This document shows, one piece after another, positions 1 to 41,330 of a DNA stretch of 41,330 nucleotides. Numbering within the stretch: position 1 is the first letter of the stretch; each line of letters starts with the position of its first letter. The DNA is from Pseudomonadota bacterium. GTDB taxonomy: Bacteria; Pseudomonadota; Gammaproteobacteria; Acidiferrobacterales; Acidiferrobacteraceae. The DNA is taken from positions 1-41,330 of the forward strand of contig JAJYDN010000020.1 in assembly GCA_021777535.1 (NCBI GenBank), given 5' to 3'. The notes under the pieces were generated by a model, which ran no database searches, was not told where the DNA came from, and was given only the letters and a program-made list of their open reading frames with translations. The position numbers were made by a program, and so were the translations under genes.

Positions 1-3000
1 CGAAGGCGGCCTGCTGACGGCTCTTGAACGCGGCGATACTGTCCGTATGCGCATCCAGAAAGCGGCGGTATGTCGCGAGCGAAAATTCCTCCTCGTCGAT
101 CCGTAACGCGTAGCGGCCCCTCAGGAAATCGGCGCGATGAGCCATCAGTTCGCTCTCGGTGACCGGATAGAAGCGGATCTGGTCGAAAAACCGCAATAGC
201 CACGGTTCCTGGAAGAGCCCGATGCGCCGGTGGCGGTTCCAGACGGGCACGGTGCGACCGACCAGCTGATAGCCACCGGGCCCCTCCATGCCGTAAATGC
301 ACAGATAGGCGCCACCGATGCCGACGGCGTTTTCCGGGGTCCAGGTGCGTGCCGGGTTGTACTTGGTGGTGACGAGCCGGTGGCGGGGATCCACGGGTGT
401 CGCCACCGGCGCCCCGAGATACACGTCGCCCAGACCGAGAACAAGATAGCGCGCCGTAAAGACGATCTCGCGGACATCATCTTTGCTGTCTAACCCATTG
501 ATCCGCCGTATGAATTCGATGTTGCTCGGACACCATGGGGCGTCGGCGCGCACAACCTGCTGATACTTGTCGATCGCCCGGACCACCTCGCTGTCATTCC
601 ATGCAAGAGGCAGATGAACCACGCGTGATGGCACCCGCATCGCATCGATGGTGGCAGTGCGCAATGCGCTTTATGCAACCACGCAATGAGTTGCGCCTCC
701 GGCAATGCCCGATTGTCGTAGTGGATCTGCAGCGAGCGGATTCCGGGCGTGAGATCCACCAGGGCCGCGCGCTGCCCGCCCCCCTGTGCGAGCAACCACT
801 CATGGAGGGCGTGCACCTGCAGGCGCAAGGCGATATCGAGAACGAGTGGACCGTATTCGACGAGCAGGTATTTGTCGCCGGCGCGCCGGTAGACGACCGC
901 TGTACCGTCTATCGTGGAATCGCCGCCGACGACCGCCTCGCGCACCGTGTCGGTGCCGAATACGGCCGGATCATCCGGCAGACCACGCAGGTCGCCGCCT
1001 TCCACGGCCGCCTCGACCGCCTCTTCGAGACGGCCGGCGCCAGCCAGCGTAAGAGGCACAAACCGCACGGTGTCGCCTGCGCGCAACTGGCCGAGTTTCC
1101 ACAGCTCTCCTGCAACGACGACCGCCGGACAGACGAATCCGCCGAGACTCGGTCCGTCCGGACCCAGTATGACGGGCATATCGCCCGTGAAGTCGATCGC
1201 GCCGATCGCATAGGCATTGTCATGGATGTTGGAGGGGTGCAGGCCGGCCTCGCCGCCGTCGCGCCGCGCCCACCGGGGCTTTGGTCCCTTGAGCCGCACC
1301 CCTGTCCGGTTCGACTGATAGTGCACCTCGTAATCACCCGAAAAAAACGTCTCGATATCTTCCTCGAGAAAGAAATCCGGCGCGCCGTGCGGACCATAAA
1401 GCACTCCGATGCGCCAGTGGCGCGGATAGACCGGCGGTCGCACCTGCCAGGACGGGGGCCGCCCCGATGCCTGCCGGAACGGTAAACGGTCGCCGCTTCG
1501 CAAAACCCGTCCCTGGTGACCGCCGAACCTGCCGAGCGCGAAGGTCGAAGCGCTGCCGAGATAAGAGGGGGCATCGAACCCGCCGCCGATGGCAAGATAG
1601 GTTCGCAGTCCCGCCCCTTCGATCCGACCGATGGCCAACACCGTACCCGCCGGCACGTCCCAGGCGCACCACATGGGGATCGGCTTGCCGTCAACCTGGA
1701 CGTCGGCGGCCGCCCCGGTCACTGCCACGCGGGCCCCCACGGACAACCGCATGCGCGCGCCGGTCATCGTCATCTCGAGCGCCAATGTGCCCGGCATGTT
1801 GCCCACGAGCCGGTTGGCCACGCGCAGCGCGACGCTGTCCATGGGACCGGATGGCGGGACACCCACCTGCCAGAAACCCAGGCGTCCAGGAAAATCCTGC
1901 AGGGTCGTCTGCAGCCCAGGATCCAGGATCTCGACTACCGCAGGATGATAAGCCATGCCCTCGAGCAAGGCCGTTGTATAGCGTCCCGCGCCAAAGCGCT
2001 CATCGGCCGCTATCGCCATGAGATAGCCGACATTGGTTGCAAGCCCTCCAATACACGTCTTTGCCAGCGCCTCGCGCAAAGATGCGAGCGCAGTCTGCCG
2101 GTCGGCTCCATAGATCTGGATTTTCGCAAGCAGCGGATCGTAATACGGGGTAATCTCGGTGCCTTCTTCGATCCATGTATCGATCCGCGCCGGCGGCCAT
2201 GAAAGCGCGGTCACCGTGCCCGTGGACGGACGGAAATCGAGTGCCGGATCCTCGGCGTACACGCGCACTTCGATGGCAGCACCCTTTGGCGCGTGCTCGT
2301 AGGCGGCCGCCGGATCGTCACCTGCCGCAAGTCTTACCATCCATGCCACCAGATCGACGCCCGTCACGAGCTCTGTAATGCCGTGCTCAACCTGCAGCCG
2401 CGTATTCACTTCCAGGAAATAGAACTCGCCACTGGCAGCGTCATAAATGAACTCCACCGTCCCTGCCGAACGGTAGCGCACCCCTGCCATCAGGCGCACC
2501 GCCGACTCCGTAAGAGCCCCGCGGACCGCCTCAGGCAGGTCCGGCGCCGGCGTCTCCTCGATCACTTTCTGATGGCGCCGCTGCACCGAACAATCCCGCT
2601 CGCCGAGGGTCACTACCCGCCCTTCGCCGTTCCCGAACACCTGAACCTCGATGTGCCTTGCCGCCGCGACATAACGCTCCAGAAATACCCCGCCTTCCTT
2701 GAAGTGGGCGTGCGCAAGGCTCGTGACAGCCGCGAACGCGGCCTCGAGCGCCTCCCCATCCGCGCACAGCCGCATACCGATGCCGCCTCCGCCAGCCGTG
2801 CTTTTTATCATCACCGGATAACCGATTAGCTCTGCAAAGGCGCGCGCCTGCCCGACGGTCTCCACAAGCGGCGAACCAGGCAGCCGCGGCACGCCCAGAA
2901 GACGCGCCTGCTCCAGCGCCGCGTGCTTTAATCCAAAGAGCCGGATCTGCTCCCCGGTCGGACCGATGAAGACAATGCCATGCCGCGCACATTCGGCGAC

Positions 3001-3273
3001 AAAATCCGGATTTTCCGCCAAAAATCCGTAGCCCGGGTGAATGGCCTCGGCACCCGCAGCGAGCGCCGCCGCGATAATCCGCGGCCCGTCCAGATAGCTG
3101 TCGCGCGGGGCGGCCCCGCCGAGGGCCACCGCCTCGTCGGCACACCGCACGTGCACACTGTCGGCATCCGCGTCCGAATAGATGGCCACGCTGCGCACGC
3201 CCAATATTTTAAGGCTGCGCATGATGCGTACGGCGATCTCACCGCGGTTGGCAACCAATACGGTCCTAAACAT
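1..3273 (-). pseudogene. Guanidine/urea carboxylase, frameshifted and cut by the window edge
   Basis: Biotin-dependent carboxylase expected to carboxylate guanidine (or urea) with ATP and bicarbonate. The start is the ATG at 3273, preceded by GGGAG; it opens MFRTVLVANRGEIAVR. The order is a biotin carboxylase domain (Gly-rich loop STAGGGGIGM, ERDCSVQRRHQK, EVNTRLQVEH), a KipA-like domain starting near VEILDPGLQTTLQDFPG, and a KipI-like domain. After [15 protein letters not shown] the frame is lost near position 650. The conserved continuation ([17 protein letters not shown], then [31 protein letters not shown] and [10 protein letters not shown]) lies in another frame that stays open to position 1. 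One missing base near 650 would explain this, either as a real mutation or a sequencing error. The C-terminal biotinyl domain lies beyond the edge. The riboswitch and DUF1989 neighbours favour guanidine over urea as substrate. Confidence 0.88.
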
Positions 3274-3329
3274 GTCATTCTCCCGGGCAGGTCGTCCTGC
3301 GTAAAACGGAGCCCCGGGTCGTCCCGGCG

Positions 3330-3977
3330 CTATGGCGCATCCCAAACCAGCAGCCGTATCGGGGTCGGGTTATAGGCATTGCACGGATTGTTCAATTGGG
3401 GGCAATTCGACATAACGACCGTCACATCCATGTCCGCGCGCATCTCTACGTACTTGCCGGGAGCCGACACGCCATCTGCAAACGTGAGCTTTTCGCCTTC
3501 GACCGGAACGTTCATAAAAAAATTGACATTGCTGGTGATGTCCCTTTTCCCGAGGGGACTGCCGCCGGCACCGCGTACCGCAGACAGGGCCGCCAGGAAA
3601 TTGTCCCGGCAGCTGTGCATGAAACAGCGATCGAAAGCATAGCGAACCGAGTTGCTCTCCGCCGAGCACGCACCGCCCACGGTGTCATGGCGGCCACAGG
3701 TGTCGGCGACGATCGTCAACATGACACGGCCATCCGATGACCACAGGCGGCTGCCTTTGGTCAGATAGAGCTGCCTCTGCCGGCGAATGGTGTCGGCGGC
3801 GCTGTAGCGCACCTCCGGATCGGCGGTCGCGTAGAACAGCGTGTCCACGGCCTGATTGCCCATGAGATCCACGATGCGAAAGATCTGGCCGACCCGCAGC
3901 TGCCCAACCCACGGCTCGCCCGCCGCACATACCTCGTCACGGACGGCCGTGGCCGCGTCGCGTACATGGTCGCTCAT
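3330..3977 (-). CDS. Urea carboxylase-associated protein 2 (DUF1989), carboxyguanidine deiminase subunit
   Basis: A 215-residue DUF1989 protein of the UAAP2 type. Family knowledge: the two UAAP proteins beside guanidine carboxylases form carboxyguanidine deiminase (CgdAB), which converts carboxyguanidine to allophanate with release of ammonia. Visible family signatures are the N-terminal [10 protein letters not shown], the metal-site type stretch [13 protein letters not shown], the Cys in HSCRDNF, the mid-region [10 protein letters not shown], and the C-terminal [18 protein letters not shown]. The start is the ATG at 3977 behind GGGGAGGGGGC; it overlaps the stop of the preceding gene as ATGA, so the pair is translationally coupled, as expected for subunits of one enzyme. 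I cannot say which subunit carries the catalytic metal. Confidence 0.9.
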
Positions 3978-4699
3978 GCCCCCTCCCCAAGATAGGCCTG
4001 CGTATTGGCGTATGCCCGGCCGTTTTCCGCGCAATGGAGCCGGCAGAGTTCCCGCCCCGCCGCTTGCATGCGCTTGGCAAGGAGCGTCACTCCCGCTGGC
4101 GCGTAGCGGGCTGCGTCATCAAGGGGGTGGGGTGCCGTGGATATCGCCACCAGCGTGTCCATCTCGAAATAGAGATCCACCGACACGCCCTGCACATTGC
4201 GCGCCTGCAAGGCGATGCCGCCGTCGCGATCGACGGCCACGCGGCTGAACCAGTTGATGTTTGCGGTCAGATCCGCCACCCCGAGACCCCATTTACGCAA
4301 TTCCGCAAGCAACCCCTCCCGGCCGCTCAGGAAACGGGCGTTGCGGTCCTCCTGAAAGCGCGTCGCACCATAGCGCTCCCGCACATCCGCTGTGTCGCTC
4401 ACGCCGCAGAAAGTCTCGTGCCCGCCGGCTTCATCGGCAATGATGCCAGCTAGCACCCGGCCCATGTCCGACATCAAGACATGCCCGGCACCGAGCAATG
4501 CCGTGTGCTGTGCCTTCAGCGTGTCGGCCATGTTATAGCGCTCCAGCCGGTCCGCCTGGTTGTAGAGCAGCATCGCCGCATTGGCTACCGGTCCCTGCGC
4601 GGTAAGCCGCAGTCGGGTGCCCCGGCGCACGATGCCAGACCAGTGCTGGCCACCCGGTATGTCCACGCGCCACAGCCTCCCTCTCCCGCTGTCCATCAT
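3974..4699 (-). CDS. Urea carboxylase-associated protein 1 (DUF1989), carboxyguanidine deiminase subunit
   Basis: A 241-residue DUF1989 protein of the UAAP1 type, the partner of the next gene in carboxyguanidine deiminase. Diagnostic stretches are the central [11 protein letters not shown] and the C-terminal half with [16 protein letters not shown] and [25 protein letters not shown]. The start is the ATG at 4699, a few bases behind AGGAGGA; an ATG three bases later is also possible. The frame is open further upstream, but that extension (to 4849) overlaps the ATPase gene, is Arg/His-rich and does not resemble the family. The gene follows the ATPase gene by about 11 bases. Confidence 0.9.
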
Positions 4700-4710
4700 T
4701 GCGTCCTCCT

Positions 4711-5532
4711 TCAGGGGTTCGTCATCCTGCCGAGCAATTCGTGATCGGTGTGCACGGATGTGGTCGCACGGATGCGCTCGACGATAGCGCGCTTCATGGC
4801 GATGAACTCCGGATCCATCCGCAGATCCTGCGTACGGCTCTCGCCCCATGGCATATCGAACAGGGCATCCACGCGGCCCGGATTCGGCGCCAGAACCATA
4901 ACCCGGTCCCCGAGATAAACGGCCTCGTCGACATCGTGGGTCACCAGCACCGTGGTGGTGGCTTCGCGCGCAAACAGATGGAATACGAGATCGTGCATCG
5001 TTTCGCGGGTCTGTGCATCGAGGGCGCCGAACGGCTCATCCATGAGCAAAACCGCCGGATTGGCAACGAGCGCGCGGGCGATGTTGACGCGCTGCTGCAT
5101 ACCGCCGCTCAAGTGCGCCGGATAGCGGTCGCGCACCCCCGCAAGACCCATGAGCTGCAGGAGCGCTTCGCGGCGCTGCGCGCTGCGCGATACGTCTCCG
5201 GTGGGGGCCCAGAGGGTGCGCCGCAGCCGCCGGGGAAACCGCATGTTTTCCCATACGGTAAGCCACGGAAAAAGAGTGGACCGCTGGAACACCATGCCGC
5301 GCTCGGGCCCGGGCCCCGTCAAGGCGCGCCCGTTGACGAGAATGTCGCCCGCAGTCGCCTGTTCCAAACCCGCGAGCAGCCGCAGCAACGTCGACTTGCC
5401 GCACCCGGACGCCCCGACAATCGCCAGAAACTCCCCGCGTTGCACGCCAAAAGACACATCCGAAAGGACAGGGCTTGCCTCTTGCGGCCCGAATGTCTTG
5501 TCCAGATTGCGAACCGTGAGTGCAGTCGTCAT
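4711..5532 (-). CDS. ABC transporter ATP-binding protein (nitrate/taurine type, probably guanidine or related amide)
   Basis: A 273-residue NitT/TauT-family ATPase. Walker A is GASGCGKST (residues 40-48), the Q-loop is in VFQRSTLFPW, the ABC signature is LSGGMQQR, Walker B is LLMDEPFGALD, and the switch His is in VTHDVDEA. It powers the permease encoded just upstream. The ATG at 5532 overlaps the permease stop (ATGA). An open frame continues upstream to 5943, but that stretch is an Arg/Gly/His-rich shadow of the permease gene. The carboxylase and DUF1989 genes downstream and the guanidine riboswitch upstream suggest import of guanidine or a guanidine-containing compound; the family alone does not fix the substrate. 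Confidence 0.92.
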   Translation of the reverse strand: MTTALTVRNLDKTFGPQEASPVLSDVSFGVQRGEFLAIVGASGCGKSTLLRLLAGLEQATAGDILVNGRALTGPGPERGMVFQRSTLFPWLTVWENMRFPRRLRRTLWAPTGDVSRSAQRREALLQLMGLAGVRDRYPAHLSGGMQQRVNIARALVANPAVLLMDEPFGALDAQTRETMHDLVFHLFAREATTTVLVTHDVDEAVYLGDRVMVLAPNPGRVDALFDMPWGESRTQDLRMDPEFIAMKRAIVERIRATTSVHTDHELLGRMTNP

Positions 5533-6344
5533 GCGCGATACCACGGAAATAAACGGCGGTGAAGGAGCCTGAACAGCAGGTCGAACGCGAGCCCGATCAG
5601 GCCGATGACCATGATGCCAACGAAGATGCGGGCGGTGTCGAGAAAGCGCTGCGCCTGCAAGATGGCGTAACCAAGGCCACTGTCGGCAGCAACCATCTCT
5701 GCCACCACCAGATAGGTCCACGCCCAACCCATGTTGATGCGCAGGATATCCACGATCCGTGGCCAGCTGCCGCGCCAGACGACGTGATGAACGACCTCGC
5801 CCGGGGTGGCGCCCATGGTGTACGCAGTCTCGATGTAGCCATCCGGTATGGCGCGCGCGGCATCGGCAACCATGACCACGATCTGAAAAACGACACCAAT
5901 GAAAATGATCGAAATCTTCGACCCCTCGCCAATTCCCACCCACAAAATGACGAGCGGTATAAAGGCCGATGCGGGCATGTAGCGGACAAAGTCATTTATG
6001 GGCTGCAAAAGCGCTTCGCACCACTTGTACACGCCGATGCAGAGACCGACCGGAACCCCTACCACGGCCGCGAGCGCGAATCCCATTGTCACGCGATAAA
6101 CGCTGATTTCCGTATCGTAAGCCAGGCGCGCGCGCATCCAGTGCGCAAGCGCCGTGCCGACACGCCCTGGCGACGGCAAGAAAATGGCCCCGACCCAGTG
6201 CTCGTGCGTGATCCATGCCCACACGGCAAGCGGCGCCATGAACCCCAGGATCGACAATGCGGCATAGAGGATCCTCGGCAAAGGCGCGCGGAGGACAGCG
6301 CGCCGCGCGCGGGCTGGACGCCTCCTGGACAGGGTCAGGGCCAT
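5529..6344 (-). CDS. ABC transporter permease (nitrate/taurine type)
   Basis: A 271-residue inner-membrane permease of the SsuC/TauC/NrtB family. An Arg-rich N terminus is followed by about six hydrophobic segments. The first is ILYAALSILGFMAPLAVWAW and the last is ARIFVGIMVIGLIGLAFDLL. The cytoplasmic EAA loop that docks on the ATPase is seen as AYTMGATPGEVVHHVVW. The LPSPGRV motif near residue 55 is typical of this family. The gene lies 8 bases downstream of the binding-protein gene and overlaps the ATPase start by 4 bases, so the three transporter genes are one translational unit. Confidence 0.92.
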   Translation of the reverse strand: MALTLSRRRPARARRAVLRAPLPRILYAALSILGFMAPLAVWAWITHEHWVGAIFLPSPGRVGTALAHWMRARLAYDTEISVYRVTMGFALAAVVGVPVGLCIGVYKWCEALLQPINDFVRYMPASAFIPLVILWVGIGEGSKISIIFIGVVFQIVVMVADAARAIPDGYIETAYTMGATPGEVVHHVVWRGSWPRIVDILRINMGWAWTYLVVAEMVAADSGLGYAILQAQRFLDTARIFVGIMVIGLIGLAFDLLFRLLHRRLFPWYRA

Positions 6345-6352
6345 AGGATCTC

Positions 6353-7336
6353 CTAATGCCGCGCCGCCGCGACGATGGCACTGTCGATGAAGCTACGCCC
6401 CGCCGGCACAACCGTAAGCATGTGCACTTCCTTCAGGAATACACCGGTAGCTGCCGTACTGTTATAGAGCGAAACCGCCGCATGCCCGGGAGCGAGCGCC
6501 TCGCTGTTTAGGCGCGCGCCGAACAGGCGGGTGCCGGCAAGACCCTCGGCATAGACGCGGGGCGAAAGGTCCACATGCGGGGCCATGATCGCCGCGGCGG
6601 CCGCCGGATGCTGATGGATGAAGCGGACGGTTGCAAACCATGCCTTCGCGAGCCCGATCAGCTCGTTACGGTCGCGGGCGATAGCCGCGTCGCGGACCAC
6701 CACGACATCCGGGATGAGCCCCGGCGCCCTGGCGCTGGTAAAAAGCGGATGACCTGCATGCCGCGCCTCGATGCGCTGGATCCAGGGATTCCAGACACCG
6801 GCAGCCGCAACCTTGCCGGTTATGAGAGCCGCAGCGGAATTGCCGGTGGACATGTTGATGAAATGCACATCCTGTGCCGTCATGCCATGGCGGGCGAGAG
6901 CCGTGACATCGAGATATTCCTCGATAGAATTCATCTCCACCGCGATGGTCTTGCCCTTGAGCGCCCTGAACGACCGGATACCGTTGGCGACCATGAGCGC
7001 GTCATTACCGGCCGAATTGTCCGTCACGAGAACCACCTTGACCGGCACCTTCTTGGCCACCGGGGCGAGCGTATCGATCAGTGCCTGGCAATTTGCATCG
7101 ATGCGCCCGGCGGACAGCGCCTCGACCGACGTCATATAGCTTGGAAACCACACCAGCCGCACACCTGGTGCGTATTTCTTGAGATAGCCATTGTGTTGGG
7201 CCACATACCATGCGACCCAGCCGGGCCAATCGCTGATGCCCATGGTGAGATCCGCGCGCGCGGCACTCACCGTCAACAACTGTCCAAAGAGGAGCGCGAG
7301 GGCGCCCGCCAGTATCATGCCCGCCTTCTTCATCAT
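6353..7336 (-). CDS. ABC transporter periplasmic substrate-binding protein (guanidine/urea operon)
   Basis: A 327-residue periplasmic binding protein of the NitT/TauT class. Residues 1-28 form a classical signal peptide (MMKKAG, a hydrophobic core, then SAARA before DLTMGISDWPG). The mature N terminus with ISDWPGWVAWYVAQ and later FINMSTGNSAAALITGKV resembles binding proteins often annotated as urea ABC components beside urea carboxylase. The start lies behind GGAGAAGG; two adjacent ATGs (7336 and 7333) are possible. It is the first gene after the guanidine-I riboswitch, so import should be induced by guanidine. The true ligand is inferred from context only. Confidence 0.9.
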   Translation of the reverse strand: MMKKAGMILAGALALLFGQLLTVSAARADLTMGISDWPGWVAWYVAQHNGYLKKYAPGVRLVWFPSYMTSVEALSAGRIDANCQALIDTLAPVAKKVPVKVVLVTDNSAGNDALMVANGIRSFRALKGKTIAVEMNSIEEYLDVTALARHGMTAQDVHFINMSTGNSAAALITGKVAAAGVWNPWIQRIEARHAGHPLFTSARAPGLIPDVVVVRDAAIARDRNELIGLAKAWFATVRFIHQHPAAAAAIMAPHVDLSPRVYAEGLAGTRLFGARLNSEALAPGHAAVSLYNSTAATGVFLKEVHMLTVVPAGRSFIDSAIVAAARH

Positions 7337-7365
7337 GTGCCTTCTCCACTATTGAATCATCGCCA

Positions 7366-7400
7366 CAAAAAACCCGGACGGCATTCCTGCCTCCCGGGTT
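7366..7400 (-). terminator. Riboswitch-controlled intrinsic terminator
   Basis: Read on the minus strand, AACCCGG and CCGGGTT form a GC-rich stem (arms 7394-7400 and 7371-7377) followed by a run of six T. The 5' arm lies inside the final conserved stem of the guanidine aptamer. Ligand-bound aptamer and terminator therefore compete, as in known guanidine-I ON switches. Confidence 0.85.
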
Positions 7401-7490
7401 TTTATCCCTCCGTGTACCCCGCCAAACCGGGGCCGGACCCTCTCGGACCAAACACCGCCGATGCGGCTGGAACCCTAGGATCCGTCTTGT
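7386..7490 (-). promoter_or_regulatory. Guanidine-I (ykkC) riboswitch
   Basis: On the minus strand the conserved core is present in order: CTAGGGTTCC (7478-7469), a variable stem, GGTCCGAGAG (7449-7440), a second variable stem, then ACACGGAGGGATAAAA running into CCCGGGAGG (7415-7390). These are the hallmark nucleotides of the ykkC subtype 1 aptamer that binds guanidinium. The following terminator provides the expression platform. It lies about 50 bases before the binding-protein gene and should switch on the whole transporter-deiminase-carboxylase operon when guanidine is present. I found no convincing -35/-10 pair upstream, and 7491-7764 shows nothing else. Confidence 0.95.
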
Positions 7491-7764
7491 CTATTCATCA
7501 GCTGTCGCGCTCTATCCCGTGTATGTGTCCCTCATCAGATCGGCAGGCTTCCCTGAAGCAGAAAGCGTGCCAGCACGGCGCAGCAGTGCGTACCTCACGG
7601 GGAAAAGACGGAAATTCCTGCAATGGGCGGGAAATCAGGAAGACAAAGATGCGGCCGCTGCCATATCAGCGCGTCGGTTCTGGTGCAGGCACAAGGGTGC
7701 GCGCCCGCTCGTGGTGCGCCCGCGCCGCGCCGCGCCGCCAAGGACGCGCCACGGCGCATGGCGA

Positions 7765-8355
7765 TCAGCGTGCGCCGGCCCGGCCTGTGTTCACCAGATA
7801 GCGGCGGCCTTCCAGGAAATCGAAAACGAGATCCTTCGCGGTGGCGAGATTGCAGTGTTGGGTGGGGATCCGCAGATCCGGGGACAGGGGTTTTTCGTAA
7901 GGATCGTCGACACCCGTAAAGAGAGAGATATGGCCTGCAAGCGCCGCGGCATACATGCCCTTGGGGTCGCGCTCGACGCACACCGAAAACGGGGCGTCCA
8001 TGTGGATTTCCACGAAATGGCCACGCTCGGCCTCGACCAGGGCGCGCACCTCGGCCCGCACGTCCCGATAGGGCGACACGGCGGCGACGATCGCGACACC
8101 GCCATGGCGAACGATGAGGCTCGCCGCAAAACCGATGCGCCGGACATTATCGCCCCGCTCGGCCCGGGTAAAACCGACCCCGCGGGACAGGATGCGGCGC
8201 ACGACATCCCCATCCAGCATCGTCACCAGCCGCCCGTCCCTTTGCTCGAGCTCCCGTCCCACCGCAACGCTCAGCGTGCTCTTCCCGCTGCCCGGCAAGC
8301 CCGTAAACCACAGGGCGAGGCCGCCCCCACCAAGACTGCGCATCTCCTGCTGCAA
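7765..8355 (-). CDS. cysC: Adenylylsulfate (APS) kinase
   Basis: Phosphorylates adenylylsulfate to PAPS with ATP, in sulfate activation. The P-loop GLPGSGKST is near the N terminus. It is followed by MLDGDVVRRILSRGVGFTRAERGDNVRRIG, the substrate-binding stretch AAVSPYRDVR, and the C-terminal ERDPKGMYAAALAG and DDPYEKPLSPDLRI, all typical of CysC. Length is about 196 residues, normal for a stand-alone kinase. I prefer a TTG start at 8355 because GGGGAGG lies just upstream; the ATG at 8343 has poor spacing. An upstream in-frame ATG at 8397 lies inside an operator-like dyad and is less likely. No cysN or cysD is seen nearby. Confidence 0.9.
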   Translation of the reverse strand: MQQEMRSLGGGGLALWFTGLPGSGKSTLSVAVGRELEQRDGRLVTMLDGDVVRRILSRGVGFTRAERGDNVRRIGFAASLIVRHGGVAIVAAVSPYRDVRAEVRALVEAERGHFVEIHMDAPFSVCVERDPKGMYAAALAGHISLFTGVDDPYEKPLSPDLRIPTQHCNLATAKDLVFDFLEGRRYLVNTGRAGAR

Positions 8356-8376
8356 ACAACCTCCCCTCGTGACTTG

Positions 8377-8415
8377 GACACCGGTCCATGGTGTCATTTT
8401 TAGGATGACACCATG
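8377..8415. promoter_or_regulatory. Three-half-site dyad upstream of cysC
   Basis: CATGGTGTCAT (8387-8397) and ATGACACCATG (8405-8415) are perfect 11-base inverted repeats around a 7-base spacer. A further GACACC at 8377-8382 forms a second inverted pair with GGTGTC at 8390-8395. Three alternating half-sites just before the cysC start look like an operator for a dimeric or oligomeric repressor. An RNA hairpin is the alternative reading. Confidence 0.55.
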
Positions 8416-9184
8416 ATACCCGATCGAAAGTCATCCTCGCAGGGGGCTTTGGTAACAAAACGCAACAGGGCGCCGGACCGTCACCCCCCGGACACTCCGG
8501 TGTCGCAACACGCCTCCCCGGCCCCCACGGAGACACGGCCCCGCCGCAAGGATCGATTGCGGATCCCGGACACGGGCGGCGCCCCGCCGGAAAGCAGCGA
8601 GCCTCGCCCACCATTTCGTCCTCATGAAGAAGCCGCACGCCCGGACCGGATACCCTGTCCGGGCCGCCTCCCCCCGCTTCGCTTCAGCGGCACTTTCCTC
8701 GCACGGACATGCCGGTCTGTATTATTTTGCATTCGACCGCGGTGGAAAGATAGCGGCCAGCGAGACACCGCCGGCACCGGTAGCATGCGGGCGCGGCCGG
8801 CTTTATCATCGGGCCGGGCCTCACATACCCATTTTGCGGCGGCATTGCGCGAGCAGGGCGCCGTGGTGGTCCAGGCCATGAACACCATGATGCGCGGTGC
8901 TTCGGATTTGCTTCGCTGGCGCAGCCCGGCATAATGAAGACATGGCCGATCACAAGGTCACGTATCGGACGTATCCCCACGCGGCCCCCGGCAAGGCAGC
9001 GCCTGGAAATGCGCAGCCTGCAGCCACGCCCGCACAAACCGGCCCCGGGAAGAAAAAGGCATCACGGCGTGCTCCTGTTTCAGCTTTGTCCCGGCCCCGC
9101 GCCCCGTCCCCCGGCACGGCCCTCAGCACGAAGTGTCATATATCGGGCGTATCCTGCGCCGATCAGCCAAGGAGACCTGCCACC
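8416..9184. other. Long intergenic region without a recognisable gene
   Basis: About 770 bases separate the cysC dyad from the exported phosphoesterase gene. Open frames here give Arg/Pro-rich peptides without family resemblance. AAGGAG at 9169-9174 serves as the ribosome-binding site of the next gene. An AT-rich stretch near 9132-9143 could belong to its promoter, but I cannot identify -35 and -10 boxes. Confidence 0.4.
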
Positions 9185-11944
9185 GTGCCCAGAACCTTCA
9201 ACTGGGGCATTGCCCGTAATGGTGCCGTTCTGCTCGCCACCATGGGCATCTGCCATGCCCGCCCCGTCCAGAATACGCGTGACGTCACGTCTGCCACCTG
9301 CATAAATTCCGCCAATGCCGTCCTTTTCATGCACACACTGCCGACCGGGCGGGTGGCAGGTCCGGTCGGGTGCATCAACGGAACGGCGAATTTTGCGACC
9401 GCGGTCCTCGCCCACGGCCATACCGTGTACGTTCTGGCCAACGGCGCGACCAACGCCCAGACGATCAGTCTCTACGATGCGCAGAACCTGCGCCGGGAGC
9501 AGCAGATTGCGGCGTACCGCCCGGGGCATGGCCCGCAGACGGCGAGACCCGCACTCGTCATTCCGCGGCAGAGCTTCTTCCAGGGCCTGGCCCTGTCGGC
9601 AGACGGGGATATCTACGCGGCGGGGGGCGCCACCAACGACGTGGCGGCGTTCCGCGTACGCAACGGGCACCCGGAACTGCTTCGCCGCTATGCCCTCCAC
9701 TGGCAGCCCTTTCCCCAAGCCCAGTATCCCTATCACTACCAGGGTCACCACGCCGGCAAGCCCCGGCGCTTTTATCCGGACGCCATCGTGCCCGGTCCCC
9801 ATGGCAAACACCTGTACGTGACCGGCATGCTCGCCAACAGTATTGCGCGCATAAACCTGCGTACCGGCCACACGCTCTACCGCAACGTCGGCCCCTACCC
9901 CTATGCGGCCACCTTGGCCGATCACGGCCACCGTCTGGCCGTAAGCCTGTGGGCGAGCAACAGTGTCGCGATCGTCGACCCGCGCACGCTCAAGGTTCTG
10001 GGCCGGGTGGCCGTGGGGCCCGGCGCCACAGCCACCGATCGCGCCGCGGGCGTACACCCGACGGCGGTTGCGGCCCTCCGCCACAGCGCGCTTCTCTTCG
10101 TCACACTGGCCAATGCCGACCGCGTGGCAGAGATCGACACGCGAACCATGCGGCTTGTGCGCATCCTGAACGACAGCCCGTATCCTGGCGCACCGCCGGG
10201 CAGCTATCCGGATGCGCTGGCCATGCGCCGCGGTCATCTGTTCGTCGCCAACGCCGGCAACAATGATATCGCCGTATTCAACCTCCGCACCGGCAAGCCG
10301 GAGGGGCTGATTCCGACCGGCTGGTATCCCACGGCCATCACGGCCACCGCCCACACGCTCTACGCAGTCGCCGCCAAGGGTCTCGGCTCCGGCCCCAACG
10401 TCGAACATCAGTGGGTGGGGAACATGATGAATGGCCTGATCCAGAAGATCCCGCTCGCAGACCTCGATCGCCATCTTGCACGCTGGACCCGGCTTGCCCT
10501 GCGGCATGACGGCTTTACCGCAGCCGAACGTGCCGGGCGTGCGCGCGAAAACCGCCGCATCGGTGCGTTTCTGCGGCGCCATATCCACTACGTGGTCTTC
10601 ATTCTGCGCGAAAACAAGACGTTCGACGAAGACCTTGGCGACTACCGGGCGGCCGGGTCCTGGGCGGATCCGCGCCTCGACCTCTATGGCCCGCGCGAAC
10701 TGCCCAACCTGTATGCGCTCGCCGGACGCTATACCCTTTTCGCGCACTTCATGGCCGACGGCGAAGTGACGGCCCAGGGCCATCAGTGGACCACGGGCGC
10801 ATCCGACTCCGACTTCGTTCAGCGTACCTGGCCCGAGTACTACTCTGACCGCGGCCTGGTCGCCAACCCGGGCTGGACCCAGTCACTGATCCCGGGGGGC
10901 GCAAGCGGCACCGGCGGCATGCCCCTCGGGGCCGACGATCCGTACGCCATCTACCAGGACCTGTCTGTCCTTGGCAAATGGTCGAACCCGTGGGTGAGTT
11001 ATCCGGGGCGCCTGTTCCTCTTCAATGACCTGCTCGCACATCGGGTGTCGTTCGAAGACTTCGGGGAGTTCGTTTCGCGCAGCCGCGCCGGCACCATCTC
11101 GCAGGCGATGAAGGCCCATCTCGCGGTCAGCTACCCGGGATGGGACCGCATGATACTGGACACATTGCGTGTCCGGCTTGCCATCCGCTGGCTGAAGGAA
11201 CACCCGGGCCGCGCCTTTCCGCATTTCATCTACATATGGCTGCCCGATGACCATACGGCCGGCCGGGAGGCCTGCTATTACAGTCCGGATTACTATGTGG
11301 CCAATAATGACTACGCCACCGCCCGGTTCATCCATTATCTCTCGCGCACGCCGCAGTGGCGCCACATGGTGGTCTTTCTGACCGAAGACGATGCGCAATC
11401 GGGGGCCGATCACATCAATGCCCATCGCACATTTGCGCTCGCCATAAGTCCCTGGATCCGCCGCGGGCGGATCGAGACGCACGCATACTCGCAGGTGAAT
11501 ATCCTGAAAACCACCGAAGAGATTCTGGGTCTGCCGCCCTTATCCCAGTGGGATCAGAACGCCGCGGTCTTCTCCGGGATCTGGTCGCGCACACCGGATT
11601 TCGCGCCGGCACCGGTATTGCCGATACGCGTCCCCGTGCGTTTCAATGCCGGCGCCTGCACCAACTACACTTTGCTGCGCCGTGAGGCGGGAGCCGTCGG
11701 GCATGTGCTCTCGCCGCGCTGGTACCGCTCCCATACCGGCGTGCACGGCCGGCACCTGCCGCCACCCCTGGAGGCCTACGCACCGACAACCCTGCTCAAG
11801 GTCCCGGGCGACGTACAGATGCGCCAGGAATGGATCGCCACGAAAGGCCGTGCATCCTACCAGCGCGTACAACGGTACGTCGCCCGCCTTGCCGCCCGCC
11901 ATCATGCGCCAGGGGTCGCGTTCGAGGCCGCAGACGGCGATTAG
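9185..11944 (+). CDS. Exported YncE-like beta-propeller / phosphoesterase (alkaline phosphatase-like) protein
   Basis: A 919-residue protein from a GTG start at 9185, with AAGGAG about ten bases upstream. The first 25 residues form a signal peptide ending near ICHA. The N-terminal half is a beta-propeller of the YncE/lactonase type, with recurring blades such as LYVTGMLANSIARINLRTG, AVSLWASNSVAIVDPRTL and LFVANAGNNDIAVFNLRTG. The C-terminal half is a PF04185-like phosphoesterase: the nucleophile-region motif is VVFILRENKTFDEDLGDY, and later TEDDAQSGADHINAHRT gives the metal-binding D and H residues. This bifunctional architecture is widespread but its substrate is unknown. The frame is open upstream to 8897, but that part has no signal peptide and no family similarity. 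It converges on the diguanylate cyclase gene with a 58-base gap. Confidence 0.88.
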   Translation: MPRTFNWGIARNGAVLLATMGICHARPVQNTRDVTSATCINSANAVLFMHTLPTGRVAGPVGCINGTANFATAVLAHGHTVYVLANGATNAQTISLYDAQNLRREQQIAAYRPGHGPQTARPALVIPRQSFFQGLALSADGDIYAAGGATNDVAAFRVRNGHPELLRRYALHWQPFPQAQYPYHYQGHHAGKPRRFYPDAIVPGPHGKHLYVTGMLANSIARINLRTGHTLYRNVGPYPYAATLADHGHRLAVSLWASNSVAIVDPRTLKVLGRVAVGPGATATDRAAGVHPTAVAALRHSALLFVTLANADRVAEIDTRTMRLVRILNDSPYPGAPPGSYPDALAMRRGHLFVANAGNNDIAVFNLRTGKPEGLIPTGWYPTAITATAHTLYAVAAKGLGSGPNVEHQWVGNMMNGLIQKIPLADLDRHLARWTRLALRHDGFTAAERAGRARENRRIGAFLRRHIHYVVFILRENKTFDEDLGDYRAAGSWADPRLDLYGPRELPNLYALAGRYTLFAHFMADGEVTAQGHQWTTGASDSDFVQRTWPEYYSDRGLVANPGWTQSLIPGGASGTGGMPLGADDPYAIYQDLSVLGKWSNPWVSYPGRLFLFNDLLAHRVSFEDFGEFVSRSRAGTISQAMKAHLAVSYPGWDRMILDTLRVRLAIRWLKEHPGRAFPHFIYIWLPDDHTAGREACYYSPDYYVANNDYATARFIHYLSRTPQWRHMVVFLTEDDAQSGADHINAHRTFALAISPWIRRGRIETHAYSQVNILKTTEEILGLPPLSQWDQNAAVFSGIWSRTPDFAPAPVLPIRVPVRFNAGACTNYTLLRREAGAVGHVLSPRWYRSHTGVHGRHLPPPLEAYAPTTLLKVPGDVQMRQEWIATKGRASYQRVQRYVARLAARHHAPGVAFEAADGD

Positions 11945-12002
11945 GCCAATCCTGCTCGAGCCCCGGACGGAACCCATCTGGCCGCCCGGCTGCGGGTCTC
12001 GC

Positions 12003-13607
12003 TCAATCCTCGTGCGCCGGCAGCGGGCTTGCGCCCCCGCCACCGGCTCCGCGCGGCTCATAGATCCGTACCCACCCATCGGCGCGGTTGGCCTTTGCGG
12101 CATACATGGACTGATCCGCGTGCCGCAGCAAACCCTCCGCATCCTCATCATCGAGCGGGTAGACTGTCAGCCCGAGACTCACATAGACCTGCAGGGCGAG
12201 TTCGCCCACGATAAAAGGATCCGCCAGGACTGTGCGGATATGCTCGATGACCGGCCGCAAATCGTCGGGCGTCTGCAATCCCTCGATTACCAGCACGAAT
12301 TCGTCACCACCGAGCCGCACGATCCTGTCCGTGCCCCGCATGGTCCGCTTGAGCCGCACCGCGAGCTCCTTCAGGATGGTGTCTCCGGCCGGGTGGCCGT
12401 AAAGATCGTTAATCAACTTGAAATCGTTTACGTCCAGAAATCCGATCGCAAGCAGCCGGCGGTAACGCCGCGCGCGCTCCATTGCCCGCTTCAGGACGGG
12501 CATCAGACTCGACCGGTTCAACAGGCCTGTCAGCGGATCATGGACAACGAGGCTGCGCAGTATGGTTTTTTGACGCTCTTTTTCTTCTTCCCAGCGGCGC
12601 GTGAGAAGCTGTATCCGATAATACGCAAGCGCGCTGAAGAGCAGCGCAGCAAGCAGAAAGAAAAAGGGGATTTCGACCAGACGGTGCCACCACGTGAACA
12701 GTTCCTGCCGGCGTGGAATGTCGGCGAATGCGGTAAGCGGATAACGCCGCACGCGCTGATAGGCACCAAAGCGGTACTCCTTGTCCGCACTGACAAACCC
12801 ATCGAATGATCCCCTGACACGCCCCTGATCCATCGCAAGCGTCCGGGCAAGAACGCCCGTCTGGGCGCGCGCCACGAGCGCCTGCAGGTTGCCCAGGGGG
12901 ATGGGTGTGCGCGCCTCCAGGTAAAAATCGTTGCGCAACAAGCCGATCGCAAGACCGGGAATGAGCAGGGAACGCGGGAGAATCCGGTTGAAGTCCCGGA
13001 ATCCCAGAACCTCCACGATCATGAACTGGGGTCCGCCACCGCTCCGCGAGGCCGTGTACGTCACAGGCACCACCCAGTCTTTTGTCTGCGGATCATAGAG
13101 TGGCCGATCGATCGACAACCCCGGCACGCGCGCCGAGCGCCGCAGATCCGTCTGCATGCGGGGACTTTTCTGCAGGTCTTGCAAGAGCCGCGAGGCCACC
13201 GGAGCCGCCGCCACCAGCCGCCCGGCCGGCGTCAGAAGCCCCACACTCTGGATAGCAGGCGAAGCGTGCAGATATCGGCCGAACAGCGAGCGGGCGGCAC
13301 GGGCGCGGTGAACGGCCGATTGCTGCCGCAACTGCGCGGCCAGGAACGCCATGCGCGCACGCTGATCGTCAAGGAATTCATGGGTGGCGTGGGCAATCAT
13401 CGTTGCCACCAGCGCGAGCCGCGCGTGCCTGTCTTCCTGATAGCGGACCCAGGAATGCCACCCGTAGGTGCAGGCAAACGCGACCGTACCGACCAGGCCG
13501 AACCAATAGGCGACCGCCAGGGTGTGGCGATGTGAGACGAGCGCGGGATGGTGGCGCCGGACCGGAGCCAGTTCGCTTGCCGACCCCGCCTGCTTCTTGT
13601 GTGCCAT
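12003..13607 (-). CDS. Membrane-bound diguanylate cyclase with periplasmic sensor domain
   Basis: A 534-residue signalling protein that should make cyclic di-GMP. TM1 is about residues 30-48, a periplasmic sensor domain (probably dCache-like) runs to about 305, and TM2 is about 312-333. A short charged linker leads to the GGDEF domain (about 355-520). The active-site motif is intact (RLGGDEF, residues 431-437). The RxxD inhibitory site, RGTD at 424-427, lies five residues before GGDEF, so product inhibition is expected. No EAL domain is present. The ATG at 13607 follows a GGAAAGGGGGG ribosome-binding stretch. The sensed signal is unknown and no dedicated partner is adjacent. Confidence 0.92.
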   Translation of the reverse strand: MAHKKQAGSASELAPVRRHHPALVSHRHTLAVAYWFGLVGTVAFACTYGWHSWVRYQEDRHARLALVATMIAHATHEFLDDQRARMAFLAAQLRQQSAVHRARAARSLFGRYLHASPAIQSVGLLTPAGRLVAAAPVASRLLQDLQKSPRMQTDLRRSARVPGLSIDRPLYDPQTKDWVVPVTYTASRSGGGPQFMIVEVLGFRDFNRILPRSLLIPGLAIGLLRNDFYLEARTPIPLGNLQALVARAQTGVLARTLAMDQGRVRGSFDGFVSADKEYRFGAYQRVRRYPLTAFADIPRRQELFTWWHRLVEIPFFFLLAALLFSALAYYRIQLLTRRWEEEKERQKTILRSLVVHDPLTGLLNRSSLMPVLKRAMERARRYRRLLAIGFLDVNDFKLINDLYGHPAGDTILKELAVRLKRTMRGTDRIVRLGGDEFVLVIEGLQTPDDLRPVIEHIRTVLADPFIVGELALQVYVSLGLTVYPLDDEDAEGLLRHADQSMYAAKANRADGWVRIYEPRGAGGGGASPLPAHED

Positions 13608-14296
13608 GACCCCCCTTTCCTGGCCCTACTTTTTTATTTTCGTTCTATCGTAGGGCCGGTGTCTTGAGACGCGCGCCCGCATGCGTCCCCTCTTTCAAGC
13701 ATAGCCAAAATAGGCGCATGCAGCTGCGCACGGATCCGCCGGGCAGCAGGCCCGGGGGCCCGCCACATGGGTCCTGGGCGCGCGCAGAACAGCGCCCCTG
13801 AAGCGCCATGCCATGCGCCAGACGGTCTTCTGGGACCTGCGGATCCCTCTGCTGCGGCAAACAAATGTATGGTCCGCCCGGTGTGCTGCGACCGGTGGCC
13901 ACGGCAACCCCTGCCGGCGCCGCGCAGGACAAACGGCGGCGGACCGGTCCGTCCGGCAACGAGAAGTCTCGGCACCGTCCATGGTCATGCGCCGCCGCGG
14001 TCCATCAGCTCCCTGGAAGGGCGCGCGCCTGCGCAAGAGATGGCCGGCATGCGGCGTGGGCGCCTGCGCCCGCACGAAACCGGCCGCCAGCAAGGCCCAT
14101 CAGGCCCGCCTTCTGCAAACGGTCATGCCGCCGGCCCACAGGGCGGACAACGGCCGCCGGGACGCCACCGGGAATCCGCCGCCGCCCCGGGATGCCAGAC
14201 CGCGCACTATACAGCACCACAGGAAATTGTGGGCACGATGATGACGGATGGTTACCCTTGCGCCGCCACACCCGCAGGCGGTCTGCGCCAAAGCGC
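13608..14296. other. Long non-coding stretch with one inverted repeat near the cyclase start
   Basis: No supported gene in about 690 bases; the open frames are low-complexity Arg/Gly/Pro shadows. GGCCCTAC (13622-13629) and GTAGGGCC (13650-13657) are perfect 8-base inverted repeats around an AT-rich 20-base core. This is the right place for an operator or promoter of the cyclase gene. The rest holds nothing I recognise. Confidence 0.4.
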
Positions 14297-14324
14297 TTGA
14301 CAGCCACATGCCCGGCGGTATGCT
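14297..14324 (+). promoter_or_regulatory. Sigma-70-type promoter
   Basis: TTGACA (14297-14302), a 16-base spacer and TATGCT (14319-14324) form a near-consensus promoter. It would start transcription at about the first base of the TetR remnant and could now drive the potassium channel gene 200 bases downstream. Confidence 0.6.
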
Positions 14325-14331
14325 GGTCATT

Positions 14332-14538
14332 ATGGAATGTTCCCCGAGCGGCTCCAGGCGTGCGGCCTTGCTGGATGCCGCCTTCCGTGAAATCCATCGC
14401 CACACGTTCCAGGGCGCCAACCCGAGCCGGATCCCGGCTGAAACCGGACCTGCAAAAAAACATCCGGCGCCCGCATGCCTCCTCCGGATGCGCAGCGGAT
14501 CGTGCGGCCATCGGCAAAGCGGCCCCTCCCGCCCATGA
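14332..14538 (+). pseudogene. Remnant of a TetR-family regulator
   Basis: The first 40 or so residues (SGSRRAALLDAAFREIHRHT, then FQGANPSRIPAETGP) match the N-terminal helix-turn-helix region of TetR regulators, whose usual form is AALLDAAFxEIHRxGFQGASLxRILAxTGLTKGALYHHF. Here the Leu residues of the recognition region have become Pro. The sequence then diverges exactly where GALYHHF should be, and the frame ends after 68 codons with no ligand domain. It sits behind a good promoter and its last bases touch the start of the Kch gene. I read it as a decayed regulator. Confidence 0.6.
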
Positions 14539-15764
14539 CGAAGCACGACAACTCGTTCCCGCAGCTTTTTAAGTGGAGCCGAATCGACCGCCTGCGCCAG
14601 TGGTGGCGCGCCCGCCATGCCGCCCTTCACAGCGACGACTGGTTCCCGCACTGGCCCCTGGCGCTCGCGGTGGCCATTCTCGGCCTTTTGAACCTTGCGC
14701 CTCTCATAACCTTGGCGGGATTGCCCACACCGTCGCGGGCCCTGGCAGACCTCCTCAGTACGAGCGCACTGCGGGGCATCCCGCAGGTGATCACGGGCGC
14801 CATTCTCGTGGTCATGGCCATCGGGCTCGTTCTGCGCTCCCGGCTGTCGTGGGCGGTAACCATCGTGGTGGCGGCGGCCAGTCTCGCCATCGCCTTGCAT
14901 GGCCACCTGCAGTCTTCCGTGTGGGCAGCCTTCAATGGCGTCACACTGCTCGCGCTCCTCGTCTTTCAGCGGCATTTCGACCGTTCGAGCCTCGCGGCCG
15001 GGACACTGTTTGCCGCCATCAGCGTGCTCCTGCTGATCGGCTACGCCGTATTTGGCTCTCTGGTCCTCGGCGGCGGCTTCTCGCCGCCCATCATGACGCT
15101 CCCGACCGCCTTGTACTTCGCAGTGGAGACGATGTCGACGGTGGGCTACGGCGACATCGTCCCGAAAACGACAGACGCGCGCCTTTTTGTCATTTCGCTC
15201 ATAATCCTTGGCATCACGGTGTTCGCCACATCCATCTCGGCGGTCATCGTGCCCGCGGTAACCAACCGCCTGCAGCGGCTCATGAAAGGGGACAAGCAAA
15301 AGATGCAGCGCAAGAATCACTATGTGATCATCGGCGACACACCCCTGGCCCGCAATACATGCCGTGAATTGCTCCAGCGCCACCTGCCCGTCACGGTCAT
15401 TACGCCCGCCGCGAGTCCCGGTGCGGACTGGCAGGGCGCCGACATCCTGGTGGGCGATCCGAGCGACCCGGATGTACTGCGTACCGCCGGTGTCCCGGAG
15501 GCGGTCGCCGTGCTCGCTCTCTGGGCGGACGATTCCGAAAATGCGTTTACGGTGCTTTCGGTCAAGGAACTCGGCGGATCGGCCCGCACCGTCGCGGCCG
15601 TCAATCACAGCCGGAACATGGCGCGCGTGCGCAGCGTTCGCCCGGACATGGTCATTGCGCCCCAGGTCATGGGCGGCGAACTGCTGGCCATGGCGCTCAA
15701 CGGAGAACGCCTTGATAACGAAGACGTGATGACCCGCCTCTTCCACGCGAATGACCGGTCGTAA
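14535..15764 (+). CDS. kch: Kch-type potassium channel with TrkA-N (RCK) domain
   Basis: A 409-residue inner-membrane ion channel. Several hydrophobic helices (starting PLALAVAILGLLNLAPLITL) precede a pore region with the K+ selectivity filter TVGYGD in FAVETMSTVGYGDIVPKT. After the last helix comes a cytosolic Rossmann/RCK domain from NHYVIIGDTPLARNTCREL. The downstream segments (ADDSENAFTVLSVKEL, HSRNMARVRSVRPDMVIAPQ, MGGELLAMALNGE) parallel E. coli Kch closely. The glycine motif of the nucleotide site is reduced (GDTPLARN instead of GxGxxG), as in E. coli Kch. I chose the ATG at 14535; an upstream in-frame start at 14475 overlaps the TetR remnant. Its ribosome-binding site is weak. Confidence 0.88.
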   Translation: MTKHDNSFPQLFKWSRIDRLRQWWRARHAALHSDDWFPHWPLALAVAILGLLNLAPLITLAGLPTPSRALADLLSTSALRGIPQVITGAILVVMAIGLVLRSRLSWAVTIVVAAASLAIALHGHLQSSVWAAFNGVTLLALLVFQRHFDRSSLAAGTLFAAISVLLLIGYAVFGSLVLGGGFSPPIMTLPTALYFAVETMSTVGYGDIVPKTTDARLFVISLIILGITVFATSISAVIVPAVTNRLQRLMKGDKQKMQRKNHYVIIGDTPLARNTCRELLQRHLPVTVITPAASPGADWQGADILVGDPSDPDVLRTAGVPEAVAVLALWADDSENAFTVLSVKELGGSARTVAAVNHSRNMARVRSVRPDMVIAPQVMGGELLAMALNGERLDNEDVMTRLFHANDRS

Positions 15765-15908
15765 GTCCGGGGCAAGCGCTCGTGACCACGGCGATTGACG
15801 CCGCGCAAGCCAGGCCCGGGGACACCCGGAACCCTGCCGCCATCTGCCCATGAAACCCCTGAGCCGCGCGGGACCAATCGATGCCGATGGATGCGCGGCC
15901 GCCGCGGC

Positions 15909-15937
15909 TTGACAGCCGCGGCCGCTTTCTCTAGCCT
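15909..15937 (+). promoter_or_regulatory. Promoter of the fluoride-responsive operon
   Basis: TTGACA (15909-15914), a 17-base spacer and TAGCCT (15932-15937) place the transcription start at about 15943, the first bases of the fluoride aptamer. The -35 box lies in the loop of a GC-rich hairpin (arms 15901-15909 and 15914-15922) that, with the following TTTCT, may also terminate the kch transcript. Confidence 0.65.
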
Positions 15938-15941
15938 GCAT

Positions 15942-16041
15942 GGGAAGGCGATGGGGTTCGCCTCACAACCGCCACACCGTGGCTGATGACTCCTACCGGA
16001 CACCCTCGCAAGAGGGGCATGGGTGCGCGCGCCGGTGGGAG
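15942..16041 (+). promoter_or_regulatory. Fluoride (crcB) riboswitch with candidate expression platform
   Basis: The aptamer core is present: GGCGATGGGGTTCGCC (15947-15962), then CCGCCACACCGTGGCTGATG and ACTCCTAC (ending 15996). These are the signature elements of the crcB motif. CTCCTACCGG (15990-15999) can pair over ten bases, with one G-U, with CCGGTGGGAG (16032-16041). This would pull apart the 3' strand of the aptamer and is a plausible OFF state. No T-run follows, so Rho or another mechanism may complete the switch. It precedes crcB by about 150 bases. Confidence 0.93.
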
Positions 16042-16192
16042 CTATTCGTTACCCGATAATCTCTCGCTCAGTGCCCGCGGCCGCGGGGATACCGATCACC
16101 GCACTTTAGGCTTGCCGTGGATAGACGCCACGCGCCCGCCCGTGCGCAGGTATCGATTTGGATTCTTTTCAACGCTGGGGATGCTTTCTATT

Positions 16193-16570
16193 ATGACCTA
16201 TGTGTATCTCACGATCTTTGCCATCGTCGGCGCGTTCGCGCGCTACGGCCAGACGTTGGCCGTCCAGGCGGCCGTGGGCACCGATTTTCCGTGGGCCACG
16301 CTGTCCATCAATGTGCTCGGCTGCTTTCTGATGGGGTTCCTGTTCTTTCTCACGCTGGAACGCGTCACCATCAGTCCCGAACTGCGTACGGGCATTCTGA
16401 CGGGCGGGCTCGGCGCCTATACGACATTTTCCACGTTTTCCGTAGAGACACTGAATCTCGTCGAAGCGGGCGAGCCCCTGAAGGCGGTCCTGTATGTTGG
16501 CGGCTCCGTGGTCTTGTGCCTGCTGGGCGTTTTCCTCGGGGCCTACCTTTCGCGCAATATCGGAGTGTGA
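16193..16570 (+). CDS. crcB: Fluoride ion channel CrcB/Fluc
   Basis: A 125-residue small membrane protein that exports fluoride as a dual-topology dimer. Four hydrophobic segments and the family signatures are visible: GAFARYGQTL, TLSINVLGCFLMGFLFF, and GGLGAYTTFSTFSVET with the polar/Phe track of the pore. The frame is open upstream to 15986, but that part overlaps the riboswitch, so the ATG at 16193 (or one at 16181) is the start. A single crcB gene means both orientations must be filled by the same polypeptide. Confidence 0.95.
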   Translation: MTYVYLTIFAIVGAFARYGQTLAVQAAVGTDFPWATLSINVLGCFLMGFLFFLTLERVTISPELRTGILTGGLGAYTTFSTFSVETLNLVEAGEPLKAVLYVGGSVVLCLLGVFLGAYLSRNIGV

Positions 16571-16571
16571 C

Positions 16572-16892
16572 ATGACGACAATCACCATTGTACGCATCTA
16601 CATCCAGGAAGGTGACAAGTATCATAGTCACAACCTTCTGAAGGAAATATTCCATACCCTTCACAACGAACACAAGGTGCGCGGGGTCACCGTGTTTCGC
16701 GGCATCGCGGGCTTTGGCAGCAAGGGCGAGGTGCACGCAGACGATTTGCTGCGCATAACCGCGCGCCTTCCCCTTGTCATCGAGTTCTTCGACGAACCTG
16801 AACGTGTCTCGGCCGTGCTGCCCGGCATCGAGGCCATGGTACCACCTGGACACGTCGTCTACTGGAACGCGCAGTGCAGTTGCGCGCCTTGA
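16572..16892 (+). CDS. DUF190 family protein of the fluoride operon
   Basis: A 106-residue soluble protein starting MTTITIVRIYIQEGDKYHSH. The central stretch (LLKEIFHTLHNEHKVRGVTV, then FRGIAGFGSKG) and PLVIEFFDEPERVSAVLP are typical of DUF190, which has a ferredoxin-like/GlnB-like fold. Its ATG follows the crcB stop directly. DUF190 genes are often found next to crcB, so a role in fluoride response is likely, but no biochemical activity can be read from the sequence. Confidence 0.88.
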   Translation: MTTITIVRIYIQEGDKYHSHNLLKEIFHTLHNEHKVRGVTVFRGIAGFGSKGEVHADDLLRITARLPLVIEFFDEPERVSAVLPGIEAMVPPGHVVYWNAQCSCAP

Positions 16893-16909
16893 ACTGACGG
16901 GAAACCCGC

Positions 16910-16951
16910 AAGGGGGATCTGCCCGTGCTAGACTGCGGAGATCCCCCTTTT
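16910..16951 (+). terminator. Terminator of the crcB-DUF190 operon
   Basis: AAGGGGGATCT (16910-16920) and AGATCCCCCTT (16939-16949) are perfect 11-base inverted repeats followed by TT. The stem lies between the DUF190 stop and the next gene's ribosome-binding site. The 18-base loop is long for an intrinsic terminator, so a regulatory hairpin is possible. Confidence 0.6.
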
Positions 16952-16963
16952 CCTGGAGGCCAC

Positions 16964-17518
16964 ATGCCGACTGTAAGTTGCCATCCCCTCGCGCCGCACC
17001 GCAAACTCCGTATTCCCGACTGGTATGTTTCGGGCCTCATGCTGGATCGGGCGCTCGACGCCATTTTGCGCCGCGTACGCCTGTCCCGCGACTACGATAT
17101 TCCCTATCTGGCGGGCTACAGCCAGGACGGCCGCACGATCTACATCGACCGCCATCTCCCGGAGTCCTTCACGAACAACGACCGCACCGTGCAGGTCGAC
17201 CGCTACCTGATCCTTCACGAGTCCGTGGAAAAGTCCCTCCTGGATACACTCGGCCTCCATTATCTCCACGCCCACCAGATAGCCACCCGCGCGGAAGAGG
17301 CGGCGGTCCGCGCCGACCGCGTTTCCTGGCGCGCCTACGATCGCTTCATGCAGCAATACGTCAAATCGATCGGCGACGAACGGCTTGTCTGCGTGCCCGA
17401 AGACCTCGACTTCAAGCCCTACCGGGATGAACACGACAAGGCCCTCATGCAGCGCATGGAGACGGCAGAAGGGGACGACGCACCCCGCGCAGCGAAATCC
17501 CGGAAAAAGAAGAGCTAG
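16964..17518 (+). CDS. Conserved protein of unknown function
   Basis: A 184-residue soluble protein with ATG at 16964 behind GGAGG. I do not know its function, but it resembles conserved hypothetical proteins with the pattern IPYLAGYSQDGRTIYIDRHL, then LHESVEKSLLDTLGLHYLHA and HQIATRAEEAAV, then FMQQYVKSIGDERLVCVPED and LDFKPYRDEHDK. The HESVEKS stretch and nearby His residues could bind metal; that is inference. The C terminus is a Lys-rich tail. It follows the fluoride operon after a hairpin, so it may be transcribed separately. Confidence 0.75.
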   Translation: MPTVSCHPLAPHRKLRIPDWYVSGLMLDRALDAILRRVRLSRDYDIPYLAGYSQDGRTIYIDRHLPESFTNNDRTVQVDRYLILHESVEKSLLDTLGLHYLHAHQIATRAEEAAVRADRVSWRAYDRFMQQYVKSIGDERLVCVPEDLDFKPYRDEHDKALMQRMETAEGDDAPRAAKSRKKKS

Positions 17519-17562
17519 GCGGCCGCGGAGCGGGCGCCTTTACGCCCGCGCTTGGGGGCCGC
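17519..17562. terminator. Hairpin between convergent genes
   Basis: GCGGGCG (17530-17536) and CGCCCGC (17543-17549) form an inner stem, flanked by GCGGCC (17519-17524) and GGCCGC (17557-17562). It fills the gap between two converging genes. It has no T-run, so termination is only suggested. Confidence 0.45.
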
Positions 17563-18360
17563 CTACATCCGCCCAAACAACCCGGCGAAGGCGGCCGCGT
17601 AGTGGACCGCCATGTAAAGGCCGACCAGCACGACAATGCCGGAGAAAATATAATTCAGCAGACGGCCTTTTTTGGCGATATGGCTCGCCGCACTCGCGCC
17701 GGCCCACCCGCCAAACACGCCGCCAAGCAGGAATTCGACGGCGATAAGTCCGCTCACGAGACCCGCGAACGCGTAGGAGACGGTGGTCGTGAGCCCGAAG
17801 ATGCCGACGGCAAGCAGCGAGGTCCCGACCGCTTCCAGCATGCCCATTCCGGTCGATCGCACAAGGCCCGGCACCACCAGAAATCCGCCGCCGATCCCAA
17901 AAAACCCGGCCAGCATGCCCACACCAAAACCCGTGCCGATGACCCGGCCCCCGCCGGCCCCGGGCGTCTTCGCGAGATCTGCAATCTTGACGGGACGCGC
18001 CATGCGGACAGCCACAAAGAGCATGAGCAGCGAAAACAGAAACAGCAGCGCGCGCCCGTCGACGCGCTTTCCAAAGGCCGCGCCGGCAAGCGCGCCAAGG
18101 CCTCCGGCCAGCGCGAATTGCCATCCGGCCCGCCAGCGTATGTTGCCGCGCCGGGCGTGAGGGACGAGATTGGCGAAGGCATTGAGCGCAACCGCCAGCG
18201 CGGTCGTCCCGATCACCAGATGGGGCTGCCGCACGCCCACGACATATATGAGCAGCGGCACCGCCAGGATCGACCCGCCGCCACCGATAAGCCCGAGGGA
18301 AAACCCGACGAACGCACCCGACACCACGCAGAGAAACTGCTGCGCGTAACTCAATGGCAT
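17563..18360 (-). CDS. TauE/SafE family membrane permease
   Basis: A 265-residue polytopic membrane protein of the TauE/SafE (sulfite exporter, DUF81) family. The two characteristic glycine-rich repeats are visible: FSLGLIGGGGSILAVPLLIY near the N terminus and GFFGIGGGFLVVPGL after the cytoplasmic linker. About eight hydrophobic segments can be counted. The family exports sulfite, sulfoacetate or related anions; the substrate here is unknown, though sulfur-compound export would suit a sulfur oxidiser. I chose the ATG at 18360 (MPLSYAQQ); an ATG at 18381 is an alternative. Confidence 0.88.
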   Translation of the reverse strand: MPLSYAQQFLCVVSGAFVGFSLGLIGGGGSILAVPLLIYVVGVRQPHLVIGTTALAVALNAFANLVPHARRGNIRWRAGWQFALAGGLGALAGAAFGKRVDGRALLFLFSLLMLFVAVRMARPVKIADLAKTPGAGGGRVIGTGFGVGMLAGFFGIGGGFLVVPGLVRSTGMGMLEAVGTSLLAVGIFGLTTTVSYAFAGLVSGLIAVEFLLGGVFGGWAGASAASHIAKKGRLLNYIFSGIVVLVGLYMAVHYAAAFAGLFGRM

Positions 18361-18715
18361 ATTGCCCACCCCGCTTGGCATTTGCCTGATATAATCGCCA
18401 AAACTGTGTAGCACAGGCGGACCGGATCCGCTTCGGATGATGGTCATCCCCGCCTGCACAGCAACTGCCACCGGGCACGGGACGAAATGCGCATAAACGG
18501 TGATGGAACTTCATGGAGACGCCGGACTCATAGGGGCGTAGAGCCTGTGGAAACCAGTGTGCCCCATATCCCTTATGTCACGGCAGGTTTGTCTTCTCCG
18601 GTATGCGGAACATGTGCCATGCCCGCTTGTCTGCACCTTTCGGCATGACCCCGCGGCCGCCTCTTTGCGCCCCGTTTGACGCGCCACGCCTTTATCGTTT
18701 GTCCGGGTAGACGCG
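18361..18715. other. Divergent intergenic region
   Basis: About 355 bases between the TauE-like gene (leftward) and the penicillin-binding protein gene (rightward) must hold both promoters. An AT-rich stretch near 18389-18396 could be a -10 for the permease, but no convincing box pair or repeat is visible. Confidence 0.35.
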
Positions 18716-21175
18716 ATGGCATCGACAGGGAGGCGGTCTCGGCGCTGGCGGCTCTGGATCGGAGCGATCCTGCTTGCACTCGCCTTCAACGCGGCGGTAG
18801 CCGTCGGACTATGGGCCTCATGGATCTGGGAACAGCTGCCGCCGGTCACGGCCTTGCAGAACTGGCATCCCGAGGAACCGCTGCGCATCTATGCGGCCAA
18901 TGGCAAGCTGCTCCAGGTCGCAGGGCCCCAGATCCGTTATGCCCTGCCCCTGGACAAGATCCCCCTGCAACTCCAGCGGGCATTCATCGCAGCCGAGAAC
19001 GCGCACTTCTACAGCCACAATGTTCTCTACTACCCGGTGAGCTATCCGGGGATCGTGCGGGCCGCCCTCGTCGACATCGTGCATATGGCGCCGGTGCAGG
19101 GCGCCAGCACCATCACGGAACAGGTGGCGCGGAATTTCTATCTGAGCCCCAAGAAGACGATCACCCGCAAGGTGGCCCAAATCCTCCTCGCGTACAAGCT
19201 CGCCCAGCGTCTCACGCGGGACCAGATCCTCGATCTCTACCTGAACAAGATCTATCTGGGCCAGGGCGCCTACGGGGTGCAGGCAGCGGCCCGGACATAC
19301 TACGGCAAGGGTCTCGGGCAGCTTTCGCTTGCGCAGATGGCCACGCTGGCAGGATTGCCGGCCGCGCCCACCCTGTTCAACCCGGTCGACCATCCGCGCC
19401 GGGCCCGCTGGCGGCGCAACTATGTCCTGCACCGCATGGCGGCCCTCGGATACATAAGCCATAGCGCGCTTCAGGCGGCCCTGGCCGAGCCCGTACGAAG
19501 CGATTATCACGCGCCCGCCAACGACCTCGCTCCCTACGCAACCGACTGGATCCGGCAATGGCTCGAGGCCCGCTATGGCGCCAACTTCACGTATCGGCGC
19601 GGATTGCGCGTGTACACGACCATCGAGCCGCGTGACCAGCGCGCCGCCGACCGCAGTCTCGCTATCGGTCTCGAAAACTACGCGATGGGTCTTGACAGCC
19701 TCGATCCAAAAATCTGGCATGGACCGGTCGCCGTTCTCCACGGGCGCGCCCTGCGGCGGGCCGCTCGAGGACGCAGGCCATCGGTGCTGCCCGCCCACAA
19801 TCCGGCCAACCTCCACTGGGGCGTGGTGCTTGCGAGCAATGCACAGGCGGCCCGTGTCGCCGTCAACGGACATATCGCCATCCTCGGCCTGCCGGACATA
19901 CGCTGGGCACGGAGCAGCCCGCAGGGACCGCGCCCGGACCGCGTGGATGCCGTTCTCGAGCGCGGCGACCTGATCTGGCTGCGTCATGACGTGGCGGCGG
20001 CGGCGGCCGGCACCGGCAATACCGTATGGAGCATTCGCGTATGGCACCGGGTGGCTGCGCCCAGCTGGCAACTCACGCAGGTGCCCCGCGCTCAAGGGGC
20101 GATCATCTCACTGGACAGCCACAGCGGCGCGATCCTGGCGCTCGCCGGCGGCTTTAGTTACGAGCTCAGCCATTTCGATCGGGCGCTCTATGCCTACCGC
20201 CAGCCCGGTTCGGGTTTCAAACCGTTCGTCTATGCCGCCGCCATGGATGCACCCGCCCTGAAGGCCGCAGGCGACCGTCATTACCTGACGCCGGTCACGC
20301 TCATCCGGGATACGGCGCTCGCGATCAAACTGCCCAACGGCAAGATCTATCGGCCCGTGAACTACAGCAACACCTTCTCCAATAAACCCTTCCCCGTATG
20401 GGAGGATCTCGCCGATTCCCACAATGTGCCCAGCGTGCGATTGCTCATGGACATCGGCATCCCCTACGCGGTCCGCTACGTCCACCGCATGGGCTTCCCG
20501 TTAAAACAGATCCCGCCCGTGCCATCGATGGTGCTGGGATCCGGTGATTTCACACCGATCCAGATCGTCCGCGGTTACGCGGCCTTCGCCGCCGGCGGTT
20601 TTCTGCCGACACCCTATCTGATCTCGCGCATCCAGACGGCAAGCGGGCGCAGTCTGTCCCTGCATGACTGCCCGCTCGGCTACGCGCCACCGCCGCCAGG
20701 CACGGCACCGGCCATTCCGCCAAGCGTCGCCTTTCTGTTGACACGCATGATGGAACATGTGATCCGTTCGGGCACGGGTGTGGCCGCGCAGATCCTGCAT
20801 GATCCGGATCTGGCGGGCAAAACCGGAACCACCAACACCGAGAACAACGCCTGGTTCAACGGCTACAACCCCAGGATCGTCACCACAGTATGGGTCGGCT
20901 ATGACGACAACAAGACCATGGGCCCGTGGGCGGCTGGCGCGCGCGAAGCCCTGCCGATCTGGATTCATTACATGAAGACCGCCGTGCGCGGGCAGGGCAA
21001 TCTGCGCTTCCCGCGTCCCCTCAACGTCGTCGAGGCACGCTATGACCCGCGTACGGGCCGCCTTACCGATTCGCGTTCCGGCAAATTGGCGGATTTTCTG
21101 GCGGGCTATCTGCCGCCAGGATCCGGCGCCGGCAGTTTTGGCCACCTCTTGCACGCCTTCATGGGGCTTTTCTAA
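18716..21175 (+). CDS. Class A penicillin-binding protein (PBP1A-like) with altered glycosyltransferase motifs
   Basis: An 819-residue peptidoglycan synthase. An Arg-rich cytosolic start and one TM helix (about residues 14-35) lead to a GT51 domain (about 60-230) and a transpeptidase domain (about 460-760). The transpeptidase is intact: SGFK with Ser499 and Lys502, SHN, and KTGT with Lys702. The GT51 domain is unusual. The usual EDxxFxxHxG is ENAHFYSHN (Glu94 kept, Asp95 to Asn). GGSTITQQ is GASTITEQ. In the RKxxE motif the second key glutamate is Gln155 (RKVAQ). The fold is otherwise well kept (ILDLYLNKIYLGQGAYGVQA). Glycan polymerisation may be weak or absent. It converges on purK with stops overlapping by 4 bases. 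The ribosome-binding site is weak. Confidence 0.9.
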   Translation: MASTGRRSRRWRLWIGAILLALAFNAAVAVGLWASWIWEQLPPVTALQNWHPEEPLRIYAANGKLLQVAGPQIRYALPLDKIPLQLQRAFIAAENAHFYSHNVLYYPVSYPGIVRAALVDIVHMAPVQGASTITEQVARNFYLSPKKTITRKVAQILLAYKLAQRLTRDQILDLYLNKIYLGQGAYGVQAAARTYYGKGLGQLSLAQMATLAGLPAAPTLFNPVDHPRRARWRRNYVLHRMAALGYISHSALQAALAEPVRSDYHAPANDLAPYATDWIRQWLEARYGANFTYRRGLRVYTTIEPRDQRAADRSLAIGLENYAMGLDSLDPKIWHGPVAVLHGRALRRAARGRRPSVLPAHNPANLHWGVVLASNAQAARVAVNGHIAILGLPDIRWARSSPQGPRPDRVDAVLERGDLIWLRHDVAAAAAGTGNTVWSIRVWHRVAAPSWQLTQVPRAQGAIISLDSHSGAILALAGGFSYELSHFDRALYAYRQPGSGFKPFVYAAAMDAPALKAAGDRHYLTPVTLIRDTALAIKLPNGKIYRPVNYSNTFSNKPFPVWEDLADSHNVPSVRLLMDIGIPYAVRYVHRMGFPLKQIPPVPSMVLGSGDFTPIQIVRGYAAFAAGGFLPTPYLISRIQTASGRSLSLHDCPLGYAPPPPGTAPAIPPSVAFLLTRMMEHVIRSGTGVAAQILHDPDLAGKTGTTNTENNAWFNGYNPRIVTTVWVGYDDNKTMGPWAAGAREALPIWIHYMKTAVRGQGNLRFPRPLNVVEARYDPRTGRLTDSRSGKLADFLAGYLPPGSGAGSFGHLLHAFMGLF

Positions 21176-22266
21176 TCGAAAACGTGTCCCGGGAGAACGG
21201 CTTTTAGCGCCGAGATCGCCGGCTCCAGACTGTCTTTGTCGCTTGCACGGGCGGTGATATGGCCCACCTTGCGTCCGGGACGCACGGCCTTGCGGTAGTC
21301 ATGCCAGTGCGCCCCGCCGATCGCCATCACCGCCTTGGGGTCCGGCAGATAACCGACGCAGTTGAACATGGCCGTATAACCGACCGGCGCAGTGTCCCCA
21401 AGCGGCCAGCCGAGAACGGCGCGCAAGTGGTTTTCGAACTGGCTCGTTTCGCTGCCCTCGATGGTCCAGTGTCCGGAATTATGGACACGGGGGGCCATCT
21501 CGTTGGCGAGCAAGCGGCCGCCGACATCGAACAATTCAAGGGCGAGCACGCCCACATACGCGAATTCATCGAGCAACAAGCCCATGTAACGGCACGCCTC
21601 GGCGGCGGCAGGGTCCCCCGGACGCGCCCGTGAAAACGCCAGCACACCCCGCTCGTGGGTGTTCTCCGACAAGGGGTAAAAGCGGACCTCGCCGGCTCGG
21701 TTGCGCGCCGCGATGATCGACACCTCGCGCTGGAATTCGACAAAGGCCTCGAGAATCAGGTCCGCGCCCCCCAGCCGCTCCCAGGCCGTCCCGATATCGG
21801 CAGGTGCGCGCAAGACGATCTGACCCTTGCCGTCGTAACCGAGTCTTCGCGTCTTCAGTACCGCGGGCAAACCAAGTGCCTCTACGGCTTCGGCAAGCTC
21901 GGCACGGCTGTTGACGGGCCGATGGGGTACGGTTGGTATGCCGAGACGGTCGAAAAGCGACTTTTCCTGGAGGCGGTCACGGGCGCAGCTCAGTGCTCGC
22001 ACGCTCGGAAACACCGCCATATGCCGGGCCAGATACTCGATCGTCGCCGGCGGGACGTTCTCGAATTCATAGGTCGCCACATCGGCCGTCGCAGCCAACC
22101 GGCGCAGGAGCTCCGGATCGTCATACGGACCCTGCCAGTGCTGGCCCGTGCTTGCCGCGCTGATCCCCGCACCTGGATCGATGAAAATGAATTCGAGACC
22201 GAGCGGCTGACCGGCAAGCGCGAGCATGCGGGCGAGCTGCCCGCCACCGATGATGCCGACGATCAT
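21172..22266 (-). CDS. purK: 5-(carboxyamino)imidazole ribonucleotide synthase
   Basis: ATP-grasp enzyme of purine synthesis that carboxylates AIR to N5-CAIR using ATP and bicarbonate. At 364 residues it has normal length. It begins [20 protein letters not shown], then shows [16 protein letters not shown] and the ATP-grasp stretch [13 protein letters not shown]. The metal-site region is [19 protein letters not shown]. Its ATG overlaps the purE stop (ATGA), so PurE and PurK are translationally coupled, and PurE uses the N5-CAIR that PurK makes. Confidence 0.96.
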
Positions 22267-22766
22267 GCCGGTTTCCTGGGATCGGGCCGCGCGAGGACCG
22301 TGGCCGTCTGATCCTGCCGGAACGCGATGAGCGCGTCACGGACGGCGGCGTCACCGAGCGCCAGGATGCTTGCTGCGAACAAGGCGGCATTGATGGCCCC
22401 CGCGCGCCCGATGGCCAGCGTGCCGACCGGCACACCCGCCGGCATCTGCACGATTGACAAAAGCGAGTCGAGCCCGTTCAGTGCTTGCGACTGGACGGGA
22501 ACGCCCAGCACCGGCAACGTCGTCTTCGACGCCACCATGCCTGGCAGATGCGCGGCACCACCGGCGCCGGCGATGAGCACCCTCAGGCCGCGCGCCGCGG
22601 CGCTGCCTGCGTAGTCGAACAGGAGATCCGGCGTACGGTGCGCCGAGACGACGCGCACCTCATGTGCGACCCCCAGTCGCTCGAGGATGTCGGCGCCATG
22701 GGATAAGGTCTCCCAATCTGACACCGAACCCATGATAAGGCCGACCTGTGGCAACATGCGGTTCAT
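22263..22766 (-). CDS. purE: N5-carboxyaminoimidazole ribonucleotide mutase
   Basis: A 167-residue class I PurE that converts N5-CAIR to CAIR. Signature stretches are [22 protein letters not shown] and [17 protein letters not shown] followed by LPVLGVPV. Two starts are possible: the ATG at 22766, where AAGGGG lies too close, and the ATG at 22757, which has better spacing to the same box. The short gap upstream (22767-22879) should hold the promoter of purEK; nothing certain is visible there. Confidence 0.95.
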
Positions 22767-22879
22767 ACCCCTTGGTGGCCCCCGGGAGGGCCGTGGATAT
22801 CATGATGACGCAAGCTTAAGCGCTCGGCGCACCAAGCGCCACCCTCACAGGCCACGCCCCAGGCCGCACCTGCGCCACG

Positions 22880-24163
22880 TCATCCCCTCGCCACCTCCAC
22901 CATGGCTGCGGTTACGCGCGATAAATCGTCGGGGCCCATGACGTAGGGGGGCATCAGATACAGAAGGCGGCCGAATGGGCGCAGCCACACGCCTGCCTCG
23001 ATCAACTGCGCCGTGACACGGCGCGTATCGATCGGCCTCTTCATTTCCACAACGCCGATTGCCCCCAGCGCCCGCACATCGGCCACGGCCGCCGACTCCC
23101 GGCATGGCGCAAGCTCGCGGCCCAACTGCTCTTCGATTGCGGCCACGCGCGACGCCCAGGACGATGTGGCAAGGACATCGAGGCTTGCGCTCGCCACCGC
23201 GCACGCAAGCGGATTGGCCATGAAAGTCGGCCCGTGCATCAGGCAACCCGCACCCCCCTGCCCGATGGCTTCCGCCAGGGCACCGCTTGTCAGGGTTGCC
23301 GCAAGACTCATGGTCCCGCCGGTGAGCGCCTTCCCGGCGCAGAGAATATCAGGCCGCACATCGGCGTGTGCGCAGGCCCACAAGCGTCCACTCCGGCCAA
23401 AACCTGTGGCGATTTCGTCGGCAATGAGGAGTACGTCGTAATGGTCACAGAGCGCACGGGCCACCCGGAGATACTCGGGATGGTAGAACCACATTCCGCC
23501 CGCGCCCTGGACGACCGGTTCCAGGATCAGCGCCGCGAGCTCCCGGTGATGCCGCTCAAAAAGCGCCTCCAGGGCGCCGCTGTCAGCGGGACGCCAGTCC
23601 TCGCCGAAACGGCAGGCCGGCCGCGGCGCAAAGATCTGGCGAGGCACCATGTTCGCATACAGGTGATGCATGCCCGTCGCCGGATCCGATACGGACATGG
23701 CCCCCAGGGTATCCCCATGGTAGCCGCCGCCGAGCGCAAGAAAACGGTGCTTCGCGGACCGCCCGCGCGCTTGCCAGTATTGCACGGCCATCTTGAGCGC
23801 GACCTCGACCGCCACCGACCCCGAATCCGCAAAAAAGACCCGGTCAAGACCGTCCGGCGCAAGGCGCACCAGACGCCGTCCCAGGCCGATGGCGGCGGCG
23901 TGCGTGAGGCCACCGAACATCACATGCGCGAACTGGCGCAATTGTCCGGTAAGCGCGGCATTCAAGGCCGGGTGATTGTAGCCGTGAATGACCGCCCACC
24001 ATGAGGCCATTCCGTCGATCACCGTGCGGCCGTCGGCAAGCGTCAACCGCACGCCCTCTGCGGCGACGACCGGATATGCCGGGGGCGGATCCGTAAGGGA
24101 AGCGTAGGGATGCCAGAGATGCAGGCGATCGAAGGCGGCCGCCTCGGTCCATTCCGGCGTCAT
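22880..24163 (-). CDS. bioA: Adenosylmethionine-8-amino-7-oxononanoate aminotransferase
   Basis: PLP enzyme of biotin synthesis that aminates KAPA to DAPA using S-adenosylmethionine. The 427-residue protein has the BioA start HLWHPYASLTDPPPAYPV, the residues after GMASWWAVIHGYNHP, the Asp that holds the PLP nitrogen in LLIADEIATGFGRSG, and the PLP lysine in CAGKALTGG. The ATG overlaps the pyrC stop (ATGA), so it is coupled to pyrC. No other bio genes are nearby, so the biotin pathway is dispersed. Biotin is the cofactor of the carboxylase at the left edge, but no regulatory link is visible. Confidence 0.95.
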   Translation of the reverse strand: MTPEWTEAAAFDRLHLWHPYASLTDPPPAYPVVAAEGVRLTLADGRTVIDGMASWWAVIHGYNHPALNAALTGQLRQFAHVMFGGLTHAAAIGLGRRLVRLAPDGLDRVFFADSGSVAVEVALKMAVQYWQARGRSAKHRFLALGGGYHGDTLGAMSVSDPATGMHHLYANMVPRQIFAPRPACRFGEDWRPADSGALEALFERHHRELAALILEPVVQGAGGMWFYHPEYLRVARALCDHYDVLLIADEIATGFGRSGRLWACAHADVRPDILCAGKALTGGTMSLAATLTSGALAEAIGQGGAGCLMHGPTFMANPLACAVASASLDVLATSSWASRVAAIEEQLGRELAPCRESAAVADVRALGAIGVVEMKRPIDTRRVTAQLIEAGVWLRPFGRLLYLMPPYVMGPDDLSRVTAAMVEVARG

Positions 24164-25230
24164 CCCGCCGTCCCGGCGAGATGCCAGTCAACGGTCATGC
24201 CCGCCCGGAATGGGACGCCCTCTCCCACCCCGAAGGACACCGTCTGCGGCACCTGCAGGGGGCCGCGCTCCAGGCACACCGTGCCCGTGTTGCGCGGCAG
24301 GCCGTAGAAATCCGCTCCGAAGTGGCTGGCAAAACCTTCGAGCCGATCGAGGGCGCCGGCGTCTGCAAAAATCTCCGCATACAGTTCGAGTGCCGCGTGC
24401 GCCGTATAGATGCCCGCGCACCCGCAGGCACTTTCCTTGGCAAAACGGGGATGGGGCGCGCTGTCCGTGCCCAGAAAAAATCGCGGGTGGCCGCTTATGG
24501 CTGCCGCCACCAGCGCCCGCCGGTCGCCCTCCGGTTGCAAGAGAGGCCGGCAGTAATGGTGAGGCCGGATCCCGCCTTCGAACAGGGCATTGCGATTCAG
24601 CAGCATGTGATGCGCAGTGAGGGTGGCCGCGAGCGTCCGCGGTCCCTCGCGCACGAAGGCGACCGCAGCAGCCGTCGTGATATGCTCCATGACGACGCGC
24701 AGTCGTGGAAAATCACCAAGCAACGGAGTCAGGACCCGCTCCAGAAATACCTCTTCGCGCGCAAACGCATCGACGGCCGGATCAACGACCTCGCCGTGCA
24801 TGAGCAGCGGAATATCGAAGCGCTCCATGGCACCGAGTACGGCATCGCATTGCCGGATATCGGAAACCCCCTGGCGGGAATTGGTGGTCGCCCCTGCCGG
24901 ATAATACTTTACGGCCGCAATGAGACCGGAGTCCGCCGCCTCCTCGATGTCACCGACGGTTGTCGCTGCCGTAAGATAAAGGGTCATCAGTGGCGTAAAG
25001 CGCCCATCGCGCGGCACACAGGCGAGGATCCGCTCCCGATAGGCCCGCGCCGCCGCCACCGTCGTCACCGGCGGCTCGAGATTGGGCATGATGATCGCGC
25101 GCCGGAATCGCCTGACCGTATCGGGCAACACCGCGCCGAGCAATGCCCCATCGCGCACATGCAGATGCCAGTCGTCGGCCTCCGTCATGACAAGGCGCAC
25201 GGGGATGCCGTCTTTTGTGTCTATGTGCAT
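24160..25230 (-). CDS. pyrC: Dihydroorotase (class II, homodimeric type)
   Basis: Zinc enzyme of pyrimidine synthesis that closes carbamoyl-aspartate to dihydroorotate. Metal ligands are visible: the HxH in DDWHLHVRDG, the carbamylated Lys in AAVKYYPAGATTNS, His in PLLMHGEVVDP, His in VVMEHITT and Asp in FFLGTDSAPH. At about 356 residues it has the usual length of E. coli-type PyrC. The ATG at 25230 has AGAGGTG upstream; a GTG at 25236 lies inside that box and is unlikely. It follows the Sua5-type gene by 17 bases. Confidence 0.95.
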   Translation of the reverse strand: MHIDTKDGIPVRLVMTEADDWHLHVRDGALLGAVLPDTVRRFRRAIIMPNLEPPVTTVAAARAYRERILACVPRDGRFTPLMTLYLTAATTVGDIEEAADSGLIAAVKYYPAGATTNSRQGVSDIRQCDAVLGAMERFDIPLLMHGEVVDPAVDAFAREEVFLERVLTPLLGDFPRLRVVMEHITTAAAVAFVREGPRTLAATLTAHHMLLNRNALFEGGIRPHHYCRPLLQPEGDRRALVAAAISGHPRFFLGTDSAPHPRFAKESACGCAGIYTAHAALELYAEIFADAGALDRLEGFASHFGADFYGLPRNTGTVCLERGPLQVPQTVSFGVGEGVPFRAGMTVDWHLAGTAG

Positions 25231-25247
25231 GCGCACCTCTATTCGAA

Positions 25248-26246
25248 TCAGCGCGCCACGCTTGCGGCACGCTGCAGGCGGTCATAAATCCCGGACCATT
25301 CGGCATCCTCAGGCGTCATCTCGGCCAGGATCACGTCACAGCCGGCCGCGTCGAGCTGCCTCAACGCCGCATAGAGCTCCCGAGCAAAACCCTCCCGCTC
25401 AACCGGCAGACGGTAACTGGCACACCCGCCCGGCACACGCACGCGCCCGGTCGCGAGGACCGCCACCCGCTCCCCTTCGGTCAGCCGGCGCTGCGCCTCG
25501 GCCGCAAGCAGGCCGGCCGGATACAACCGCACGGGCGTACGTGGCGCATAATGCGCAGGGAGACTACCGGGAACACGCGGTGCACCCGCGGCCGATGCCG
25601 CCAGTTCGCAGCCGAGGACCTCCTCGATGTCGCGCGCATCGAGGAGACCCGGCCTCAGCAGGCGCGGCTGCGCGCCACTCAGGTCGATGATCGTCGATTC
25701 GATGCCGACCTCACAGGGTCCTCCATCGACGACAGGAACCGTTGTGCCAAACTCGTGGAATACATGATGGGGCGTGGTAGGACTCACGCGCCCGAAACGG
25801 TTGGCAGAGGGACCGACGAGCCCTTCCCCGCACGCTTCGATCAGCGCACGCGCAATGGGATGACGCGGGATCCGCAGCGCCACGGTGTCCTGACCGCCCG
25901 TGATGACACTCGACACATCGGGCCGGCGGCGCAATACCAGCGTGAGCGGACCCGGCCAGAAACGGCGGGCGAGCCGCCAGGCGGCATCCGGCACCGCGGC
26001 CGCAAACCGCTCGAGCCCCTCCACCTGCGCCAGATGAACGATGACCGGATGACTCGGCGGACGCCCCTTGATGGCGAATACGCGCATCACGGCCTTCTCG
26101 TCGTGCGCAATCGCGCCCAGGCCGTAGACCGTTTCCGTTGGAAAGGCGGCCACTCCCCCTTGAAGGAGGATATCCGCCGCCGCCCGTACGGACACGGGCT
26201 CAAGCGGTGCACTGGCGCCAGATGGGTTGTTCAGACTGTGCTTCAC
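25248..26246 (-). CDS. Threonylcarbamoyl-AMP synthase, Sua5 type
   Basis: Makes threonylcarbamoyl-AMP from threonine, bicarbonate and ATP for the tRNA t6A modification. The YrdC domain covers the first 200 residues (AAFPTETVYGLGAIA, FAIKGRPPSHPVIVHL, FWPGPLTLVLRR, GPSANRFGRVSPT, and EVGIESTIIDLSG). A PGSLPAHYAPRTP linker leads to a Sua5 C-terminal domain of about 110 residues, so it is the long form rather than short TsaC. The start is GTG at 26246; the ribosome-binding site is weak. It lies 50 bases after cbbQ on the same strand and may be partly read through from the RuBisCO operon. Confidence 0.93.
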   Translation of the reverse strand: MKHSLNNPSGASAPLEPVSVRAAADILLQGGVAAFPTETVYGLGAIAHDEKAVMRVFAIKGRPPSHPVIVHLAQVEGLERFAAAVPDAAWRLARRFWPGPLTLVLRRRPDVSSVITGGQDTVALRIPRHPIARALIEACGEGLVGPSANRFGRVSPTTPHHVFHEFGTTVPVVDGGPCEVGIESTIIDLSGAQPRLLRPGLLDARDIEEVLGCELAASAAGAPRVPGSLPAHYAPRTPVRLYPAGLLAAEAQRRLTEGERVAVLATGRVRVPGGCASYRLPVEREGFARELYAALRQLDAAGCDVILAEMTPEDAEWSGIYDRLQRAASVAR

Positions 26247-26265
26247 ACGGCCATCTTACACCACT

Positions 26266-26294
26266 TCAGCCGGCGCGAGACGGCGCGCCGCTGA
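26266..26294 (-). terminator. Hairpin after cbbQ
   Basis: On the minus strand TCAGCGGCGCG and CGCGCCGGCTGA pair over 11 bases with one bulged G, just after the cbbQ stop. No T-run follows, so it may be an attenuator or RNA-stabilising structure rather than a full terminator. Confidence 0.45.
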
Positions 26295-26296
26295 CC

Positions 26297-27100
26297 CTAA
26301 AAATACGTGGTCACCGCCGCATCGAGCGCGTCCCGCATATCCGGATCGTCGGTGATCGGCCGCACCAGCGTCATCCGGCAGGCGTTGCGCGATTCCACGC
26401 CCTTGGCGATGAGACTTGCCGCGTACACCAGCATGCGCGTCGAAATGCCCTCGTCAAGCCCGTGGCCCTTCAGGTTGCGCGCCCGTTCGGCAATGGACAC
26501 GAGCTTGTCGGCAACCGCCGCCGTGACACCCCCTTCATGCACGACAATCTCGGTCTCGATGGTGTGCTCGGGATAGTTGAAATCGAGTGCCCCGAAACGC
26601 TGTTTCGTCGACTGCTTCAGATCCTTCATCAGCGACTGGTAACCCGGGTTGTAGGAGATCACCAGCTGAAAGTCCGGGTGGGCCTGGATGAGCTCACCCT
26701 TCTTGTCGAGCGGCAAGACGCGCCGGTTGTCCGTCAGCGGGTGGATCACCACTGTCGTATCCTGCCGCGCCTCGACCACTTCGTCCAGGTAACAGATGGC
26801 GCCATGGCGGGCGGCGATGGCAAGCGGACCATCCTGCCACCGCGTGCCCGATGCATCGAGCAGAAACCGCCCAACCAGATCGGATGCGGTCATGTCTTCA
26901 TTGCAGGCGACCGTAATCAGGGGACGCTTCAGTCTCCAGGCCACATACTCGATGAAGCGGGTCTTGCCGCAGCCGGTAGGCCCTTTCATCATCATCGGCA
27001 TGCGGACCGCATAGGCGGCCTCGAACAGCTCGACTTCATCGGCCACTGGCCGGTAGTAGGGCTCCTTCTTGATCCGGTAGCTGTCAATAAACTCGCTCAT
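26297..27100 (-). CDS. cbbQ: RuBisCO activase motor subunit (MoxR-type AAA+)
   Basis: A 267-residue MoxR-type AAA+ ATPase that, with CbbO, removes inhibitory sugar phosphates from form I RuBisCO. Walker A is GPTGCGKT (residues 40-47), Walker B is [12 protein letters not shown], and sensor 1 lies in [11 protein letters not shown]. The stretch [15 protein letters not shown] is typical of CbbQ/NirQ/NorQ. The ATG at 27100 follows GAGGAGCGCAC. It lies 61 bases downstream of cbbO, although most described clusters place cbbQ before cbbO. NorQ is the main alternative family, but RuBisCO genes are adjacent. Confidence 0.95.
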
Positions 27101-27161
27101 GTGCGCTCCTCGAAAACGTCAGTAACTGATGTTGTTGTGTCCTTGTCCGGCAAACCCTTTC

Positions 27162-29480
27162 CTAACGCGTGAGCCCGGCATACAGAAACGGCAGCTTTTC
27201 CGGCAGGCGCGCCACGTGATCCAGAACCAGGTAGTTTTGCTGGCCGAAGATACGCGCCACGTACTGGTCGGCGTACGGATCAAGGCTCAGGCAATAGGTG
27301 TGGATGCCCTGGCGCGCAACTTCCTCGACAGCCTTCTTGGCGTCGTAACGCAAATACTGCGGATCCCGCTCGTCGTTGTCGGCCGGTTCACCATCGGTCA
27401 GCACGAGCAGCAACTTTTTGTGGCTCGGCCGCCGCGCAAGGAGACTGCCTGCGTGACGCAACGCAGCACCCATCCTGGTCGACAACTGCCCGGTCATTCC
27501 GGATAACCTTCCCCTGACCTTTTCATCATAGGGCTGGTCGAAATCCTTGAACCGGTAATACTCCACATCGTGGCGGCCATTCGAATCGAATCCATGGATG
27601 GCAAACGGATCGCCTATCTTGGCCATGGCATCGGCAAGGAGTGCTGCGGCCTCGCGCGACAGATCGAGCACGCTCGACTGCCCCGCCCCCCGTACCGCGT
27701 CATTCGTCGACTCCGACAGGTCCAGCAGCAGCATCACCGAAAGATCCCGCACCTTGCGCTGCACGCGAATGCCGACGCGCCAATCGGGCGCGACCTTCAT
27801 GCGCATGTCGATGGTCGCCGCCACCGCCGCATTGAGGTCGATCTCGTCGCCGTCCTCCTGCTTGCGGATGCGCACGATACCCTGGGGTTGTAACGCCTCG
27901 ATCAAAAACTTCAAGCGGCGCACGAGAGGCTTGTGTGTCTCGAGCACGGCGTCGATACGCGCCGGATCCCCCATCCTGGGCCGCTTTTCGACGAGCGTCA
28001 CCCAATGGGGCCGTTCAAGCTGGGTCAGATAATCCCACTCGTGATAGTGGACCGGCATCGACACGGGCTCCTTGCCCTCCCGTGCATTGTAAGTCGTGCC
28101 ATCATCGTCATAGAGCTCGGTGGGCAACACCCAGATTTCTTCGGCATCGTCGCCCGCCGTCTCCACGTCGATGGCGTTCACCATCTCCATGATGCTGACA
28201 TACTTCCGGACCTGGCCTTGCGGCCGCGGCATCAGCAGATGCTCGGTTTCCGGCGACACCCACAAGTGACGGTTGTCATCCCGGTAAGGGCCCTCCGGCA
28301 CCACGATGCGCGCCTGCGCGCCGGGCAACGCACGCAACCGTTCCGCAAGGGCAAAACCGATATCCCGCGCCATGTCAGGGCTGTCGATGCGCCCCTGGTT
28401 TTCCTGCCAGATGCCGCGGATCCACGCAACGTGCGGGTCGTCATCGCCGTACCGGGGATCGCGCAGCGCCCGCCTTATGCGCACAAGGGTTCCCGCCACG
28501 TCGGCGGCGGCCGCATCGTCCGTCTCGAGCGCCCCCCACAGGGTCTTCAGGCCCGGGAAACGCGCCACCGCAAGCTGCTCGACGCGCGCGTCCTCGACAA
28601 CCTCGATGGCGGCCTTTTGCAGCGCATCCCACGCATCGGCACCGGCAAACGGCCGCGAATAGGCGAGATGGGCCGCACAGTGGGCGACCTGCGCCCGATA
28701 CACCTCCAGACCATCTACCTTGCCCCCTGCCGCCGCGTGATCGTCGACCGCATCGGGCAAATTAATCACATGTTGATCAATGAATGGCTGGTAACCCGTG
28801 CGCGTCTCGAAATCGCCCGATGTCGGACGCAAAAAGAAGTCACGCGCCCACAGCGCGCGCAGATACATGATGAGGCGGCGCTGCACATCGACGAACAGTA
28901 CCCCGCGGCGCTCGGCCTGCAAAACGGCGAGCGATTCGGCGCTCTCCAACCCGAAATATTCCGCCTGTGCCGTATAATTGGTGCGATAGGCCGCCACGCC
29001 GCGCATGGCCCAGCGCCGCAAGCCGCCCAAAGTGAGCTGCGCGAGCAGCCGCTCGAGATTTTCAAGGAGCGGGCGCAGTGCCCGCGGTGCCTGTGCGCCG
29101 AGGTTATCGAGCAGCGCCAGGTAATCCGCAAAGAGGTGAAATTCCCCCAGCCGCGCCGCCGCGGTCGGTGCCGTCGCGATCAACAGATTCACCACCGACA
29201 GACTCGTCTTCGAGTACATGCGGCTCGCTGTCGCCAGCAGCTCGGTCACCGCCTGTTCGCCTATTTCGCGGGCAACCGCGGGGGCATTTTCCAAAAACGA
29301 TGCGGCAAGGTCGCAGTTGCGGCCAAGCGCCTTGAGGCTGACCGCGCCTTTTATATAGGCTTCGAGACCACGCGGGGTGAAGACCCGTGCCGCCTCATGC
29401 CAATTGGCCTCGACGACACTGCGGCCAGGATCGTCGAGATCTACGAGAGCATCTTCAAAATCCGCCAAGTGGATGGACAC
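27162..29480 (-). CDS. cbbO: RuBisCO activase adaptor with von Willebrand A domain
   Basis: A 772-residue protein that links the CbbQ hexamer to RuBisCO. The N-terminal 550 residues are a helical CbbO-specific region. The C-terminal VWA domain carries the MIDAS: DLSES at about 587-591, Thr in LSTRMG, and Asp in VLTDGEP. The MIDAS is needed in studied homologues for RuBisCO binding. The start is a GTG at 29480 with GGAGGACTGAGCC upstream. The gene lies 192 bases after cbbS, behind a strong hairpin, which may reduce its expression relative to RuBisCO. Confidence 0.94.
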   Translation of the reverse strand: MSIHLADFEDALVDLDDPGRSVVEANWHEAARVFTPRGLEAYIKGAVSLKALGRNCDLAASFLENAPAVAREIGEQAVTELLATASRMYSKTSLSVVNLLIATAPTAAARLGEFHLFADYLALLDNLGAQAPRALRPLLENLERLLAQLTLGGLRRWAMRGVAAYRTNYTAQAEYFGLESAESLAVLQAERRGVLFVDVQRRLIMYLRALWARDFFLRPTSGDFETRTGYQPFIDQHVINLPDAVDDHAAAGGKVDGLEVYRAQVAHCAAHLAYSRPFAGADAWDALQKAAIEVVEDARVEQLAVARFPGLKTLWGALETDDAAAADVAGTLVRIRRALRDPRYGDDDPHVAWIRGIWQENQGRIDSPDMARDIGFALAERLRALPGAQARIVVPEGPYRDDNRHLWVSPETEHLLMPRPQGQVRKYVSIMEMVNAIDVETAGDDAEEIWVLPTELYDDDGTTYNAREGKEPVSMPVHYHEWDYLTQLERPHWVTLVEKRPRMGDPARIDAVLETHKPLVRRLKFLIEALQPQGIVRIRKQEDGDEIDLNAAVAATIDMRMKVAPDWRVGIRVQRKVRDLSVMLLLDLSESTNDAVRGAGQSSVLDLSREAAALLADAMAKIGDPFAIHGFDSNGRHDVEYYRFKDFDQPYDEKVRGRLSGMTGQLSTRMGAALRHAGSLLARRPSHKKLLLVLTDGEPADNDERDPQYLRYDAKKAVEEVARQGIHTYCLSLDPYADQYVARIFGQQNYLVLDHVARLPEKLPFLYAGLTR

Positions 29481-29598
29481 GGCTCAGTCCTCCGTTGGAG
29501 CGGGGCCACGTAGGCACAGCGAAACCTGCGTCCACGCGCCACCTGGATCCCGTCAACTAGCGTGAAACACAGGGGCACACGTACAGGCCCCAAGGGTC

Positions 29599-29637
29599 GG
29601 GCGGCATGGCAGGCCGGGCCTGTCCGGCCCGCCCGCC
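29599..29637 (-). terminator. GC-rich hairpin between cbbS and cbbO
   Basis: GGCCGG and CCGGCC with surrounding GC-rich repeats (29611-29628, flanked by GGGCGG and CCGCCC) can form a large stem in the 192-base gap. No T-run follows. It is a candidate partial terminator or RNase barrier that keeps cbbLS mRNA more abundant than cbbOQ mRNA. Confidence 0.45.
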
Positions 29638-29672
29638 ACACGGCCTTCTGTACAACTGGAACTGCCCGGAAT

Positions 29673-30008
29673 CTAGCGCTTGCCGCGGTAGACGACGAAC
29701 GACAGGCCCTGACTCTGGGCGTAGTTGTCGTAACCGATGACGCGCACGTGATGATTCGGGTATTCGCGGTGACAGGCCTCGATCTCCTCGAGGACGCGCT
29801 CCACCGACTGCTCGCCGAACATCGGCAGCTTCCACATGTACCAGTAGTGGCTGAAGGAGCGCGACGGCTCCACATGCTCGACGGCCGGGTTCCAGCCCTT
29901 CTTGATCATGTAGGCGATGTGGCTGCGCGTCTTCTCGGACCCCATCTCCGGAAGATAGGAGAAGGTGCCGTACTTGATCCCCGATTTGTAATCCTGCATG
30001 TCTGTCAT
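29673..30008 (-). CDS. cbbS: RuBisCO small subunit, form I
   Basis: A 111-residue small subunit that caps the L8S8 enzyme. Recognisable stretches are [51 protein letters not shown], and [20 protein letters not shown]. The ATG at 30008 has AAGGGATCACC upstream. It follows cbbL by 81 bases with a perfect hairpin between them. Sequence style and context suit form IA outside carboxysomes (often called IAq). Confidence 0.97.
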
Positions 30009-30052
30009 GGTGATCCCTTGATCTCTGTGTGGTGAAAGAAACCGTTTGAGCC

Positions 30053-30079
30053 GCCCTGGCGGAACAGGCCCGCCAGGGC
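30053..30079 (-). other. Intercistronic hairpin between cbbL and cbbS
   Basis: GCCCTGGCGG (30053-30062) and CCGCCAGGGC (30070-30079) form a perfect 10-base stem with a 7-base loop, ten bases from the cbbL stop. Without a T-run, a role in mRNA stability or processing is more likely than termination. Confidence 0.6.
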
Positions 30080-30089
30080 GTCATCCCGC

Positions 30090-31508
30090 CTAGCGGTTGA
30101 CGACGTCGAGCTTGTCGACCGTGTCGAACTCGAACTTGATTTCCTTCCAGGTTTCCATCGCGATCTTCAGCTCGGGGCTGGATTTCGCCGCCTCCGTCAG
30201 GATCGTCTTGCCTTCCCTCTCGATCTCCACGCCGCGGTTGCGGGCGTCCACGCAGGCCTCGAGGGCGACCCGGTTGGCGGTCGCGCCCGCCGCGTTGCCC
30301 CACGGGTGGCCGAGGGTGCCGCCGCCGAACTGGAGGACCGAATCGTCACCGAAGATGCTCACCAGGGCCGGCATGTGCCAGACATGGATGCCGCCGGATG
30401 CCACCGGCATCACGCCCGGCATCGAACCCCAGTCCTGGTCGAAGAAGATGCCGCGGTTGCGGTTTTCCGGGACGAACGACTCGCGCATGAGGTCGATCCA
30501 GCCCAGGGTCGCCTCGCGGTCGCCTTCGAGCTTGCCGACGACGGTGCCCGAGTGCAGGTGGTCGCCGCCCGACAGCCGCAAGGCCTTGGTCAGCACCCGG
30601 AAATGGATGCCGTGGTGCGGGTTGCGGTCGAGCACCGCGTGCATGGCGCGGTGGATGTGCAGCAGCAGGCCGTTCTTGCGGCACCAGCGGGCAAGGCCCG
30701 TGTTGGCGCAGAAGCCGCCCGTCAGGTAGTCGTGCATGACGATCGGCATGCCGAGTTCCTTGGCGAACTCGGCGCGCTCGTACATCTCCTCCGGGGAGGG
30801 CGCGGTGACGTTCAGGTAATGGCCCTTGCGCTCGCCGGTCTCGGCCTCCGCGCTGTGGATGGCGTCGGCCACGAACAGGAAGCGGTCACGCCAGCGCATG
30901 AACGGCTGCGAGTTGACGTTCTCGTCGTCCTTCGTGAAGTCCAGGCCGCCACGCAGGCATTCGTACACGGCGCGGCCGTAGTTCTTCGCCGACAGGCCGA
31001 GCTTGGGCTTGATGGTGCAGCCAAGCAGCGGGCGGCCGTACTTGTCGAGCTTGTCGCGCTCGACCTGGATGCCGTGCGGCGGGCCATTGCAGGTCTTTAC
31101 ATAGGCGAGCGGGAAGCGCACGTCCTCGAGACGCAAGGCGCGCACGGCCTTGAAGCCGAACACGTTGCCGACGAGCGAGGTGAAGACGTTGACCACCGAG
31201 CCCTCTTCGAACAGGTCGATCGGATAGGCGATGAAGGCGTAGAAGCAGGTATCGTCGCCCGGCACGTCCTCGATCGCATAGGCACGGCCCTTGTAGTAGT
31301 CGAGGTCGGTCAGCAGATCGGTCCAGACGGTCGTCCACGTACCGGTAGAGGATTCGGCGGCCACCGCGGCGGCCGCCTCTTCGCGGTCGACCCCGGGCTG
31401 CGGGGTGATCTTGAACACCGCGAGAATATCGGAGTCTGCCGGTGTATAATCCGGTGTCCAATACGTTTGCCGATACGCCTTCACACCGGCTTCGTAGGTT
31501 TTGGCCAT
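30090..31508 (-). CDS. cbbL: RuBisCO large subunit, form I
   Basis: A 472-residue catalytic subunit that carboxylates ribulose bisphosphate in the Calvin cycle. The catalytic residues are present: Lys in [18 protein letters not shown], the carbamylated Lys with Asp/Glu Mg ligands in [17 protein letters not shown], His in [12 protein letters not shown], and loop 6 Lys in [12 protein letters not shown]. The start is the ATG at 31508 ([13 protein letters not shown]); the ATG at 31523 falls in the ribosome-binding stretch ATGGAGTGG. It is transcribed divergently from cbbR across a 167-base region with a candidate CbbR site. No carboxysome genes follow, and cbbOQ do. Confidence 0.98.
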
Positions 31509-31636
31509 TACTTTCCACTCCATCGCAGATTGTCAGATGACGGGTTGCCGGCCGGATCACAGATTGGGTTTCCCCGCAGGCCCGCCATCCCGTTGACTGA
31601 CTCGCGATTGACTTTAGTCAGTCGCATCTATAAAAA

Positions 31637-31666
31637 GAACTTAATCTTTATAATGGTAGGCATTTA
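31637..31666 (-). promoter_or_regulatory. Candidate CbbR-type element of the cbb operon
   Basis: Read toward cbbL it is TAAAT-N11-TAAAGATTAAGTTC, ending 129 bases before the cbbL start and 10 bases before the cbbR start. It contains TNA-N7-TNA spacing known for CbbR sites, for example TAA-N7-TTA across 31631-31643. The same arrangement occurs before dabB (40506-40535) and before the operon at 34122 (33913-33942). A GTCAGTCG/TTGACTGACTCGCGA block at 31592-31624 gives a second dyad nearer cbbL. Confidence 0.7.
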
Positions 31667-31675
31667 GCTGAGTTA

Positions 31676-32656
31676 ATGATCAATCACTGGACCTTGCAGC
31701 AATTGCGCCTCTTCGAGGCGGTCGCCCGGCACCGCAGCTATACGCGCGCGGCCGAGGAATTGTGTCTGACGCAGCCCGCCGTCCATATCCAGGTGGGACG
31801 GCTCGAGGAGATCGTGGGCCTGCCCTTGATCGAGCGTGTCGGAAAGAAGCTGTTGCTGACCCGGGCCGGCGAGGAAGTCTACAAATCGACCGTGGCCGTG
31901 CTCGCGCAGCTGAAGACGCTGACCGTCACCATCGCGGACCTGAAGGGCAAAGTGACCGGACCGTTGAAACTCGCGGCAGTGACGTCGGCCAAGTTCTTCA
32001 TGCCCCATTTCCTTGGCCTGTTCGTCGAACAATATCCCGAGGTCCAGCCCCAGCTCGTGGTGACGAATCGGGCGCGCGTTCTCGAGCGCCTGAACAAAAA
32101 CCTCGACGATTTTGTGATCATGGGGCAAATTCCTCCCGATCTCGACCTCGCCGTGCATCCTTTCATGGACAACCCCCTTGTCGTCGTTGCGCATCCGGAT
32201 CACCCGCTGGCCCAGACGAAGGCGATCCCCATCGCAAAGCTGGCCAACGAGCGCCTGCTGCTGCGCGAGGCCGGATCGGGCACGCGCAGTGCAGCCGCCC
32301 AGCTCTTCACCCAGCATGGGTTTGCGGCGGAACCCTACATGGAGCTGGGGTCGAGCGAGGCGATCAAGCAGGCCATCATGGCGGGCCTGGGCATTTCGGT
32401 GCTATCGCTAAGCAGTCTCGAACTCGAACTGGACGCGGGGCGCCTGGTAATCCTCGATGTCGCGGGTTTTCCGCTGCACCGGATGTGGTACGCGGTCCAC
32501 CTGAACGGCAAGCAGCTCGGCCTGACCGCCGCAGTGTTCCTGCAGTTTCTCGTCAAGGAGGGCGCCGATCTCGGCATCAGCAAGGGCTGGGTGGCCGATA
32601 CGACCAACGCCCACCAGCCGCGCGCCCGCCGCAAGCGCCCGCTGCGCGACACCTGA
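31676..32656 (+). CDS. cbbR: LysR-family regulator CbbR
   Basis: A 326-residue LysR regulator, expected to sense Calvin-cycle metabolites and activate cbb genes. The winged helix-turn-helix is residues 5-63 (TLQQLRLFEAVARHRSYTRA, AEELCLTQPAVHIQVGRLEE). The effector domain follows from about residue 90 (GPLKLAAVTSAKFFMPHFLG, LEQ-type LNKNLDDFVIMGQ). Its position divergent from cbbL is the classical CbbR arrangement. The Arg-rich C-terminal tail is an extension. The ATG at 31676 touches the candidate operator, so autoregulation is likely. Confidence 0.95.
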   Translation: MINHWTLQQLRLFEAVARHRSYTRAAEELCLTQPAVHIQVGRLEEIVGLPLIERVGKKLLLTRAGEEVYKSTVAVLAQLKTLTVTIADLKGKVTGPLKLAAVTSAKFFMPHFLGLFVEQYPEVQPQLVVTNRARVLERLNKNLDDFVIMGQIPPDLDLAVHPFMDNPLVVVAHPDHPLAQTKAIPIAKLANERLLLREAGSGTRSAAAQLFTQHGFAAEPYMELGSSEAIKQAIMAGLGISVLSLSSLELELDAGRLVILDVAGFPLHRMWYAVHLNGKQLGLTAAVFLQFLVKEGADLGISKGWVADTTNAHQPRARRKRPLRDT

Positions 32657-32657
32657 A

Positions 32658-32689
32658 ATCCGGACCGGGACCCGCCCGGGTCACCGGAT
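32658..32689. terminator. Hairpin between convergent cbbR and PDC-sensor genes
   Basis: ATCCGG (32658-32663) pairs with CCGGAT (32684-32689), and CGGG with CCCG inside them. It spans the junction of two convergent genes and could stop transcription from both sides, although no T-run is present. Confidence 0.45.
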
Positions 32690-33691
32690 CCGCGAATCAG
32701 CAGGACATGTATCGTCCGGTCCCGCGGACCCGAGCGCGCCCCCGTCCAGCCAGAAATCCGCGTTCATGGCAAGGAACTCCTCGTAATGGACGGTGTGGGA
32801 CCCGTCGCACGAAAACGTCAGCCCCACCAGCCCATTGAAGATGTTGATGGTTCCGCTGCGCAGATAGAGGACATCGTCCATGGCCCGGAGTGCGCGGAAG
32901 TTCTCGAGTATCGCGCGGATCCTCCGGGCCGGGACCAGCGCGTTTTCCGGATAGCGCCGCCGCGGGTAGGCCATGCAGCTGTCGGGGTCGATCAACGCGT
33001 CCGCGCCGAGCAACCGGTAGCGGAGCGGATCACTCAGCAGCCAGACCGCCGCCTGGCTTGCAGCCAGATGCAGAACCACATGAAAGACGCCCCGCTCCCT
33101 CATCAGCTCCTCGATCACGCTCACGACCGTATCGGCATTGCGGTCGACGACACTCTCCGTGCGCGTCTGGGCAAAGACCGTGCCGCGGATCGATGGGTCG
33201 CCCTTCTGCTGGCGCCAGTGGCGGGGCTCCTCATAGACAAGCCGCGTATGCGGCAGTTCACGCAGCGCGAAATCCGCCCCCACATAGCCGATCGTTCCTC
33301 CTGCGCCATCCACTATGGCCTGGATGGCCGTCAGCGACGGCCGCCGCGCCCGCAGGCTGATATAGGCCTCGCTCAACAAAAATCCGGCTGGCGGTACCGC
33401 CTCGCGCATGTAGGGCCGATCCGCGCGATCACGCCCGCGATGCTCTTCGAGCAATCCTTCGCGACTCATGTTGGCGCTCACCTGCACGGCGCGGGCATCC
33501 AGGACGTACAGGAACTTGCAATGCGGAATCGACGGAAAAGCCGCGGCAAGCGTTGCGTCCAGACCCGCCGCATCGCCCCAGACCGTGCCGCAGTCTGCGG
33601 CCAAGGAACGCAACGGATCCCGCAACAAGTCCGCGAGCGATTTTCGTTGCTTTGAGATGCACTCCTGCAGGGATTCCCGACCCATACCCAT
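32681..33691 (-). CDS. Stand-alone PDC (Cache-like) sensor protein
   Basis: A 336-residue protein of the type annotated as PDC sensor domain-containing. The region from residue 60 to 160 reads FLYVLDARAVQVSANMSREG, RGRDRADRPYMREAVP, ISLRARRPSLTAIQAIVDGA and TIGYVGADFALRELP, a typical PDC ligand-domain pattern. No TM helix, signal peptide, GGDEF, kinase or methyl-accepting domain is visible, so it may be a cytosolic sensor acting through partners. The start is the ATG at 33691 behind GGAGG; a longer frame to 33748 lacks a site. It converges on cbbR and is divergent from the three-gene operon at 34122, so a link to carbon metabolism is plausible. Confidence 0.8.
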   Translation of the reverse strand: MGMGRESLQECISKQRKSLADLLRDPLRSLAADCGTVWGDAAGLDATLAAAFPSIPHCKFLYVLDARAVQVSANMSREGLLEEHRGRDRADRPYMREAVPPAGFLLSEAYISLRARRPSLTAIQAIVDGAGGTIGYVGADFALRELPHTRLVYEEPRHWRQQKGDPSIRGTVFAQTRTESVVDRNADTVVSVIEELMRERGVFHVVLHLAASQAAVWLLSDPLRYRLLGADALIDPDSCMAYPRRRYPENALVPARRIRAILENFRALRAMDDVLYLRSGTINIFNGLVGLTFSCDGSHTVHYEEFLAMNADFWLDGGALGSAGPDDTCPADSRIR

Positions 33692-33756
33692 GACAAAACC
33701 TCCAGCCGCGCCGGAGAACGACGCCATCCGCGCGCGCCCCGCCGACAATGGCCGTA

Positions 33757-33786
33757 TATGATAGTGTCATATATATTTCTATGATA
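33757..33786. promoter_or_regulatory. AT-rich direct repeats upstream of the PDC-sensor gene
   Basis: TATGATA occurs at 33757-33763 and again at 33780-33786, 23 bases apart (about two helical turns). Each copy is followed by an ATATAT stretch, in a strongly AT-rich island of a GC-rich genome. This is a likely promoter or operator of the leftward PDC-sensor gene. I cannot assign exact boxes. Confidence 0.4.
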
Positions 33787-33912
33787 CTGATATATTTTTA
33801 TCCGTTATATTTACCACGATCTATTTGCGTCCATGCCGCATTCCCTGGCAGGCTTTCCGGAAGAGCTTGATGAAACACATACGCCAGAGCCAGACCCGTT
33901 CTCTTAATTCCG

Positions 33913-33942
33913 TAAACTTTTACATTTATAAATCTTAAGTTC
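33913..33942 (+). promoter_or_regulatory. Third copy of the cbb/dab regulatory element
   Basis: Reads TAAAC-N11-TAAATCTTAAGTTC on the plus strand, ending 180 bases before the gene at 34122. The TAAA-N2-TTAAGTTC core and the 11-base spacing to the upstream TAAAY are the same as in the copies facing cbbL and dabB. The rest of 33787-34121 is AT-rich, then GC-rich, with no supported gene. Confidence 0.62.
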
Positions 33943-34121
33943 CTATAGGACGCCAGATTCTTTACATTTATCCCTGCACGCGCGCCTTCGTGCCGGCAGG
34001 CCACCCCGGAAACGGAACCGCCTTCGGCAAAAGACGTCCATGCCGTGGCACCTGTCCGGCCGCGGCCTGCGTGTGCGGCCGCCCTGTCTTGCACGGCCAC
34101 AGCGGACAACAAGGGGGTTTT

Positions 34122-34427
34122 ATGTCGCGCATATCACATCACGGTGGCCCTGGGGCCAGAGGCGGCGCCTGCGTCGACCTCGCCCGCGCCATCAATGACA
34201 GCCTCGTCGATCGGGCACGCGCTGCCGGGCGTTTTGGCGCCCACGCGCGCGCCGCAGGATCGCATGTATCGGTCCGCTATCATCGGACTCAGGAACCGTT
34301 CTATTTGAGCTGCGATGAAGCGCGCCGGTATCTCGACTGGATTCGCGCGGGCCACATCGGGCCCCACTGGGCGGTCCCCGCCGCGCGCCGAACCACTGCG
34401 CACGGGGAACCTGAAGGCCATGGGTAA
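34122..34427 (+). CDS. Small protein of unknown function, first gene of the three-gene operon
   Basis: A 101-residue Arg/Ala/His-rich protein. The ATG at 34122 has AAGGGGG upstream. I do not recognise it. The most structured part is PFYLSCDEARRYLDWIRAGH, preceded by GSHVSVRYHRTQE; the ends look disordered. Its stop overlaps the next gene by 8 bases, which supports translation. It is the first gene downstream of the element shared with cbbL and dabB. It could still be a false call, since GC-rich frames stay open by chance. Confidence 0.5.
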   Translation: MSRISHHGGPGARGGACVDLARAINDSLVDRARAAGRFGAHARAAGSHVSVRYHRTQEPFYLSCDEARRYLDWIRAGHIGPHWAVPAARRTTAHGEPEGHG

Positions 34428-35367
34428 CGATGCGATCACCTATTGCGTGCATGCGGTGAGCGTACGCGAGTGCGCGCTCCTCACGACCATGATAGACCGC
34501 GTTTCGCGCCGCATCGGCCGACCGATCCGCTACGCGCCGGCCGCGGTGGCCCAGATCGTCTTTTTCGAGGGCCGCCGGCCGGCGGGATCGCGCGGTACGG
34601 TCTTTGTGCAGCTCACACGGGACAGCGGCAGGGAACCGGGCCCCGGCACCCTGCCCATGCCGCCCCATATGACCCATATGCTGGAACTTTTCGCCGGCGC
34701 GGCCCGCGACCGCGGAATCGCGCTCGGCTGCGGGCCGGCCACCGACACGGTGAGGGCGGTCTGCGACCTGTTCCAGAAGGCGGGCCCGCCCCATGCGCTC
34801 GTCAATGAAACCGATGACGGCCTGCTGCTCTTTCCTGGCGCGCGCCAGTTCGCCCGCTTCGGGCGCAATGCAGACGAAACGGCTGCCCAGTTTTTCCAAT
34901 CCGAGCCGCTTCAGGACCTGCGCCTGAAACGCATGGATGATGCCGCACTGGCATTGGCCGGCGACCGGCAAAGCGCCGAACCCGCGCTCTGGTACATGGG
35001 TATGGCACATGCCCGATGCGGCCTGTTTCCCTGGGTGTCGATAGACAGTCTTCTGCGCATGCGGGCGTGGCCGTATCTGGCGGCCGGATCCCCTGCACTG
35101 GAAAAGATCGCGGCCTTGCTGCGCGTCCGCCCCCACAGCGCCTCGGCACTGGTGTCGGAGGCGGGCATGGCCGCCGATGACGTGATCGCCTTCGTCAATG
35201 CCGCCCTTTCGTGCGGCTTCATTACCCTTGCAGATCCCGCGTATGACGCCGGAGCGGACAGCCCGCCTTACGCCCCACGGCCGGCTAAGGGTAGTCACGG
35301 CGCCTTGCCGGTTATGCTGAATGCCATCCGCAAGGCGCTCGGCATACCCTTCCATGACCGCGCTTAA
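34420..35367 (+). CDS. Uncharacterised protein, partner of a Ras-like GTPase homologue
   Basis: A 315-residue protein starting MGNDAITYCVHAVSVRECAL behind GAAGG. I do not recognise the family. The N-terminal 200 residues look like a mixed alpha/beta domain. Residues from about 225 (LEKIAALLRVRPHSASALVS, then EAGMAADDVIAFVNAALSCG) look like a small winged-helix or helical domain. There is no signal peptide or TM segment. It overlaps both neighbours (8 and 14 bases), so the three proteins are made together and may form a complex. Confidence 0.7.
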   Translation: MGNDAITYCVHAVSVRECALLTTMIDRVSRRIGRPIRYAPAAVAQIVFFEGRRPAGSRGTVFVQLTRDSGREPGPGTLPMPPHMTHMLELFAGAARDRGIALGCGPATDTVRAVCDLFQKAGPPHALVNETDDGLLLFPGARQFARFGRNADETAAQFFQSEPLQDLRLKRMDDAALALAGDRQSAEPALWYMGMAHARCGLFPWVSIDSLLRMRAWPYLAAGSPALEKIAALLRVRPHSASALVSEAGMAADDVIAFVNAALSCGFITLADPAYDAGADSPPYAPRPAKGSHGALPVMLNAIRKALGIPFHDRA

Positions 35368-35932
35368 ACTTGTATTCGCAGGTTCGCTTGGGACGGAGAC
35401 GGCCACCGCCATACGGGCGATCAGCGAGATCAAGCCCCTCCCGGCCGAGGTCCGCCCGCTCGATCACCGCCACCTGGATAATGGGTGGACACCGGTAGCG
35501 ATGGACCACGGAATGCTCACCCTCGGCGACGGCCGCACATTACATCTCTATGGGACACCGGCAGGGCTTCGTTTTGATTTCCCGGGGCCAATCATCGCGC
35601 AGGGCGCACTGGGCGCGGTCCTGCTCATGGATAATTCGCGGCCCGACCCGCTGGCCGACCTCGCGGTCTGTTTGCAGGCCTTCCAATCGCTGGCCGTAGC
35701 CGGCGCGGTCGCGATCGGCGTCGGCCGCATGAATCACCATCCGCGCCCGGCCCTCGATGACTATGCAGGCGCGCTCGCCCGACTGCGCATTGTCGCGCCG
35801 GTGCTGCCGCTCGACCCCCGCGACCGCCGCGACGTACTGCGGTTGCTCCAGGTGCTGTTCCGGCAGATCGAGGCGATGAACGGCGACGGCGGTACCGCCG
35901 GCCCGGCCGCAAGCGCACAGGGTCCGCCGTAG
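35354..35932 (+). CDS. Ras-like GTPase homologue with degenerate nucleotide motifs
   Basis: A 192-residue protein of the bacterial ATP/GTP-binding group related to small Ras-like GTPases. The scaffold is clear: KLVFAGSLGTETATAIRAIS, VAMDHGMLTL, LYGTPAGLRFDF, and GALGAVLLMDNSRPDPLADL. Usual members have GPVGAGKTTAI and GTPGQERFDF. Here the P-loop is GSLGTETA (residues 10-17) with the Lys and Ser/Thr positions lost, and the GTPGQ motif is GTPAG (67-71) with the Gln lost. It probably cannot hydrolyse GTP and may act as a pseudo-GTPase. It starts inside the preceding gene (ATG 35354). Typical relatives sit beside roadblock proteins; none is seen here. Confidence 0.75.
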   Translation: MTALKLVFAGSLGTETATAIRAISEIKPLPAEVRPLDHRHLDNGWTPVAMDHGMLTLGDGRTLHLYGTPAGLRFDFPGPIIAQGALGAVLLMDNSRPDPLADLAVCLQAFQSLAVAGAVAIGVGRMNHHPRPALDDYAGALARLRIVAPVLPLDPRDRRDVLRLLQVLFRQIEAMNGDGGTAGPAASAQGPP

Positions 35933-36124
35933 ATCGGCAGCGCCCGTCTTGCCGTAGGTGACACAACCCGCGCCGGGCGCCCCGCTTTTTCCCGCACCGC
36001 GCGATGGCAACGAGCCGCCGGCGCCTGCGCCCTGCTACAGATACCGATCCCGGGATCCTGCCACGCAGGACCCGTGGACACACTCGGCTCCTTTTCCCGC
36101 TCCTTCTTTCTCATCGCCCGGGCC

Positions 36125-36148
36125 CTGCCGCCGCACAGCCAGCGGCAG
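36125..36148. terminator. Hairpin between the convergent three-gene operon and dabA
   Basis: CTGCCGC (36125-36131) and GCGGCAG (36142-36148) form a 7-base stem in the 230-base convergent gap 35933-36162. No T-run. Nothing else is visible in that gap. Confidence 0.35.
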
Positions 36149-36162
36149 TCCCGCAGGCCCCT

Positions 36163-38679
36163 TCATGCATCCGCGGATGCGACGCCGGCCTCGGTAGACG
36201 CCACCGGCCGCCATGACCGGTCGAGGCCGCGGCGGTAAATGCGCCCCTCGTCATCCATCCGGAAGAGATGCAACCACGCATTCTCGATCAGATTTCGCAC
36301 AAGTTCGTGACCGGCGATGACGTCGTCGATCGCCTCTTGCGGAGCCTCGATGATGACATTCAGCCGCATCGGCTCATGCATCCAGCGCTTGCCGTCGTGC
36401 AGGGACTGCATGGCAAGGCCCACCCGCAAATCCCCGCCATTGCCTTCGAGCACACCGATCGAACCGCCCACCACGTTATGCAGGACCTTGTTTCCGCTGC
36501 CAAAGCGGCTGTTGTCGACCACGGAACCGTAGTACTGCATGTTGATCCAGTTGGCCACCACCATCGGCGCCGTCAGGATCAGCTTCAACGTCGCAAATTG
36601 CGGATCGTTGCGCCATGCATAGTCGTGCAGGAAGCATCGGCCACTCAAGTGACGGCCGCGGGTACGGGCGCGCGGCGCCGCAATGAAGGCCGCGTTGTTG
36701 GCAAGCGCCCATTCGGGGCGGACCTCCGCCCAATCGCGGCTGCGCCGCTTGACGTCGGCATCGACAGCCGCCGGCGGCAGCAATCCGATACCAAGCAAAG
36801 CCGCCCGCTCGAGCCGCGCGATCTGCCCGGCCCGCTCCAGCCACCGGCGCAGCTGCTGCAGATCTCCCGTATGCGAGGACGGCAGGACATCCGTGTCGTA
36901 CAGCCTTACGTCGTCGGTCGCGGTATCGTGGAGACCGGCAATGAAAACTGTATCATCCGGAATGGAGATGCCGCGGTCTGCGAGAGCCGCGCGTGTGTGG
37001 GCATCATTCAACAAAGCACAAGCGATGCGGGCGCTCGCCTCGCCCGTCTGCCCGGCGCAGGCACCGCAATCCAGGGCAGTCGCCTGCGGATTGTTGACCG
37101 TCGTACTGCCATGTCCGATCAGCACGACGATGCGCGCGAAATTTCCGGTCATGCCCATGTTGCGCAGAACAAACTCCGCCACGTTTGGGCGGTCCGCGAC
37201 GGGGATGCCGGCATCGGCGCACTCCGCCTCGCCAGTCCCTGCCGCCAGCCGCGGCCCGACGCGCCCGTGCAAATCCGTCTCCAGACCCTTCCGGTCAGGA
37301 TGCGGCACGGGACGGCTCCACCCCATGCTGTCACCGAAAATCTTCGGCGCATACAAAAGGCCGGCCGCTTCGACGAACGTAAAGCAGGAAGCCGCTGACG
37401 TCTTGAAGATCTTCCACGCATTGGCCGCGCGCAGCCGCGCGTGGCGCCGGGCAATGAGATCGCCCGTTTGCTGCGGGCCCGCGCCGGGCACATGCTCACA
37501 GATCCGGTAGGCCGGCTTGAAAAGGATGGGCAGGTGCCCCTTCGCGGCCGCCGCCCCCAGCGGCTGATATTCCATGAGCACCCCGAAAAAACCCGCAAAA
37601 CCGCCGGTGGCTGCCTCCGGCGCCGCGGCCTCGAAGGCGCGCCGGAAAACCTCCGAGCGCACATCAATGCAGAATACCGCATGCACCGGATGCCGGATGA
37701 CATTTGCCACCGCCGCCTTGGTTTCGCCAAGTGACCGCCACAGTTGGCGCTGATAACCAAACTCCAAAGCGGTCTGCAGCAAGGCATCGACCTGCTCGGC
37801 CTCCGTCGACGCCTCGGTCGCGGTCTGGGCGGCCATCCTTGCGGCAGCCACCATGGCCTGGTACCAACGCGACTTCAGCGCTTCACTGAAGCGCAATGAA
37901 AAGAGCAGCGCGTCCCAGGCAAGACGAATCGCCAGGAGATCGCGCAGGGCATCATCGCGATCCTGCGTAAGCTCCGCCTGCCAGCTCCGGTAGCGAGCCC
38001 AACCCGCCCATCCGCCGACACTCAGCAAAGCCGCGAACAGATAATCGTCCACGACATCTGCCGGCACCATGAGTTGACGCAACGACCATGCGATCACCGA
38101 CTCCGCCTGATCGGGCAAGGCGGCAACCGCCTGCGGCATTCCGCGCAGATTGACACTGCGGGGCGTGCGGTCAAGGCGCGCGTACGCACGCCAGGCCTCA
38201 TATAACGGTTGATCCTGCCACGGCATTGACCACAGCGCCTGGCCCTCATCGAAGTAGGCGGCACAGAACTGGCTGATCTGCTCGACGACGAATCCTGCCC
38301 ACTCCTGGTGATCGATCTCGCCCACCACATCCGCCACCAGTGCGAGAGGCGCCGACCGGGGCGGTGCCGACCGGGTGGCAATCCGTTCGAGGGTCGCGAC
38401 ACTCCATGTGCTGCCCCGTTCCTGCAAGGCAGCCTCCAGATCGGCCCGCGTGATCCGGCCGCAAGCCAGTTGGTCGTGATAGTAACTGCGCGGCATGCAC
38501 AGACCCCGCCCGGTAATGCGCTTGAGCGTCTGGTCAGCGCGCCAGAACGGCTGATCGTTCAGGCCGAAGTAGGGATTGACGGCCACGAAATGCTTGAGCG
38601 GCCAGAGCGGCGCAATGCGCCGGCAAGCGGTATCGATCTGCGCCCTGAGCTTGGCGTCGATGGCAGAGAGTGTGGTCAT
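36163..38679 (-). CDS. dabA: Inorganic-carbon uptake protein DabA (DUF2309)
   Basis: An 838-residue DUF2309 protein, the cytosolic carbonic-anhydrase-like subunit of the DAB system, which hydrates CO2 one way in an energy-coupled reaction and so accumulates bicarbonate. The zinc-site residues match the order known from Halothiobacillus DabA: Cys337 and Asp339 in FCIDVRSEVF, His523 in IGHGSTTVNN, and Cys538 in ALDCGACAGQTG. The N terminus (PLKHFVAVNPYFGLNDQPFW) is typical. The ATG at 38679 has GGGAGG upstream, overlapping the dabB stop. It supplies bicarbonate/CO2 for the RuBisCO encoded 5 kb away. Confidence 0.95.
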   Translation of the reverse strand: MTTLSAIDAKLRAQIDTACRRIAPLWPLKHFVAVNPYFGLNDQPFWRADQTLKRITGRGLCMPRSYYHDQLACGRITRADLEAALQERGSTWSVATLERIATRSAPPRSAPLALVADVVGEIDHQEWAGFVVEQISQFCAAYFDEGQALWSMPWQDQPLYEAWRAYARLDRTPRSVNLRGMPQAVAALPDQAESVIAWSLRQLMVPADVVDDYLFAALLSVGGWAGWARYRSWQAELTQDRDDALRDLLAIRLAWDALLFSLRFSEALKSRWYQAMVAAARMAAQTATEASTEAEQVDALLQTALEFGYQRQLWRSLGETKAAVANVIRHPVHAVFCIDVRSEVFRRAFEAAAPEAATGGFAGFFGVLMEYQPLGAAAAKGHLPILFKPAYRICEHVPGAGPQQTGDLIARRHARLRAANAWKIFKTSAASCFTFVEAAGLLYAPKIFGDSMGWSRPVPHPDRKGLETDLHGRVGPRLAAGTGEAECADAGIPVADRPNVAEFVLRNMGMTGNFARIVVLIGHGSTTVNNPQATALDCGACAGQTGEASARIACALLNDAHTRAALADRGISIPDDTVFIAGLHDTATDDVRLYDTDVLPSSHTGDLQQLRRWLERAGQIARLERAALLGIGLLPPAAVDADVKRRSRDWAEVRPEWALANNAAFIAAPRARTRGRHLSGRCFLHDYAWRNDPQFATLKLILTAPMVVANWINMQYYGSVVDNSRFGSGNKVLHNVVGGSIGVLEGNGGDLRVGLAMQSLHDGKRWMHEPMRLNVIIEAPQEAIDDVIAGHELVRNLIENAWLHLFRMDDEGRIYRRGLDRSWRPVASTEAGVASADA

Positions 38680-38681
38680 GG

Positions 38682-40331
38682 CTATACCTCCCGTGATACG
38701 TCCGATGGGATCATCCGGTGGCGGCTGGCCAAGCCGATTGGTGTCGGCCCCAACTTACGGACGAACCCGGTCAATATGGTATCGGCATAAAAACCGTTGT
38801 AGAGGTGCACGTAGGCTGCGCGCCAGAACGGACGCTGCGAAAGACGGGGCAGAAACTGCTGGATCATGAGCAGGGTCAAAAAGGCCAGCGCAATCACCGC
38901 AAGCAGGACCTTCTGGACTATACCCGCATGCAGCGGATCGGCCGGCACGCTCGACCCGAGCAGATGCACGAACACCAGGTGGAGGCCGAAATACGCCGCG
39001 CACACTAACGCACTCAGGCCCGCGAGCCGCGGCAGCAGGCGCCAGGCACCGGCATTGCGCATGTTGAGCCCCTGCAACAGCAGTTGTGACGTGCCGACCG
39101 TCAGGATCAGGGCCATGACTACCAATGCCGGCTGGCGCACCACCGCGACCCCGAAGGCCGCGCCCATGCCAATGGTCATTCCCGCCGCCACCACAATCCC
39201 CAGAATGGTCCGCCACAGGCTCGTTGCGATCGACAGCGACAGCGGAGGCGCCCGGAAATATTCGACCACACTTCCGGAAGACAGGAAGGCATGGGCCTTG
39301 TATACAGAGTGGGCGATGATGTGCAGGACCGCAATGCTGTACAGGCCCAAGCCACACTCCATCAGCATGAATCCCATCTGCGCGCAGGTTGAATACGCAA
39401 GCGCCCCCTTGATGTTGGTAATCGTCATCATCGTAAGCGATGCGAGCATGATCGACACGAGCCCTACCACGACCAGGACATCGCCGGCCCACCCGATCCG
39501 TGAAACGACAGGACTCATGCGCAGGATCAGGAACGCCCCGGTGTAGATGATGCCGGCATGCATCAGCGCGGATACGGGTGTCGGGGCCTCCATGACCTGG
39601 ATCAGCCAGCCATGCGTGGGAAATTGGGCGCTCTTCAGGATAGCGCTCAGGATGATGAGCCCGCCCGCCACCAGAATGGCCGGCGGCACCGGCCCCGGCA
39701 ACACCGCGGCGGCGCGCGCGATGGCGTGCCACTGTGTGGCATGCAGGTTGCGCACAATCAGGACGAATGCCGCCAGCAGACTGACATCGGCAATCCGGTG
39801 GAGCAGATACTTTTTGCGCGCCGCCAGCACGGCACCGGGACGATCCCGGTAAAACGCCAGTAATTCATGCAGGAATAGGCTCGTGACGACCCACGAAACC
39901 CAAAATCCCCAGATATTGTTCGCGACGACCAGGGTCAGGAATGATCCAAGTGTCAAGGCAAGCCAGCGGTGGAAGCGGCCCTCATGGGCGTCACCGGCCA
40001 TGTAGACCCGGGCATAGCGCGCCACGATCATCCCCACAAACGCAACCAGCAGCAACATGATGGTCGTCAGGATATCGGCGTTGATGCCGATCTGGAACGC
40101 ACCCAGATGCGCCGGCAAGGGAATTGCCAGATAAGTCGCCGAACCCCGCGCACCGAACGCATAAACCAACGCCGCCGATAACGCACACCCGAACGCCCAC
40201 CACGCCGCCATGGCGGTCAGACGCCGTATCATCCGCGGGTGGCTGTCAGCGCCCACGCCGACCACCAGGCCGGTGGCCAGCAACGGCCAAGGGGCAAACA
40301 ACATCAAAAGCGGCAGGAGATGATTCATCAT
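38682..40331 (-). CDS. dabB: DabB, NuoL-like membrane subunit of the inorganic-carbon uptake system
   Basis: A 549-residue proton-conducting membrane protein of the NADH-quinone oxidoreductase subunit 5 family, partner of DabA. About 14 hydrophobic helices can be seen. Antiporter-type stretches include FPTHGWLIQVMEAPTPVSAL, MHAGIIYTGAFLILR, and YSTCAQMGFMLMECGLGLYS with HSVYKAHAFLSSGSV. The start is the ATG at 40331 behind AAGGA (a second ATG follows at once); the frame upstream to 40430 is not hydrophobic. No other complex I genes are present, which argues against NuoL itself. dabA follows after two bases. Confidence 0.94.
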   Translation of the reverse strand: MMNHLLPLLMLFAPWPLLATGLVVGVGADSHPRMIRRLTAMAAWWAFGCALSAALVYAFGARGSATYLAIPLPAHLGAFQIGINADILTTIMLLLVAFVGMIVARYARVYMAGDAHEGRFHRWLALTLGSFLTLVVANNIWGFWVSWVVTSLFLHELLAFYRDRPGAVLAARKKYLLHRIADVSLLAAFVLIVRNLHATQWHAIARAAAVLPGPVPPAILVAGGLIILSAILKSAQFPTHGWLIQVMEAPTPVSALMHAGIIYTGAFLILRMSPVVSRIGWAGDVLVVVGLVSIMLASLTMMTITNIKGALAYSTCAQMGFMLMECGLGLYSIAVLHIIAHSVYKAHAFLSSGSVVEYFRAPPLSLSIATSLWRTILGIVVAAGMTIGMGAAFGVAVVRQPALVVMALILTVGTSQLLLQGLNMRNAGAWRLLPRLAGLSALVCAAYFGLHLVFVHLLGSSVPADPLHAGIVQKVLLAVIALAFLTLLMIQQFLPRLSQRPFWRAAYVHLYNGFYADTILTGFVRKLGPTPIGLASRHRMIPSDVSREV

Positions 40332-40505
40332 GGCCGGATCCTTCGTGTGTGGTTGTCGGCGGTACCGGTTGGCATATGTGCTTCTCCGGGCAGTTGATCG
40401 TCGGTCCGAATCGGAAACCGCGTTGCGCATGAGCCCGTCTCTGAGCGGCCCACGCCTTCTTCGCAGTCCTCGCGAGTCACTCTACATTTCGAATATGAAT
40501 AAGCG

Positions 40506-40535
40506 GAACTTAATATTTACGATTGTTGCTATTTA
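40506..40535 (-). promoter_or_regulatory. Candidate CbbR-type element of the dab operon
   Basis: Read toward dabB it is TAAAT-N11-TAAATATTAAGTTC, ending 175 bases before the dabB start. Similarity to the cbbL-cbbR region extends beyond the core: 40499-40546 and 31630-31677 agree at about 35 of 48 positions without gaps. The region between it and dabB must hold the dab promoter; exact boxes are unclear. Confidence 0.7.
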
Positions 40536-40560
40536 CCAGAGTCAATATCAGAGATACGGG

Positions 40561-40584
40561 GCGCCGCCAGCCGCTTGGCGGCGC
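40561..40584. other. Hairpin between dab control region and insertion sequence
   Basis: GCGCCGCCAG and TTGGCGGCGC pair over ten bases (one G-U) with a four-base loop. It has no T-run and its role is unknown. It marks the last distinctive feature before the insertion sequence. Confidence 0.45.
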
Positions 40585-40748
40585 GGATTGTAGAGTAGGC
40601 GGCGCGAACCGGCTGCCCGGATGGCACCGCCGTCTGCGGGATCGGCGCACCCGTGATGAAATCGCCTGCACTACCGGACACTACCCCCCTGTGTCACAGT
40701 AGTTGCCGCCTCAATTAATCGTTAATCTGGGGGCGAGGTGAGAGAACG

Positions 40749-41222
40749 ATGGCACGATACGCACAACGGTTGAAAGATCAGGCCGTGGCCCGGTTGTTAC
40801 CGCCAGAGAGCGCTGCAGTGGACAGGGTGGCCCACGAGATGGGGATAGGAGTGGCCACTTTGGAGCGCTGGCGGGCTGAGGCCTTGGGAGCCCCAAGAAC
40901 GGAACGTACTTGGACTGCCGCGGCGCGCTGGGAGGCCGTGATCGCCACCGCCGCACTAGATGAGGTCGCCAAGAGCGCCTGGTGTCGCGAACAGGGCCTC
41001 TATCCCTCGGATCTGGAGGCCTGGCGGGATCAGGCTATCGCGGCGTTGGCCACCCCGGCCGAGGTCCGGGCAAGACCCGAGGAGACCCGCAAGGATCGGC
41101 GGCGCATCCAGGAGCTCGAACGCGAGATGCGACGCAAGGACAAGGCGTTAGCCGAGACCGCGGCCTTGCTGGTGCTCTCAAAAAAACTCTCGGCGATCTT
41201 TCGAGAGGGCGCGGACGAATGA
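40749..41222 (+). CDS. IS3-like transposase OrfA
   Basis: A 157-residue DNA-binding subunit. The N-terminal helix-turn-helix is AQRLKDQAVARLLPPESAAV, then VAHEMGIGVATLERWRAEAL; the C-terminal part is a coiled coil (RIQELEREMRRKDKALAETA). A run of seven A (41180-41186) near the 3' end could allow a -1 ribosomal slip into orfB, whose frame is open from there. The ATG at 40749 follows GAGGTGAGAGAACG. Confidence 0.85.
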   Translation: MARYAQRLKDQAVARLLPPESAAVDRVAHEMGIGVATLERWRAEALGAPRTERTWTAAARWEAVIATAALDEVAKSAWCREQGLYPSDLEAWRDQAIAALATPAEVRARPEETRKDRRRIQELEREMRRKDKALAETAALLVLSKKLSAIFREGADE

Positions 41223-41330
41223 TTCCGCTGAACGATCGCCACACTCTAGCCCAGAATATCCGGCAAGCGCAGGCTGCGGGTGCTTGCCTGCACGCCGCAT
41301 GTAGGCTCGCTGGTATCGATAGCCGCACCC
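41219..41330 (+). CDS. IS3-like transposase OrfB, N-terminal part
   Basis: Starts with ATG at 41219, overlapping the orfA stop (ATGA), and runs off the right edge after 37 codons. It begins MIPLNDRHTLAQNIRQAQAA, then GACLHAACRLAGIDSRT, which matches the helix-turn-helix opening of OrfB proteins in this group. The DDE catalytic domain should lie beyond the window. Confidence 0.75.
   Translation, partial: MIPLNDRHTLAQNIRQAQAAGACLHAACRLAGIDSRT

Follow-up and report, generated by a model that had tools for sequence, protein, structure and literature searches.

A two-gene cassette in a carbon-fixation island

The window, by which we mean the whole 41,330-nt stretch of DNA that was analysed, comes from a genome of 2.3 Mb that is 99.6% complete, and carries an island composed of cbbQ, cbbO, cbbS, cbbL, cbbR, a PDC-like gene, the pair ORF2-ORF3, dabA and dabB. 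The genes cbbL, cbbS and cbbR are named from their sequences and gene order. A transposase gene (HTH_Tnp_1, 40749-41222) lies at the contig edge, just beyond the dab operon. The features considered here are the following.

31637..31677, + strand: CbbR-type element between cbbL and cbbR, in the TNA-N7-TNA form of CbbR sites
32681..33748, - strand: PDC/Cache-like soluble protein, a dab neighbour outside the cassette proper
33902..33942, - strand: CbbR-type element upstream of ORF2-ORF3, between them and the divergent PDC gene, found with a matrix from the cbb and dab copies
34122..34427, + strand: ORF1, 101 aa, an open frame unsupported as a gene, inside extra DNA, absent from relatives, that separates the element from ORF2
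34420..35367, + strand: ORF2, 315 aa, with receiver-like N-terminus, middle domain and winged helix; partner protein of Group 3 MglA systems
35354..35932, + strand: ORF3, 192 aa, an MglA-type small GTPase homologue that has lost G1, G3 and G4; probable pseudo-GTPase
40506..40546, + strand: CbbR-type element upstream of dabB, found by genome-wide pattern search

A sequence-only reading of this DNA had proposed an operon of three overlapping genes. The frames of 101, 315 and 192 residues, with overlaps of 8 and 14 bases, are present as described, but the first of them does not hold up as a gene. Codon usage in ORF2 and ORF3 resembles that of genes (0.18 and 0.22 per codon, respectively), whereas the ORF1 score of -0.05 per codon is comparable to that of wrong frames. 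A search of 57 genomes of the order gave no credible ORF1 homologue, comparison with 20 relatives showed no conservation of its DNA, and about 15% of segments simulated with matching composition contain an ATG frame this long. On these four grounds we dropped ORF1, which is probably no gene; it is possible as an orphan gene because a Shine-Dalgarno-like AAGGGGG, which we rate as fair, precedes it. The orthologous cassettes of Acidiferrobacter-type relatives (L018-L025) have no ORF1, in contrast to the window with its open frame.

The same reading had placed a PDC sensor next to these genes. The neighbouring protein does match dCache_1, but under the curated cut-off (E 0.014). Its gene is found at all eight cassette loci described below and also adjoins dabAB in three related contigs that have no cassette; it is thus a steadier neighbour of dabAB than the cassette is, and persists where the cassette is missing.

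ORF2 resembles the Group 3 MglA partner protein

Searches of ORF1, ORF2 and ORF3 against Pfam and NCBIfam returned no family above cut-off. ORF2 has orthologues in eight genomes at 38–44% identity and is 42% identical to the protein at locus L036; a scan of genome contigs with ORF2 matched only six related genomes, with no broader spread. A structure model built on an alignment of 29 sequences (ORF2 and 28 homologues), in which W191, W217, P218 and A261 are invariant, has a mean pLDDT of 85.6 and replaced an earlier one (pLDDT 65.9) that preceded the deeper alignment. Residues ~3-100 of the model match receiver (REC) domains (Z 7.4–9.5) and residues ~202-271 match winged helices (Z 8.7–9.0). 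These Z values are moderate, and they agree with the published description of the Group 3 partner protein (PMC4316618). The winged helix of Nprl2/Nprl3 (GATOR1) tops the winged-helix rows (Z 8.5–9.8) and was entertained as a specific relative of ORF2; we made no use of this kinship because a stretch of about 70 residues may merely share a common arrangement. In the receiver-like region of the model a Glu occupies the acidic position past strand 3 and the acidic pair past strand 1 is not seen, a combination by which we judge that the ORF2 receiver probably cannot be phosphorylated.

In Group 3 MglA systems, an MglA homologue is accompanied by one or two MglB homologues and by a protein of unknown function that combines a receiver-like region with a winged-helix region (Wuichet and Sogaard-Andersen 2014, PMC4316618); such systems occur almost only in beta- and gamma-proteobacteria (PMC4316618). 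We found no function for them in the literature searched. The window conforms in having an ORF2 partner with receiver-like N-terminus and winged-helix C-terminus adjoining an MglA-family GTPase in a gamma-proteobacterial host. It differs in lacking an MglB/roadblock gene, in the loss of G1, G3 and G4 from ORF3, and in the position of the pair within a cbb-dab island with a CbbR-type element. The suggestion that these are unrecognised proteins forming a new module is not supported: ORF2-ORF3 fall within a kind already described (PMC4316618). A further parallel is offered by the Streptomyces conservons (CvnABCD), in which an MglA-type GTPase also sits beside accessory signalling proteins; the histidine kinase (CvnA) and roadblock protein (CvnB) of conservons are, in contrast, not next to ORF2-ORF3.

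ORF3 appears to have lost nucleotide binding

ORF3 had been called a Ras-like GTPase homologue. The fold family is borne out by a Ras-superfamily profile (E 1e-9), by 49–55% identity to intact orthologues and by a length of 192 aa that fits single-domain MglA-type GTPases (<240 aa), but the nucleotide-binding motifs are gone. In G1, ORF3 reads GSLGTETAT where orthologues have GAMGAGKTT or similar (GAGKT to GTETA); in G3, GTPAG replaces GTPGQ; and in G4, RMN replaces RMD. The P-loop Lys and Ser/Thr, the Gly-Gln of G3 and the Asp of G4 have been replaced together. G5 is DPR, versus the published DAR (PMC4316618), and the intact paralogue within this genome has DPR as well.

ORF3 alone has a substituted P-loop among 17 alignment rows (two rows end before the motif), class-wide relatives keep GKT in 30/31 and PGQ in 31/31 cases, and the degenerate form turned up in no other genome. 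Of the sites at which the 16 other sequences are invariant, ORF3 has lost 7/15 within G motifs and 6/35 elsewhere (p 0.04), a weak enrichment that is not significant when only the eight closest relatives are used (p 0.27). Judged by its motifs, ORF3 appears to have lost the capacity to bind GTP.

The cassette in relatives and across the class

The ORF2-ORF3 pair is found in 8 of 14 sampled sister-genus genomes (Acidiferrobacter-type). Every one of the eight orthologous pairs occupies the same island, near the PDC gene and a DabA homologue, and near cbbR where the contig extends that far. These relatives (L018-L025) share with the window the orthologous pair, the island and the operator, and differ from it in the rest of the cassette: theirs comprises ORF2, an intact GTPase, a 142-aa roadblock-type (MglB-like) protein and a 119-aa protein, whereas the window has neither the 142-aa nor the 119-aa gene, and no remnant of either was found 3' of ORF3. 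The roadblock protein of the relatives scores 22.3 bits against Robl_LC7 (cut-off 23) and clusters with a clear Robl_LC7 protein. Their cassette is often followed by a GGDEF-EAL gene, identified as such by its sequence, and then by a lipoate-ligase-like gene, PDC, a gene for a porin-like protein and dabAB. In the sister genus, a SIR2-like domain gene (PF13289; L020 7450-8541 and equivalents) lies between cbbR and the cassette, and is missing from the window.

A second, intact cassette is present on contig 24 of the window genome (L033 2034-5486), encoding a partner protein, a GTPase, a phosphatase-type fusion, a 137-aa protein and a roadblock protein. The fusion resembles an ABC ATPase joined to a dual-specificity-type phosphatase, and the cassette order repeats in other families. 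The roadblock gene of this cassette is the only one over cut-off in the genome. One could suppose that ORF3 binds nucleotide through a changed pocket and is regulated by this roadblock protein; the genome does offer one roadblock gene and an intact paralogous cassette for such an arrangement, but with the P-loop, G3 and G4 residues all replaced at once we consider it highly improbable.

Some relatives do without the pair. G002, which belongs to the same genus as the window genome, G006 and G009 have kept PDC and dabAB, along with cbbR wherever the contig extends to it, while the pair is absent; a sensitive profile search found no remnants of ORF2 or ORF3 in the island of pair-less relatives, and both other genomes of the window genome's genus lack the pair. 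Since cbb and dab persist in such relatives, the cassette is dispensable.

Across the class, a GTPase profile found members in 75/370 sampled genomes. At 30 class-wide loci an ORF2-like protein adjoins the GTPase, nearly always on its upstream side, and most have a roadblock gene within 1.5 kb downstream. Outside the window genome's family, cassette GTPases are mostly distant from dab and RuBisCO genes; G372, of a different family, has the same four genes as a cassette unlinked to cbb or dab, so linkage to the island is no general feature of such cassettes. In the gene-neighbourhood check, the close orthologues are in the island in 8/8 cases and family-wide homologues are mostly away from cbb/dab. 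A RuBisCO-family gene is present in 53 of the 75 cassette-bearing genomes versus 139 of the 295 others (odds ratio 2.7, p 3e-4), a comparison uncorrected for ancestry in which the gene count may take in RuBisCO-like proteins.

One exception to this lack of linkage outside the family is contig C1 of G128, from an unrelated family. There, a cbbR-cbbLSQO cluster and a second RuBisCO gene flank an intact Group 3 MglA cassette (L089 290-15513), an arrangement that looks like an independent link between cassette and carbon fixation.

A CbbR-type element precedes the pair

The shared upstream element was correctly read from the sequence. The 41-bp CbbR-type element is present three times in the window and, at ≤3 mismatches, matches nowhere else in the genome, with no control hits; because the relaxed pattern was derived from those same three sites, their recovery is by construction and only the absence elsewhere is informative. 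A matrix made from the cbb and dab copies alone also finds the element before ORF2, both in the window and in 8/8 relatives. At all nine of these loci it has one constant orientation, and at each of them 0/200 shuffles reach its score. At four other, paralogous cassettes the element scores 9 or lower. Its half-sites fit TNA-N7-TNA or T-N11-A, the CbbR consensus (PMC2942843).

In Acidithiobacillus ferrooxidans, LysR-type TNA-N7-TNA/T-N11-A elements stand before the cbb operons, and cbbR is divergent from cbbL (PMC2942843). The present island resembles that regulon in its LysR-type elements and divergent cbbR/cbbL, and differs in that the element also precedes a small-GTPase-type cassette, none being seen in the parts of that description of the cbb operons covered here. 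In relatives, CbbR-type elements are additionally present ahead of a second DabA-like gene and in the interval from an aldolase-like gene to cbbR (L020 4823-4863 and 6390-6430).

The window copy lies between ORF2 and the divergent PDC gene. In the relatives examined no element was found in front of PDC and the element stays with ORF2, which indicates that the window copy most likely serves ORF2-ORF3. Its spacing to ORF2 is unusually long in the window, 477 bp versus 105–156 bp in relatives. CbbR-linked control of ORF2-ORF3 is, as a prediction from operator sequence, well supported because the element is unique to the island, precedes ORF2 in 8/8 relatives and is found at none of the paralogous cassettes tested.

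Taken together, island position and operator sustain the proposal that the pair is tied to carbon fixation: all eight orthologous pairs lie in a cbbR/PDC/dab island with a CbbR-type element upstream. The same facts, along with the constant PDC neighbour, could be taken to mean that the proteins are part of a working carbon-concentrating or carbon-sensing module, sensing inorganic carbon or regulating DabA directly. Against this, no carbon-sensor domain was found in ORF2 or ORF3, nor any domain supporting a role as transporter part or direct sensor, and neither protein has a Pfam match to DabA (PF10070) or DabB. Some cbbR/PDC/dabAB-bearing relatives lack the pair, the wider GTPase family is mostly unlinked to cbb/dab, and the element is missing before PDC in the relatives examined. 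We regard such a module as improbable, and the suggested place of these genes in the carbon-concentrating mechanism is not upheld.

ORF2 and ORF3 appear to be retained under purifying selection

In branch codon models, omega for ORF3 is 0.12 on the window branch versus 0.10 elsewhere (2dlnL 0.44), and neutrality of the window branch is rejected (2dlnL 56); ORF2 gives 0.10 on that branch versus 0.20, and neutrality is again rejected (2dlnL 91). By these models both genes are under strong purifying selection, with the reservation that omega is an average across one long branch whose synonymous sites are saturated, which would hide any recent loss of function. The ratio of window-to-relative divergence of ORF3 to divergence among the relatives is not above that of DabA or PDC.

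The main competing explanation is that ORF2-ORF3 are a decaying remnant, in which roadblock genes and GTPase motifs were lost as unneeded and the two remaining genes are on their way out. Such decay is consistent with the disappearance of two genes and every clear nucleotide-binding motif, with the dispensability of the cassette in relatives and its absence from both other genomes of the genus, and with the extra DNA that separates the element from ORF2. It sits poorly, however, with two fully open frames of native codon usage, with omega near background and neutrality rejected, with a divergence ratio no larger than for DabA or PDC, and with a retained operator. We consider decay unlikely, though the most serious of the alternatives. 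Because the codon models indicate strong purifying selection despite the loss of motifs, ORF3 looks like a retained pseudo-GTPase.

A proposed role in the control of carbon fixation

We consider it likely that ORF2-ORF3 descend, in reduced and probably GTP-independent form, from a Group 3 MglA cassette recruited ancestrally into the cbb-dab island and the CbbR regulon. What the sequences themselves show is the homology and anatomy of the cassette, its linkage to the island, the operator-like element it shares, the disappearance of the roadblock gene and G motifs specifically in the window, and purifying selection. Recruitment into island and regulon would have taken place in an ancestor of the family. 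CbbR would switch on ORF2-ORF3 along with RuBisCO and the Dab transporter, and ORF3, rather than switching with GTP, would stay bound to ORF2 as its fixed partner. The complex may then have an accessory part in regulating the carbon-fixation response, exerted through the winged helix of ORF2, which might bind DNA or protein and so affect transcription or another protein. That the pair lies under the same control element as the genes for CO2 fixation and bicarbonate uptake suggests a helper role in regulating carbon fixation, not in carbon uptake.

Only tentatively do we extend this to a wider picture, in which ORF3 is a retained bacterial pseudo-Ras protein that, under CbbR control, acts nucleotide-free as the fixed partner of a receiver/winged-helix regulator, and Group 3 MglA cassettes have repeatedly been co-opted to control autotrophic carbon fixation.

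The conserved CbbR-type element gives Group 3 MglA systems a physiological setting, the control of CO2 fixation, in which their function can be tested. If ORF3 is indeed a pseudo-GTPase kept by purifying selection, it would represent a natural separation of the GTP cycle from partner binding, and the Acidiferrobacter-type relatives with their intact cassette permit a direct comparison.
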